Source: Candidatus Pacearchaeota archaeon (GTDB lineage: Archaea; Nanobdellota; Nanobdellia; Pacearchaeales; GW2011-AR1). Taken from it: DNA of 60,485 nucleotides. The stretch spans positions 1 to 60,485 of the forward strand of contig SICV01000005.1 of assembly GCA_009694725.1 (NCBI GenBank), written 5' to 3'. Shown piece by piece: positions 1-60,485 of this stretch. The notes below the pieces were generated by a model, which worked only from the letters and a program-made list of their open reading frames with translations, was not told the origin of the DNA and made no database searches. A program made the translations under genes and the position numbers. Positions within the stretch are counted from its first letter, which is position 1. Each line of letters opens with the position of its first letter.

Positions 1-2
1 AG

Positions 3-53
3 ATAGCAAAACAAGACGGACAAATTATCGGCGAAATAGAATTCACAGAATAA
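3..53 (+). CDS. C-terminal end of a CDS truncated by the window start (...IAKQDGQIIGEIEFTE*)
   Basis: Open frame from the window edge to TAA at 51-53, followed by a hairpin/T-tract. Confidence 0.4.
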   Translation: MAKQDGQIIGEIEFTE

Positions 54-103
54 ATTTTAATCATACTTTTTCTCAAAGTAACCATTTGGGGAAATTACCA
101 TAA

Positions 104-137
104 GGGCAGAGGTTCGTCTTCCTCTGCTTTTTATTTT
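104..137 (+). terminator. Hairpin + T-rich tract (GCAGAGG-ttcgtctt-CCTCTGC-TTTTTATTTT)
   Basis: 7-bp perfect stem at 106-112/121-127 followed by TTTTTATTTT, downstream of the partial CDS. Confidence 0.55.
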
Positions 138-170
138 ACTAGTAATCTTAGAATATTTTACTAGTAATCT
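132..170 (+). promoter_or_regulatory. Tandem 17-nt direct repeat TATTTTACTAGTAATCT, each containing the 10-bp palindrome TTACTAGTAA; 22-bp period
   Basis: Copies at 132-148 and 154-170, directly upstream of a TATA-like box (tttatata, ~183-190). Confidence 0.6.
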
Positions 171-211
171 CTAACAAAACCCTTTATATAACCTTGATAA
201 GAATAATTTTT

Positions 212-364
212 ATGGATAAATTAAATAAAATTGAACAAAAACTTCAAGAAATGTCTGAAATACTTTCTTTACCTAAAGAAACCATAAGAAAAATGGCCGT
301 AATTAGGAGTAAAGAATTAAATAACTTGTTGAATGAGAGAATGAAATTATATGGATTTAAATAA
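212..364 (+). CDS. 50-aa hypothetical protein MDKLNKIEQKLQEMSEILSLPKETIRKMAVIRSKELNNLLNERMKLYGFK
   Basis: Intact small ORF with TATA-like box ~25 nt upstream of ATG. Confidence 0.45.
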   Translation: MDKLNKIEQKLQEMSEILSLPKETIRKMAVIRSKELNNLLNERMKLYGFK

Positions 365-466
365 AGCTGAGATGATTTGTATACATTAAGATTATTAAGT
401 TCTTTATAAATAGGCTAAGAAAGTTATTAACAAAGGGTTTAAAAGTTAATAATTGGATTCCCCCGT

Positions 467-1792
467 ATGAATACGAGTAACTTATACAACGACCTTAAGA
501 AGCGTCTAGAATCGATAGAAAAAAGGCTCGTTAATCAACCAATAACTCCATCTTCTTATAAAGAAAAAGAGTTCTTAGCGACTATTACCGAATTGGAAGA
601 TTTAGTACGAGATAAGAAATTCTCTAGTATTGCTGAAGAAGTAGCTCGTTCAACATTCTTCAAAGAAAAGTGCAAGAGAATTAGAAAAATCTATGAGATA
701 TTTGAAGTATTTCTAGAAACAGAACAATATCTCGCTAATCTTGATAAGAAACTATCCATAGACAATAACCAACTCAAAAGAACATTTGAGTTTGCAAAGC
801 GAGAAGGCGAAGCCTCTGGAATGAATGATAAATCTCATGTGTTGTTTGTAGGGAGTGGAGCATTTCCTGAAACTGCTCTTGCCTACGCATTAACATTTAA
901 TTGCCAAGTTACCTGTCTTGATTATAATGTACAAGCCGTATCTTTATCTTCCAAGCTAATAGAAAAACAAGGATTACAAAATAAAGTAAAAGTTCTCTAT
1001 GGAGATGCGACAGAATTTAATTACGAAGGATATACCCATATTGTAGTTGCCGCTCTAGCCCATCCGAAGAATGAAATATTAACAAGAATTTGCAATACGT
1101 GCAAAAGTGCCGTAAACATTGTTTGCAGAACCGTAGAAGGAATAAGAAGTTTAATCTACGAACCTGCTGACGACCTGTTGCTAGAACATTACGACCTTAT
1201 TGAGAAAGTAAATGGAAGTTCAGAAACAATAGTTCATTCTCTCATTTTACGACACTTTCCCCACTCGACTAAAAAAGAACTAGAGTATCTTCCCTTCCAA
1301 TCAAAAGATGCACAAGAAGTGAGAGAGTTCTGTCTAAGAATCATAAAAGAAGAATACAATATAGACTACACTCCAGAATATCATACAGATTTGGACTTAT
1401 TGGGTAAAAAAGATGATATGTATTCTACTGATAAGAAAGGAGTATTTTTAGTTGTTAAGTATAAGAATCGAGTTGTAGGAGTTGGCGGTTTGAGGAATTT
1501 ATCAACTAAACCCCTAATAGCTAAGCAATTTAGCAATCGTTATGAGAACAAAGACATAGGTTCTTTGTGGCGAGTATACATAGATAAAGCATGGAGAGAT
1601 TACGGCATTGGCACAGAAATTGTTAATCGCTTAGAGGATGTAGCAAAGAAGTATAGTTATAAACAAATTTATCTTCATACGTCTCTTAAGAATCCTGATG
1701 CTGTGGAGTTTTGGAAAAGAAAGGGCTATATTGTATTCTTAGAAGAAGACAATGAAGACCAGACCGTACACATGGATAAACTGCTTAATTAG
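467..1792 (+). CDS. Fusion: nicotianamine-synthase-like SAM-binding domain (N-term) + GNAT acetyltransferase (C-term)
   Basis: FVGSGAFPETALAYAL, VVAALAHPKNEI and CRTVEGIRSLIYEPAD resemble plant/archaeal NAS motifs; C-term VVKYKNRVVGVGGLR...LWRVYIDKAWRDYGIGTEIVNRLEDVAKK...VEFWKRKGY is GNAT. Confidence 0.7.
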   Translation: MNTSNLYNDLKKRLESIEKRLVNQPITPSSYKEKEFLATITELEDLVRDKKFSSIAEEVARSTFFKEKCKRIRKIYEIFEVFLETEQYLANLDKKLSIDNNQLKRTFEFAKREGEASGMNDKSHVLFVGSGAFPETALAYALTFNCQVTCLDYNVQAVSLSSKLIEKQGLQNKVKVLYGDATEFNYEGYTHIVVAALAHPKNEILTRICNTCKSAVNIVCRTVEGIRSLIYEPADDLLLEHYDLIEKVNGSSETIVHSLILRHFPHSTKKELEYLPFQSKDAQEVREFCLRIIKEEYNIDYTPEYHTDLDLLGKKDDMYSTDKKGVFLVVKYKNRVVGVGGLRNLSTKPLIAKQFSNRYENKDIGSLWRVYIDKAWRDYGIGTEIVNRLEDVAKKYSYKQIYLHTSLKNPDAVEFWKRKGYIVFLEEDNEDQTVHMDKLLN

Positions 1793-1956
1793 TAACAAAT
1801 TGGGACACTTTGTTCTCGCGCGTGGTCCGGGCGTTTAACTAAACGCACGAGCCAGGGTCTGCACGATGCAATCTGGCCAGCGTTTTCTTTCTCTTATCAA
1901 AAAGCATACCTTTACATACCCTCTCGATGGTTTAAAATAAGAGGAGGTAAACACAC

Positions 1957-2148
1957 ATGAACGGTACAGTAAAATTTTTCAATGATATGAAAGGATTTGG
2001 ATTCGTCTCTGGTGAAGACGGCAAAGACTACTTTGTCCATTCCACTAGTTTGACGTCTGGCGTCACGTTAAAAGAAGGAGACGTAGTCTCATTCGACGTA
2101 GAACAAGGCGAAAAGGGTCCAAAAGCAGTCAAAGTTGTAAAGAAATAA
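1957..2148 (+). CDS. Cold-shock-domain protein (CspA family)
   Basis: MNGTVKFFNDMKGFGFVSGEDGKDYFVHSTSL: RNP1/RNP2 motifs of CSD; GGAGG ribosome-binding site 9 nt upstream. Confidence 0.93.
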   Translation: MNGTVKFFNDMKGFGFVSGEDGKDYFVHSTSLTSGVTLKEGDVVSFDVEQGEKGPKAVKVVKK

Positions 2149-2197
2149 TTTTCTACTACAACTGAGTATGCACATTTCTTTTTTATTTTTTTTAAAT

Positions 2198-3019
2198 TTA
2201 CAACTGCGCATCAATAAGGTAATCTGAACTTGCAAGCATGTTTCTTCTGGCAACTTCTCGAAGGCACGCCTTTTTTTTACTATTGAACAGATCATTGATA
2301 TCCCCAATAGGGTAGTTATCAATCGACATCCCACACGAGAGTAATTCATCAGCAATTGCCTGAAGTTCTTCATGAAATGCCTGAATATCTCCTTCAGTAA
2401 ATCGATATTCTTTTGCAACGCCCAATTTCAAATAATGAAACTGCGTTTTATGGGGAATCTGTTGTTTCTGAGCATGTAAGAGAAAATTATAAAATAATGC
2501 CTGGCGTTCAAACTGTTTCCCTTGTTGTACGCTATTGCTTGTCTTGTAATCAATCACGACACGTTCCCCTACTCCTTTGTCAAGCGCTTGCAAATCAATA
2601 ATGCCTTTCACTCCAATACGCATCACTTCATTTTCCTTTAAAGGAAAGGCAATTGTTTCTTCACACACATGTTCTTCATGCTTATCAATAATCTGAATGC
2701 CTTTAACGACTGCCATTAGATAATCTGTTGGACGTAACGGCTCTCCCTTCAAATCAGTATGCACATGTAAATTACGTTGTTCCCAGAGTTCAGCAAAGAG
2801 GCGATAGGCACCATCCGCATCTACTTCTTTACGAGCATATTTTTCTAAACACGTATGCACCACATTTCCTGAAAGCCCATAACACACAGGCACTTTTGTA
2901 TCATCCGGCACTTTCGCGATATACGTTAAATAAAACAACAACGGACTCTGATAATACACATTCAAACTCGAAGGGGACAAATTAAATGCAATTTTGCCAT
3001 CACCTGTTCCTATCACCAT
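2198..3019 (-). CDS. PD-(D/E)XK nuclease superfamily protein (RecB/Cas4-like)
   Basis: SPSSLNVYYQSPLLFYLTYI...GVKGIIDLQALDKGVGERVVIDYKTSNS nuclease motif; start chosen at internal MVIGTGDGK. Confidence 0.7.
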   Translation of the reverse strand: MVIGTGDGKIAFNLSPSSLNVYYQSPLLFYLTYIAKVPDDTKVPVCYGLSGNVVHTCLEKYARKEVDADGAYRLFAELWEQRNLHVHTDLKGEPLRPTDYLMAVVKGIQIIDKHEEHVCEETIAFPLKENEVMRIGVKGIIDLQALDKGVGERVVIDYKTSNSVQQGKQFERQALFYNFLLHAQKQQIPHKTQFHYLKLGVAKEYRFTEGDIQAFHEELQAIADELLSCGMSIDNYPIGDINDLFNSKKKACLREVARRNMLASSDYLIDAQL

Positions 3020-3093
3020 CCTTTTATCATAAAATGCAAGCTTAAAACAGTTCCGCTGGTAATGTATAAATGGAATCAAAAGTAAAAAAATAA

Positions 3094-3512
3094 ATGGAAG
3101 GGGAAATAATTCATCAAATAACGATTTACACACTCCAGGAATGGCGAGCGTGGCTACATAAAAATCACCTCACTGAAAAGAAAATTGCTCTTATCAGCTA
3201 CAAGAAACATACGGGCAAACCATCCATCAGCCATCAAGAGGCGATGCATGAAGCAATATGTTTCGACTGGATAGATACGACATTAAACGATTAGATGATG
3301 AACGTTTTCTCCGATATTTGTCAGACGAGGGACAAAGCAAACTGGAGTACGAACACATTGCATTCATACTAGGGCTCCATCTGATCGGAATCACATTTTC
3401 AATCGGCTTCAAGCCTGTGGGTGTCCGTGATTTTGGACTTGCGGCCCATATTATGGATGCCTACACGTTAGACAATAAACTGGCTACAACTGCACATTCT
3501 GTCAATAACTAA
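3094..3512 (+). pseudogene. Frameshifted/decayed YdeI (OmpD-associated/bacteriocin-protection) family gene
   Basis: WRAWLHKNHLTEKKIALISYKKHTGKPSISHQEAMHEAICFDWIDTT in one frame continues as KRLDDERFLRYLSDEGQSKL in another; downstream part diverges. Confidence 0.7.
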
Positions 3513-3606
3513 TAACAAGAAAATAATGCTTCACAAAGGTACAAAGCGTAAAATAAAATAAAAGAGGAGCATCGGATATTAACATATTGTTGCTTCAAAT
3601 AAAAAA

Positions 3607-3873
3607 TTAACCTAATGCAGACCAATTAAAGATGGCATAAATATTGATACTTAAGAAAATAAGATTCATCACCACCAAACCCCAATGTTTAAACTTCCAC
3701 CCAAAGTATAACCACAACACATTTGCAAGACTCCAGACATAAAACCCACTAATCAATTGTTTTGCATTTAACACTGCACCAAAAACACTTAACGCCGTAG
3801 CAGACCACTCAACAAGATGGTGCTTCAATTGTTTCTCAATTGTATAGACCCTCGTGAATTGCCCCTTCTTCAT
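3607..3873 (-). CDS. Small 3-TM membrane protein, PnuC-like
   Basis: Hydrophobic profile FGAVLNAKQLISGFYVWSLANVLWLYFGWKFKHWGLVVMNLIFLSINIYAIF resembling PnuC-type transporters. Confidence 0.45.
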   Translation of the reverse strand: MKKGQFTRVYTIEKQLKHHLVEWSATALSVFGAVLNAKQLISGFYVWSLANVLWLYFGWKFKHWGLVVMNLIFLSINIYAIFNWSALG

Positions 3874-3925
3874 ATCAGCACAAATAAAGCAACCTTTATA
3901 AGTCCTCTCCAGTCCCTATCACCAT

Positions 3926-4001
3926 AGCGGGGTAGAGCAGCCTGGAGTGCTCGCGAGGCCCATAACCTCGAGGTCGTGTGGTTCAAATCCCACCCCCGCT
4001 A
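3926..4001 (+). tRNA. tRNA-Met (CAT), initiator-like (A1:U72)
   Basis: Acceptor AGCGGGG/CCCCGCT, D-stem GAGC/GCTC, anticodon arm CGAGG-CCCATAA-CCTCG, T-loop TTCAAAT; T-stem has one extra nt. Confidence 0.85.
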
Positions 4002-4251
4002 TTAATTTCTTTAAGGGGGATTTGAACGGTTCAAATACTACCCTCATTCTTCAGAGAGTATTGTAGGGACCGGTGAACTTTGCTCAACGAGTACCTACTC
4101 CCGCTATTTTTTCTGTAAGAAGTAGACACAGCTGTTTTTCATCACTATCTTCTTTTTAAGAGGACGTTCAGAATATACGGTATGCACTTCAAACCCGGGT
4201 GTGAAGGAAAAGTAGTAAAATTGCCTGAAATACAAGTCTTTTCTCACCAAA

Positions 4252-4461
4252 ATGTGCATCTTAGACAATGCAGCTTGGATTGCATTTGCCTATGCGATGG
4301 TCTTAACACCTATTGGTATTGTCGTTGCTCTCTCTGAAAGCTATATTCTCATCGGAGTGCTCCTAGGTATATGTGTAAATAAAGAACATCTCCAGCTTCA
4401 TCAAAAGTTCGGCCTTATTCTTGCACTCGGGGCGGCTATCTGGTTAGCCACAAGTGTGTGA
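4252..4461 (+). pseudogene. EamA/DMT transporter C-terminal fragment
   Basis: 69 aa: NAAWIAFAYAMVLTPIGIVVALSESYILIGVLLGICVNKEHL...GLILALGAAIWLA; only the last ~2 TM helices of a DMT domain. Confidence 0.5.
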
Positions 4462-4471
4462 CCGTAATATT

Positions 4472-4491
4472 TATATATCAATTGATATATA
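4472..4491. promoter_or_regulatory. 20-nt perfect palindrome TATATATCAATTGATATATA; putative operator/TATA of the TA operon
   Basis: Perfect dyad 7 nt before the ATG at 4499; contains the TATA-like element. Confidence 0.65.
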
Positions 4492-4498
4492 GTAAGTC

Positions 4499-4774
4499 AT
4501 GCAACAACTCAAACAAAATCCTTTTGCACGCTCACCCACGTTAGAAACAGTACAAATGGTAGAACGAGCAATAGAGGAGAATTCAGGTACCTATACCAGA
4601 ACAGAACTTTGGAAGAAATTGCCGAAGCAAGTAATGTGGCAGACCTATTTGTATATATTAGATTATTTACAAAGCATCAATAAAATAGCTCTTGATCGAG
4701 AAGATCATGTTGCCTATATCTGGAATCCAGAGCTAGCGCAAAAAATGGCTCACCGAAAAAGGATACAACTATAA
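4499..4774 (+). CDS. Winged-HTH-like antitoxin/DNA-binding protein
   Basis: 91 aa, HTH-like pattern (YTRTELWKKLPKQVMWQTYLYILDYLQSINKIALDREDHVAYIWN); stop abuts the downstream toxin ATG (TAAATG). Confidence 0.6.
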   Translation: MQQLKQNPFARSPTLETVQMVERAIEENSGTYTRTELWKKLPKQVMWQTYLYILDYLQSINKIALDREDHVAYIWNPELAQKMAHRKRIQL

Positions 4775-5107
4775 ATGAAAATCATACGCCCTTCTGAAGT
4801 TATCTTTGCAGATGATGCTGGTGAAAAAGCATTTGATGCATTAGAAAAAGGCAACGAATTAAGAAAATATCTGGAGCGTGCAATAAAGGATATACAACAG
4901 AATGCATTTTGCGGTATTCAGCTCCCAAAGCGTCTCTTTCCTCAAGAATACGTAAAGGAACACAAAATAACGAATCTCTGGAAGTATGATTTGCCCGATG
5001 GATGGAGAGTAGTGTATACCATTACTACTCCAAGCAAAGTTGAAGTGATAGCAATCATTCTCGAATGGTTATCCCATAAAGAATATGAACGGAGGTTCAA
5101 GTACTAA
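4775..5107 (+). CDS. RelE/ParE-like toxin
   Basis: LWKYDLPDGWRVVYTITTPSKVEVIAIILEWLSHKEYERRFKY matches the archaeal RelE-like C-terminal pattern. Confidence 0.7.
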   Translation: MKIIRPSEVIFADDAGEKAFDALEKGNELRKYLERAIKDIQQNAFCGIQLPKRLFPQEYVKEHKITNLWKYDLPDGWRVVYTITTPSKVEVIAIILEWLSHKEYERRFKY

Positions 5108-5110
5108 TCC

Positions 5111-5779
5111 ATGTTATACCTCGGTATTGATGATGCAGGGAGAGGCCCCCTTATTGGCCCTATGTATCTGGCAGGAGTATTGGTTGACGCAAAGACCCAA
5201 CAAGCCTGGAAGTCAGAAGGAGTAGCCGATTCAAAGACGCTCTCAGACAAAGAACGATTCCGTTTAGCAGCAATCATTAAAGATGAATGCATAAAATATA
5301 AAGTTATTGAATCAACACCGGCAGAAATAGATCATGCAGTAGACAAAGGAGGCATCAACCTCAATACCTTGGAGGCTCTGAAGGCAGCAGCAATTATTAA
5401 CGAATTGATGATCGGTGTCAAAGAACCAGTTACCATTATTCTTGATTGTCCCTCAATCAACACGCTCTCCTGGAAAGGGACACTCATACAGTTTGTGAAA
5501 AATCAAACGTTAGACATCAAGTGTGAACATAAAGCAGACGCAAATCATCCAAGCGTCAGTGCGGGTTCAATTCTTGCTAAGTGTGCACGTGAAGAAGCAA
5601 TGCATGCGATTCAAAAAGAATATGGGGCAACTGGTTCAGGCTACCCTGCTGATCCGATAACCAAAGAATTTCTTGTCAAAAGCGGAGCAAAATATGCACA
5701 TTCCGGCATCTTCCGAAAGTCCTGGGCAACCTGGAAAGCATTGTTTCCAGTCTCAAACGATCAAAAGACATTATTCTAA
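5111..5779 (+). CDS. rnhB: Ribonuclease HII
   Basis: GIDDAGRGPLIGP, DSKTLSDKER, ADANHPSVSAGSILAKCAREE. Confidence 0.93.
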   Translation: MLYLGIDDAGRGPLIGPMYLAGVLVDAKTQQAWKSEGVADSKTLSDKERFRLAAIIKDECIKYKVIESTPAEIDHAVDKGGINLNTLEALKAAAIINELMIGVKEPVTIILDCPSINTLSWKGTLIQFVKNQTLDIKCEHKADANHPSVSAGSILAKCAREEAMHAIQKEYGATGSGYPADPITKEFLVKSGAKYAHSGIFRKSWATWKALFPVSNDQKTLF

Positions 5780-5989
5780 ATAGGTCTTCAGTCGTGTCTG
5801 AGCTTCAGAAAAAGAAAGAGGGGCATGTCTGTCATAAGGCCGGATGTTAAAGAAAAAATGATTTTCAACATGTGTAGGAGTAACGACTGCTTGCATCCCA
5901 TGAATCTGAGCATGCGCTTGTTCATGGAGCAGACGGCTCAAGGCATACACAATACCGGGGCGATCTTTTTCTGTCTGAAATGAAAGCAC
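5771..5989 (-). CDS. ACT-domain protein
   Basis: EKDRPGIVYALSRLLHEQAHAQIHGMQAVVTP; true start uncertain (GTG or upstream non-ATG). Confidence 0.6.
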   Translation of the reverse strand: MLSFQTEKDRPGIVYALSRLLHEQAHAQIHGMQAVVTPTHVENHFFFNIRPYDRHAPLSFSEAQTRLKTYLE

Positions 5990-6105
5990 ACAGATACACA
6001 GGCGGGCGTGAGTTTCTTGATACAGTCATGGGCCTCATTTTAATCGATTCAAAGATTCGTCAAGAAGCAATAAAAAGAGAGTATCAAACAAGACCTACTC
6101 ACTAA
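5980..6105 (+). CDS. Possible 41-aa small protein MKAHRYTGGREFLDTVMGLILIDSKIRQEAIKREYQTRPTH
   Basis: Intact ORF between the ACT gene and smc, antisense overlap with the ACT 5' end. Confidence 0.2.
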   Translation: MKAHRYTGGREFLDTVMGLILIDSKIRQEAIKREYQTRPTH

Positions 6106-9076
6106 GAACAGTTGATTCTTCAGTAATTGCTTGCTCACCAGCTTGTTCTACTCTTTGTTGCTGTTCTACTTGTTCCTCAATTTTCTGTGCTTCTGCTGCC
6201 GCTTCTTGTATATTCAAGCTCAAGACTTTTGACACATTATCATGCATACTCACCCCATACAAGACCTGCGCTTGCATAATAATCGCATCATTGTGTGTAA
6301 TCACAATATACTGTCCCTGTTTCATGTACTTCACCAACAACGCCGCAAGACGCTCAGAGTTACGTTTATCCAATGCCGCGTCAATTTCATCAAACACATA
6401 GAAATGATAGGGTTTGTATTCTTGAATCGCAAACAAGAGCGACAAAGCGACCAAGGTCTGTTCCCCACCAGATAAGGAAGTCGCATCAAAGTATTTACCT
6501 TTCGCAAGCCGCACAATAATATGTACCCCTCCGGCAAAAATATCTTCAGGATTTTCTAATTCAAGATAGGCGGTCCCCTTTGTGTACAATTGCGCAAAGT
6601 TCTGGGTAAATAATTCATTCATAGCCCGGAACGTACGCATAAAGGAAAAGCGTTTCTTCTTATCAATTTCAGCAATAATCCCTATAATATCTATTTTTTC
6701 TTTTTCAACAATCTGTACTTTTCCATATACTTCATCATAGGAGTGTTTGACTTCATCATAGACTTCGAGGGCTCGTTGATTCACGCTCCCAATCGAACCA
6801 AGGTGTTCATGTGCTTTGCCAAGACGCTCTTCAAGATACGCCACACTTCCTTGTATCACTTCAAGCCCGGCAAAATCAATTAATTCCATTTCAACCGCTT
6901 CTCGTTCGGCATCAATCTTTGCTTTGCCAATCTTCAAATAATTGACTTGTTCTTCAATTGCGCGTATTCCACTCTGGGCCTGGCTCAATTCACCAGTCTT
7001 TGCTTGAATCAGTCGTTGTTTTTCTTCTCGTTCCGCAAATAATTGTTTAAATCTGGCCTGCAGATCTTTTTCCTGTCCTTCTTTTTCCTGTAACTGCCCT
7101 TGTTTTGTTTCAATGATCGTACTAAATGTCCCAATTTCTTTCTCTGCTTCCTCACGATCTCGGAGAGCTTGTTTAATGACTACGTGCATCTGTTCAAGTT
7201 CTCGCTTCTTGAAGAATAACGTTTTATCCATATCTTGTGAAGTACGAGCCGATAATTCCTCAATTTCCAGCATTTTAGAGCTATATTTTTCTTCGAGGGC
7301 TGAAATATCAGTTCCTTTCTCTTCAAGCTGTACACGTCGATGTTCTAACGTTTGCAATTCCTGACGAATCAATTTTTCTTCCTCAAGGTTCTTCTTGAGC
7401 TGTTGATGTTTCTCTTTCAAGGTGTGATGACGAATCTGCTCAACTTCAGCGCTATGAAGCCGTTGTTCAAGGTGAGCGAGGTCATGGGCCAAGGAACTTC
7501 GTTGAGCCAATAACTGTTGTAGCACTTCAGTACTCAACATACGTTGCTTCTCGGCGTGCCCCGCTAACAGATTAGCTTCATCACGCACATGTTGTTTATG
7601 GTCAGGCGTAATGGTCGTGCGACAAAGAGGACAGATATCGAGATTAGCAACCTGGTCGGTCAATTTCAATGAACGTTCCATTTCAATCTCCGAAACAGAA
7701 ATTAATTTTTCATGCTGGAGCGTTTGTTTGGCAATTGCTTCCAGTTCAGCGCGCAAATGAGTCGTTTGTGCTTTACCTTCATGAACAAAGTGACTACACG
7801 CCTCTTCAGTCTTGAACACTAAATGCGCTGCTCCTTCTTCCAACTGTCGAACCAGCGCTTCATTAAATGCAATTGTACGAGATAAGGTCTTTTCTCGTTC
7901 AAGCCAACGTTCACGAATATGGATCAGTTCAGATTTGGTTGCACGGACTTTTGTACGTGCTTCTTCAAGCTGGGCAAGTTCTTGTTTCTTTTTAGTTAAC
8001 TCTTCTGCTTTCTGAGCAGATCCCGGGGCGTCCGTAGCAAGCTGGGTAATTTCTACTTCAAGAGCAGGCACTGAACGCTGTAATTCCTGTATTCTTCGTT
8101 CAAAGTTCAACCGACGTTGCTCATATCCTTCTTTACGTACCTTCATTCCTTCCAATTCAGCCCGAAGATTAGCAATATGTGTATGGAGTTGTTCTTGCTC
8201 AAGCCCGGTTGCTTGCTGCACTTGCCGAGAAATCTGATTGCTTTGTTCTCCCAACGCATCAATCACGGCTTGCAATTCAAGGCCCTTAGATTTGGCAGCA
8301 TCTTTATGGGCCGTTTTTTCACCAATCGAATGGTTAATCGTATCCCCTTCCTTTTGCTTGTCAATCTTTCGTTTCGTCAATAACGAAGCTTTACACCGGC
8401 GAACGGTCAATTCTAACTCTTTGAACTTTAATGCTTGCTGGCGTTCATGTTCCAAATTCTTCAAATAGGCAGTACGTTCTCGCAGAATCGCCATAATCTC
8501 TTTCAATCGTTCATCTGTTTTCTCTAATTCTTTCAAACTTTTTTCTTTCCGTGATTCATAAATGGCAATCCCCGCAACTTCTTCAATGATTTTACGTCGT
8601 TCTTCAGGATGCATCTTAACAATGGACTGTATTTGGCCCTGAAGCACCATATTAAATCCATACGGGTCAATCCCTGCCTGGGCTAAGATCTCAATGACTT
8701 CTAATCGCGTCTTCGTCTCCCCATTAATCTTATAAATTCCCTGCCCATTTGCTCGGACAATTCTGGTCAAACTCACCTCATCCGTTTCCAATCCAAACAA
8801 GCGATCTCGATTATCAAACACTAATTCAACACTTGCCTCTCGAGCCGGTTTGACATATTTGCTCCCCATAAACAAGAGGTTCTTTGCCTTTGCCGCACGC
8901 AGACTCTTAATGCTTAATCGACCCAAAGCAAAGCATAAGGCATCAGAAATATTACTCTTACCTGAACCATTGGGGCCCAAGACTACGTTAATCCCCTTAT
9001 CAAAGTGGACTTCTGTTCGTCGTGCAAAGCTTTTGAAGCCATGCATTACCATTCGTGTAATATGCACCATCTTCAT
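6095..9076 (-). CDS. smc: SMC-family ATPase with central Rad50-type zinc-hook (CPLC) instead of an SMC hinge
   Basis: Walker A GPNGSGKSN, Q-loop VLQGQIQSI, signature LSGGEQTLVALSLLFAI, Walker B YVFDEIDAALD; CPLC at residues 482-485 of 993. Confidence 0.9.
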   Translation of the reverse strand: MKMVHITRMVMHGFKSFARRTEVHFDKGINVVLGPNGSGKSNISDALCFALGRLSIKSLRAAKAKNLLFMGSKYVKPAREASVELVFDNRDRLFGLETDEVSLTRIVRANGQGIYKINGETKTRLEVIEILAQAGIDPYGFNMVLQGQIQSIVKMHPEERRKIIEEVAGIAIYESRKEKSLKELEKTDERLKEIMAILRERTAYLKNLEHERQQALKFKELELTVRRCKASLLTKRKIDKQKEGDTINHSIGEKTAHKDAAKSKGLELQAVIDALGEQSNQISRQVQQATGLEQEQLHTHIANLRAELEGMKVRKEGYEQRRLNFERRIQELQRSVPALEVEITQLATDAPGSAQKAEELTKKKQELAQLEEARTKVRATKSELIHIRERWLEREKTLSRTIAFNEALVRQLEEGAAHLVFKTEEACSHFVHEGKAQTTHLRAELEAIAKQTLQHEKLISVSEIEMERSLKLTDQVANLDICPLCRTTITPDHKQHVRDEANLLAGHAEKQRMLSTEVLQQLLAQRSSLAHDLAHLEQRLHSAEVEQIRHHTLKEKHQQLKKNLEEEKLIRQELQTLEHRRVQLEEKGTDISALEEKYSSKMLEIEELSARTSQDMDKTLFFKKRELEQMHVVIKQALRDREEAEKEIGTFSTIIETKQGQLQEKEGQEKDLQARFKQLFAEREEKQRLIQAKTGELSQAQSGIRAIEEQVNYLKIGKAKIDAEREAVEMELIDFAGLEVIQGSVAYLEERLGKAHEHLGSIGSVNQRALEVYDEVKHSYDEVYGKVQIVEKEKIDIIGIIAEIDKKKRFSFMRTFRAMNELFTQNFAQLYTKGTAYLELENPEDIFAGGVHIIVRLAKGKYFDATSLSGGEQTLVALSLLFAIQEYKPYHFYVFDEIDAALDKRNSERLAALLVKYMKQGQYIVITHNDAIIMQAQVLYGVSMHDNVSKVLSLNIQEAAAEAQKIEEQVEQQQRVEQAGEQAITEESTVLSE

Positions 9077-9226
9077 CCCACAAGGGAAAAACCGCTATTT
9101 AAGGATACCGCGTTCCGTGGTATAAATGTAGAGTGCGTTTAAAAAATTCTAAAAAAAGAAAAAAGCACACAACGCCTAAAAAAAAAGAAAAGGGGGCGCC
9201 GTATGCGGGGTTGCAATCAAGCTCAG

Positions 9227-10429
9227 TTAGTAATAACTTTCGCCGAATTCGTCAGCCTTTTGTGGCTTACGAGTTAAGAGAACAATCAATACAACGAGAA
9301 GAACTACAAAGATAATCGCAAGGATAACTGTTAAAACAACAGTACCATTTGCAGTCTTTGCAGAGCCTTCAACCATTGTAACGAATGTCTTCTGTGCGAC
9401 AAGGTTACCGTCTGCTTTTACATTAACAACAAAAGTATACTTACCTGCTTTTTCAGCAGAGGCAAGGACTTTTACAGTCTTTGTAGAACCAGAAGGAAGG
9501 GCAACGATTTGATCAACAGAAGAAACCTGCAATCCAGCAGGGCCCTCAAAGACCAATTCATAGACCTGTACCTTATTTCCTGAGTTCACGAGAGTCATAC
9601 TGTATTCAGCAGGTTCGTTTGCAGCAACAGTTGTGCTGGACGTAGTGCTTACCACAGTGGTGTCTTCGGAACCACCAACTACTGCCACTTTACCGGCATA
9701 GCTGGAGGAGGAGTCTGCATTGTATACTTCTACGTGAATCGCATAGATTCCAGCAGGAGTACGAGCGGGAATGTTCAAGAACATTCTTCGTTCGGCAGCA
9801 TCTTCCTTATCAGGGTTAGCTTGGTCTACTGGTGCAAGATCACCGAAGTATACTCGGCGCTCAACGCCAAGTGCAGGGATACTTGCTTTGACAAAGGTGT
9901 CATCAGCAAATTGTCTACCGGTATTCTTCAAGACAATGTCAAGAGAAAGGGCAGAACCTGCAACTACTTTCGGATCATAAGCGACATCCAAAACGGTAAC
10001 CTGATAAGATTCACGTTGAGTTGCCAACTTAATGATCTGAACAGGAAGAATTCCATTGTTACGGCTCTCTACTGAGATACGTAATTCAAGGTTTTCATCT
10101 CGTTCGTCAAGATCGGAAGGGACATCAAGAGTCAATAACTTGCTGTAAACGCTATTAGCGAGAACATCAAATCGTTCACTCGAGACGGCATAATCCGAAT
10201 CACCAGAGATCCAAGCTTTGATACGCACATCGGATGCATTTTCAGTCGCGCTAAAAATCACACGTATTGGTAAGGTCTGACCAGCAAAAACTCCAACGGA
10301 GGGATTGCCAGGCAAAGCTTCAATACCTGCAACTTCAACACTTGAAATGCTTCCGCTTAACGCGCTTACGGTACTCAGGACAAGAAGTCCTGCAACCATA
10401 GCAACGAGGGCAATCAAATACTTGTTCAT
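9227..10429 (-). CDS. Secreted, C-terminally membrane-anchored surface/S-layer-like protein
   Basis: N-terminal signal (MNKYLIALVAMVAGLLVLSTVSALS), CARDB/Ig-like repeats, C-terminal TM + RKPQKADEFGESYY tail. Confidence 0.65.
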   Translation of the reverse strand: MNKYLIALVAMVAGLLVLSTVSALSGSISSVEVAGIEALPGNPSVGVFAGQTLPIRVIFSATENASDVRIKAWISGDSDYAVSSERFDVLANSVYSKLLTLDVPSDLDERDENLELRISVESRNNGILPVQIIKLATQRESYQVTVLDVAYDPKVVAGSALSLDIVLKNTGRQFADDTFVKASIPALGVERRVYFGDLAPVDQANPDKEDAAERRMFLNIPARTPAGIYAIHVEVYNADSSSSYAGKVAVVGGSEDTTVVSTTSSTTVAANEPAEYSMTLVNSGNKVQVYELVFEGPAGLQVSSVDQIVALPSGSTKTVKVLASAEKAGKYTFVVNVKADGNLVAQKTFVTMVEGSAKTANGTVVLTVILAIIFVVLLVVLIVLLTRKPQKADEFGESYY

Positions 10430-10532
10430 AGATAGGTGTAGCTCCATATTTAGTTAAAAGAGCATCCTGAAAGGGATATATAAACTTGCCGGTGACAACA
10501 CTATTATCTTAATTTAAAAGGGACAACAAGAC

Positions 10533-10557
10533 TTATATAGGTATACCGAGGTATTCC
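10533..10557 (+). promoter_or_regulatory. TATA box + repeated half-sites GGTATACC / GGTATTCC (10-bp spacing)
   Basis: TTATATA at 10533-10539 then GGTATACC (10540-10547) and GGTATTCC (10550-10557) just before the ATG at 10561. Confidence 0.5.
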
Positions 10558-10560
10558 AGA

Positions 10561-10809
10561 ATGGAAGACAAGGAACAGGGAGCTAAGGCAGTACCTTCAC
10601 GTACTCCCCACAAAATAACGACGATAAAACTCTCAGAAGAAACAAAAAGCCGTATTGACCACCTCAAGCGCTATCCCCGCGAAACCTATGAAGAAATCCT
10701 CGTGCGCATGCTTGAACTCCTCAGTCTCACCCGTCACAGTCCAGAACGTGCGCGTATTTCCCTTATCAAACTTGATAAAGAACGTCGCAAGAACTTACCT
10801 GGAAAATAA
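10561..10809 (+). CDS. Ribbon-helix-helix-type DNA-binding protein
   Basis: HKITTIKLSEETKSRIDHLKRYPRETYEEILVRMLELL. Confidence 0.65.
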   Translation: MEDKEQGAKAVPSRTPHKITTIKLSEETKSRIDHLKRYPRETYEEILVRMLELLSLTRHSPERARISLIKLDKERRKNLPGK

Positions 10810-10811
10810 AA

Positions 10812-10895
10812 ATGAATAATACAAAAGAACATGTCATCAGTAAATTAAGAACACTAGAATATGCATTACAGGCCATACAAAGGGAGAATTCATGA
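10812..10895 (+). CDS. Small 27-aa ORF MNNTKEHVISKLRTLEYALQAIQRENS, ATGA-coupled to the next gene
   Basis: Starts 3 nt after the RHH stop; stop overlaps the ATG at 10892. Confidence 0.4.
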   Translation: MNNTKEHVISKLRTLEYALQAIQRENS

Positions 10896-11299
10896 CAAAC
10901 ATAAAAAAAACTCCGGCTGTTTTCAAAAGTCGTGAAAATATCAATAGGGTGAACATAGTTCTCGATCCCATTATCGAACGAAGAAAATTGGGGCTTCTCA
11001 AAGGAATCGGCTATGATTTAAGCAATCTCTGGGGAAGGGCATCTTCTACTGGAAAAATGACCCAGATGGGTGCAGAAGGGTATATTCGAGAAAAACTAGA
11101 AGATGCCCTGGAATGGCTAAGCCTCAATCCAACACAGTGCGTTCAAGGGGAAGGGACGCGTCTCATTGCAGACCTACGATGTGAACGCATGCGAGAGTAT
11201 CTTACGCAACTACACTATCCTGTGCATGAACAAGAACGAATTTTTAGAGAATTAAGTGAAATTAATCCCGCTATTTCGTATTCTGCTGCAGAGCACTAA
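10892..11299 (+). CDS. Hypothetical protein (135 aa)
   Basis: Intact ORF, translationally coupled ATGA overlap. Confidence 0.6.
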   Translation: MTNIKKTPAVFKSRENINRVNIVLDPIIERRKLGLLKGIGYDLSNLWGRASSTGKMTQMGAEGYIREKLEDALEWLSLNPTQCVQGEGTRLIADLRCERMREYLTQLHYPVHEQERIFRELSEINPAISYSAAEH

Positions 11300-11306
11300 A
11301 AAGAGT

Positions 11307-11747
11307 TTACCGAATAAAACTCATTTTATCATCCACGTCTAACCAATGGAAGAGCGTTGTTGTCACCGGATCAAGAGATACTTTCGTACATTCCCCGGTA
11401 AACCAGGCCCCAAAGTCACTCGGCGTTGCACCGGGGTGCTGAGTACACATGCGATCACTCCAGGCCTTAATTTCTTCAGGGGTGCGATGTTGTCCGAACT
11501 TCCCTAACCAGGCAATAACCTCTGCATCACTTTTCCCCGGGTGGACAAATGCTTTGAACGCATCGCCCGTAATCTCTTTGAACGTAAATAATTCTTTATC
11601 AACAGGGCAATCAAAATGATACTCTCCTTGCTTCCCATGAATGGTCGCACGGCACTTATCAAGCGTACGGGCAAGAATCGCATATCCCCCTAAGCGTATA
11701 GCAGCGCTCCGTGGAGGATTATGGGTAAGGTCAATAAGCATGTGCAT
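11307..11747 (-). CDS. DUF5069-family protein
   Basis: RLGGYAILARTLDKCRATIHGKQGEYHFDCPVD motif. Confidence 0.75.
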   Translation of the reverse strand: MHMLIDLTHNPPRSAAIRLGGYAILARTLDKCRATIHGKQGEYHFDCPVDKELFTFKEITGDAFKAFVHPGKSDAEVIAWLGKFGQHRTPEEIKAWSDRMCTQHPGATPSDFGAWFTGECTKVSLDPVTTTLFHWLDVDDKMSFIR

Positions 11748-11926
11748 ACACAGGAAAATGGGCTCGAAGTATATAAGGACGATGAACGTTTTGAAATAAT
11801 AGGGTTATTTTTCGTTCCATTCCCAATCAAAATCTTCTTCAATCGCTTCAAATTCTTTAGTTATCTTCAAACTTTCCTCAGCCATTTCTTTGCAACCTTC
11901 TATCATCAGCGCCTTCTCTTTTCTGT

Positions 11927-12709
11927 TCATAGCTTCCCCCACAACTTCATCCCCACCACCGCATCTGCCACCATATCAGGGCTTTCATTTATGATTCGAA
12001 TTTTTTTATCCCGAGGCAAATGAGCAAGTAACGCTTTCCATTCCTTCACCCCTGTCTTGATATGGTGCTTTTCTCCTTTCTCCCCATACACAATCCCAGA
12101 GAAATGCACGTGCCATTCTTCTTGGGGAAATGCTTTCAGAATAAGGGCATAATCGACTTTCTTATCCCTGGCCAAGATATGCGCAAAATCGATACACACC
12201 GCACACCCGGTTTCCTGCGCAAGTCGTGAAATTTCATCAATACTCCCAAACACATTGATCTTCCCCATCGTCTCAGGGGCAATTTGAATTACCCATTTAT
12301 TCTTTTTGAGTTCCTTCATAATATCGATAATACCCTCTTTCACCACAGTATACGCTTGTATACGATCGACACCTTCACGATAGTACCCCGGGTGAAAAAC
12401 AACTACTTTCGCCCCCAACCATTCTCCCACTTTACAACATTCAAGAATACGTTGCTTCGTCGCCGCACGTTTTACCGGATCATCGCTATTCAAATTCACA
12501 TAATAGGGCGCATGAATGCTCAACTCTATGCCTAATTCTGCAGCTCGCTTCTGAATAGTGCGCGCATCCGTCTCAGATTTAATATAGGCCCCGTGGGTGA
12601 ACGCCAATTCACATGCTCGTAAGCCCTGAGCATGGAATGCTTCCAAGGTAGCAATTGCAGATTTCGTAGGTCCCAATCCTGCTGGCCCAAAGAGTACTTC
12701 TTTGTTCAT
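11927..12709 (-). CDS. Xylose-isomerase-like TIM barrel / endonuclease IV family protein
   Basis: LSIHAPYYVNLNSDDP, VVVFHPGYY, QIAPETMGK, CIDFAHILARD: AP-endonuclease 2 family motifs. Confidence 0.8.
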   Translation of the reverse strand: MNKEVLFGPAGLGPTKSAIATLEAFHAQGLRACELAFTHGAYIKSETDARTIQKRAAELGIELSIHAPYYVNLNSDDPVKRAATKQRILECCKVGEWLGAKVVVFHPGYYREGVDRIQAYTVVKEGIIDIMKELKKNKWVIQIAPETMGKINVFGSIDEISRLAQETGCAVCIDFAHILARDKKVDYALILKAFPQEEWHVHFSGIVYGEKGEKHHIKTGVKEWKALLAHLPRDKKIRIINESPDMVADAVVGMKLWGKL

Positions 12710-12779
12710 ATCCTCTTCAGAAAACCACCCTTAATAAAAACTACCGCAATCTATAAATAGAAACGAAGCACTTATTCCT

Positions 12780-13061
12780 ATGCACGAACAGGACATTACG
12801 CGGCTGCTCGGATCAGATCGTGCCAAGTTCTTTCTTGATGCCACGGATGCATTCTATGGCCCCAAAGACCAAGCAAAAGAAATGCTCTATCACTACCTTA
12901 CACAATTATCGGTCATTGATCCGAACAAACCCTCTCTACGGCAACTTCAAAACTGGTATGAAGTCCAACGAACACTCCACCAACGACGAGTCGCCATGAA
13001 AACAACAGAAGCGCACTTCATTTTGAGCTTAGCACTCGATGATCTCTTTCACCGTAATTAA
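12780..13061 (+). CDS. Hypothetical protein (93 aa)
   Basis: Intact ORF with TATA-like tataaata ~25-30 nt upstream. Confidence 0.5.
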   Translation: MHEQDITRLLGSDRAKFFLDATDAFYGPKDQAKEMLYHYLTQLSVIDPNKPSLRQLQNWYEVQRTLHQRRVAMKTTEAHFILSLALDDLFHRN

Positions 13062-13088
13062 TTTATAGTCTTCATTCGCCCCGATACT

Positions 13089-14141
13089 ATGAAAAAGTCC
13101 TTTTTTGCCGAAAGAACAGAGAAAGAAATTGAAGCTCTCAAAGTAACAAGAATCTATAGAGCACGAGGACTTGTTGATACCCTTTTGACGCTCGATCCTA
13201 CCACCGAAGCACTCATTGTACAGCAACCTCTCTTACCCCCCGCTATCATGCGAAGAGACATCCCCCAATCGGAATCTGCAAAGATGTGGTTCAAACACGG
13301 GACGGTTATCAAAGCGTCTCAACCTCGCACACAGCAGGACGCCTACGACTGTAAAGAGATTCCGGTAGCTATGAGAAAGCGAGACCTCGATAGCTTGCAA
13401 CTCAGAAAAGAAGAAACTATTTTTGACGTAGGATATTCTTGGTTCCCCGTGCAAGGTCCTGATCGAAGAACACGCACAGACTTTTTCTGCTTTGTACCTG
13501 ATTCGCTCAGATTATTTGCCTACGCAGAAACAAAGACGGGGGGAATTGTCGTTACACCATATGATGATGCACGAAAGGTAGGCAAAGAGGGTGCACGCAT
13601 TATCTGTACGGTTCCTTCCCGTACTAAGAAGCAACCACGGTATACTGTCGAATTAGTAAACGTACCCACTGAAGGGATTACCGAACGTCGCGCAATCCCG
13701 TGGGGCATTCGCGCCGAGTATGGTAAAGCAGGAGAACCGCTGCATAAAACATTTAGTTTCGGATACAAATATGAACATGATAATCGCTCATCTGATGTCT
13801 ATCTTTTTGCTCCGCATGAAAGAGCAGCCTATATCGGCGTCATTCGCGAATTCTGGAAAGGACAGAATAACCTCACCCCGTTAGAAATGAATCCCTTTAT
13901 GTTGCTCTCAAAGGAAGGGGCAGAATTTTCTCGCCGAGCACATAATAACCTTCTTATCTATGATCCAACAACACATAATTTCAAAGGTGGATTGAGAAAG
14001 CCCTATCTTGCCGAACATGCCATCCTTATGGCCCGTCTCTGTGCAATCAAAGGCCATGATGCAACCTTCTATTGGGATCCTGAACGCGATGGAAAACTTA
14101 AAGACTATAACTGGTCTATTCCCCAGAAAGAAAATAAGTAA
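13089..14141 (+). CDS. Hypothetical protein (350 aa)
   Basis: Long intact ORF, no recognised domain. Confidence 0.7.
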   Translation: MKKSFFAERTEKEIEALKVTRIYRARGLVDTLLTLDPTTEALIVQQPLLPPAIMRRDIPQSESAKMWFKHGTVIKASQPRTQQDAYDCKEIPVAMRKRDLDSLQLRKEETIFDVGYSWFPVQGPDRRTRTDFFCFVPDSLRLFAYAETKTGGIVVTPYDDARKVGKEGARIICTVPSRTKKQPRYTVELVNVPTEGITERRAIPWGIRAEYGKAGEPLHKTFSFGYKYEHDNRSSDVYLFAPHERAAYIGVIREFWKGQNNLTPLEMNPFMLLSKEGAEFSRRAHNNLLIYDPTTHNFKGGLRKPYLAEHAILMARLCAIKGHDATFYWDPERDGKLKDYNWSIPQKENK

Positions 14142-14197
14142 CTATAAAGTAGTAACGTAATCGAAAGGTTTATAGAGGGTCATTTCTGAGTGAGGGG

Positions 14198-14587
14198 ATG
14201 CATACACCAGATGAAGACTATATGGGCTGTCCCCAACTGAGAGCGGCACATAATGCCCACACTACATCAGCACGAGCTAGCCGAAAATATGATCCCCATT
14301 GTCATCTAACAAAAGGATATGAACAGGTACATTCCTTACGAGAATTACAAGTATTGGTTTCTACTCATTTGGGCATGCCCTGCCCCTTAAGCGGATTAGC
14401 ACTATTGAGTGAAGCAACCGGACATGAAAGGGTAAAAGAACTGGCCTCATATTTACATGTTCCCTATCAGAAAATAACCCTAGAAAGAAAAGTTAGATTA
14501 CATCGAGACATTATTCCAGGGCTTAGACTTGTACGAATGCATATTTTAGAAAGCGAGTTACCTCTTGAACATCACGCACGGGATTAA
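14198..14587 (+). CDS. Hypothetical protein (129 aa)
   Basis: Intact ORF preceded by tttatag. Confidence 0.5.
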   Translation: MHTPDEDYMGCPQLRAAHNAHTTSARASRKYDPHCHLTKGYEQVHSLRELQVLVSTHLGMPCPLSGLALLSEATGHERVKELASYLHVPYQKITLERKVRLHRDIIPGLRLVRMHILESELPLEHHARD

Positions 14588-14674
14588 TGAGTACAAAAAT
14601 ATAAAAAATTTTTATATTCCAATTAAGACAGGAGTCATCGGAGAGTATATAATGCTTAATTCGATAAGTAAGAA

Positions 14675-15109
14675 ATGAACACAAAGTTGATTCTAGGAAT
14701 AACTGGCACAATTCTTATTTCAATTGTTACCTATGGGCTATATCACTCGTACATTACTCCTGAGTGTTACGATGGATATGGAGGCGCACAGTATGTTGAA
14801 AAAGAGTTATTTTTGAAAACACTGCCTTCTGCACAGACGTTAGACTTTGTAAGAAATATCGCTCTTGCTCAAGAAGTGTATCGATGTGGTGATACGACCT
14901 ATTTACTAAAAAAGAACCAAGGATTCATAGAAGTATCAAGCAAGGAATTCAATCGATTTATAGAAGAGAAAAATGTATCAACAACCCTCTTTAAAATATA
15001 TCAAAGTGGAAATAGCCCGTACTTCGCGGAGGATATACGGACAGGCATCGAGTACATTATTGATCAAAATGATACGGGCTATAATGTAGAGAAAGCACTG
15101 AGACTATAG
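14675..15109 (+). CDS. Membrane-anchored hypothetical protein (144 aa)
   Basis: N-terminal TM helix (LILGITGTILISIVTYGLYHS). Confidence 0.55.
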   Translation: MNTKLILGITGTILISIVTYGLYHSYITPECYDGYGGAQYVEKELFLKTLPSAQTLDFVRNIALAQEVYRCGDTTYLLKKNQGFIEVSSKEFNRFIEEKNVSTTLFKIYQSGNSPYFAEDIRTGIEYIIDQNDTGYNVEKALRL

Positions 15110-15112
15110 TAA

Positions 15113-16297
15113 TTACAAACTAACCAATTTAACAGCGTTACCTTCAATACTACCGAAGGTTGTAGCACCGCAGAATTGTACACCGAATTCATCACACGTC
15201 TTAATCATTGCACTGGTAGCTTGACCATCAACCACAATCGCAAAGACAGGTTGCTTGCTATAGGCAATGGCCTTCGCAACTTCACGAGCGCCCACTTGCT
15301 TGATAACGGAACCAGTGCCATCTAATAAGACAGCAGACTTGGAATCGCGGATCTTTTCAAAGGCAGCACGAACAGCTTGTTTTCCTTCAACCGTTGGTTC
15401 TGGTCGTGCAACAGGTGCAGGAGCAGAAACAGATTCAGCAGCAGATTCTTGATGACCGTTAAATCGACCAAACTTGCGATCAAGCGCAAGATATTCCCCA
15501 ACAGTCATTCTCCGGCGCAATGCAAGCAAGATTTCCTTACCTTGTAATTCTTCCACTTCTTTACCATCAGGAGCAACGGAAACGAATGCAATTTTTGCAT
15601 TATTAATAACGTTCTGAGCAATCAATTTCCCGCCCCGATCTCCATCAACGAACAGGGTAATTTCCTTAGTCATACCTAAGCGTGCAATTTCGGCAGGTAA
15701 TTTGGTACCGTTCATACCAATCACATTATTGATACGATTTTTCAATAAATTAACCACATCAGCACGACCTTCACACACAATAATTTCATTCCCACTCAAA
15801 TCACCAGCAGGTAATTTTTCTTCACCATATTCTTGAATCTTAGCAACGCGATTTTCTTCTTTCAACGTCTTACTCATTTCTCCAATTTCTTCACCCGAAC
15901 CATCAAGTCCTTCTAGTAATTTCTTTGCACGTGCAATAATAAAATCACGCTTAGCTCCTCGAACATCTTCAATCTTATTAACCACAATCTGAGCTTCAGT
16001 AGGACCAATACGGTCAATCGTTTCCAACGCAGCAGCAATAATAGTCGTTTCAGATTTATCAAGTGCACTTGGTACTTGTAAACTACCCACACTTTTTCCA
16101 TCTACAATCTCTAAATCAACTTCAATACGTCCAATTTTACCTTCTTTCTGTAAATCGCGCATTTCAAGAGCTTCACCCAATAATCCTTCCGTTTGACCAA
16201 AAATAGCTCCAATGACATCAGGCTTTTCAAGAGGCCCTGCTGCGGTGAACGCTGCATGGATCATGTATTTAATGGATACCGGACTGACTTTTGCCAT
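15113..16297 (-). CDS. dnaG: Archaeal DnaG-like primase/exosome-associated protein
   Basis: Toprim: IIVCEGRADVVNLLKNRINNVIGMNGTKLP...TLFVDGDRGGKLIAQNV; start at MAKVSPVSIKYMIHA. Confidence 0.93.
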   Translation of the reverse strand: MAKVSPVSIKYMIHAAFTAAGPLEKPDVIGAIFGQTEGLLGEALEMRDLQKEGKIGRIEVDLEIVDGKSVGSLQVPSALDKSETTIIAAALETIDRIGPTEAQIVVNKIEDVRGAKRDFIIARAKKLLEGLDGSGEEIGEMSKTLKEENRVAKIQEYGEEKLPAGDLSGNEIIVCEGRADVVNLLKNRINNVIGMNGTKLPAEIARLGMTKEITLFVDGDRGGKLIAQNVINNAKIAFVSVAPDGKEVEELQGKEILLALRRRMTVGEYLALDRKFGRFNGHQESAAESVSAPAPVARPEPTVEGKQAVRAAFEKIRDSKSAVLLDGTGSVIKQVGAREVAKAIAYSKQPVFAIVVDGQATSAMIKTCDEFGVQFCGATTFGSIEGNAVKLVSL

Positions 16298-16378
16298 AGT
16301 GTGTAATAACGACCTATCCAAGGTCCCGTCGTAGAGGGAGAACAAACAATAAACTGTCTACCGAATGCCTAAAAAGGC

Positions 16379-16436
16379 CCTGAGTCACGAAAGCACAGAG
16401 TGCTTAGGATGACCGAAGAACCGTAAGGTTCTCAGG
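16379..16436 (-). promoter_or_regulatory. Candidate structured RNA (three-way junction) in the dnaG 5' leader
   Basis: Nested complementarity CCTGAG/CTCAGG, AACC-ttac-GGTT, TCA...TGA + AAGCAC-aga-GTGCTT; TATA-like TTTAAATA upstream (minus strand, ~16475-16482). Confidence 0.45.
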
Positions 16437-16473
16437 TGTGAATGTGAGTTCTTACTACACTATCCCCAAATGC

Positions 16474-17385
16474 TTATTTAAACCTTTTCTTTTGCTCATA
16501 ATAGGAAGAAGGGACTGAAAGGTCTTGTAAGAGCGGTTCTTGTGCAATCGCTTCATGCACCCCTTGTAAAAGACGTAATTCGAGCGGACGTGCAATCCGA
16601 CTTGCTTTCGTCAAATTAAGACTATTGTCCATAAACTTTCGTTTAGAATCATTGATATGGTACTCACTTCCTTTAAATTCTCCTCGTAACAAACGAGGCA
16701 GGTCATGGACATACGCGTCCTGTTCTGCAACAAAGTAGAAAAAAGTAGGGTGGATTGACCGTTCATTGAGACCAGCAAGGATTTCCTGCGGAGAAAGGGT
16801 AAAGGTGCCACGGGCATGTTGGGTGCAATGATGCCCTTCATGCGCAATAAGCACATGGCGTAAATCTTCAGCAGTCATATACGCGAAAGAAGGATCTTCA
16901 AAAGGCTTTCTGCCTACTAAGATGGGGACAGATTCTCCGTTGCCCATCCTATTGAGAACATTCGGTGTTTTCATATCATAATCTCCCCCCTTGGAAGCAT
17001 CTACTTTCTGAACAAAATCCGTCGCTCCAACGCGGACATAATAGTCTTGCATAACATTTCCATCATGATCATACACTACACCTGAACAATGGGGAATCTG
17101 ATTCGTGCCAAGGATTTGGTTGATAAACTGCTGACGCAATGTAGGATGACGACGAGCGTCGTCATAGGTAATAGTTCCCTGACGAAGGCCGGCAACATGG
17201 TGCTCTGCATACAAACGAGCAACTTCATGAATCCCTCGCTTTGCTACAGGAAGGAGCAACAATCCAGCAGCAATGCCTGCCACTCCATACGCAACCATTC
17301 GGCGCACTTTCTTCCGAGAAGCATCTGCAACTACTTGTGCACATTGCTCACGTTGTACCCTTCCGGGAGATTTAAATCGACCCAT
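16474..17385 (-). CDS. Membrane-anchored putative metalloprotease (HExHH)
   Basis: TM near the N-terminus; LRHVLIAHEGHHCTQH zincin-like motif with downstream FVAEQDAY. Confidence 0.5.
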   Translation of the reverse strand: MGRFKSPGRVQREQCAQVVADASRKKVRRMVAYGVAGIAAGLLLLPVAKRGIHEVARLYAEHHVAGLRQGTITYDDARRHPTLRQQFINQILGTNQIPHCSGVVYDHDGNVMQDYYVRVGATDFVQKVDASKGGDYDMKTPNVLNRMGNGESVPILVGRKPFEDPSFAYMTAEDLRHVLIAHEGHHCTQHARGTFTLSPQEILAGLNERSIHPTFFYFVAEQDAYVHDLPRLLRGEFKGSEYHINDSKRKFMDNSLNLTKASRIARPLELRLLQGVHEAIAQEPLLQDLSVPSSYYEQKKRFK

Positions 17386-17538
17386 ACAAAAACCGAAGAA
17401 AGTACCCTTTTAAAGCTTTAGAAAAAGAAATGAGGAAACAAATCACCAGGCGGAAGGCGCTATATAAAGATTGCGCGTCCTAAAAAGAAGCATTTTCTCG
17501 TCTGTAAGGTTTATATATCTGGGGAATAAGCAAAGAAG

Positions 17539-17652
17539 ATGGTGAAAAAAGAGGGCGCTGAAGTGGTCGTGTCTCCCAACATGATTACCGAAGAACCTGA
17601 AGATTTCGAAGAGGAGATTTTTGATGATCTCGATTCGTTATCTGACGAATAA
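17539..17652 (+). CDS. 37-aa acidic small protein MVKKEGAEVVVSPNMITEEPEDFEEEIFDDLDSLSDE
   Basis: tttatata box ~22-29 nt upstream of ATG (leaderless spacing), T-rich tract after the stop. Confidence 0.55.
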   Translation: MVKKEGAEVVVSPNMITEEPEDFEEEIFDDLDSLSDE

Positions 17653-17741
17653 TATTTTTGTTTTTTTAATATGCGCGGTGTAGGGCAGCATTCTTTTTTC
17701 TACAACAATCCTTAAATACTGACCAATAACCTTCTCTTTCT

Positions 17742-18308
17742 ATGGAACAAAGAGGGGTAGGTGAAGTAACAAAAGCAGATATTCAAGCAAAGCTTGCAAC
17801 GGTCGGAGATTATGTTAAAATGGATTTCTTACAACAATGCCTCAAAAAAATGCTGGACTTCGATACCCGCAAATACGTTCTTCTCACGCTTGCAACTATC
17901 TATGAACAACGTCATATGTATCTTGAAGCAGGAAAATTAATACGCAATGCAGCCGAAATTAACACGACATTTGAAGGAAAGATGCAAGACTTCCTGAAAT
18001 CAGCAGAATTGTTAGTTCGAGGGGGCGCATTTGATGAAGCGCGTGTTTCATTCATAAAAGCAATGGGGTCAGCAAATGAACGTCAAAAACCGGCACTCCG
18101 TGACACCTTCAAAAAAGCACACTTCACCACCGCAGAAGAATTCCTCAAAAAAGACAAACGCAAACATGCGTTAGAATCATATGAATCAGTACTTGCACTT
18201 GAATTCATCACACCAGAAGAAAAACGTAAAGCTCAAATTGCAATTCTCCCGCTCTACGAAAAACTCGGTAAAATTAAAGAGTTTATGAATTTAAAGAAGC
18301 AGTTGTAA
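17742..18308 (+). CDS. TPR-like helical-repeat hypothetical protein
   Basis: Repeated A/L helical pattern (YLEAGKLIRNAAEIN..., AFDEARVSFIKAMG..., KHALESYESVLALE). Confidence 0.6.
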   Translation: MEQRGVGEVTKADIQAKLATVGDYVKMDFLQQCLKKMLDFDTRKYVLLTLATIYEQRHMYLEAGKLIRNAAEINTTFEGKMQDFLKSAELLVRGGAFDEARVSFIKAMGSANERQKPALRDTFKKAHFTTAEEFLKKDKRKHALESYESVLALEFITPEEKRKAQIAILPLYEKLGKIKEFMNLKKQL

Positions 18309-18319
18309 CGTAGCTCTAC

Positions 18320-19192
18320 TCAAGATAATCCTTCTTTCCATTTACTATCAAGATAGGTCCCCAAAATTTTAAATCCACGAGTAAATTGTTTTTGATGTTG
18401 GGGGCCAAAGAGAACCTGCATATCCTTGTAAGCGGCAGTAAAGCAAGGGTTTTTAGCATGCGTCTCAAGTTCAATAAGAAAACGATATGCCGTATTTCCT
18501 TGAGGGCGAGATTGAATATACACTTTATTGATTCCTCTTTTTCTTAAAGGCATTAAAACAAAGTCATCAAGCGCACCAGGAAAGTCAGGAAGCCCACTAA
18601 TGGAGAGGAGCGTTTTGTAACGCAGAGATTCAGTACTAAATACTTCACAGGGGGTTATGCTTAAGACACCAAATCGTGTCCGATTACCAGGCACAAGGTT
18701 ATCGACTAATACTGCAAGGCCTTCTTTGTGTAATGCAGGCACATTTGCAATTGCTGCAGCATTACGCAAGCGTTGATTCTGAATAGTTCCTGCAGCACCG
18801 GCGGTGCTCCCTGTTTCAACAATATCATAGTTCTCAGATAATAACGTATCGAGTGCCTCAGCACATTGCGCAAGTGCTTGAGGATGAGAATAGAGTGTGC
18901 GAACCTGAGCGAGAGTTGTTTCTTGTAGTGCACCTAATGCGTGTACAATGGGCATCCAAGCTTCACCGATCAGATGGGTATGATCCATCCGTGCCAGAGG
19001 ATCAAGCATTTGAAAGACAGGGCCTTCTTTGATATTTTCAAAGGGCACGACTGCGCGGTCAACTATCCCTTTCTCTACAGCACGTACAACACGCCCTACA
19101 GGAGAAAATGATACTAATTCTTCATGAGGGAAAAGCCGCTGAGCCATCTGCCAGGTATACGTTCCTTCTGGACCTAAATAGCCAACACGCAT
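18320..19192 (-). CDS. pheA: Prephenate dehydratase
   Basis: VGYLGPEGTYTWQMA, VDRAVVPFENIKEGPV, GNRTRFGVL, ISGLPDFPGAL, YIQSRPQG; ACT-like C-terminus. Confidence 0.85.
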   Translation of the reverse strand: MRVGYLGPEGTYTWQMAQRLFPHEELVSFSPVGRVVRAVEKGIVDRAVVPFENIKEGPVFQMLDPLARMDHTHLIGEAWMPIVHALGALQETTLAQVRTLYSHPQALAQCAEALDTLLSENYDIVETGSTAGAAGTIQNQRLRNAAAIANVPALHKEGLAVLVDNLVPGNRTRFGVLSITPCEVFSTESLRYKTLLSISGLPDFPGALDDFVLMPLRKRGINKVYIQSRPQGNTAYRFLIELETHAKNPCFTAAYKDMQVLFGPQHQKQFTRGFKILGTYLDSKWKEGLS

Positions 19193-19234
19193 ATAAAATG
19201 CGTCAAAAACGAATTAATAAAGATACCGTTCATT

Positions 19235-19627
19235 TCATATATGTGTATGCCGGTAATGTACAAGTGCTCGAGATCCTGTACCCACAACCCCGCGTCCAGC
19301 TATGAGTAATGCTCCAGAAAAGAAAGCATCTTCATAACGCCCTTCTAAGGCAAGCTGAGTAGTGACATTACAAAGACCAAGAGAAAGTAATCCGGTTAAT
19401 CCACTAGCTCCAAGGCCGCTCACACAGGTCATCATTTGGTGCAGGGGATGTTCAATACTTGCTTTTCCTTGTTTTCTATCTATCAAAGAGACGAATGAAT
19501 ACACTAAAAGATCTAATGCCGCACGTTTAGCATGAAACGCATAAACTTCAGTACAACCGGGGAGCGCAGGAATGAATAATTCTTTGACAAAAGAACGTAT
19601 AGTTGAATCCATACAAAAAGAAGTCAA
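19235..19627 (-). CDS. Hypothetical membrane-associated protein (130 aa)
   Basis: Intact ORF with hydrophobic segments. Confidence 0.45.
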   Translation of the reverse strand: MTSFCMDSTIRSFVKELFIPALPGCTEVYAFHAKRAALDLLVYSFVSLIDRKQGKASIEHPLHQMMTCVSGLGASGLTGLLSLGLCNVTTQLALEGRYEDAFFSGALLIAGRGVVGTGSRALVHYRHTHI

Positions 19628-19662
19628 TAAACGCTATAAAAAGATATCGAACTAATAAAAAA

Positions 19663-20946
19663 TTAAACTAATTTCTTAGCAGTTACTTCAATACACACGC
19701 CAGCTGCAACGGTTGATCCAGCATCACGAATTGCAAACCGAGCCATATGGGGATTGACTGATTGTGCTTCCAATACTAAGTTACCAATTGGTTTCAAACG
19801 TACTTTAGCAACATCACCGTTCTTCAAAAAGTCTGGACTCTTTGTAACAACGCCGTCAGGGCCAGTCTTTTCAATCAATTCAATGAATTGGCAGGGCACT
19901 TGTGCAGTGTGAACGTGGAAGACAGGAGTATAACCCTTTGCAATGACTGTAGGGTGTGAAATAACAGCAACTTGAGCAACGAATTCTTCAGCAATGGTCG
20001 CAGGTTTTGCAGCATCACACACAACGTCACCACGAGCAACATCTTTCTTACCCACACCACGAATATTAATACCTACATTGTCACCAGCTTCCCCTTGTGG
20101 CATTTGTTCATGGTGCATTTCAATAGTTCGAACTTCACCTTCAATACCTTTGCCAGATCGACCAGGTAAGATAATAACTTTTTGACCAATCTTCATAATC
20201 CCTGTTTCAATTTTACCAACAGGAACAGTACCAATACCAGTGATTTCATACACGTCTTGAAGAGGCATACGAAGAGGTAATTCAGTTGGTTTATCAGGCT
20301 GCGTAAATAAGTCAAGTTGTTCTTTTACGGTTGGGCCTTTGTACCAGGGCATATTAGCCGATTTATTAACAACGTTATCGCCCTTAAATCCAGAGATAGC
20401 TAAGAAAGTAATACCTTCAGGCTTATATCCTGCTTGCTTCAAGATAGGGGACACTTCAGCAATAACTTTCTTGTAGGCATCTTCCTTGAATTCAACGCGG
20501 TCCATCTTGTTATCATTAACGGCAATCTGAGAAACACCCATTGTTCTCAAAAGCCAGACATGTTCTTTCGTCTGTGGTTGTACGCCATCTATAGCGGATA
20601 ACGTAAGGAATGCAACGTCTGCTTGAGAAGCACCAGTAATCATGTTTTTAACGAAGTCTTTGTGACCAGGAGCGTCAATAATAGTAACTTCAAATTTATT
20701 AGTAATTAATTTCTGATAGGATAAGTCAATAGTAACTCCACGTTCACGTTCTTCTTTGAATTTGTCCATAACGAAGGCGAATTCGAATCCAGCTTTACCG
20801 TGTTTTTGAGCTTCAGCTTTTAACTTCTCCATTTCTTCAGGAGTTACTGCGCCAGAGTCGAACATCAAACGACCGATTGTGGTAGATTTACCATGGTCAA
20901 CGTGACCGACGAATACGACGTTTAATGTTGGTTTTGTTCGTGCCAT
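19663..20946 (-). CDS. tuf: Translation elongation factor EF-1 alpha
   Basis: GHVDHGKSTTIGRLMFDSG, DAPGHKDFVKNMITG, NKMD. Confidence 0.98.
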   Translation of the reverse strand: MARTKPTLNVVFVGHVDHGKSTTIGRLMFDSGAVTPEEMEKLKAEAQKHGKAGFEFAFVMDKFKEERERGVTIDLSYQKLITNKFEVTIIDAPGHKDFVKNMITGASQADVAFLTLSAIDGVQPQTKEHVWLLRTMGVSQIAVNDNKMDRVEFKEDAYKKVIAEVSPILKQAGYKPEGITFLAISGFKGDNVVNKSANMPWYKGPTVKEQLDLFTQPDKPTELPLRMPLQDVYEITGIGTVPVGKIETGIMKIGQKVIILPGRSGKGIEGEVRTIEMHHEQMPQGEAGDNVGINIRGVGKKDVARGDVVCDAAKPATIAEEFVAQVAVISHPTVIAKGYTPVFHVHTAQVPCQFIELIEKTGPDGVVTKSPDFLKNGDVAKVRLKPIGNLVLEAQSVNPHMARFAIRDAGSTVAAGVCIEVTAKKLV

Positions 20947-21052
20947 TGTAAAAGTGAGCTGTGAAAGTGGCTATTTAAATCTTTTTGTGAGAGAAAAATA
21001 GAACGGTTAGAAATGATATATGTTTATATACTTCCGACGATAAATTAAGTTC

Positions 21053-21805
21053 ATGGGAGTTGTCGACCCAACCTATTTTGATATTCCTTCTCAGAAAGTT
21101 ATTTCACTCAATACGTTTGCTCATGGATTAATAAGTGTAGCTAAACGACGTTTACATATGCGTTGTAATCAAGGATACAATCCTGGTGCAGAAAGTATTG
21201 GTGAAGCTTCACAAGCTATTCGACAGTCTGATCACGATCGAAGAAACATCGGTGAAGTAAAAGACACAGATGAACAACAACACGATCTGCTTCAAATGCG
21301 GAATGCCCAGGACAATGAAGCAAAGTTTGAAGACGATGTGTTAATATATTTAGTATTACAAACACGAGATCAATTTACCGCAAGAGTTTCTCCACATTTC
21401 CCCCTTCCTGAACAAGGAACCTATGCTCGAGCACACTGGTTTAGTCACGCAGCAGATACAGAAATATTTGGTATGGCATTCGGTGCTCGTCCTATCACTG
21501 ATGAATGTCAAGAGCGAGCACGCGATTGGTATGGGGATGCTGCATTATTAGAAGATGAAATCTATGGGCGGGGAAATGCACAGGGACAAGTGCATCACAA
21601 AATGCACGATCGTTTTGAACGATATTTCGGAGTAACCTGTGAAGCAGCAGAAGTCGCTATGCAGGGAACTTCAAGAACGCCCCCCCATAAAGAGTTGTTC
21701 ATTATTCGGAATATTCGAATGGATCGGCTTTTAGAAGCATTATCTCTCGCAAAAACCCGTACAGAAAAAGAAGCAATTATTGCACAACTGAAAGAGTTAC
21801 ACTAA
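21053..21805 (+). CDS. Hypothetical protein (250 aa)
   Basis: Intact ORF with TATA-like tttatata ~25 nt upstream. Confidence 0.6.
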   Translation: MGVVDPTYFDIPSQKVISLNTFAHGLISVAKRRLHMRCNQGYNPGAESIGEASQAIRQSDHDRRNIGEVKDTDEQQHDLLQMRNAQDNEAKFEDDVLIYLVLQTRDQFTARVSPHFPLPEQGTYARAHWFSHAADTEIFGMAFGARPITDECQERARDWYGDAALLEDEIYGRGNAQGQVHHKMHDRFERYFGVTCEAAEVAMQGTSRTPPHKELFIIRNIRMDRLLEALSLAKTRTEKEAIIAQLKELH

Positions 21806-21808
21806 AAA

Positions 21809-22240
21809 TCATGCTCGTGAAGGAACAATACGATCAAACAATGAAAAAAGAAAAGGTCTATGACGAAGGGCAAGCGATAATCGTTTCAATTGTGTACGAG
21901 TTACCCAGGCATACTCCGAAGATTCATCATTAATAATGACCTCACTTCCTCGATAGGTTTGTACCTGATAATAGAATGCAATGACATGACGTGGCTGGGA
22001 GGGAGTAGGGAGATATTCATGCATAGCAAGATGAGTAATCTCACGAGGGCGCAATCCTGTTTCTTCCCACGTTTCCCGTCGAATAGCACGCTCTAACGAT
22101 TCGCCAAAATCAACTTTTCCTCCAGGAAATGTCCAGGCGTTCGGATACTGTTTATGGAGTGCTCGTTTCAGAAATAATAACTGATCGTCTTTAACAAGCA
22201 CTCCTCGCACCACGACAAGCGGACCTTGCTTTTGTTTCAT
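21809..22240 (-). CDS. NUDIX hydrolase
   Basis: GGKVDFGESLERAIRRETWEETGLRP Nudix box. Confidence 0.93.
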   Translation of the reverse strand: MKQKQGPLVVVRGVLVKDDQLLFLKRALHKQYPNAWTFPGGKVDFGESLERAIRRETWEETGLRPREITHLAMHEYLPTPSQPRHVIAFYYQVQTYRGSEVIINDESSEYAWVTRTQLKRLSLALRHRPFLFSLFDRIVPSRA

Positions 22241-22305
22241 ATACTCTACTTCTTAAGAAAGAGGTAATAAAGATATATGTAAAATAAAGAACAGAATCAG
22301 TACTC

Positions 22306-24495
22306 TTACTGATTTTCAGCAAGACCCTTTCGCGTACGGATACCGCGAATAACGCCTTGTTGTAATTCACCAGGCATTTTCTGGAATTCTTGATCAAGTA
22401 ACGAAGAGATACCCCTGCCTTCTGTTGCAGAACGAAGATCTGAACTCCATCCAATCATTGAAGCTACGGGGATTTTTGCTTTAATCTGCGTATCAATGCC
22501 CTCTTGTGTGACATCCAATAAGACGCCACGTTTTCCACCAATGAGTGTAGTAACGACACCCATAAAGTCAACCGGTACTTCAACAACATGTGTCTGAATA
22601 GGTTCAAGCAATACTGCTCCGCCCTTTTTCATACATTCAAACATGCCCTGACGTACCGCTGGATAAATTTGGGCAGGTCCCCGATGCATATGGTCCACGT
22701 GTAACTTTGCATCATGGAGAATAATCTTTGATTTCATCATTGGTTCTTTTGCAAGCGGACCACCATCAATCACTAACTTCCACCCATCAATAATCGATTC
22801 AATAACTTCCGGCAACAAGACCAGACCGCGAGTGCGTTCCTCAAAGACATTCCCTTTGTAAATTTCTTGGTACTGACGAGCTTCATCATTACTCACACCA
22901 AGGGCAGATAATCGCTTCCATAAATCTTCAGCTTTCTTCTTAACACGACCTTCTTGCAATTCACCACGTTCAATTGCACTATAAATGGTATCTTCCAAAG
23001 GTTCCATACTGAAGAAAAAGACGTTATGTCCGTTCGGAGTACGAGATTCAATTTCAGGAGAGGCCTTTCCAATACTTTCTCGATACACTACAATAGGTGA
23101 ACCCATCTTCACATCCAGTCCTTTTTCAGTCTTAATTCTTCCCTCAATAATTTCTAAGTGGAGTTCGCCCATACCAGACATTAAGTTTTCACCCGTTTCT
23201 TCATTAATCTCAATTTTCAAGCTTGGATCCTCTTTACCCACTTTACGCAAGACATCAATAAGTTTAGGTAAATCTTGAGATTTCAACACTTCAATAGACT
23301 TGGTAATAACGGGTTGGAAGATATGTTTAATTTCCTCAAAGGGGGTCTGAGGGTTGACAGTAATCGTATCACCAACATCACAATTCAAACCAACTAAGGC
23401 AAGAACATTACCGGCAGGTACTTGATCGAGTTGTTCTGGCTTGATACCATTATAGACTAATACCTGTTGTAAACGATATTTTTTCTTGGCATTATTCGCC
23501 CAGACTTCCATGCCATTCTTAATCGTTCCCGAATACAATCGTCCTGCCGCAACTTCTTTACCTGAACGTCGATCAATCGCAATATTGGTAATCACGAAGG
23601 CAACTTCCGCATTCCGATCACAGGTCAATAATCCCTTTGCAAAGGTAGACTCCATGTCTCCTCGCCAGATACGAGAAATACGATATTTTTGTGCTTCTAC
23701 CGGGTTTGGTAAGTGTTTGATAGCCATATCCAAGACAACTTCATGTAACGCGGCATTAGCCCAGACCCAGTCTTTTCGAGCAACTTCATCCAGTTCATAG
23801 ATGCGATAAATATCTTTGAACGTAATATTTTTCTTCTTCATAAAAGGTAAACTCATTGCCCAATTTTCTCGAGCAGATCCAAATGCAACACTCCCATCCA
23901 TAACGTTCACTTGCCACTTTTCCTTATATTCAGGTTCAGCAATCTGCATAATCAAATGGTTGAAGGACGTAATTAATTTCATAAACCGTTCTTGCATTTG
24001 TTCAGGAGTTAATTGTAATTCTTTGATTAAACGGTCAACTTTGTTAATAAACAAAACGGGCTTGACACGTTCACGGAGCGCTTGTTTCAAAACCGTTTCA
24101 GTTTGGGGCATGATCCCTTCAACGGCGCAAATCAACACAAACGTACCGTCAATCGCACGCATTGCACGCGTCACGTTTCCACCAAAATCAACGTGTCCAG
24201 GGGTATCAATTAAATTAATCAAATAATCTTTCCCATCATAGGTGTGACCCATACTCACGTTTGCGGCATCAACCGTCATTAAACGTTCTTGTTCATCTGC
24301 ATGTTGCCAGGTCGTCATACCATCTTCCAAATCTCCCGCATTCTTACTTGCCATCATACCAGCAGCAGCAAGGAGATTATCAGTAAAGGCGGTCTTTCCA
24401 TGGTGAATGTGAGCAGACGTTGCAACATTACGAATATCTACTTGACTATTCGTGAGTCGATCAATTTTTGCTAAACTTGTTTCTTTTTCTACCAT
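22306..24495 (-). CDS. fusA: Translation elongation factor EF-2
   Basis: GTPase motifs AHIHHGKTAF, DTPGHVDFGG, NKVDRL; HMHRGPAQIYPAVRQGMF diphthamide region. Confidence 0.98.
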   Translation of the reverse strand: MVEKETSLAKIDRLTNSQVDIRNVATSAHIHHGKTAFTDNLLAAAGMMASKNAGDLEDGMTTWQHADEQERLMTVDAANVSMGHTYDGKDYLINLIDTPGHVDFGGNVTRAMRAIDGTFVLICAVEGIMPQTETVLKQALRERVKPVLFINKVDRLIKELQLTPEQMQERFMKLITSFNHLIMQIAEPEYKEKWQVNVMDGSVAFGSARENWAMSLPFMKKKNITFKDIYRIYELDEVARKDWVWANAALHEVVLDMAIKHLPNPVEAQKYRISRIWRGDMESTFAKGLLTCDRNAEVAFVITNIAIDRRSGKEVAAGRLYSGTIKNGMEVWANNAKKKYRLQQVLVYNGIKPEQLDQVPAGNVLALVGLNCDVGDTITVNPQTPFEEIKHIFQPVITKSIEVLKSQDLPKLIDVLRKVGKEDPSLKIEINEETGENLMSGMGELHLEIIEGRIKTEKGLDVKMGSPIVVYRESIGKASPEIESRTPNGHNVFFFSMEPLEDTIYSAIERGELQEGRVKKKAEDLWKRLSALGVSNDEARQYQEIYKGNVFEERTRGLVLLPEVIESIIDGWKLVIDGGPLAKEPMMKSKIILHDAKLHVDHMHRGPAQIYPAVRQGMFECMKKGGAVLLEPIQTHVVEVPVDFMGVVTTLIGGKRGVLLDVTQEGIDTQIKAKIPVASMIGWSSDLRSATEGRGISSLLDQEFQKMPGELQQGVIRGIRTRKGLAENQ

Positions 24496-24504
24496 GGTAA
24501 ATTA

Positions 24505-25119
24505 TTATCGCGCTGAATCCGCTTGTTTTTCAACTTCATTCTTTTTGCTCATAGCAAAACTTTCCATATTGCTTTCAGATGCTTTGATAAGTTCATCAGC
24601 GAGTGCTTCAGCCATTTTCTTCTTTTTACCGAATGCTTTTGCATAACTTCCTTGGACAATCCAACGAATAGCTAAGTTAATACGACGAATCGGAGCACAA
24701 TCAACTGCTTGCGGATAACGTGCACCCGCTTGTTCAATAACGGTGATTTCATCTCGAGGAGACCCATTTTCAATAGCGCTTGCAAGTACTTGAATCGGAT
24801 TTTTCTTCGTGCGGTGTTCAATCAGTGCAAGGGCAGTCATTAACGTGCGCATATTTTTATTATATTTGCCAGAACTCCAAGAAGTAATAACTTTGTGCTT
24901 CTTACCTTGATGTCCCGGTACAGCTAAACGATTTGCAAGACGTTCAATTAAATTAACCTTTGTATTTCCTAAATATTCAGTATTACGACGACCATAGGAT
25001 TTAACCAAAATGCGAGGCACAAAGTTCATGTATACTTTCATAGCGGGATCTTTAATCGTAATTACAGACACGTCGTATAAATCAAATACTTTCAAGGTAG
25101 AAATTGCTTGCTCAGCCAT
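24505..25119 (-). CDS. rps7: Ribosomal protein uS7
   Basis: ERLANRLAVPGHQGKKHK..., IENGSPRDEITVIEQAGARYPQAVDCAPIRRINLAIRWI. Confidence 0.96.
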   Translation of the reverse strand: MAEQAISTLKVFDLYDVSVITIKDPAMKVYMNFVPRILVKSYGRRNTEYLGNTKVNLIERLANRLAVPGHQGKKHKVITSWSSGKYNKNMRTLMTALALIEHRTKKNPIQVLASAIENGSPRDEITVIEQAGARYPQAVDCAPIRRINLAIRWIVQGSYAKAFGKKKKMAEALADELIKASESNMESFAMSKKNEVEKQADSAR

Positions 25120-25121
25120 GC

Positions 25122-25544
25122 TTAACGTCTACCCTTCTCAATCTTACCTTTCCACAACAAGTGCAAGGGTTGATCATTGACTTTAATCACTTTGAAACGA
25201 ATGCCCGGAATATCTCCCTTCTGACGACCAGAACGACCACCAATGCGTTCAATAATAACTTCATCGTGTTCATCAACGAACTTCTGCGCAAGATTGCCGG
25301 GAATAAAGGAACCAACCGAGACACCATTTTTGATTAATTGCACTTTACAACACTTTCTCATGGCCGAGTTAGGCTGTCGGGCTTCTTTTTGAAATTTATT
25401 AATAACAATACCCTTTGCTTGGCTAGATCCTTCTAACGGATCAACTTTTACCTTCAGTCCAAGAACGCGTGACTTGTAGGCTTTCTGTGACCATCGATAC
25501 TTTCGTGCATCTTTTCTAAATTTTCGTCCACTCAACAATCCCAT
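25122..25544 (-). CDS. rps12: Ribosomal protein uS12
   Basis: [22 protein letters not shown]...[26 protein letters not shown]. Confidence 0.97.
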
Positions 25545-25622
25545 GTATGAAGTCCTTGCAAAGATGCTTTTTAAACCTTATCCGCCCCAAGTGTTTATAT
25601 ATCATCAAGGGTAGGGCACCCT

Positions 25623-26252
25623 ATGAGTACAAAGCAAGTAAAGGTCTGGCTCTCTCAATGGGGTCAGGAACTCAAATATAACCATAAAACAATCATATTC
25701 TCACTCTTCCTACTCGCAGTATCTGCAGCAATTACCTATAACGCAGGAGTGTATGTAACCGAAAAAGGGGAGGCAATCGCAAGTGACTTTATTCTTGATA
25801 ACTTCGGTCCCTACGACTGGAACTTTCTTTTTACCTATGTCTGGCTTGGACTTGTAGGGATTATGGTCCTCTATCCGGTGTTCTTTCAGGTCGGTGCAGT
25901 ACACCGTATGCTCGGACAATTTAGTTTTTTGATGATTGTACGAAGTGCATTTATCTCCTTGACGCATCTGAAAACACCGTTTGATGCAATGTCTCACGGT
26001 TTTCCTGGAGCATTGAGTTTCTTTGAATTCCAAAATGATTTATTTTTCTCAGGCCACACAGCGGTTCCCTTTCTTGCATTCCTTGTATTCAAAGGACATA
26101 AGATTCGCTGGTTCTTTTTAGCAGGGTCATTGCTCATGGCAACAACCGTGCTCGCTATGCATGAACATTATTCTATTGACGTATTTGCAGCCTATTTCAT
26201 TACCTACGGCTGTTACAAACTCGCCCAACACTTTAGTCCGTTTAAGAAATAA
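25623..26252 (+). CDS. PAP2-like membrane protein of the sphingomyelin-synthase C-terminal type
   Basis: NDLFFSGHTAVPFL and HEHYSIDVFAAYFITY resemble SMS D3/D4 motifs; multiple TM helices. Confidence 0.7.
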   Translation: MSTKQVKVWLSQWGQELKYNHKTIIFSLFLLAVSAAITYNAGVYVTEKGEAIASDFILDNFGPYDWNFLFTYVWLGLVGIMVLYPVFFQVGAVHRMLGQFSFLMIVRSAFISLTHLKTPFDAMSHGFPGALSFFEFQNDLFFSGHTAVPFLAFLVFKGHKIRWFFLAGSLLMATTVLAMHEHYSIDVFAAYFITYGCYKLAQHFSPFKK

Positions 26253-27270
26253 GTTCTTTGAGCGTTCTCTTCAAAATGGGTTTCCAAGAAGGCAATGTTT
26301 CTTTCTGTTGAGAATGGCGATAGTTTTTCACAAATGTCTGAAATTGATTAATAACTGAGGGGGTCAATACTTCGCCCATCATCCCTTGCTTCGATTGGAC
26401 GAGAAAATGTCCATTTGCAATCTGCTCATACTGGCCCTGCAACGGAACACACAGTATTGGTTTCTGCAAGGAGAGCGCTTCACTCAATGAAGTCATACCT
26501 CCGTTGGTAATAAATCCACGACAGGAAGCAAGGTCTTGTACAAAAGCCCGGGCGTCGAATGCTTTTAATGCAACATTTCCAAGCTGTTCGTTGCGATTAA
26601 GCCCATACACAATAAAGGACTGGCGAGTAAATGCACGTAACTGCGCCACCAATAACTCATTACTCCCACTGAGATAGAGTAAGAAATGATTGTCACGTGT
26701 TTTCTTAACGTGTTGAATAGATGCCTTGACCATAGGCGCAACAATCGTTGCCCGCGGGGTTATGGTAGCTAAAGGAAGAAAGGAAAAGATAAGCGTCTTA
26801 CGAGGAAACGGAACCATGAGACGAGTAAACAACTGATAACTCATTTTTCCCACACCAGAAGGAATACTCGAGCTATCCGCATCTGTGATACTATGCTGGT
26901 TATCAATGCTCACGAGAGGAATACGAAGCAGGAAAGCAGTCCAGGCAGTCAAGGGCTCATAATCAGTAATAATCATATCGGGGCGACGTACCAGCCCCTC
27001 ATACATGCGCTTTCCAAATGAACAGATCAGGAACGGAAAGTGCACGAGATTTGAAATACACGTCCTAACTCCCTGCACCTTTCCTTTCTCAATGATAAAA
27101 TGCAAATGAGGTATCTTCGTCACCTGAGCAACTGAGCGAACATACTCGCTTCCCTTCCCCCCCGCATATCCCTGTACAGTATGCCCTTGAGAGCGTAGCC
27201 AGCGTATAATCTCCGCGCTTCGCATAGCATGTCCCATTCCTTCACCATTCACTCCATACCAGATACGCAT
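26242..27270 (-). CDS. MurG-like/GT28 glycosyltransferase (MJ1255-like)
   Basis: MRIWYGVNGEGMGHAMRSAEIIRWL; C-term GFITNGGMTSLSEALSLQKPILCVPLQGQYEQIANGHFL. Confidence 0.82.
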   Translation of the reverse strand: MRIWYGVNGEGMGHAMRSAEIIRWLRSQGHTVQGYAGGKGSEYVRSVAQVTKIPHLHFIIEKGKVQGVRTCISNLVHFPFLICSFGKRMYEGLVRRPDMIITDYEPLTAWTAFLLRIPLVSIDNQHSITDADSSSIPSGVGKMSYQLFTRLMVPFPRKTLIFSFLPLATITPRATIVAPMVKASIQHVKKTRDNHFLLYLSGSNELLVAQLRAFTRQSFIVYGLNRNEQLGNVALKAFDARAFVQDLASCRGFITNGGMTSLSEALSLQKPILCVPLQGQYEQIANGHFLVQSKQGMMGEVLTPSVINQFQTFVKNYRHSQQKETLPSWKPILKRTLKELIS

Positions 27271-27352
27271 ACCGGATAAAAGAAAGAACACTTTATATAT
27301 CGTATCCCTGGATGAATGAATTAGATCAGAGAGTTATTGAAACAAAAAAGAA

Positions 27353-27601
27353 ATGGGTACAGAAGAATTTAAGACAAAGGCTCAAAGAAGAAGAGAGAAG
27401 ATGTGCGGAGAGTGCGAGAATTGTATTAAATTTGGGTAATCGAATGCTTTTAAGAAAGATGTTAAAGCCCCTTTTTATGAGTGGGCAGCTTCACCTAAGC
27501 TTGACGAAATACACGTTGAAGAAGGAATTGGAAGATATTTAATGACCTATCATTGGTGTAGGCTAGAAGAAATGCAAAAGGCTTATGCATTAACTAAATA
27601 A
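27353..27601 (+). pseudogene. Cys-rich small gene interrupted by one in-frame TAA (MGTEEFKTKAQRRREKMCGECENCIKFG*SNAFKKDVKAPFYEWAASPKLDEIHVEEGIGRYLMTYHWCRLEEMQKAYALTK)
   Basis: Same frame reads protein-like on both sides of TAA 27437-27439; CxxCxxC motif; the 76-aa ORF in the track is a different, less protein-like frame. Confidence 0.5.
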
Positions 27602-28010
27602 TCTTCAACTCAAAACCAAACGTATCTTTCACAATCAATTCCAATTCAGCAAAACGCATCTTATTACGCCCCAGCAATGATGCTTTATTCTGCATATTTC
27701 CCGCAGTAATGGTAAGCAATTTCTGTTGGATACTCATGCCTTTGAAACCCGTCGGAGAAACAACATCACTCACAAATCGATTAGCATCTTCTTGCCCCTC
27801 AGCTTGCGCAATAATGCGGACACGCTTTCCAATCTGTTCTTGCATACGTTTGATAGTATATCCTTGTTCTCCCACTGCTTGAGCAACAAAGTTTTTTTGA
27901 ACTGCAAAAATGATTGTGTTGTTATACGTATAACATTTACTCGTCTTGACATGCGATAGTTTATCTAACAAGTTCAAATAACGAATTGTTTGCATATCGA
28001 GTGTTGCCAT
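27594..28010 (-). CDS. nusA: Archaeal NusA-like KH-domain protein
   Basis: VGEQGYTIKRMQEQIGKRVRIIAQAE KH motif; located downstream of rpoA. Confidence 0.88.
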   Translation of the reverse strand: MATLDMQTIRYLNLLDKLSHVKTSKCYTYNNTIIFAVQKNFVAQAVGEQGYTIKRMQEQIGKRVRIIAQAEGQEDANRFVSDVVSPTGFKGMSIQQKLLTITAGNMQNKASLLGRNKMRFAELELIVKDTFGFELKII

Positions 28011-28021
28011 TGCAGTAAAAA

Positions 28022-31000
28022 TTACTTTCCCTTTTCTTTAGTTTGTTGAGCCAAAGGGCCAGTTACTTTGACCATCAATCCTGGAAGGCCGGTACCAACA
28101 GGAACAGGTTGATTCAACAAGATATTTTCAATAACTGACTTAAGTTCATCTTTACCACCTTGGATAGTAGCCTTCACGAATTGCTTATCAGGTGTTTCGA
28201 ATGTCGCGCGAGCAAGAATACTTGCCTTCTCAGAGATAATACCCATACGAGTTACTCCCTTTACAACACCAGAAGAGGTCATAGCATCAGCAATTAACTT
28301 TAAGTGACGGATATTAATATCAAGACCCTGTGATTCTAAGACTTTAGAAATTTCAGCAACAATAGTTGCACGAGCGGCTTCAATACCCAACACATTAGAG
28401 ACGTCATAAATATCATTACTGGTAACCCGATTTTTATCAACGCCCTTTATTTCACGAACATCTTCTAAGTTACTTCCAGCAGTAAGGACAACATACTCTT
28501 TACCTCGAGTAGCAACAACAACTTGAGTAATTCCTTTCACACCAGAGATAATGGTATCTTTCAGCTTTTCTTTCAATTTATACATTGCTTTGAAATCAAG
28601 ATCACTGGTATTAATGCTTATTTTCAAATCAGTTGCCTTTACTTTCATTCCTTTATCTATAAGCTTATCTGCAAGTTTTTGTGCTCCTTGATGAACAGTT
28701 TTCAATGCTTTACTATCAAATTCAATTTCAATTTTCTTATTACCAAAGTCAATTGTAATTTGAGAAGCAATTTCTTTCAAGCGAACTTCTTTAATTTTTT
28801 CAGCAACAACTTTAGCTTCCTTCTCATTATTGTATTCTTTATCCAAAAAGACTTCCATCAAAGGCGTACTTGGTTGCTTACGAGCATCAAATATTTCTAC
28901 AAGACGAGGCAATCCTAAGGTAACCTGCATTTGCGCAACTCCTGCATTGTGGAATGTTCTCAAAACCATCTGCGTCGATGCTTCCCCAAAGCTTTGTGCA
29001 GTGATAACTCCGATTGCTTCACCAGAGACAATAGAACTGTCTTCCAAATGTAGTTTAGAAACATCTTTGTTATCGTCCCCATATTTGAATTGTACAATAT
29101 GTTCAGATGCATCACGTACAGTACCGTCATATTCAATCTTCAAGTCTTGTAATGCGCTTACCAGTCGACGGTATAAGTAACCAGATTTAGGCGTACGTAA
29201 AGCAGTATCCATTAATGAGTCACGACCTGTAATTGCTCCAAAGAAGAATTCACTTGGTTTCAATCCATCAAAGAATGAAGACTTAATGAAACCATGTGCT
29301 GCAGGGCTTAAATCTTGACGCTTAAAGAAGGAAAGGGTTCTATCAAAGTATCCAAAGCTAATACGTTTATTCCAGAGCGACTGCTGCCCTACACAGCAGC
29401 CGATCTGAGTAATATTCAACATACTTCCAGCTGCTCCAGGGGTAATCATCTTATTTACATTGCCTTCTGCAGGGAAGTTTGCTTTAACGATTGTACCTGC
29501 TTCAGTACGAACTTCATTCAATACTTGCAAGATTGCAGTTTCACGAGACTCTTCCGCAGTTCTACCTGGAAGAAGAGTAAGTGTACCATTAAGATAGTGA
29601 GTAATAATTTCCGTTGTCTTTACTTCAGCTCGTGCAATAACATCATCTGTTTCCTGCTTTACCTTAGCATCGACATTTAAGTCTTGAAGGGATAAAGTAT
29701 AGCCTGAACGTGCAAGATACAAAGCACCTAAGAGAAATGCTCGATTGATTGTTTCAACTGCAACCTGGCGACCAAATTTCTGATCAATCTCTTTCACTAA
29801 TGCTCCATCTTCAGAACCAAACGTATTCGAACCAGTCAAAATGCTTGGTAAAATAATGCCCGATTTAGCAGGGAGGATATAGCTGAAGACGTCTGTACCC
29901 GAAAGAGATTTATTTTTTACTCCAGAGTCAACACCTGAAGCATACAATAACTGTTCAGCATCTGCCTTCGTTAAAGTGGCTTTACTCAATACATAGGCGC
30001 CAGTTACTGAATCAGCAATCGTACCCACTAAGTTCATATTATTCTTAGAAGAAATAATATTTGCATTCACATTTAATAAGGTTTCAGCTTCACTTCGTGC
30101 TTCTTCAGTCTGAGGACTATGAATGTTCATTTCATCTCCGTCATAGTCCGCGTTATACGGCATAGCTACAGCAGGGTGTAATCTAAAGGTGCGGTGAGGC
30201 AAGACACGCACATAATGTGCCATTAAGCTTTGTTTATGCAAACTAGGGTGACGGTTAAACAAGACAATATCTCCATCACGAATATGACGGTCTACCTTAT
30301 ACCCTGGTTGAATTTCAGCACATAATTCTTCTTTTAATTCATCAGTAATACGTTTCTTCTTACCGTCAGGACGAACAACATAACTTGCACCCGGATAATG
30401 TTCCCCTTTCTTAATTAATTCTTTCAAGAATTCAAGATTAATGCTTGTGACTGCTTCAGATACTGTTAATATACGTGCAACTTCAAAAGGCACACCCACT
30501 TCATTGATTTTAATAAATGGATCAGGTGAAACCACGGTACGTGCAGAATAATTAACACGCTTACCTGCTAAGTTCATACGGATTCTGCCTTCTTTACCCT
30601 TAATACGTTCAGTAATTGTTTTCAAGGGTTGACCAGAACGATGACGTGCAGGAGGAATACGGGTAACATTATTATCAAAGAACGTAGTAACGTGATATTG
30701 TAACAAGTCCCACAAATCTTCAATAATAACTTCAGGAGCTCCCGCGTTTAAGTTTTCCCACAATCGTTGGTTTGCACGAATAATATCTGAAAGCTTATGT
30801 GTCAAATCATCTTCACTACGTTCACCAGTATCGAGAGTAATACTTGGACGAGTTGTTACTGAAGGAACGAGTAAGAGCGAAAGAATCGCCCATTCAGGTC
30901 GACAGGTACGAGCATTAATCCCTATTTTCTTAAGTTCTTCATCTTTGATAAGAACTAAACGTTCACGTACTTCAATAGGAGACATACGGCGTTTACCAAT

Positions 31001-31456
31001 CATAAACGTGCTCGGCTTTTCAAGCTTAACGCGTTCAAGCATTTCCTGACAGTGTGGACATTTCTTTGCATCACGTGCTTTTTTACCACGGGCAGCAGGG
31101 TTTAATCCTGCCGCTTTTTCATCGCTCAAGGCTAACTTACCACATTTAGAACAGAAGCTACGTAAACAAAGTTCCATTAAAGGAATATATTTGATATGGA
31201 GTAAAGGACGAGCAAGTTCAATACAACCGGGGTGTCCAAGACATTCTTTGAATCGTTGACCGCATGTTCGACAACGTACACCGGGATCAATCGCGCCCAA
31301 ACGAAGGTCCATTAATCCACCATCAACAGGGAAGCCGTCAATATCATACAATTCAGGAGTAACAATCTTTGCAGAGCTCATTTTCTTAATCTGCTCCGGA
31401 CTAAGTAAACTGAAGCGTAAGCTTTTCACTTGTTTTCTAAAGGCGAGGTCTTTCAT
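28022..31456 (-). CDS. rpoA: DNA-directed RNA polymerase subunit A, A' and A'' fused
   Basis: A' NADYDGDEMNIHSPQTEEARSEA and A'' GEAIGVITAQSFGEASTQMVLRTFHNAG...TSSGVVKGVTRMGI in one 1144-aa ORF. Confidence 0.97.
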   Translation of the reverse strand: MKDLAFRKQVKSLRFSLLSPEQIKKMSSAKIVTPELYDIDGFPVDGGLMDLRLGAIDPGVRCRTCGQRFKECLGHPGCIELARPLLHIKYIPLMELCLRSFCSKCGKLALSDEKAAGLNPAARGKKARDAKKCPHCQEMLERVKLEKPSTFMIGKRRMSPIEVRERLVLIKDEELKKIGINARTCRPEWAILSLLLVPSVTTRPSITLDTGERSEDDLTHKLSDIIRANQRLWENLNAGAPEVIIEDLWDLLQYHVTTFFDNNVTRIPPARHRSGQPLKTITERIKGKEGRIRMNLAGKRVNYSARTVVSPDPFIKINEVGVPFEVARILTVSEAVTSINLEFLKELIKKGEHYPGASYVVRPDGKKKRITDELKEELCAEIQPGYKVDRHIRDGDIVLFNRHPSLHKQSLMAHYVRVLPHRTFRLHPAVAMPYNADYDGDEMNIHSPQTEEARSEAETLLNVNANIISSKNNMNLVGTIADSVTGAYVLSKATLTKADAEQLLYASGVDSGVKNKSLSGTDVFSYILPAKSGIILPSILTGSNTFGSEDGALVKEIDQKFGRQVAVETINRAFLLGALYLARSGYTLSLQDLNVDAKVKQETDDVIARAEVKTTEIITHYLNGTLTLLPGRTAEESRETAILQVLNEVRTEAGTIVKANFPAEGNVNKMITPGAAGSMLNITQIGCCVGQQSLWNKRISFGYFDRTLSFFKRQDLSPAAHGFIKSSFFDGLKPSEFFFGAITGRDSLMDTALRTPKSGYLYRRLVSALQDLKIEYDGTVRDASEHIVQFKYGDDNKDVSKLHLEDSSIVSGEAIGVITAQSFGEASTQMVLRTFHNAGVAQMQVTLGLPRLVEIFDARKQPSTPLMEVFLDKEYNNEKEAKVVAEKIKEVRLKEIASQITIDFGNKKIEIEFDSKALKTVHQGAQKLADKLIDKGMKVKATDLKISINTSDLDFKAMYKLKEKLKDTIISGVKGITQVVVATRGKEYVVLTAGSNLEDVREIKGVDKNRVTSNDIYDVSNVLGIEAARATIVAEISKVLESQGLDINIRHLKLIADAMTSSGVVKGVTRMGIISEKASILARATFETPDKQFVKATIQGGKDELKSVIENILLNQPVPVGTGLPGLMVKVTGPLAQQTKEKGK

Positions 31457-34400
31457 TGTTCAAATTTGTTTTTTAATTCAAATGCAGTATGAACGCCTAA
31501 TCCGAGGAGTTCATCATACAAGAGTTTGAATGCGTAGGAAATTTCAATTGGTTCAGCATCACTGCCACCACAGATCGAGCAGGCAATCTTATTACGAATC
31601 ATGTCTTCATAAGCCATACTACCACAGGATTTACAGATATAAATAATAGTTTTATCCGAATCGTATCGTTCTTTCAATAATAATGAGGCGCCATGTCCTA
31701 CAAGTGCTTGCTGTTCCATTTCTCCAAGACGTAATGCACCACCCCGTGCACGTCCTTCAATAGGCTGACGAGTCAAGAGTGCAACTTTACCTGATGCGCG
31801 TGCGTGTATTTTATTCTTTACCATATACTTCAACTTGAGATAGTACATATTACCGATATAAATCTTACAGTCCATTTTCTTACCGGTAATGCCATTATAC
31901 ATTGTTTCTTTTCCATCAAAACTAAAGCCCATTTCACGTAATTGCCCTTCAAGTTGTCCAACTGTTTGACCCGAGAAAGAAGTGCCATCCATAATTTTTC
32001 CAGAAACTGCTCCAGCTTTACCTGCAAGGAGTTCAATCAAATACCCAACAGTCATACGACTAGGAATACCATGGGGATTGAACAGTAAATCAGGACGAAC
32101 CCCGTGTGCAGTAAAGGGAATATCTTCTCCATCTGCAATAAGACCAACAACCCCTTTCTGACCGTGAGGAGTAGAAAACTTATCCCCTGGTTCTGGTAAA
32201 CGAAGATCTCGCGTTCGTACTTGTGCAATTCTATTTCCTTCTTGGTCTGCAGTAATGAATACGGCATCAACGGTGCCTTGTTCTTCTTGACGAATAGCCG
32301 TACTTGCTTCTTTTTTACTTTGGATACTCAAATCTTTTGCTTCACTTAAGAATTTTGGAGGGGTAGTTCGACCAATCAAAACTTCTCCTTCACGCATGCT
32401 CGCTTCAGGGGAGACAATACCATCATCTTCTAAGAATCGATAGGATCTTTCAAGACGATAACCTGCAACATCTTTATCAGGAATACAAATTTCATCCTTT
32501 AATCCACCCGCATAATGTAATTCAGTTGCAGAATACGGTCTAAAATACGTACTCCGTCCCATACCTCGGTCTACACTCGATTTATTGAGGATAACTGCGT
32601 CTTCCATATTATATCCTTCAAACGGCATAATTGCAACAACAATATTTTGTCCAGCAGGATAGACTTCAAGCGTATCATAAATGAAGCTACGTACTAATGG
32701 CTTCTGAGGGTAGTGTAAAATCGAAACGTCTGTATCCAAACGAACTAAATAGTTAGCGGCATAAATACCTAAACTCTGTTTCAACGTTTTACTTCCTCTA
32801 TTCAAACGAGAAGACTGGTCATGGTTACCAAAAGGTACCAAACTAGTAATTAATCCAAATACGTCAATTGGGTGAATTTCTAAATGTGTATGTTCAGAAG
32901 TAATGTCCGAATCTTTAGTCGCAACAAGCGCATTCTCTTCTTCAGCAGCATCAATATATTCAAGGATTCCTTCACGAACTAAATCAGACCACAAAATTTT
33001 ACCTGAGCCAAGCATAGTGAGATGATCTTCTTGTAATTTTGAAGCACCATTTTCAACTACAATTAAAGGTCTCAAAACTCTTCCAACTTCAGTAGAAATA
33101 AACACTTGATCAAGAATAGGGTTAAACTGAACACTCATATCTTTCGGGAAATCACCTGAACGACGAGTATGGCGTATTTTCTTGACAAATTGATCTGCAT
33201 TATCAGCAAATCCTACAAATCGCCCATTGAAGAAAACATCTTTTCCTGCTCCTTGTTTCAATAAACCAAGTGAGACTAACTGCTTCAAGACCTGAGTTTC
33301 ATCAAAATGAATTGCTGTTGAAATACGAGAGAGTAATGCTAAGTTCTTACGCAAACCAATTTCAGTACCTTCAGGAGATTCAGTCGGGCAGAAACGACCA
33401 TAATGGGTAGGGTGTAATGTTCGTGCCATAAAGTTTTCTTGTTCTCCAGGCAACATACTCGAAACTCTTTGTAACGCAGATAACATAGCCAAATAATTAG
33501 TTTTATCCATATTTTGAGTAACACCTGAACGTTCACCAATCCAACTTCCTGTTGCAATCGCACTTTCAATACGATGTGTAAAGAGGGTAGATTTTGCAAT
33601 CGTCTTCAAAGAATAGAATTTCTTTCGTTTTGCAACTTTTTGTAAGGAATATTGAATATCACGAACTAAAATACTTAAATTGACACGGAATAAATCAGAC
33701 AGTAAGTCTCCAGACAGTTTGACACGTTTGTTACCATAGTGATCTTTATCGGTGCGCATAGCCGGATTTTCTTTCGCACGAAGGTACAGATTAACTAAGC
33801 GACAAATAGTCAATGCCTTTTCAGTTCTACTTTGTTTTTCGGTACCAATATGAGGAAGTAAATAAGAGTCGATTCTATCTTTCATTCTATCCAAGATTTC
33901 TTTCTTTGTTCCTTGTACGCCCGCTTTTTCAGCAAGGTGCAACAAAGCATCTTCAGACTCTTGAATCGTGGCATATTCGTAGAGGTTCACAATCAAACAG
34001 TCATTTTCGTACCCAATTGCTTGTGCAATATCTGATTCTTTAGTCATTCCTAAAGCTTTCAAGACTACCACTAAAGGAACATTCTTCAATCGACTGAACG
34101 TAAGTTCAAGGATACCTTCATTTGTTTCAGAGATAGTAGAAGGAATACGATAGGCGCCTCGTTGAGAAAACAAACGAACAGTTAATCCGAGCCTTCCTTC
34201 TTCAATAAATGGTTGATTTGCAGCCAAGTCTTCAGACATAACCATAACTCGTTCATTACCATTAATGATGAAGTAACCCCCAGGATCAAGGCGATCCATA
34301 TAATTCTGTTCCATCTGAACACTGTCCATTTTTGAAGTAGTACAAAATGAGCTACGAACCATAATAGGGATACGTCCAATTTCCACTTCCGCAGTATCTA

Positions 34401-34704
34401 ATTGCCCATCAAATTTAACAGTTAATTCAACATACAAAGGAGCAGAGTAGGTTAAACTACGCAAACGAGCAATTGCAGGAGTAATAACGCTACTACTTCC
34501 ATCTGCTTCAATGATATTTGGTTTTTCAAGACGAATTTTACCTAATTTAATTTCCATTTCTTCATTATCTAAACTTGCATTAACTTCTTGGATAATGGTC
34601 TGCATTCGATTTTGAATAAAATCATTAAAAGAGAGAATATTCGATTCTACCAACGAGTGCTGTGCAAGATACTTTTTAATGAGGATATCTCGCGGAAGGG
34701 CCAT
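31453..34704 (-). CDS. rpoB: DNA-directed RNA polymerase subunit B (unsplit)
   Basis: GYNMEDAVILNKSSVDRG, GDKFSTPHGQKGVVG, RMTVGYLIELLAGKAG, C-terminal Zn finger CKSCG...CSICGG. Confidence 0.98.
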   Translation of the reverse strand: MALPRDILIKKYLAQHSLVESNILSFNDFIQNRMQTIIQEVNASLDNEEMEIKLGKIRLEKPNIIEADGSSSVITPAIARLRSLTYSAPLYVELTVKFDGQLDTAEVEIGRIPIMVRSSFCTTSKMDSVQMEQNYMDRLDPGGYFIINGNERVMVMSEDLAANQPFIEEGRLGLTVRLFSQRGAYRIPSTISETNEGILELTFSRLKNVPLVVVLKALGMTKESDIAQAIGYENDCLIVNLYEYATIQESEDALLHLAEKAGVQGTKKEILDRMKDRIDSYLLPHIGTEKQSRTEKALTICRLVNLYLRAKENPAMRTDKDHYGNKRVKLSGDLLSDLFRVNLSILVRDIQYSLQKVAKRKKFYSLKTIAKSTLFTHRIESAIATGSWIGERSGVTQNMDKTNYLAMLSALQRVSSMLPGEQENFMARTLHPTHYGRFCPTESPEGTEIGLRKNLALLSRISTAIHFDETQVLKQLVSLGLLKQGAGKDVFFNGRFVGFADNADQFVKKIRHTRRSGDFPKDMSVQFNPILDQVFISTEVGRVLRPLIVVENGASKLQEDHLTMLGSGKILWSDLVREGILEYIDAAEEENALVATKDSDITSEHTHLEIHPIDVFGLITSLVPFGNHDQSSRLNRGSKTLKQSLGIYAANYLVRLDTDVSILHYPQKPLVRSFIYDTLEVYPAGQNIVVAIMPFEGYNMEDAVILNKSSVDRGMGRSTYFRPYSATELHYAGGLKDEICIPDKDVAGYRLERSYRFLEDDGIVSPEASMREGEVLIGRTTPPKFLSEAKDLSIQSKKEASTAIRQEEQGTVDAVFITADQEGNRIAQVRTRDLRLPEPGDKFSTPHGQKGVVGLIADGEDIPFTAHGVRPDLLFNPHGIPSRMTVGYLIELLAGKAGAVSGKIMDGTSFSGQTVGQLEGQLREMGFSFDGKETMYNGITGKKMDCKIYIGNMYYLKLKYMVKNKIHARASGKVALLTRQPIEGRARGGALRLGEMEQQALVGHGASLLLKERYDSDKTIIYICKSCGSMAYEDMIRNKIACSICGGSDAEPIEISYAFKLLYDELLGLGVHTAFELKNKFEQ

Positions 34705-34913
34705 TAAGCAACCACCCTGAAATAAATATTAGTCTTTCCTTCTTCATCATGACGTTCAATTTTAACAACTTCACCATGTTGACAACCTTCAGGCAATCCA
34801 GGGTCAGCTTGCTTAATTTTAGGCAATTGTGAAATAGAAACATTATATTTATCGGTTAATTCTTTTACATCGGATGGGTTCAATTTGAGGTGTTTGGGTT
34901 GTAGGATATGCAT
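34704..34913 (-). CDS. rpoH: DNA-directed RNA polymerase subunit H
   Basis: HILQPKHLKLNPSDVKELTDKYNVSISQLPKIKQADPG...NIYFRVVA. Confidence 0.95.
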   Translation of the reverse strand: MHILQPKHLKLNPSDVKELTDKYNVSISQLPKIKQADPGLPEGCQHGEVVKIERHDEEGKTNIYFRVVA

Positions 34914-35093
34914 CTGAAAGGGCGGATAGTAGTCCCCAACTGAAGGTGAGGAGTACAGTGGTGTGCAAAAGTGGCTTTTTAAACCTTTTTGGTGAAAAAG
35001 ATTTCAGAAATAGTCAGTCGAATATTCTATTCAAAACGAGTAAATCTTCCCATTAACCAACCTTTAAATACCATTTTCTTATTCAATAAGTAC

Positions 35094-35168
35094 GGCCGCG
35101 TAGCTCAGCCTGGATAGAGTACAGGACTTTTAATCCTGGTGTCGTGGGTTCAAACCCCATCGCGGTCA
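35094..35168 (+). tRNA. tRNA-Lys (TTT)
   Basis: GGCCGCG/CGCGGTC acceptor, anticodon arm CAGGA-CTTTTAA-TCCTG, T-arm GTGGG-TTCAAAC-CCCAT. Confidence 0.95.
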
Positions 35169-35221
35169 TTACAGTAATTCTTGATTATGTTCGATGGGGT
35201 GTTTCAAAGTATTAACAATAC

Positions 35222-35527
35222 CTATGCTTCATCTAAAATAATTCTTCGCGTAAATGTTCCCCGTTCTTTACTTTTTTCTTCTTGAGCATTTTTAACGGTA
35301 CGTTTTCCAATTTTCTTTGCAACCATGAGTGCATCAAGCACTTCAAAAATATCCACGAGGTGATCGATACTTCCAGAAGTGGCGAATTCTTTAACTTCTT
35401 CATGCAATTTTTCAACAAGTTTTGTTTGATATTCGGCATGTGACGCAATATGCGTAATCGGTACTTTACCTTCTTTTTTTAAGATAATTTCCGGGATTTT
35501 ATTTCGAACTAACGTATTATATTTCAT
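35222..35527 (-). CDS. MazG-like / phosphoribosyl-ATP pyrophosphohydrolase-like protein
   Basis: MKYNTLVRNKIPEIILKKEGKVPITHIASHAEYQTKLVEKLHEEVKEFATSGSIDHLVDIFEVLDAL. Confidence 0.8.
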   Translation of the reverse strand: MKYNTLVRNKIPEIILKKEGKVPITHIASHAEYQTKLVEKLHEEVKEFATSGSIDHLVDIFEVLDALMVAKKIGKRTVKNAQEEKSKERGTFTRRIILDEA

Positions 35528-35575
35528 GGGTCTCTCAACCACAATCTCCTTAAAAGGATGTCGTTATAAAGCGCT

Positions 35576-36001
35576 ATGAGACTCTGGTCACTCCATCCTC
35601 ACCATCTCGATGCCAAAGGGCTTGTTGCACTTTGGCGAGAAGGATTGCTCGCAAAGGCAGTCCTCGAAGAAAAAACAAAGGGGTACACCAATCACCCACA
35701 GCTCATCAGGTTCAAACGTCATAGGTACCCACTAAAAGCGCTCAACTATTACCTTCTGATCGTGCAGGAAGAAGCAACAGCGAGGGGATATTCCTTTGAT
35801 AAAACGAAAATACGACATGTAAAGCATCCAGGCACATACCCTCTTACCCAAGGGCAATTCAACTATGAACAACTCCATCTTCAAAAGAAGCTCATAACAC
35901 GAGATAAGCATAAACATACAGAAAACAAACAGACAAAATGGGGCTCCCACCCTTTATTTTGTATTGTGGACGGAGAAATTGAAGACTGGGAAAAGACTTA
36001 G
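35576..36001 (+). CDS. Pyrimidine-dimer DNA glycosylase-like protein (T4 DenV family, PF03013-type)
   Basis: MRLWSLHPHHLDAKGLVALWREGLLAKAVLEEKTKGYTNHPQLIRFKRH. Confidence 0.8.
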   Translation: MRLWSLHPHHLDAKGLVALWREGLLAKAVLEEKTKGYTNHPQLIRFKRHRYPLKALNYYLLIVQEEATARGYSFDKTKIRHVKHPGTYPLTQGQFNYEQLHLQKKLITRDKHKHTENKQTKWGSHPLFCIVDGEIEDWEKT

Positions 36002-36315
36002 AATACTTCGTTCGCTTTCGCAACAATCTCATCTGCTTCCAAAACGCCAACCGTTCTGTCAACTACTTCCCCATCTTTGATAAATAATAACGTCGGAATA
36101 CTCATGACCTCATACTGTTGTGCAAGGTCTTGTTCCTTATCTATATTTACTTTCGCCACTTTTACCTTTCCTCCAAGCTTTCCTGCAGCCGCTTCAACTT
36201 CCGGCCCAATAATTGTGCACGGGCCACACCATTCAGCCCAGAAATCGATGATCCAGTTACCTTTTCGTGTATGCGCTTCAAATGCAGCGTGTGAGAAATG
36301 TAGAACGTCACCCAT
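35998..36315 (-). CDS. trxA: Thioredoxin
   Basis: WIIDFWAEWCGPCTIIGPEVEAAA, MSIPTLLFIKDGE. Confidence 0.95.
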   Translation of the reverse strand: MGDVLHFSHAAFEAHTRKGNWIIDFWAEWCGPCTIIGPEVEAAAGKLGGKVKVAKVNIDKEQDLAQQYEVMSIPTLLFIKDGEVVDRTVGVLEADEIVAKANEVF

Positions 36316-36403
36316 CTCTCTTATTTTTCTTAGTCATATTTAAACATTATGGGGGTGAAAATAGCGACGATAACTAGTTATAGCTGGAGGGTATCTTCAA
36401 ACA

Positions 36404-37003
36404 ATGAATAAACAAGACATTCTGACAAAGTTAGTGACCTTAGGTATTCCTTCCCCACTTATTCAAGCAATTTCGTTAGTAGATAGAGAACAATTCGTTC
36501 CCCATAACGTACGATTGTACGCGTATGAAGATACCGCATTACCTATTGAACACGGTATGACGCTCCCTCCGGTTTCTATCGTGGCTAAGATGCTCACACT
36601 TACTGAACTCGCAGATAATCAAAAAATACTAGAAATTGGCTCGGGTTCCGGCTATGTTCTCGCCCTTATTGCCAAAGCGTATCCGGGAACTGAGTGTTTC
36701 GGACTTGAAATCAACGCGCGAGTCGCATTTAGTACCGTGAAACGTCTTGAAAATTATAAAAATATTCATCTTTTTGCAAAATCGGGTTTTAATGGTTTCT
36801 CTGAACAAGCCCCCTTTGATCGTATTATAGTCAGCGCAGCAGCAGAAAATACTGAAACCCTCCTCTTACTCCTTCCCCAACTTATCGAAGGAGGAATCAT
36901 TATCGCGCCCGTTGGAGATAAACTTATTCACATTCGTCGTACTGAACATTCACATCGCATTACCGAACATCCCGGCACAACGTTCGTCCCCTTAGTTAAA
37001 TAG
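36404..37003 (+). CDS. pcm: Protein-L-isoaspartate O-methyltransferase
   Basis: YEDTALPIEHGMTLPPVSIVAKM, LEIGSGSGYVLALIA. Confidence 0.93.
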   Translation: MNKQDILTKLVTLGIPSPLIQAISLVDREQFVPHNVRLYAYEDTALPIEHGMTLPPVSIVAKMLTLTELADNQKILEIGSGSGYVLALIAKAYPGTECFGLEINARVAFSTVKRLENYKNIHLFAKSGFNGFSEQAPFDRIIVSAAAENTETLLLLLPQLIEGGIIIAPVGDKLIHIRRTEHSHRITEHPGTTFVPLVK

Positions 37004-37017
37004 AAAAATAATTCTTT

Positions 37018-37212
37018 TTATTCAAGCAGATATCGTTCGTGTTGAGCAGGAACTAGTTCTTCAAAATACATTCGTTGTGCTTCGAGTTCATGAGTGATAG
37101 TTTCTCGTTCAGGTTCTTTTCGCATATGGCGATACTGTCGACGGTTTTGATACAACCATTTTGAAATCAAGCCCTCTTCAAAAAAATCAGGACGAGGAAA
37201 AGTACGAGCCAT
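37018..37212 (-). CDS. Hypothetical small charged protein (64 aa)
   Basis: Intact ORF between pcm and doxX. Confidence 0.45.
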   Translation of the reverse strand: MARTFPRPDFFEEGLISKWLYQNRRQYRHMRKEPERETITHELEAQRMYFEELVPAQHERYLLE

Positions 37213-37220
37213 GCGAAAAG

Positions 37221-37598
37221 TTATCTGCGCTTAGCATAGTAATTATCTAACGACCAGTCACCTGATCCTTTAAACAACAATAAGAGGAATGCAACAGCAT
37301 ATAACAAGGCAAGTTCTCCCTTGTTCGCAAGTGGACTTAATGCATTTCCGGCATGCACCATAAAGTAAGCAACCAACATCTGACCTGCACACAAGAATGA
37401 AACAACACGAGTAAACAATCCCACGGTAACTAAAATACCGCCCACAAATTCAACTAATCCTGCAACACCCATCAATGAAGTAGCATCAAAATATCCACCA
37501 AATAATTTCTGTGCTCCATTAGCCATAAACAAAAGACCAACAGCAATACGAAATGCACCAAGCATTTTGTCTTTATGATTATCTAAGAACACCTTCAT
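37221..37598 (-). CDS. DoxX family membrane protein
   Basis: RIAVGLLFMANGAQKLFGG...AGLVEFVGGILVTVGLFTRVVSFLCAGQMLVAYF. Confidence 0.9.
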   Translation of the reverse strand: MKVFLDNHKDKMLGAFRIAVGLLFMANGAQKLFGGYFDATSLMGVAGLVEFVGGILVTVGLFTRVVSFLCAGQMLVAYFMVHAGNALSPLANKGELALLYAVAFLLLLFKGSGDWSLDNYYAKRR

Positions 37599-37641
37599 AG
37601 TTTATTTTATGCAAGGGATTATTTAAACATTACGGGAAAAA

Positions 37642-40545
37642 TTATTCCCCGCAGCCAGATCTCGTCGTTTGTTTACAGGACGTACACACCATTGCACAGT
37701 TACCCAGGCGCTTTGCAGGTCCACCGCACTGAGGGCAGACAAGCCCTTCATTCCCAAAAGTTTTGAGCGAAGCTTGCTCTTCTACTTTCGCAGGTTGTCC
37801 ATCGCTTAATGAAGTCTCATCCTGCATGACTTCAGTCAATGAAAGGGAAGCTTGTGTAACTGCACCAGGCTGGACAGGAGTTAGACTTACATTCAGTCCA
37901 CCCGCACCCGGACCAAATCTGCTCAACATAAACTGAGAGATATAATCCACAATAGAAGAAGCGGTACGAATCGGGACATACCCTGCATCCAAGTCTCCCG
38001 GTAATGCTCCTTTCACAAACCCTGCAGGCTCAAACTTCTGATGCCGGAACTTATTGAACAAGACATCAACTGGAATACCAAATTGCAAGTTCATGGAGAT
38101 CGACGTTGCCCAGGCATCAACTAATCCATTAACCGTGCTTCCTACCTTGTGCATCGTGAGGAACAATTCCCCAGGCTTCCCATCATCATAGAGACCAATT
38201 GTCAAATACCCTTCATGGCCTGCAATTTCAAACTTATGGGTAATGGCCTGACGTGTTTGAGGTAATTTCTTCCGTTCAAGTTTAACCAACTGGACTTGTG
38301 GAGCAACAGCATCTTTCTTCACCATTTCTCCTTCCGTCTTCTTGGTATTCAACGGCTGAGAACGTTTCGAGTTTTCACGATAAATAGCGACAGCCTTCAG
38401 ACCAAGCTGCCAGGAAAGCGCATAGGCTTCAGCAATGTCAGTAACAGTCGAAGTTTCAGGTAAATTGACTGTTTTACTAATAGCTCCTGAAATAAACGGT
38501 TGTCCGGCAGCCATCATTTTCACGTGACCCGACCATTGGATACTACGTGTTCCTTTTGCAGGTTTAAAGGCACAATCAAAGACAGCAAAATGCTCAGGAC
38601 GCACATCAGGAGCACCTTCAATCGTATCCTGCTTATCAATAAAGTCAATAATACGACTCACTGCATCTTCAGAATACCCCAGTGTGCGTAACGCAAGAGG
38701 AACTGAACGATTCACGATCTTCAACATCCCCCCTCCGCTCAGTACTTTATACTTAACTAACGCTATGTCTGGTTCAACGCCCGTTGTGTCACAATCCATC
38801 ATAAAAGCGATCGTTCCCGTTGGAGCTAACACGGTCATCTGGGAATTACGGAATCCGAAGTAAGTCCCTGTTTCAACCGCATCACTCCAACTATCCCAGG
38901 CATGATTTGTTAACTCACGTAAGAATGAAGGCATTTTGGCGACATCAATTCCCTTGACAGCATCTCGATGCATGTTCATTACTGCGAGCATTGGTTCCTT
39001 ATTCTTTTGAAAACCAGGAAACGGACCAACCAACGAAGCAAGTTCAGAAGAAATCAGATACGCTTCCCCACACATAAGGGCAGTCAATGCAGCAGCAACT
39101 GCTCGCCCTTCGTCAGAATCATACGGCAAGCCCCAACTCATCAACAAAGCACCCAAATTAGCGTAACCCATTCCTAATGGACGATAATCCCGGCTATTAC
39201 GACAAATTTTTGCTGTTGGGTAACTACTCCCATCAACTAATAAGTCCATACAAATCGCCAAGATCTTGACGACATGTTTGTATCGTGCAACATCAAAGCT
39301 CCCATCATCCCTGCGGAATTTCATTAAATTAATGCTGGCAAGATTACAAGCACTATCATCAATAAACATATATTCAGAACACGGATTACTTGCATTAATA
39401 CGCGCAGTATTCTTACACGTGTGCCACTTATTAATCGTGGTATCATATTGCATACCTGGATCCCCACACAACCATGTTCCTTCTGCAATTTTCAACAGTA
39501 AGTCCTTCGCAGCGTATTTCTCACAAGGTTCGCCCGTCTTAACCATCTTTGTCCACCATTCTCCATTCTGTTGCGCCGTCACCATAAATTCATCACTCAC
39601 GCGCACGGACATATTAGAATTCTGGAAAAAGACACTACCATAGGCATCCCCATTCATGCCCCCCGAATATCCATGCTCAATTAATGCCCAGGCCTTTTTT
39701 TCTTCCATTTGTTTTGCGGTAATAAAATCAAGGATATCGGGGTGATCAATATTCAAAATTTCCATTTTTGCAGCTCGACGCGTCTTCCCACCAGACTTAA
39801 CTACGCCCGCATACGCATCATACCCTTTCATAAATGACAACGGTCCTGAGGCTTTCCCACCGCCCGTGACTTTTTCTCGGCTACTCCGTAAGGGGGAACG
39901 ATTGGTACCGGTACCTGAACCTGCTTTGAATAAATTAGCTTCAGCAACTTGTACTTCCATAATCGATTCCATCGTATCCTGAATACTTTGAATGAAACAA
40001 GCAGAACATTGGGGACGATCATCCGTCTTGAATGTAGGCATGATCGTATCGCTCTGTGCATCCCATTTCCAAGAACTCACTCCCCCTGCCCCCGCGTTGT
40101 ATTCCTGAATACCTGCATTAAACCAGACCGGAGAATTAAACACTGCAAGTTGATTCACACAAATAGCAATGATTTCATCATGTAACACCTGCGCTTGTGT
40201 TTCATTAAAGTATCCCTGTTTAATCGCTTGACGACGGATATAGCGCGCTACGCGTCCAATAAGCTGTTCTACGCTGTTTTCACGTTCACCTTTGAGCATA
40301 TCCCCCCAGAAATACTTATTCGCAACAACTTTAATGGCCAACGCACTCCAAAAGTCAGGGCGCTTGACTGCGGGTTGGGTAAACACTGCCTTTCCCATAT
40401 CATCAGTCAACTTCACATCATCACTAATCCACGTAATGGGGTTCCCAAAGATATCAAAATGAAACGGATTCTTCCCTTCAACAGTTAAGACTCGTTCAGG
40501 GCTAAAGGTACCCAGGGTCAATTGGTGCATACGTTCAGGCGTCAT
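37642..40545 (-). CDS. nrdJ: Adenosylcobalamin-dependent (class II) ribonucleoside-diphosphate reductase
   Basis: Single large subunit; SVEQLIGRVARYI, FNSPVWFNAGI, GSGTGTNRSPLRSS, NPCSEYMFIDDSACNLASINL; C-terminal Zn-finger CPQCGGPAKRLGNCAMVCTSCKQTTRSGCGE. Confidence 0.94.
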   Translation of the reverse strand: MTPERMHQLTLGTFSPERVLTVEGKNPFHFDIFGNPITWISDDVKLTDDMGKAVFTQPAVKRPDFWSALAIKVVANKYFWGDMLKGERENSVEQLIGRVARYIRRQAIKQGYFNETQAQVLHDEIIAICVNQLAVFNSPVWFNAGIQEYNAGAGGVSSWKWDAQSDTIMPTFKTDDRPQCSACFIQSIQDTMESIMEVQVAEANLFKAGSGTGTNRSPLRSSREKVTGGGKASGPLSFMKGYDAYAGVVKSGGKTRRAAKMEILNIDHPDILDFITAKQMEEKKAWALIEHGYSGGMNGDAYGSVFFQNSNMSVRVSDEFMVTAQQNGEWWTKMVKTGEPCEKYAAKDLLLKIAEGTWLCGDPGMQYDTTINKWHTCKNTARINASNPCSEYMFIDDSACNLASINLMKFRRDDGSFDVARYKHVVKILAICMDLLVDGSSYPTAKICRNSRDYRPLGMGYANLGALLMSWGLPYDSDEGRAVAAALTALMCGEAYLISSELASLVGPFPGFQKNKEPMLAVMNMHRDAVKGIDVAKMPSFLRELTNHAWDSWSDAVETGTYFGFRNSQMTVLAPTGTIAFMMDCDTTGVEPDIALVKYKVLSGGGMLKIVNRSVPLALRTLGYSEDAVSRIIDFIDKQDTIEGAPDVRPEHFAVFDCAFKPAKGTRSIQWSGHVKMMAAGQPFISGAISKTVNLPETSTVTDIAEAYALSWQLGLKAVAIYRENSKRSQPLNTKKTEGEMVKKDAVAPQVQLVKLERKKLPQTRQAITHKFEIAGHEGYLTIGLYDDGKPGELFLTMHKVGSTVNGLVDAWATSISMNLQFGIPVDVLFNKFRHQKFEPAGFVKGALPGDLDAGYVPIRTASSIVDYISQFMLSRFGPGAGGLNVSLTPVQPGAVTQASLSLTEVMQDETSLSDGQPAKVEEQASLKTFGNEGLVCPQCGGPAKRLGNCAMVCTSCKQTTRSGCGE

Positions 40546-40976
40546 AACTGTTGCAACTCCCGTTTAAAGTCAGCCGCATCACTAAAATCCTTATACACTG
40601 AGGCAAATCGAATATACGCCACATCATCGACCCGTTTCAATTCTTTAGATACTAATGCCCCAACTACCTGACTACCTACCTCTTTGCCTTCTTTTCGTAG
40701 TTTGTCTTGTATTGTTGCTATCATTCGTTCAATTGTGTCTGTGCTCACCGGCCGTTTCTGACAGGCAATCACAATTCCTCTTTTTAATTGATCCTGATCG
40801 AAATCTTCCCGTCGGCCATCTTTTTTCACAACCGTCAGGTCAATCTCCTCCAGGAGTTCTTGCGTGTTAAAGCGTTTTTCACACTTCAAACATTCACGGC
40901 GACGCTTTGCTTTCCCTTCCACATCACGTTTATCAACCACTTTGGTCTCATCGTGTTTGCAATAGGGGCAGCGCAT
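40542..40976 (-). CDS. nrdR: Transcriptional regulator NrdR
   Basis: MRCPYCKHDETKVVDKRDVEGKAKRRRECLKCEKRFNTQE zinc ribbon + ATP-cone; overlaps the nrdJ start. Confidence 0.96.
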   Translation of the reverse strand: MRCPYCKHDETKVVDKRDVEGKAKRRRECLKCEKRFNTQELLEEIDLTVVKKDGRREDFDQDQLKRGIVIACQKRPVSTDTIERMIATIQDKLRKEGKEVGSQVVGALVSKELKRVDDVAYIRFASVYKDFSDAADFKRELQQL

Positions 40977-40982
40977 AGGTCA

Positions 40983-41030
40983 CCACAAGCTATTGTGTTT
41001 CCCCAGTAGAAGAACCACAACATCTTGTTT
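40983..41030 (-). promoter_or_regulatory. Tandem NrdR boxes (CCACAAGCTATTGTGT and CCACAACATCTTGTTT), 32 bp apart
   Basis: 16-nt imperfect dyads at 40983-40998 and 41015-41030 between a TATA-like TTTAAATAG (minus strand, ~41055-41063) and the nrdR ATG. Confidence 0.7.
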
Positions 41031-41133
41031 ATACTCTCTCCACAATCATTTCTCTATTTAAACCTTGTTCCATTTTATTTTTTCTCGACGATAAAATACT
41101 TATCTTTTTCTGTCTTCTTTTTTAAGTGGCACT

Positions 41134-41400
41134 ATGAAAAAAAGCGATGTTTTTTATAGAATCAAATCATCACAGATTATGCAAACACTCTTCAAACGTC
41201 ATCAAGCAATCATCCTTCTGAGAATTCCTGACCTTGAACGAGTGGAATGGTACGGAGATGAACAACCACTCACCAAAGGAATGTCGGGGACTATCAATAT
41301 CCTTCTTCCCAACGGCCAGTATCACGTAGAAATCAAAGACAAAGCAGGCGCGATACTCTGTTACGCTCCCTGTAACGAAGAAGATTTGCAAGCGGCCTAA
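41134..41400 (+). CDS. Hypothetical protein (88 aa)
   Basis: Intact ORF. Confidence 0.5.
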   Translation: MKKSDVFYRIKSSQIMQTLFKRHQAIILLRIPDLERVEWYGDEQPLTKGMSGTINILLPNGQYHVEIKDKAGAILCYAPCNEEDLQAA

Positions 41401-41432
41401 AGGCCTTTAAACTATCCCCTTCTCAAGCAGAT

Positions 41433-42005
41433 ATGTCTTTCAAAGGGAAACAATTTCTCGCGCTTACGATCGAATTTGGTCCGATCATTGGCTTTCTTAT
41501 TTCGTCTACATTCGTTTCATTCATCACTGCTGCAAGCATTTTTGTTGTAACAACGATTCTGGCCCTCATCATCGCACAGAGTACTCAAGGACGTCTAGCT
41601 CTTTTCCCCCTCATTGCCGGCTTCAGCGTAATACTGGGGGGAGGAGCAACAGTCCTCTATCAAGACTCCTTCTGGCTTATTCTCAAGGATACACTCTATA
41701 ACGGCGCCTTCTTTCTCGTGATTAGCGGTGGTCTACTCGTCAATAAACTCCCCTTACAATCTCTCTTTGGTTCCTTATTCCATATGTCTGATACAGGCTG
41801 GCGCATTCTTTCTTATCGCTGGGCAACGATGTTTGGCCTCTTAGCACTCTCAAATTACCTCGTGGGAGCCTACACCTCAGAGCAGACCTGGTTGATGTAC
41901 AAATTCGGTGCAACACTCGTGACCACGATGTTTGCCCTCTATCAATTCACCATCTCACGCAAACATCGTCTTCCAGGGTCAAACGTCTGGGGCATGGTTG
42001 TCTAG
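41433..42005 (+). CDS. YciB/septation-protein-A-like inner membrane protein
   Basis: EFGPIIGFLIS..., GGGATVLYQDSFWLILKDTLYNGAFFLVISGGLL, DTGWRILSYRWATMFGLLALSNYLV. Confidence 0.75.
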   Translation: MSFKGKQFLALTIEFGPIIGFLISSTFVSFITAASIFVVTTILALIIAQSTQGRLALFPLIAGFSVILGGGATVLYQDSFWLILKDTLYNGAFFLVISGGLLVNKLPLQSLFGSLFHMSDTGWRILSYRWATMFGLLALSNYLVGAYTSEQTWLMYKFGATLVTTMFALYQFTISRKHRLPGSNVWGMVV

Positions 42006-42042
42006 CGATATCCTTTTATAGAAGAAGCACAGAAACAAGAGG

Positions 42043-42486
42043 ATGGATCGCACCTTCCCTCCACCACTCAGGCTTCCTAAAACCCTCTTTCTTCTCCCCC
42101 TCACCCTCTGTTCCGATAATATCGATCATCTCATTTCAGAGCATATCCAAGCCCTGAGAAGACTCTATCGTCCTCTGCAATTCTGGTATGATACTCCTCA
42201 AGGCGCACAAACAGATGTAGTCTTTTCCAGCACTCGCTATAATGCTCGGACCAGCGGGGTAGCTGTATACGCAATGGAACGAGAACTAGAAAGAAGAAGA
42301 GCGCCCCACACACCTCAAGCGTGTGTTGAGGTGATAACCAGCGCATTCAACCAAAGTTCTCTCATCTATCTTATCACGACAGCAGAGACCATGCAAAAAA
42401 GAATACACGAACTACTTGTTAAGCAAGGGATTACTCCGCAGGCCTATGCACTAGGCCTCATTTCTCAAGTTGATATTACTCGGTAG
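42043..42486 (+). CDS. Hypothetical protein (147 aa)
   Basis: Intact ORF. Confidence 0.5.
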   Translation: MDRTFPPPLRLPKTLFLLPLTLCSDNIDHLISEHIQALRRLYRPLQFWYDTPQGAQTDVVFSSTRYNARTSGVAVYAMERELERRRAPHTPQACVEVITSAFNQSSLIYLITTAETMQKRIHELLVKQGITPQAYALGLISQVDITR

Positions 42487-42512
42487 AACGTGTGTAAAGA
42501 GGGAGAGAAAAA

Positions 42513-42842
42513 TTACTTTTCTTGCCTTTTAAAATCCTTGAATTCAAACTGAAGTAATGTCCATCCCCGAGAAGGAAAGCGATCAGAAGAGAAGGGAGCT
42601 TGTTCTGAAAAAGAATACGGCGCAGGAGTACGGACGTCTGGTCGAGAAGAGACAGGGGAGGCATACACCAGGGAAGTTCCCGACGAAGCAGTAGGAACAG
42701 CATGAGTAGAAGGAGCAGTATAAGAAGAAGGAACTGAAGCAGGAGTCGTTGACGTGCCTAATACATAGGTACGTGCAACCGTACATCCTGTCAAATAACC
42801 AGCAAGACCCAGCATTCCGAGTGCACGAACACACGTTTTCAT
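42513..42842 (-). CDS. Putative lipoprotein, Ser/Thr/Pro-rich
   Basis: N-terminal signal with lipobox-like LTGC; low-complexity STAP-rich body. Confidence 0.5.
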   Translation of the reverse strand: MKTCVRALGMLGLAGYLTGCTVARTYVLGTSTTPASVPSSYTAPSTHAVPTASSGTSLVYASPVSSRPDVRTPAPYSFSEQAPFSSDRFPSRGWTLLQFEFKDFKRQEK

Positions 42843-42978
42843 AATTTCACCAACACTCGTTCCTTAATAAATCTACAGTACTCGCGTAAAGTACTCACAC
42901 ATGAAAGAGAGTAAGTATCACTTCAAAATGACACGTAGAACCTAGCCTTATATGGGCTGTATAGAGCCCGTATGCATA

Positions 42979-43125
42979 ATGAACCAGCAGATAGTCATCA
43001 CCAAAAGGATAGCAAAACACGGCAAACAAGCCATTATAGTAGTCCCCCGCATCCTCGAAGATCATCTCAAACCAGGCACGATGGTCAAACTCTCAATCGA
43101 TATAGTCCAGGAGGCAGATGCATGA
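42979..43125 (+). CDS. 48-aa AbrB/SpoVT-like protein MNQQIVITKRIAKHGKQAIIVVPRILEDHLKPGTMVKLSIDIVQEADA
   Basis: Swapped-hairpin AbrB-like pattern; not in the supplied ORF track in this frame. Confidence 0.5.
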   Translation: MNQQIVITKRIAKHGKQAIIVVPRILEDHLKPGTMVKLSIDIVQEADA

Positions 43126-43223
43126 ACGCCCCACACGTAGACGAGCGAGGCAATGTCCCCGCCCCTTCATCACCATTAATTGTGCCCGATGTCAACGCTA
43201 TTGGGGCGTTGCAGAATAATTAA
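43122..43223 (+). CDS. 33-aa ORF MNAPHVDERGNVPAPSSPLIVPDVNAIGALQNN, ATGA-coupled
   Basis: ATG overlaps the stop of the AbrB-like ORF. Confidence 0.35.
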   Translation: MNAPHVDERGNVPAPSSPLIVPDVNAIGALQNN

Positions 43224-43257
43224 CGTTTAGCCAAGGTATGTTGTCCACATCAACGCA

Positions 43258-44370
43258 TCACTTTTTTATGTTTAAGAGTTGTCGTACTATCCGCATTACT
43301 TGTTTCAAGTCAGATTTCGTGGTATCCCTGCCCAGCACAAACCGCACACTCCCTTTTTGCAAAGCGGAAGACATGCCCATCGCTTTCAGCGTGCGATTTT
43401 CAGTATACTGTTTTGTCAAACAAGCCGATCGTGCCGAGCAATAAATCCCTTTCTCAGACAACGCAACCACCAGTTGCTCAGCATCCTGTCCAGGAAATGC
43501 AACGTGCACGTGCCCCGGTAACCGAGGACTTGCTTTACAGGTAATAATCCCATTAAGCTTTTCAAGTTCACGCTCAAACCACATTCGTAACTTCATAACC
43601 TTCCCCCAATTAACCTTCTGAGCACATTCCACCGCCTTCCCGAACCCTACAATCCCCGGCACATTCTCTGTACCTCCCCGTCTACCCAGCTCTTGACTTC
43701 CTGGAAGAAGCGGTTTCAACTGAATACCTGAACGCACATACAAACAGCCCATTCCCTTGGATCCTCCGATCTTATGTGCCGAAGCAGACACTAAGTCAAT
43801 CCCCCACCGCACATCAATCGGCACTTTTCCAAAACTCTGCACGGCATCAGTATGGAAGAATACGTTTGTGCGTGTACACAGAGAAGCAATCGCTTGAATA
43901 TCCTGTACCACGCCAAGCTCATTATGCCCAGGAATAACCGATACAACAAGCGTATCGGTAGTAATCGCCTGTTCCAATGCTTTCATAGCAATCATACCCT
44001 CATAAGTAACCGGCACTTCGACAATTTCATATCCCCGGCCCTTCAACATCTCACACACAGCATATACCGAACTATGCTCAAATGCCGAAATAACAATACG
44101 CTTTTTGCCCGGATACATCCCTGCAAGTCCAAACAACGCCAAGGCATTTGCTTCCGTTGCTCCCGATGTAAAGACAATCTCTGCAGGTTTAGCCTTGATT
44201 ACAGAAGCAACCTTTTTCCGAGCATCAGTAATCAATTCGAGTGCCTGCTCACCCAAAGCATGAGGTGATGAAGGATTCCCATACTGTTTCAGCATAACGT
44301 CTGTCATAGCCGTAACTACTTCTTTCCGTACCGGTGTAGTCGCAGCATTATCCAGATAGATCTGTTTCAT
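43258..44370 (-). CDS. Cysteine desulfurase (NifS/IscS family)
   Basis: IYLDNAATTPVRKEV, NPSSPHALG, SGATEANALAL, SASAHKIGGSKGMGCLYV, YCSARSAC; start at MKQIYLDN. Confidence 0.96.
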   Translation of the reverse strand: MKQIYLDNAATTPVRKEVVTAMTDVMLKQYGNPSSPHALGEQALELITDARKKVASVIKAKPAEIVFTSGATEANALALFGLAGMYPGKKRIVISAFEHSSVYAVCEMLKGRGYEIVEVPVTYEGMIAMKALEQAITTDTLVVSVIPGHNELGVVQDIQAIASLCTRTNVFFHTDAVQSFGKVPIDVRWGIDLVSASAHKIGGSKGMGCLYVRSGIQLKPLLPGSQELGRRGGTENVPGIVGFGKAVECAQKVNWGKVMKLRMWFERELEKLNGIITCKASPRLPGHVHVAFPGQDAEQLVVALSEKGIYCSARSACLTKQYTENRTLKAMGMSSALQKGSVRFVLGRDTTKSDLKQVMRIVRQLLNIKK

Positions 44371-44420
44371 AGTCATTCCACTCGCTGAATCTTTAAATAG
44401 CTGACTCCTGCGAGAAGCAG

Positions 44421-45242
44421 ATGAGTGAAGACCATCATACAAGAAGAATCCAGGACATACATGATGGCTTATCAAAGGGAATATGGCAAGAAAGAGAAAA
44501 AAGTTATATTTTGTTTCTCAGAAGCAATCCATTAAAGGGTGATGCAGAACGTACAAGAAAACAATTAATGACGCGTCTTGCTCTTGCAGGCATATTCAGA
44601 GAACAAGCGCCTCCGGGAGATATACGAACTTATAAAGGAATAATTGCCCACAAGGGCCATACCAGTCATCTGAGAGTAATGCGAAATGATTTTTACATCC
44701 AATTGCAAACAACACTGAGAACTGCAGTCGGCATTACAGCACGATATAATGGAAGAGGAAGAATAGTAGCAATAACCTGTAGCCCTTTTAATTTTGAAAA
44801 ATACCCTGCAGAACGAATAGGAGACTATCCCTTTATGAATGGAGCAGTGCAAGGAGAAGACACGAGATGGAACGAGAAGTCGGTCAGTTTACACACCATG
44901 GAACATCAGGATATTTTTCAGAAGGCGTTTCCTCTGGCACAAGCAGAAAAATTTTATACAGATATTGCACACGATATAGTCGAACGAGGACAACGTGCCT
45001 GGCGTACACTTGCAGATACATTATGGGCAGGAGATGAATTTCCACGATCTATGAAAATCAAACCTCATCCTCTTGAAGAGATTGGAGAAGATTATGCTGC
45101 ATGTAACAGAATAGGAGAAGCAGCACGACTTTGGCCACATGTTGTTGTTGAAGGTTCACTCAAAATAAAGTTGGTGTATGTACCATTCACTCCAAAAGAA
45201 ATCTCTTCTTCAGGTTGGGCACGTCAATTTACACCTGCATAA
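44421..45242 (+). CDS. Hypothetical protein (273 aa)
   Basis: Long intact ORF. Confidence 0.6.
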   Translation: MSEDHHTRRIQDIHDGLSKGIWQEREKSYILFLRSNPLKGDAERTRKQLMTRLALAGIFREQAPPGDIRTYKGIIAHKGHTSHLRVMRNDFYIQLQTTLRTAVGITARYNGRGRIVAITCSPFNFEKYPAERIGDYPFMNGAVQGEDTRWNEKSVSLHTMEHQDIFQKAFPLAQAEKFYTDIAHDIVERGQRAWRTLADTLWAGDEFPRSMKIKPHPLEEIGEDYAACNRIGEAARLWPHVVVEGSLKIKLVYVPFTPKEISSSGWARQFTPA

Positions 45243-45286
45243 AGAGCAATCCAGAATTTTATATATCCCTTCAACAATAACTATAT

Positions 45287-46087
45287 ATGAAACCATCAGA
45301 ACTCACTCCATTCCTCTATGACTTCTACGACCGAGAAGCACGAGTGATGCCCTGGCGAAGTAATCCTTCACCGTATGGCGTATTGGTCTCCGAAATCATG
45401 CTCCAACAGACTCAAGTCCCGCGGGTGATCGAAAAATACAACGAGTTCATGGAAACCTTTCCCACAATTCAATCACTTGCTGAAGCTCCAACAGATCAAC
45501 TCTTGAAAGTCTGGCAAGGCCTCGGATACAATCGCCGAGCATTGAATCTCCGCAAAGCAGCACAAGCTATCATCGCACAGCACAACGGAAAACTCCCTGA
45601 AACGCTTGAAGAACTCGATGCCCTTCCAGGCATTGGACCGGCAACCGCTGCCTCCATCTCTGCATTCGGGTTCAATAAGTCGGTCTTCTTCATTGAAACA
45701 AATGTGCGCTCGGTCTTCATTCATTTTTTCTTCAAAGGAACAGAAGAGGTCTCAGATGCGGAGATTCTTCCCCTTGTTGAGCAAGCCTTAGACAGAACAA
45801 ATAGTCGAAAATGGTACTCAGCTATCATGGATTATGGTACCGTGCTCAAGAAACAAGTCGTTAATCCGAGCAGAAAGAGCACACATTACACCAAGCAATC
45901 AAAGTTTGAAGGGTCTGAACGTCAATTGCGGGGGAAAATTCTCAAATTGCTTACCACTACACCTATGCTCTCAGTACAGAAACTTAAAGAGGAATTAGGA
46001 GATAATAGAATTCATGAAGTTATTAAGCAATTAACAGATGAGGAGTTTATTGTACAAGAGAAAGGCGTAATCAAACTTAAAAGTTAA
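45287..46087 (+). CDS. MutY-like HhH-GPD DNA glycosylase lacking an Fe-S cluster, with C-terminal wHTH-like tail
   Basis: MPWRSNPSPYGVLVSEIMLQQTQVPRVIEKY, LPGIGPATAASISAFGF; no Cys cluster after the GPD region. Confidence 0.85.
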   Translation: MKPSELTPFLYDFYDREARVMPWRSNPSPYGVLVSEIMLQQTQVPRVIEKYNEFMETFPTIQSLAEAPTDQLLKVWQGLGYNRRALNLRKAAQAIIAQHNGKLPETLEELDALPGIGPATAASISAFGFNKSVFFIETNVRSVFIHFFFKGTEEVSDAEILPLVEQALDRTNSRKWYSAIMDYGTVLKKQVVNPSRKSTHYTKQSKFEGSERQLRGKILKLLTTTPMLSVQKLKEELGDNRIHEVIKQLTDEEFIVQEKGVIKLKS

Positions 46088-46134
46088 AGAGCTTCAGCAG
46101 TTGCAAGAGTAGCAAGGGGAACATGCTTACTTGC

Positions 46135-46284
46135 TTACAAGATTTCAATGCCTATAGCTCGTCCATCTGCATCAAGATCTATGTTGAAAGTATTGCTTAA
46201 AGAAACAGTCTTTGCAACACGTTGAGACTTTTCAGTAACATAAATGTATGCAGCATCTGCTTCCTTATCGAACGTTATCTTCAT
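46135..46284 (-). CDS. DUF2283 family protein (49 aa)
   Basis: MKITFDKEADAAYIYVTEKSQRVAKTVSLSNTFNIDLDADGRAIGIEIL; not in the supplied track (short). Confidence 0.85.
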   Translation of the reverse strand: MKITFDKEADAAYIYVTEKSQRVAKTVSLSNTFNIDLDADGRAIGIEIL

Positions 46285-46412
46285 GACTTGTCCATAACGG
46301 TGAGAATCGTTATAAATGTGTCCTTTACTATCTCCACAATTTTAAGAGAACGAAGACCAATCTTTTTATGAAATTCTGTAATGCCTTCGTGAGTAAGTGT
46401 ATAATCGGGCAA
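46281..46412 (-). CDS. Possible 43-aa protein coupled to DUF2283 (MPDYTLTHEGITEFHKKIGLRSLKIVEIVKDTFITILTVMDKS; TTG start)
   Basis: ATGA overlap with the DUF2283 start. Confidence 0.3.
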   Translation of the reverse strand: MPDYTLTHEGITEFHKKIGLRSLKIVEIVKDTFITILTVMDKS

Positions 46413-46510
46413 ATGAATGCTGGCCTCTATCTCTTAGTCTCATCCGCTGAGAAGCATGTACGGTAAAGATAAGTCTCACTCAAGTAATCATTCATTCGTA
46501 TTTATAGAAG

Positions 46511-47404
46511 TTACGTTAAAATTCTTTCTTTTCCCATATTCCGTGTCTGCATCTCTACAAAACAGGCTTTCGAGCAACACCCCCCATGGGTCTGCTCACA
46601 ATCAATGCACACTACACAATACGCATCACAGGTAAGATGGCTACAATTACGATATAAATCGCAGGGCCGTGTACATAGTTCACATACGGTTAAAGGTTTG
46701 TTTTCAGTATTCACATTCGAAACCATTCTCCGATCAAAGACAAAACACGTTCCTTCCCAAACAGTGTCTGGGTGCGCTTTACCAAAGGTGAGAATCCCTC
46801 CCTCAATTTGGGAAACGTCTGCAAAACCATTTTCTTTCAAATACGCACTTGCTTTTTCACATCGAATACCTCCCGTACAATACATCACTACTTTTTTGTT
46901 TTTATAAGGTGCAAGTTCTTTGAGGGCAATCTTGGGAAAATCACGGAACGTTTTCATCGGCAACGTCACCGCATTCTTGAATTTTCCCACGCGCCATTCA
47001 TAGTCATTCCGGGCATCAACCACCACCACATCTTGCCCCGTTTCATATAAATGTAGAAATTCCTCTGGCTTCAGGTGGGTTCCTGCATTCGTCATATCGA
47101 CATCTGCACCCATGTTCAAAATAACGGGCTTCACTTTCACCACCATTTTCTTGAACGGATGACTCACCCCGATATCTTCCTTAAACGGCATACCTGCAAA
47201 CCGCGGATCAGCATGTACGGCCTGTTTATATGCTTCAATTTGTTCTTTCATTCCACTCACCGAACCATTCATCCCTTCTGAAGCGATCAGAATACGCCCC
47301 CGTAATCCTATCTGGTTACAAAGTGCAAGATGTTCTTTGGTAAATCGGGCAGGGTTATCCAACTGCACATACCGGTAATACAATAAGATGTGGATAGGTT
47401 CCAT
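46511..47404 (-). CDS. trhO: Rhodanese-like tRNA uridine hydroxylase (TrhO/YceA, UPF0176)
   Basis: GRILIASEGMNGSVSG, VVVDARNDYEWRVGKFKNA, VMYCTGGIRCEKASAYL; Cys-rich C-terminus. Confidence 0.9.
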   Translation of the reverse strand: MEPIHILLYYRYVQLDNPARFTKEHLALCNQIGLRGRILIASEGMNGSVSGMKEQIEAYKQAVHADPRFAGMPFKEDIGVSHPFKKMVVKVKPVILNMGADVDMTNAGTHLKPEEFLHLYETGQDVVVVDARNDYEWRVGKFKNAVTLPMKTFRDFPKIALKELAPYKNKKVVMYCTGGIRCEKASAYLKENGFADVSQIEGGILTFGKAHPDTVWEGTCFVFDRRMVSNVNTENKPLTVCELCTRPCDLYRNCSHLTCDAYCVVCIDCEQTHGGCCSKACFVEMQTRNMGKERILT

Positions 47405-47450
47405 AGAAAGAAGGGTTCAAAATCCCTTATAAAACTAATGACTGAGGAGG

Positions 47451-47993
47451 TTATTTCTTCTTCCCATACGTCTTCTGATAGAGTGCCTGAGCAAGTTCAA
47501 CATCCTTCCACGCAGCACCCCGAGGCAAGAATTCCATGATCTGGCACTGTTTTCCTTCCAATTGCTTATAGTTCTCAAAAAAATGCTTTAATTCTTCCAA
47601 GAAGTGCTTCGGAATATCAGTCAGATCTTGATATTCAGTGTAGCGCGGATCAGCATCATATACTGCAATAATTTTATCATCTTTCTCCCCATTGTCAATC
47701 ATACGAGCAACACCTATCACTCGGGCTTCAACAAGCGTTAAAGGATAGGCGACCGAGCGAGTTGTAATAATAATGATATCTAAAGGGTCCCCGTCTTCCC
47801 ATAATGTTTGAGGTACGAACCCATAATCACCGGGATAATGCACTGCAGAAAACAAAAAACGATCAAGTTTTATGAGCCCACTCTCTTTATCTAACTCATA
47901 TTTCAATTTAGAGTCCTTCGGAATTTCAATAATTGCGTTCACAACGTGAGGGGCCTTTATTCCAACGGGAACTTCATGCCATACATTTACCAT
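47451..47993 (-). CDS. ppa: Inorganic pyrophosphatase
   Basis: VNAIIEIPKDSKLKYELDKESGLIKLDRFLFSAVHYPGDYGFVPQTLWEDGDPLDIIIIT. Confidence 0.96.
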   Translation of the reverse strand: MVNVWHEVPVGIKAPHVVNAIIEIPKDSKLKYELDKESGLIKLDRFLFSAVHYPGDYGFVPQTLWEDGDPLDIIIITTRSVAYPLTLVEARVIGVARMIDNGEKDDKIIAVYDADPRYTEYQDLTDIPKHFLEELKHFFENYKQLEGKQCQIMEFLPRGAAWKDVELAQALYQKTYGKKK

Positions 47994-48046
47994 GGGACTT
48001 CCAGCAACACGAGATCCCTTTTAAAGCTTCAGTACCTCTTGAGAGT

Positions 48047-48349
48047 GTGAAATCATCCCTTTTCCAACACGTCTATTCCCTTATGAGTCAAATACCTGGA
48101 GGGAAAGTCACCACTTACAAAACGCTCGCTCAGGCATGTAACCCTAAAGCATACCGCGCTATTGGCCACATCTGCAAGCGTAACCCTCATGCCCCTCACA
48201 TCCCCTGTTATCGCGTTATCAAAAGCAATGGTGAACTCGGAGGATATGCCTTCGGTATCCAAAAGAAAACGCAACTATTACAAAAAGAAGGTATTAAAAT
48301 GGTAAAAGGAAAAATTAAGCTCATAAAGTATCATTATACGTTTTTATAA
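48047..48349 (+). CDS. Methylated-DNA-protein cysteine methyltransferase / ATL family
   Basis: SLMSQIPGGKVTTYKTLAQACNPKAYRAIGHICKRNPHAPHIPCYRVIKSNGELGGYAFG; GTG start chosen (the ORF-track start overlaps ppa). Confidence 0.85.
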   Translation: MKSSLFQHVYSLMSQIPGGKVTTYKTLAQACNPKAYRAIGHICKRNPHAPHIPCYRVIKSNGELGGYAFGIQKKTQLLQKEGIKMVKGKIKLIKYHYTFL

Positions 48350-48376
48350 AAAAAGTAGGACATATAGTTTGGAGTA

Positions 48377-48592
48377 TTATTCGCGCCCCACTAATCCCAG
48401 ACTCGCCCCTTCCGTTAGGACAACAATCTCGGAATTGTAGTAGTTACAAAGACGATATCTCCCCGTACTACACGTAAACTGGACTGTAGATTCAGGCACT
48501 TCTTTACCTGACTTTACTGCACAACAAAACGGGCGAGACTTGTCAAAAACAAAATGATATTCCAGGAAAGGGCAGGCAGACGGACCCATCAT
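48377..48592 (-). CDS. Cys-rich small hypothetical protein (71 aa)
   Basis: CPFLEYHF...FCCAVKSG...FTCSTGRYRLCNYY; ATGA overlap with the upstream ORF. Confidence 0.5.
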   Translation of the reverse strand: MMGPSACPFLEYHFVFDKSRPFCCAVKSGKEVPESTVQFTCSTGRYRLCNYYNSEIVVLTEGASLGLVGRE

Positions 48593-48879
48593 GAAAGGGA
48601 TAGCCTCCGTTCAGCAAAAAGAGGGCGCACACGATAACCTGTAGGAGTAAGGCAGTGAGTTCTAACATCGCGCACATCTGGCATGTACCTCTCCCTAATA
48701 TCAGCCCGACAAATCAGTTCTCCAACAGCAATTGTTTCCAAAAGCTGGCAATTAGTACATATTTGGGTACGATCTAAACGCTTCTGTTGTACATACTGTG
48801 CAACATGAGGCGGAAGTCCAAAAAGTGCATCCAAAAATTCAGGGGGAATCGAAAAAATAAAGCTCATACCGAAAACCAC
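48589..48879 (-). CDS. Hypothetical protein with CTNC motif (96 aa)
   Basis: Intact ORF coupled to 48377-48592. Confidence 0.45.
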   Translation of the reverse strand: MVFGMSFIFSIPPEFLDALFGLPPHVAQYVQQKRLDRTQICTNCQLLETIAVGELICRADIRERYMPDVRDVRTHCLTPTGYRVRPLFAERRLSLS

Positions 48880-48903
48880 AAAAAAGGGTATAAAAAGCTA
48901 TTC

Positions 48904-49335
48904 TTAGGCTAGCGCAAGTAATACTTTTGCCGCAGCGCTCAAAGCCACAAGATCATAAGCGGTTAAGAGAATAAACAACTTCACAGGCTTTCCTTCCCCT
49001 AATACTTTCCCTAATTGCAAGGGCATCATAAAACCGAGCCAGAGCCAAAAAACAACCGTTACTCCTTCCATAAAGGTAGTAGCATCAGCATAGGCAAGAA
49101 AATGAGAAAGAATAGTGGCAGTCAGTACATTTACGATGACTGACGTAAGAATAATGACGCTCATCCTCGCCCCACCCACATTCGCTTTTTTCACTCCCGC
49201 AAGTTTCATCCACATTTTCCCAAACAACGGGCCATACCACACCCATCCAATCATTTGCATAGCGACCATTGCCACCAACGTATGCCAGAAAACTACGGTC
49301 ACCTCGGGAAATGCCATATCTCCTTTAGCGCTCAC
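48904..49335 (-). CDS. DUF1761-like membrane protein
   Basis: AMVAMQMIGWVWYGPLFGKMWMKLAGVKK and 4 TM helices. Confidence 0.75.
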   Translation of the reverse strand: MSAKGDMAFPEVTVVFWHTLVAMVAMQMIGWVWYGPLFGKMWMKLAGVKKANVGGARMSVIILTSVIVNVLTATILSHFLAYADATTFMEGVTVVFWLWLGFMMPLQLGKVLGEGKPVKLFILLTAYDLVALSAAAKVLLALA

Positions 49336-49377
49336 GATTATATAAAGGTTTTTATAGGGAAGAAAGAAGAAAAAAAT

Positions 49378-49725
49378 ATGAAACGAATGCCTTCAACACA
49401 AGCACTTGCACGAGAATTAAACACCACGCCACCCGGGGAAATCTATCATCTAATGGGAAGGGTCTCGGTTAACTCCCTCATGCAAACCACTGCACCCAGC
49501 ATCTATTGGGCAGACGGGGCATTAATGCTTACTGCAGATACAAGTCATCGCTGGACAGTAACCTATCAAAATCACCTTCCAGAAACGGGGCTCTATTTTG
49601 AAACTAATGGACATTTTGAATGTGCTACTCAAAAAGGGAAAGGCGAGCATATACGTGTTGAACTCGGCGGATCATTGGAAGGACAGGTACTCACATTCAC
49701 CCCAAAGGGCGATTGTTTTGTGTAA
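49378..49725 (+). CDS. Hypothetical protein (115 aa)
   Basis: ATG with TATA-like tatataaa upstream; the longer ORF in the track overlaps the divergent gene. Confidence 0.5.
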   Translation: MKRMPSTQALARELNTTPPGEIYHLMGRVSVNSLMQTTAPSIYWADGALMLTADTSHRWTVTYQNHLPETGLYFETNGHFECATQKGKGEHIRVELGGSLEGQVLTFTPKGDCFV

Positions 49726-49830
49726 TTCTGACGAGTAAATAATGTAATAACAAACGAGGGCGCATTACAAAAAATAAGTATCTCGTACCTTATCTAATAT
49801 TAACTAACCTATTTTGAAATCATAAAAAAA

Positions 49831-50124
49831 TTACTTCTTTTTTGTACATTCACTAGCTTGCAAAACCTGTGAGTTATAGGCTAAAAGAACCATACACACA
49901 ACCACAACCCAGCTTGCCCAGAAAGGAACTGCAAACCCGGCAATTATTGCAGGGGAACCCATAAACGCACGAATAAGATGGGCAAGCCCAATAAAGACAA
50001 ACAAAAACCAGGTTACCGAAAGATAAGTCTTGAGACTAAAGCACAAAGGTATCTGAGGGGCGGAAGTATATAAATCTGGCCTTCTCAAGAAAACTATGTA
50101 TCTCTCACTCTTAGTCATCAACAT
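49831..50124 (-). CDS. Small membrane protein (97 aa)
   Basis: Two hydrophobic helices. Confidence 0.45.
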   Translation of the reverse strand: MLMTKSERYIVFLRRPDLYTSAPQIPLCFSLKTYLSVTWFLFVFIGLAHLIRAFMGSPAIIAGFAVPFWASWVVVVCMVLLAYNSQVLQASECTKKK

Positions 50125-50722
50125 TCAGCGAATCAACTACAACACTGTTTCTCTGAAAACAACCAGGCCTACAGGATTCTCATTTGTCCCGGGACATTCA
50201 TGTCTTTTACACCTACCCGGAACAGAACAACATACTGCCAGGGCATTCACCTTTATCTCAACAAATCAAGACCCCCATCTTGAATTTCTCATTAAAAAAT
50301 CAGCAGATCCTAAAAGTATTACTCATCTCTTCATGACCGCGAAACCAAACGACGTACTTACGCTAACGGGCCTCTTTGGCACCCATCGTTCCACCGGTCC
50401 CGGCACGTTCATCGCTGCAGGCATCGGCATCGCCCCTTTTCTGGCGATTGCTCGCTCACATCCAGACCTAGCGAAAGAAAGCACAGTAGTGTGGTCACTC
50501 AAACAAGCCACGGATATCATCTACGAACTCGAACTCAGACAACGATTCAAGGACGTTATCATCACCCTCACGCAAGAAACACATCCAACCTATCAGCACG
50601 GAAGAATAACCAAAGAACTCCTTACTGCTGTCCCCTTACATACTATACAAACCTGCGGAAGTTATGAGTTTAATAAGGAAATGAATCTTCTTATTGCTAA
50701 ACTAAATCAAAAATTGCAGTAA
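50096..50722 (+). CDS. Ferredoxin-NADP reductase-like FAD/NAD-binding protein
   Basis: FVPGHSCLLHLPG, RAFTFIST, GTFIAAGIGIAPFLAIARS. Confidence 0.7.
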   Translation: MYLSLLVINIQRINYNTVSLKTTRPTGFSFVPGHSCLLHLPGTEQHTARAFTFISTNQDPHLEFLIKKSADPKSITHLFMTAKPNDVLTLTGLFGTHRSTGPGTFIAAGIGIAPFLAIARSHPDLAKESTVVWSLKQATDIIYELELRQRFKDVIITLTQETHPTYQHGRITKELLTAVPLHTIQTCGSYEFNKEMNLLIAKLNQKLQ

Positions 50723-51782
50723 CATTTTTATCAACGCCCAGGATCATATAACAAGTGCCGTTACCCGAACATGGTGCGCCCCAACTAGTCTGTTGAGACC
50801 AGCCTATAAACGTTGACCCCGGAGCAGGAGCAGCACTAAGATCTGCAGCAGTATATTCTACGAATGAAGCTGAACAAATAGAACCACAATCGATAACTCT
50901 ATTAGCAATTAAGTTAGTTACTGTACCTGTTCCCGTGCCTTGTTTAAAGACTTGCAAAGTGACTGTTCTCGTTTGATTTTGTTGAGTTTGTGAAGAAGAA
51001 CAAGGGAAAGATTCAGAAGGCTTAATTTGTTGAGTGCCACAAGAATTACTTTCAGTACATATACGAGCTTGAAAATTGTTTTGACATACACTCCAGTCAG
51101 TACAAACCCAATTTTCCAAGCAGGTTTGTTGAAATGAGGTAGAATTTTCAGAAGAAAAAGAATCGCTAGTGGGGGGAGCTAATGAATCAGAAGGGGGTAA
51201 TTCAGAAGTGGCTTCAAGGGAAGTAATCTGAGAAGAGAGAGTTATTTCTTGCCAACCTTGGTGCTCGCACACGATATCGGATTCCACATCGGTACCAATG
51301 CTGAAGTTTCCAGCTTGTAATGAGAGAAACATCTGTGCAAGTGCTTCTAGAGAATAATAACAGGTATTATTGAGTCCACGCATAAGTGCATCTACTTCAA
51401 GATTGCGAGCAATTATTTCTGGAGGAATTTCGGAATAAAAAGCCCGTGAAGAATTGAGAAGTTCAGTATACATAATACATGTTGTACCGTTCATCCCTTT
51501 CAATTCATAGAGTGAAGTAGAAGTCTGATTAAAATTAAAAATAGTCATGTCGATAGTAGTCGTATACACTAAACGAGCAGGTGCACACGTCTCTACTGCT
51601 TTCATAAAGCCTTCCAAATCAGAACCATACTCTTTGAGAGATACATTTTCTCGAGACATCAAAGAAAAAGCAATGATAAGACTAACAACCAAAAGTATTC
51701 CGACTCCTCCTAAAATGTACACCCATAATTTAAATGAAGAACTTGTTTCCTCTGAAGGAACTATGGGGGAAGATTCATCCAT
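50697..51782 (-). CDS. Membrane-anchored surface protein with TSP1-like and divergent InlB-like repeats
   Basis: TM near N-term; CLENWVCTDWSVCQNNFQARICTES; VFKQGTGTGTVTN...CSASFVEYTAADLSAAPAPGSTFIGWS...VDKNVTAIF. Confidence 0.65.
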   Translation of the reverse strand: MDESSPIVPSEETSSSFKLWVYILGGVGILLVVSLIIAFSLMSRENVSLKEYGSDLEGFMKAVETCAPARLVYTTTIDMTIFNFNQTSTSLYELKGMNGTTCIMYTELLNSSRAFYSEIPPEIIARNLEVDALMRGLNNTCYYSLEALAQMFLSLQAGNFSIGTDVESDIVCEHQGWQEITLSSQITSLEATSELPPSDSLAPPTSDSFSSENSTSFQQTCLENWVCTDWSVCQNNFQARICTESNSCGTQQIKPSESFPCSSSQTQQNQTRTVTLQVFKQGTGTGTVTNLIANRVIDCGSICSASFVEYTAADLSAAPAPGSTFIGWSQQTSWGAPCSGNGTCYMILGVDKNVTAIFDLV

Positions 51783-51783
51783 A

Positions 51784-52476
51784 TTAATTATGTTTCTTAC
51801 CCATCAATCGTAACAAGCTCAAGAACAAGTTGATGAAGTCAAGGTACAAAGTAAGCGCACCCATAATTGCTTCTTTATGATCTTCATCAGTTCCTTCATT
51901 CCCCAGAATATTCATTTGTTTAATCTTTTGAATATCATATGCAGTCAATCCCGTGAAGATAAGCACGCCTAAGACTGAAATAATCAAATCAAGCGTACTA
52001 TTCCCTAAAAAGAGATTCACAATCGAAGCAATAATAATCCCTATCAACCCAAAGAACAAAATAATCCCAATGCGGGACAAATCGGCCTTGGTAACCCACC
52101 CATAAAATGCCATTCCTCCAAAGATACCTGCGGAGACCACGAACGTGAGGAAAATCGAACTAATAGAATACACAAGCAAAATAACGGATAACGTTAACCC
52201 GGTTAAAAGGGCATAGCCCAGGAATAAGAACGTTGCGGTCAAGGCAGACACTCGTTTCACCGCTAACACAAGCACAAATACTAACAGCAATTCAATAATG
52301 ATCAATGCATAAAATAACCAGGTACCTAAAATAGCATTTGCAAGCGTTTTATTAGTCGCAACGACGAACGCAGCAACCGCACTAACCAGCATCCCCAAGA
52401 ACATCCACATGAATACTTTCTGCATATACCGTTGGGTTTCACTTCCTTCGTGCGAACGAATAACTTTTTGCTTCAT
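51784..52476 (-). CDS. Bax inhibitor-1 (YccA/BI-1) family membrane protein
   Basis: FLGYALLTGLTLSVILLVYS, GLTAYDIQKIKQM, ALTLYLDFINLFLSLLRLMG. Confidence 0.93.
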   Translation of the reverse strand: MKQKVIRSHEGSETQRYMQKVFMWMFLGMLVSAVAAFVVATNKTLANAILGTWLFYALIIIELLLVFVLVLAVKRVSALTATFLFLGYALLTGLTLSVILLVYSISSIFLTFVVSAGIFGGMAFYGWVTKADLSRIGIILFFGLIGIIIASIVNLFLGNSTLDLIISVLGVLIFTGLTAYDIQKIKQMNILGNEGTDEDHKEAIMGALTLYLDFINLFLSLLRLMGKKHN

Positions 52477-52702
52477 ATTCTTGTTGATTCTTTCTTTCTT
52501 TAAAAGTTTTATGTATGTTGCTTGCGAAGCACAACATATATAAACAAGTTCATCATCCCCATACTATGGAAAGAGGACAGACACAGCATTCTATCTGGAT
52601 GAATAATACTAGTTACGCTGCAGTCAAAACAGTCCTCTTTACCCCCCGTTCCTGCAACTAATCGGATACATTCCGGTTGTTCTGCAGGTTCAAAGACTTC
52701 TT

Positions 52703-53050
52703 ATGAAACTTCACACTTCTCCCCCACGTCCTGGAACACAGCCGGCCACTGCCTTACATGCGAAGCTTATTGCTCAGCAGTTACAAGCGCAACGAAAGGG
52801 TTTGCTCATTCCTGACACGCTCGTACAAGAAGTACTCACCTATGCACGCAGAAATGCGCATGCATTTGCTCCTCGAGCCCTACACACGTGTTGCCCTGCC
52901 TGTTTGAAAGCACACGCATATGTCCAAGCGATGAAACATAATCTCTCAGATGAAACACAAAACATTGTGCTCAAAGTATTTCCCGGAGTAATCGGACATG
53001 AGGGATATTATACTGACGAAGAAACATTAATACCAGTACCTGAGTTCTAG
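52703..53050 (+). CDS. Hypothetical protein (115 aa)
   Basis: Intact ORF; CCPAC motif. Confidence 0.45.
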   Translation: MKLHTSPPRPGTQPATALHAKLIAQQLQAQRKGLLIPDTLVQEVLTYARRNAHAFAPRALHTCCPACLKAHAYVQAMKHNLSDETQNIVLKVFPGVIGHEGYYTDEETLIPVPEF

Positions 53051-53075
53051 AAAGTGAAGTATCAGAGGTTTTCAC

Positions 53076-55013
53076 CTAATCGCGAAAACCCTGACGCTTC
53101 ATAAATCCTTTAATAAAATTATTATGTCTATCTCGGCGAGAAATAGATTTCAATTTCCAGGCATTACGGTCATGTATTTTCTCACAACGAGTCGTTGAAG
53201 CAATAAATTTATGGGCTTCATCAGAAAGCAAGACTATTTTTGGAGCATAATCTGCAAGTTTCTTTGTAAGGAGCAAGGTATTGCCGAGTGCTGTATATTT
53301 GAATGGTTTTTCTTCAATAATCAATTCTCCAAAATGAATACCTACCCCATAATCAATTTGAGGGTTACCTTTGATATTATATTCATCTAATGCTCCCTGA
53401 ATATGTTCTGCTGCTTGTACTGCACGCATCATGACTGCATCTTCACCTTCAGCATGAGTAAAGAATGCTACCCAGGTTCCCGGACTTTGTTCTTGTACAA
53501 TCGCACCACTTGCGTGTGCTTCTTGAACAGCATGTTGCACAACAGAACGAACCTGTCCTTGCACAGAAGCATGATTCTTTATTCGTACCACTAATACCGG
53601 CAAATGTCTTCGTTCTCCTTTATCAATCAGTTGTGTTTTCTTTTCAGGGAAGGTAAATGATCCTCCTGCAGGACGAGTCGTATAGGATTGAGAAGAAGGG
53701 GAACTCGTTGCATAATCGGGTTTACCAATTTTCCTGTAATAATAAAATGCAGTAATTCCCAAAAGTAAAATTAATAAAATCCACGCAGTTGAAACATGAG
53801 AAATTAATCGCTGATCGGTAGGATCTTCAACCGAAATAGATTTTCCTGTTAAAAATGAACGCCCGGTAAATGAACTCGCCCCATCGGTTACTCCAACAAC
53901 ATAATCCCCATTCGGTGCATTTAACGTAAATGTTTTTTCTTCTTCTATTCCCAAACTAATTACTTTTGGTTCACGTACATCACCAATAATAATGTCCATT
54001 GTTTTATTATAAGGGACATTGCCCGTATTCATAATAGTTAATGTACCATTGGCAAGAGTAACAGAAACATTCAACACCACACCAACAGAAAATTGTCGAG
54101 TTACTTCAGTGCCATTTGCTTGAGCACGTATGGTCCAAACACCCGGAGGGGCAGAGGAAGACAAAGAATAGAAAGAAGTAGTCCCAGAGGTAAGTGTTTC
54201 TTGATGTATGACTGCACCTGTTGGGTCTCGTATCGAAAGATCTAAGGCAATATAATATGCTTCATGGGCCTGATCATACGCAAAAGAGGTGTAGGTTACT
54301 TTATTTCTGGGATAGAGCAAAGGAGCATTTAAAGCAATCTCTAATTCCTGTAATCTCTGTCCAATATGAATCGAAGTACTGGTTGCCCCAGTATTCAAGC
54401 CTTCACCTTCTGAAGCAGCTACTGAAAGGAGATACGCTTGTGAGCGAGCATCGGTAGGTAATACAAAGGAAAGGGTAAATACGCCATTTGTAATAGGCAC
54501 AGTTCCTGAAAGCGCTAATTCTTCACTTGAGTATTGTAACGTTCCTGTCGCGGTTTGACCGGTACGTTTAGCAACCGTACCATTGAATATAATCGTTGCA
54601 CCCGGTGCATGCACACCAAATGCCCCAGGAAGAGTAATCAGTAATTCAGTACTAATAGTAAACATGTTTGAATACACTTCTTCAGCTCCATACGAGGCAC
54701 GGAGAGCACACGAGCTTTTCAAACCCCCTATAAATGCAGTCGTCAACGGAACTTCGACAACAATCGATTTTTGTTCATTTGCGCCCAAAGTTAAAGGAGT
54801 TTTATACAATACTGCCTCATCATTCCCACAAACCAAAATAACTGAAAGATACTCCGTACCCGCAGTTGAACGACTAACACTCAGAGTGTTACTCAGAAGG
54901 TCTCCTAAATTATAAACGGCGTTTAAGGGACTAATACTCACCACAGCAAAAACGCCCGGTAGTAAGAATAAACTTAAAACAAAACACAGGACGAAAACCT
55001 CTTTTCTGAACAT
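53076..55013 (-). CDS. Extracellular multi-Ig-like, single-TM protein with C-terminal cyclase-homology-like domain
   Basis: Signal peptide, beta-rich ectodomain, TM (HVSTAWILLILLLGITAFYYY), C-term YGVGIHFGELIIEEKPFKYTALGNTLLLTKKLADYA. Confidence 0.7.
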   Translation of the reverse strand: MFRKEVFVLCFVLSLFLLPGVFAVVSISPLNAVYNLGDLLSNTLSVSRSTAGTEYLSVILVCGNDEAVLYKTPLTLGANEQKSIVVEVPLTTAFIGGLKSSCALRASYGAEEVYSNMFTISTELLITLPGAFGVHAPGATIIFNGTVAKRTGQTATGTLQYSSEELALSGTVPITNGVFTLSFVLPTDARSQAYLLSVAASEGEGLNTGATSTSIHIGQRLQELEIALNAPLLYPRNKVTYTSFAYDQAHEAYYIALDLSIRDPTGAVIHQETLTSGTTSFYSLSSSAPPGVWTIRAQANGTEVTRQFSVGVVLNVSVTLANGTLTIMNTGNVPYNKTMDIIIGDVREPKVISLGIEEEKTFTLNAPNGDYVVGVTDGASSFTGRSFLTGKSISVEDPTDQRLISHVSTAWILLILLLGITAFYYYRKIGKPDYATSSPSSQSYTTRPAGGSFTFPEKKTQLIDKGERRHLPVLVVRIKNHASVQGQVRSVVQHAVQEAHASGAIVQEQSPGTWVAFFTHAEGEDAVMMRAVQAAEHIQGALDEYNIKGNPQIDYGVGIHFGELIIEEKPFKYTALGNTLLLTKKLADYAPKIVLLSDEAHKFIASTTRCEKIHDRNAWKLKSISRRDRHNNFIKGFMKRQGFRD

Positions 55014-55100
55014 AATCTAAGTTCGCTTTACTCGTATATAAATCTTGCTTGAAAGTTGTCCACAAGACATATTTATATAGATGCAGAAACAAAGAAGGAA

Positions 55101-56207
55101 ATGGTGGAAGAAAAGAGTGTGGTAACTCCCTGGGAAGTCTCGGGAACAGTCGATTATGAGAAACTTATCAAAGAATTCGGAACACAAGCCTTAGATCAAA
55201 AGCAACTCAGCTCTCAAAAAGATGCTCCCCCTCTTCTACGCCGAGGATTATATTTTTCTCATCGTGATTTTCCTCAGTGGATTGCGGATGCTGAAAAAAA
55301 GAAAACAGTTTCCGTTGTAACGGGGCGAGGCCCTTCTGAAAAGATGCATCTTGGTCACCTCATTCCGTTCTTGGTCGCACAGTATCTCCAAAAACGTTAC
55401 GGGTGCATGGTTTACATCCCCCTCTCAGATGACGAAAAGTTCTTTTTTAAACGAGCTCTAACGCAAGAGCAAGCAGAGGCATACGGAGAAGACAATATTC
55501 TTGACATCATTGCACTCGGATTCGATCAGCAGAAAACAAAAATCTTCCGCGACTTTGAATACACCACAATCTACAGATATGCCGCCCTCATTGCTAAAAA
55601 GACAACATTTTCTACCGCAAAAGCAGTCTTTGGCTTCCAAGGAGATACCAATATCGGTTTCATCTTTTATCCTGCTGTTCAATCAGCTCACATCTATCTC
55701 CCTCAGTTTTTGCACGGTTCTCATCGCACGCTTGTCCCTATCGCCATTGACCAAGATCCGTATATGCGAATTCTGCGTGATGTTGCCGATGGATTGGGAT
55801 TCATCAAACCAGGAGCAGTGCATGCAAAATTCCTCCCCGGTTTATCGGGCAACCCTAAAATGTCTGCTTCCGATGCGGACAACGAGGTTATTTTCCTGAC
55901 TGATACTCCAGACGTTGTCACAAAGAAAATAAACAAATATGCATTCTCTGGGGGCAAAGACACGCTTGCAGAACATCGCGCACAGGGTGGGAATCCAGAT
56001 ATCGATATTTCTTTCCTCTACCTCAAATATCTCTTTGAGCCTGAGGATAAAGCACTCGCAAAAATTGAAAAGGACTATCGTTCCGGTAAGCTCCTCTCGG
56101 GAGAGCTCAAGAAAATCCTTATCGACAAAATCAATATCTTCCTGAAAGAACACCAAAAAAAGAAAGAACAAGCAAAGAAACTCGTCTCAAAGTTCAAACT
56201 GACGTAA
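55101..56207 (+). CDS. trpS: Tryptophanyl-tRNA synthetase
   Basis: VVTPWEVSGTVDYEKLIKEFG, GPSEKMHLGHLIPF, GNPKMSASDAD (KMSKS-like). Confidence 0.95.
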   Translation: MVEEKSVVTPWEVSGTVDYEKLIKEFGTQALDQKQLSSQKDAPPLLRRGLYFSHRDFPQWIADAEKKKTVSVVTGRGPSEKMHLGHLIPFLVAQYLQKRYGCMVYIPLSDDEKFFFKRALTQEQAEAYGEDNILDIIALGFDQQKTKIFRDFEYTTIYRYAALIAKKTTFSTAKAVFGFQGDTNIGFIFYPAVQSAHIYLPQFLHGSHRTLVPIAIDQDPYMRILRDVADGLGFIKPGAVHAKFLPGLSGNPKMSASDADNEVIFLTDTPDVVTKKINKYAFSGGKDTLAEHRAQGGNPDIDISFLYLKYLFEPEDKALAKIEKDYRSGKLLSGELKKILIDKINIFLKEHQKKKEQAKKLVSKFKLT

Positions 56208-56273
56208 TTTGTAACCCCTATATAGGAACAACAAAATAGAAAGATTTAAATAGCCCCTATTCTGAGAGAAACT

Positions 56274-56675
56274 ATGAACTTACAAAAAATACTAGGGATT
56301 ACCGCGCTCAGTACCGCTTTAATCGGAATTTCACTCCAGGTAGAACGGACACAAGAAAAAGCGCAATATCGTGGAGCCTCCGAACAACTTACGGCTATTC
56401 CCGGTTTACTGAAGGCCGATAAACTCTATGATGCGGAACAAGCATTGGGCGCTGCACAATCATACATTAGTCAAGAATATGCCGGAAGAGAAAGAAATGA
56501 GGGTTCGTTCTTTATTTCCGAAGCAGAATTACAGGGGCTTCAGAGAAAAATCAAAGAAGCAGGATACCAGGTAAACGCAAAGCAATTGCAAGAAAAAGCC
56601 TATAAACAACTACTTGAAGCAGATATTGCCAGAGCTCAAGAACTAATGAGAAAGGCATCCCAACGTCCACGTTAA
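56274..56675 (+). CDS. Hypothetical protein (133 aa), N-terminal hydrophobic segment
   Basis: Intact ORF with tttaaata ~25 nt upstream. Confidence 0.5.
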   Translation: MNLQKILGITALSTALIGISLQVERTQEKAQYRGASEQLTAIPGLLKADKLYDAEQALGAAQSYISQEYAGRERNEGSFFISEAELQGLQRKIKEAGYQVNAKQLQEKAYKQLLEADIARAQELMRKASQRPR

Positions 56676-56757
56676 ATAATCATAACCCTACACCCCACTT
56701 ATAAAACTCATTTCTCAAAACCTATTTCTTTTAATAGGCGCAGGTAGCTTCAAACAA

Positions 56758-57396
56758 ATGCTGAAAGCATTTCCAGGATTTGCAATTGATGAAGATCGTC
56801 TGAAACTCATTTTTGAAACTGCTCATCAAGCAACCATTGAACGATATGGTATCTTTAGAGAAGGAACACAAGGGTTTCTCCCTCAATGGAATCTCACTCA
56901 AAAACTTGAACAGATTCATCAACAAACAGAAACGAGCAACCCAGAAGGAGCAGGACAATTTCTCTTTACTCGTTGTTCAGTAGAACGGATTTCACTTTCA
57001 GCAGTCGTTCATCAGCAATGCCTCAAGCTCTGGAACAGTCCAGATAAATGGATGTTCAATGCACGAGAAGTCATAAAACGAGAAGCAAAAGAATTAGACA
57101 CAATTCTCAAAAAAAAGCTCGATTATGCAGTCCCTATAAACAAGGATATTTCAGCAGGCTTTACCTATCTCAATAATGCTGAAGTAATTACATGGAAATT
57201 CGACAACGATCCCCGTAACCTCATTCGCTATAAAACTGTGGAACAAGCGCGCGGACAATTACGAGCATTAATGGGTTTCGGTTCAGGGTTAGCAAATCTC
57301 TATCTCTTAGAATGTCAATCACAAAACATTGCCTCCCACTTGATCCGCATAATCTCTATCCAAAAATTGATCGACATAAAGCGCGCATTCCGATGA
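56758..57396 (+). CDS. Hypothetical protein (212 aa)
   Basis: Intact ORF. Confidence 0.55.
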   Translation: MLKAFPGFAIDEDRLKLIFETAHQATIERYGIFREGTQGFLPQWNLTQKLEQIHQQTETSNPEGAGQFLFTRCSVERISLSAVVHQQCLKLWNSPDKWMFNAREVIKREAKELDTILKKKLDYAVPINKDISAGFTYLNNAEVITWKFDNDPRNLIRYKTVEQARGQLRALMGFGSGLANLYLLECQSQNIASHLIRIISIQKLIDIKRAFR

Positions 57397-57461
57397 ACAC
57401 CGAGGTTGTCACCTTATAAAACGGCAATAAAACCTCTGGCAGAATTCACGCGAGCTCACTG

Positions 57462-57674
57462 GTGGAAGCATTAGAACAGTCCTATCGAGCAACCGCAATA
57501 CGCGCAGGCCTCAATCTCTATGAAATAGACTCTGCACTCTGGATTATAGGCTCAGAAGGGTGTGCCTTAAATGATCTCCATGTATGTCCAGATCGTTGTC
57601 CGCTCTATAAAACGGGGCTCTGCACAGCAAACACTCAACTCAAACATGACGATGGGGTTCTTTTAGGTCTATGA
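57462..57674 (+). CDS. Cys-rich hypothetical protein (70 aa)
   Basis: CALNDLHVCPDRCPLYKTGLC; possible metal-binding Cys cluster. Confidence 0.4.
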   Translation: MEALEQSYRATAIRAGLNLYEIDSALWIIGSEGCALNDLHVCPDRCPLYKTGLCTANTQLKHDDGVLLGL

Positions 57675-57886
57675 CTCAACAGGCAAACGACTTGACAGCC
57701 ATAAAAACCAAGGGCAAACGGCATTTAAGCTAGAGTGAACCTCCCCACCCCACGGGCTTGCCTTCGAAAAATCCAGGTCGGTGGAATAGAGCATCATCCT
57801 GCAACACCCTCAATTCAGTGGACATCAGATACGTACTTGTATTCCTGCCTTATCCGTATCCTCACAGCAAACGGGAGGGCAGTATA

Positions 57887-58891
57887 TTAAAAAGGAGCTC
57901 CACCCTCAGCCTGTAAATCTCGTAGTCCCATAATTTTACACAATTCCTTACGATGCTTCACAAGCGTTCGCAACCAAGTTTGATTATCCACAATATATTC
58001 TGTAACCGTAAAAGGAGTAACCGGATAATCGACGGTTCCTGTTCCTTCTGCAGTATGAGCACGGCAAACAAGCGTGCTCGGAATAGGGGTCTGCCGTATT
58101 GTCCAAGGTTTATCTAGACATAACATCTCTTCTAAACTCTCTAGATACTGCGCATATTTCACCGAACGAAGAAGGGTAGTGCAGGCATCTGGTTTTCCCT
58201 CATTGAGTACATTCATATGAGAGGCATACGGGATCCAATAATCTCGTTCATTTAAATTACTCTTATTCGAAGTTTGATCATGGGTATGGATATTGCCCGC
58301 TTTCAATAACAAAAGTGTTAAGGGTAAGGGTAGCAATAATACATCCGTTGTATGAGTTGCTAAGGTCTGCATAAGCTCATCATATCCAAGGGAACTCGGT
58401 TGCACCTTAAGTCCCTTACCATACCGAAACAAAGCAAATCGTACAGAGGGATCAGGCTCATGATCATTCAAGTACCGAGTAAGTAAATGGGACACATAAT
58501 TTTCTACTTGTAACACGCTAAACGAAGGGCGACTACTACGTCGACTTGTTGCTTTAATTTCAGTATAGTGCGTGCTCCCCGCACGATGTTGTATAAAATC
58601 AGGATGAAAATTACGACGTTCCCCATTCTGAAGTGTTTCAAATGAAAGTTTATGCGGGGGGCACAATCTTCCTCGATAGAGTGCTCGAAACAAAGCGCCA
58701 TAAAAATGACCAAGATTATGGGTCACTTTTCGAGTCATTAATTCCGCGAGTGTCGTATAGTATTCCGAACGAGTAATTGCTGCATCACATTCCGCTTCAG
58801 GTAGGGGCAAGGGTAATTGTCGAGTCAGAGAAGGAACTGAAGGAACCTCATACACCGGTGTAAAATAGGATACCTCTCCCCTCTTTCCCAT
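57887..58891 (-). CDS. Predicted PD-(D/E)XK nuclease-like hypothetical protein
   Basis: FHPDFIQHRAGSTHYTEIKATSRRSS motif; start possibly at MGKRGEVSYF. Confidence 0.5.
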   Translation of the reverse strand: MGKRGEVSYFTPVYEVPSVPSLTRQLPLPLPEAECDAAITRSEYYTTLAELMTRKVTHNLGHFYGALFRALYRGRLCPPHKLSFETLQNGERRNFHPDFIQHRAGSTHYTEIKATSRRSSRPSFSVLQVENYVSHLLTRYLNDHEPDPSVRFALFRYGKGLKVQPSSLGYDELMQTLATHTTDVLLLPLPLTLLLLKAGNIHTHDQTSNKSNLNERDYWIPYASHMNVLNEGKPDACTTLLRSVKYAQYLESLEEMLCLDKPWTIRQTPIPSTLVCRAHTAEGTGTVDYPVTPFTVTEYIVDNQTWLRTLVKHRKELCKIMGLRDLQAEGGAPF

Positions 58892-58993
58892 GACTATGCG
58901 ATGAATGTTCGTATTTAAAGGATTATGAGACCAGAACCTAGCAATTGAATCACACACAAGAATCTTTTTATAGCCTTCTGAATACGCCTACAC

Positions 58994-60485
58994 ATGCGAC
59001 TCATCACCCTCCATTGTGATTATATCAAATTCAAACCTCTGAAGAAAGCACTCAAAAGCATTGACGATATCAAAGACCTGGCAGGCAAAGACATTAAGGA
59101 ACCGCTCGTCGTCCTCACGGCCGTCGAACACGGAGATGACGCCACCACACTCCAACAATATGTAAGTGCCATCCAAAAGACCGCGACGGACGTCAAGGCA
59201 ACAAATATTGTCCTCTACCCCTATGCCCATCTCTCTTCCCAACTTGCCGATCCCACGTCAGCCCAGAAGATGCTCATCGATGCCGAAGCCACACTCACAA
59301 AAGCAGGTCTCAAGGTCACACGTGCACCCTTCGGCTACTACAAAGAATTTGAATTGAAATGTAAGGGCCACCCCTTATCAGAATTAAGCAAAGAATTCAG
59401 AAACGCTACTCAACAAGCACAAGCGCCCAAACAGACCGTCAAAAAGCCACAGCAGACATCAGGTAAAATTATTCTTGATCGAAGAAACCTTCCCCCGCAT
59501 GATCACCGTATTCTTGGGGAAGATCTCCAGATTTTTTTCTTAAGTGATGATGTGGGCCCGGGCCTGCCTCTCTGGCTACCGAAAGGAGAAGTTATTCGCA
59601 ACACTCTTATCCAATTCATGCGAACTACAGAAGAATCCTATGGTTATCAGTATGTCGCCACCCCCCATATTACGAAAGGGCTCTTGTATGAAAAAACGGG
59701 ACATCTTCCCCATTATGCCGAAACCATGTTTGCACCAATTAATGTGGATGGCATCGATTATTACCTCAAACCAATGAATTGTCCCCATCATCATCAAATC
59801 TTTGAGAAGCTGGTTAAAAGTTATCGCGATTTACCCTATCGTCTTGCAGAAGCAGGTACCGTGTATAGAAACGAGCTCTCAGGGGTTACGTATGGTCTCA
59901 CTCGTGTACGTGCCCTTACTCAAAATGATGCCCACATTTATTGTACCAAAGCCCAACTCCAGGATGAAATGAAACAAGTGCTGAAGCTCACCAAAGAAGT
60001 ACTTAATGCAACTGGTATGAAAGAATTTTGGTATCGTCTTTCGTTACCTGATTTCACAAAAAACTCTGAAAAATTCACGGGCGATCAGAAGATGTGGGCA
60101 CAAGCAGCACAAGATATTGAAAAAGTTTTGAAAGCATCTAAAGAAAAATTTGTCATTGGAGAAGGAGAAGCAGCATTCTACGGTCCCAAAATTGACATTC
60201 AGATCAAGAATGCACACGGGAAAGAAGAATCGCTTGCCACCATTCAAGTGGATATAGTCGTCCCCCAACGTATTGGACTGACCTATGTCAACGAAAAGGG
60301 CGAGAAGGAATTTCCAGTCATTATCCATCGTGCCCCGCTCGGGAGTTATGAGCGATTTATCTCATTCCTCCTCGAACAAACAAAGGGCAATCTCCCCCTC
60401 TGGCTCGCCCCGGTACAAATAAAAATAATCTCGTTCACTGATAAAAACAACACTTCTGTCGAAAAGCTCAAGAAGCAACTGAAAG
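58994..60485 (+). CDS. thrS: Threonyl-tRNA synthetase, archaeal type with N-terminal editing domain (3' end beyond window)
   Basis: MRLITLHCDYIKFKPLKKALKS... archaeal DTD-like N-domain; catalytic KPMNCPHHHQIF, YRNELSGVTYGLTRVRALTQNDAHIYC; open at window end. Confidence 0.95.
   Translation, partial: MRLITLHCDYIKFKPLKKALKSIDDIKDLAGKDIKEPLVVLTAVEHGDDATTLQQYVSAIQKTATDVKATNIVLYPYAHLSSQLADPTSAQKMLIDAEATLTKAGLKVTRAPFGYYKEFELKCKGHPLSELSKEFRNATQQAQAPKQTVKKPQQTSGKIILDRRNLPPHDHRILGEDLQIFFLSDDVGPGLPLWLPKGEVIRNTLIQFMRTTEESYGYQYVATPHITKGLLYEKTGHLPHYAETMFAPINVDGIDYYLKPMNCPHHHQIFEKLVKSYRDLPYRLAEAGTVYRNELSGVTYGLTRVRALTQNDAHIYCTKAQLQDEMKQVLKLTKEVLNATGMKEFWYRLSLPDFTKNSEKFTGDQKMWAQAAQDIEKVLKASKEKFVIGEGEAAFYGPKIDIQIKNAHGKEESLATIQVDIVVPQRIGLTYVNEKGEKEFPVIIHRAPLGSYERFISFLLEQTKGNLPLWLAPVQIKIISFTDKNNTSVEKLKKQLK

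Follow-up and report, generated by a model that had tools for sequence, protein, structure and literature searches.

The protein encoded at 6095-9076 on the minus strand of the window (the whole 60,485-nucleotide stretch of DNA analysed here) is very likely a chromosomal SMC, the ATPase of condensin, in which the hinge was lost once and a Rad50-like zinc hook is found instead in most of the order. The reading frame holds 993 codons and its translation is open throughout, with no stop. The features recognised in it are these:

6095-9076, minus strand: smc gene, 993 aa, with SMC heads, two coiled-coil arms, a zinc-hook apex and no hinge.
8951-8977, minus strand: Walker A GPNGSGKSN (residues 34-42), from the translation; residues 34-37 and 39-42 are invariant among the aligned relatives.
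7643-8569, minus strand: N-terminal coiled-coil arm (about residues 170-478), from AlphaFold helices; in the profile alignment this arm of the relatives and that of hinge SMCs are collinear.
7607-7642, minus strand: zinc-hook apex (about residues 479-490), in the apex model a loop that joins two long helices; Rad50 comes first in the PDB profile search.
7622-7633, minus strand: CPLC (residues 482-485), the presumed zinc ligands; C, P and C are invariant in 30 apices and one CPxC occurs in each of 57 proteins.
6668-7606, minus strand: C-terminal coiled-coil arm (about residues 491-803), from AlphaFold helices; in relatives the profile match restarts past the hook.
6458-6475, minus strand: ABC signature LSGGEQ (residues 868-873), from the translation; L868-E872 are invariant with the relatives.
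6368-6394, minus strand: Walker B FDEIDAALD (residues 895-903), from the translation; D896 and E897 are invariant with the relatives.

The protein was found to match SMC by its heads (Walker A, signature and Walker B), both in profile searches and in the tree, and an earlier note on this DNA, which had recognised the head motifs in the 993-aa ORF, was correct on this point. Pfam SMC_N scored 211 bits (cut-off 40). Among the NCBIfam models, SMC_prok_A gave 489 bits and SMC_prok_B 465, whereas the Rad50 models gave at most 82 bits against archaeal Rad50 cut-offs of 700 to 1,087, and the ASRP model (NF045487) gave 55 bits against a cut-off of 300. The SMC_prok_A score lies below the equivalog cut-off of that model (489 vs 729 bits), as is expected if the hinge is missing. 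The closest solved structures were observed to be archaeal and bacterial Smc heads.

Among the domains considered to define SMC proteins is the hinge, which has been proposed to serve as a DNA-binding site and as a DNA gate. Pfam SMC_hinge (PF06470) was absent from the 993-aa protein, even at E-values up to 10. A hinge-SMC profile, built from 23 hinge-type SMCs, was observed to run collinear with the hook SMCs to about position 490 and in several of them to restart at about position 725. As an example, residues 6-483 of one relative (L154) align to profile positions 11-491 and residues 508-960 to positions 726-1176, with the hook cysteine at residue 486. The hinge core (about profile positions 535-676) is located inside the unmatched part, and about 235 profile positions, comprising the hinge and nearby coil, are replaced in hook SMCs by about 20 residues with CPxC. 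In other hook SMCs the ends of the profile match scatter, as is expected of a coiled coil. The arms of hook and hinge SMCs were nearly collinear in the profile alignment, whereas a multiple alignment gave arms about 30 to 45 residues shorter; because the two alignments disagree, we make no claim on the exact arm length. The Pfam search and the profile applied to relatives thus bear out the earlier view that the hinge is gone.

The compared set consisted of 57 hinge-free SMCs with a CxxC (the window's own protein and 56 relatives), 5 hinge-free SMCs without one and 23 hinge-type SMCs. All 57 hook SMCs were found to have exactly one CxxC, which is always CPxC and always at the same apex position, whereas a protein-internal CxxC occurs in none of the 23 hinge types; the single CxxC of the hinge-type L119 falls right where its stop-to-stop frame begins. 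CPLC is therefore not a chance occurrence. It is contained in the apex stretch LDICPLCRTTITPDH (7598-7642, minus strand) near the midpoint of the SMC, in agreement with the earlier placement of a CxxC at residues 482-485 close to the middle of the coiled coil. Across the 30 aligned apex sequences, no columns other than those of this C, P and C are invariant.

An AlphaFold model of the apex as a monomer (116 residues, 3 sequences, pLDDT 92.9) is a hairpin in which two long helices are joined by a 14-residue loop bearing CPLC. The top two Foldseek matches of this model in the PDB were the Zn hook of P. furiosus Rad50, with an E-value (0.015) that is weak, as can be expected of so simple a hairpin. 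The full-length monomer (6 sequences) was predicted at low confidence (pTM 0.39) and serves for rough helix boundaries only; it shows a helix to residue 478, a short turn and a helix from residue 491, with no globular domain between these residues.

The likeness of the apex to the zinc hook of Rad50 was also observed in sequence. A profile of 30 apices searched against 177,635 PDB sequences placed two Rad50 zinc hooks, 6zff (E 2.6e-10) and 1l8d (E 4e-10), first and second, in matches about 100 residues long; human RAD50 (5gox) ranked third. Rad50_zn_hook (PF04423) matched 27 of the 30 apex members at E-values up to 1 (best 3e-8) and passed its curated cut-off in the SMC frames of several relatives; the window's own apex gave a weak match of 13.5 bits. 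With a second profile, made from Rad50 apices of the same order, all 57 hook SMCs were matched with CPxC in register (median 34 bits), and 49 of the 57 stayed in register, at up to 35 bits, when CPxC was masked. Hinge SMC controls reached at most 8 bits. The earlier proposal of a Rad50-type zinc hook in the place of the hinge is thus supported by the apex profiles, the invariant CPxC and the fold match. A common origin of the SMC and Rad50 hooks is likely on these comparisons, and Rad50 would be the source.

SMC hooks were found to resemble one another more than the Rad50 hook of their own genome, so that any transfer would be old. In the six genomes tested, no recent gene conversion of the SMC hook by the resident Rad50 was seen.

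Among named records the closest match, at 90% identity, comes from a Candidatus Pacearchaeota MAG (L006). Homologues are present in 136 of 141 genomes of the family, in frames mostly of about 955-1040 aa, and in 179 of 185 genomes of the order sample. The Pfam hinge was matched in just two of the 185 genomes and a genuine hinge SMC was found in none of them. One match (L196, G105:C51) is to a bacterial-looking SMC on a 2.3-kb contig of a genome that also has a hook SMC, and is likely contamination; the other (G091) is a spurious match in an unrelated 316-aa ORF. In the class sample the hinge was matched in 164 of 225 genomes, all outside the order, and SMC frames there are typically 1,100-1,200 aa; that the window's protein is shorter than usual SMCs, as the earlier note had stated, therefore holds. 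Fifteen class genomes outside the order gave no hinge match: 14 had no convincing SMC match and the remaining one only a 175-aa SMC fragment at a contig end. Among the matches listed outside the order in the phylum sample, the frames were hinge-sized or fragments, and in three Woesearchaeota (L008-L010) a full hinge is present in frames of 1178-1193 aa.

No SMC match was obtained in eight genomes (G212, G222, G229, G243, G248, G253, G258 and G263) of another family of the class (f23). Some of these SMC-less genomes are single contigs that are more than 90% complete, and SMC may have been lost in this family.

In a heads-only tree, a long and fully supported branch separates the SMC heads from the Rad50 heads of the same order. 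All hinge-free heads group in a single clade, with support of 100/99 and recovered in every bootstrap tree sampled; when the tree is rooted with Rad50, this clade is nested among hinge SMCs. Hinge loss was therefore a single and derived event which, as read from the sequences, is placed in the ancestor of the order. The earlier note had named head phylogeny as a test against Rad50, and the heads were observed to fall inside SMC and far from Rad50.

Five relatives (L016, L033, L038, L149 and L091) have intein-like insertions of about 460-530 aa at the SMC Walker A, between GPNGSGK and SN, which begin with C and end with HN. One of these relatives belongs to the genus of the window.

The genome to which the window belongs also encodes ScpA (G000:C10:26967-27596) and ScpB (G000:C5:107321-107749), which were found in 131 of 141 family genomes and in 53 of 56 order genomes respectively. 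The smc gene is not the one that adjoins mre11; an Mre11-like phosphoesterase gene adjoins a separate Rad50 gene on contig C4, and this Rad50 has its own hook, CPTC. No hinge-type SMC was found in the genome. The genome check proposed in the earlier note thus found ScpA, ScpB and a separate Mre11-Rad50. In another genome (G085), scpA is located about 5 kb from smc, and rnhB and a similar membrane-protein gene flank smc as they do in the window.

Two side observations concern these partner genes. The Rad50 gene of the window's genome (L137:4282-6401, on C4) falls into two frames, of 575 and 151 aa, with an overlap at 5946-6009; this reflects either a frameshift or an assembly error. In G085 (L191:2691-4624), scpA and the gene next to it are divergently oriented, and by eye this neighbour resembles DisA, a diadenylate cyclase.

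With ScpA, ScpB and a separate Mre11-Rad50 present, the hook SMC probably serves as the main condensin, its dimerisation module having been exchanged. By analogy with the Rad50 hook and with two published domain swaps, the hook would bind zinc and dimerise, and the protein would be expected to bind ScpA and to fold the chromosome. Two SMC chains would probably be joined by one Zn2+ common to two CPxC hooks and held by four cysteines. A closed ring like that of Smc-ScpAB would then be formed by hook, arms, heads and ScpA. The heads, by binding and hydrolysing ATP, would drive DNA capture and loop extrusion without a hinge, and the rest of the Smc-ScpAB cycle would run as usual. A B. subtilis Smc in which the hinge was exchanged for the P. 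furiosus Rad50 zinc hook supports normal growth on rich medium (PMC5344682). Since ScpA and ScpB are kept, the arms are nearly collinear and this chimera works, we consider a machine of the usual kind, dimerised by a different module, more likely than the distinct mode of chromosome organisation that the earlier note had suggested.

Eight relatives in the same order (L201-L208, from G153, G158, G157, G160, G155, G145, G146 and G150) were found to have SMC frames of only 795-824 aa, with intact heads and neither hinge nor CxxC. The apex hook is therefore not indispensable in the order. Their apex is helical and different from that of hook SMCs, and it gave no informative family or structure match, only designed bundles and generic coiled coils. 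Among the genomes with short SMCs that were sampled for ScpB, only G160 gave no match, and the match in G158 was weak and partial. Hinge-free and CxxC-free SMCs occur in four places of the SMC head tree, and at the base of the hinge-free clade a count of changes on the tree gave a tie between hook first and hookless first. Since similar hooks are found at the same place, we favour one gain of the hook, which would thus have one origin, with later losses. It is conceivable, as a tentative reading, that the only detected condensin of the order passed from hinge to zinc hook and then, in several lineages, to neither, with a different helical apex. If this is true, condensin activity would need no specific apical dimerisation domain of a known kind.

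The CPxC hook, being of the Rad50 type, would also suit a divergent long-armed Rad50/SbcC acting in break repair, an identity that we consider extremely improbable because the head profiles give 489 bits for SMC against at most 82 for Rad50, the Rad50 heads of the order lie apart on their long branch and the same genome has a separate Rad50 beside an Mre11-like gene. There is next to no likelihood either that the protein belongs to the archaea-specific SMC-related proteins (ASRP; coalescin ClsN and the Sph family), although these are archaeal, related to SMC and mostly zinc-hooked (PMC9389158); the ASRP score falls far short of its cut-off (55 vs 300 bits) whereas the SMC model gives 489, and ASRPs form a clade apart (PMC9389158) while the present heads fall among ordinary SMCs of the class in trees of SMC and Rad50 heads. 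Because the SMC and the Rad50 of this genome both have CPxC hooks (CPLC and CPTC), mixed dimers could couple chromosome folding to break repair, a highly improbable arrangement given the unlike contexts of the two hooks (16 identities over 95 positions).

Two further explanations leave the SMC identity as it is. The hook might bind zinc and link separate SMC complexes in trans instead of closing the ring of one dimer, since the same hook chemistry allows both arrangements, trans bridging has been proposed for Rad50 and the hookless relatives in the order imply that the hook may not be the sole contact between chains. This is improbable, as Rad50 hooks were seen stably joined within one complex by high-speed AFM (PMC6969161) and the engineered Smc hook acts as an intramolecular dimer module in the place of the hinge (PMC5344682). 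It is rather unlikely that the CPxC apex arose independently on a shortened hairpin and came to resemble Rad50 by convergence, with the function unchanged from our main reading. A CPxC hairpin is short and strongly constrained, and the greater mutual likeness of SMC hooks would fit convergence; however, 49 of 57 apices kept their register with CPxC masked, scoring up to 35 bits where hinge SMCs did not exceed 8, and the PDB match to Rad50 covers about 100 residues. A shared origin with the Rad50 hook is accordingly preferred.

The hook SMCs are like the canonical SMC of Smc-ScpAB (Pyrococcus and Bacillus Smc and the woesearchaeal L008-L010) in heads, collinear arms, ScpA and ScpB and tree position, and differ from it in the exchange of the hinge region for the short CPxC apex. 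With the Rad50 zinc hook (PF04423; 1l8d, 6zff), which is their best match in sequence and fold, they share the CPxC hairpin and its flanks, but here the hook is carried by an SMC and the Rad50 of the same genome is encoded beside the Mre11-like gene. The same architecture, SMC heads and arms with a Rad50 hook for the hinge, was made in the laboratory in 2017 as B. subtilis Smc(Zh) (PMC5344682), and in fission yeast Rad50 the opposite exchange was engineered (PMC6969161); unlike these constructs, the present protein is natural and represents the only detected SMC of most of the order. SMCs without a hinge have been reported from oceanic Actinomycetes (PMC12153180). These resemble the SMCs of about 800 aa found in some relatives, but they are bacterial and are reported to be without CXXC, and so without a hook, whereas the window's SMC has CPLC.

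Rad50 and ClsN/Sph (ASRP, PMC9389158) are known to carry zinc hooks; in the open-access papers searched, such a hook was not found described for any natural canonical SMC. What appears to be new, judged from sequence, is an SMC by descent without one of the defining SMC domains and with a zinc hook instead. An order whose only detected SMC is hingeless yet accompanied by ScpA and ScpB is natural evidence of a replaceable hinge fold, as engineered Smc(Zh) had already suggested, and it makes testable which of the proposed hinge functions are general. Zinc chelation is a possible way of opening the ring at the apex. The swap also suggests that SMC and Rad50 apices are exchangeable in evolution, which matters for trees of the SMC superfamily and for hinge-based annotation.

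Two other loci in the window were noticed. The product of the plus-strand gene at 467-1792 is a fusion of a nicotianamine-synthase-like domain with a GNAT acetyltransferase domain; such a protein is unexpected in so small a genome and is possibly related to metal handling. At 4499-5107 on the plus strand there are two small adjacent ORFs of 91 and 110 aa, the second of which resembles a RelE/ParE-type toxin by eye.
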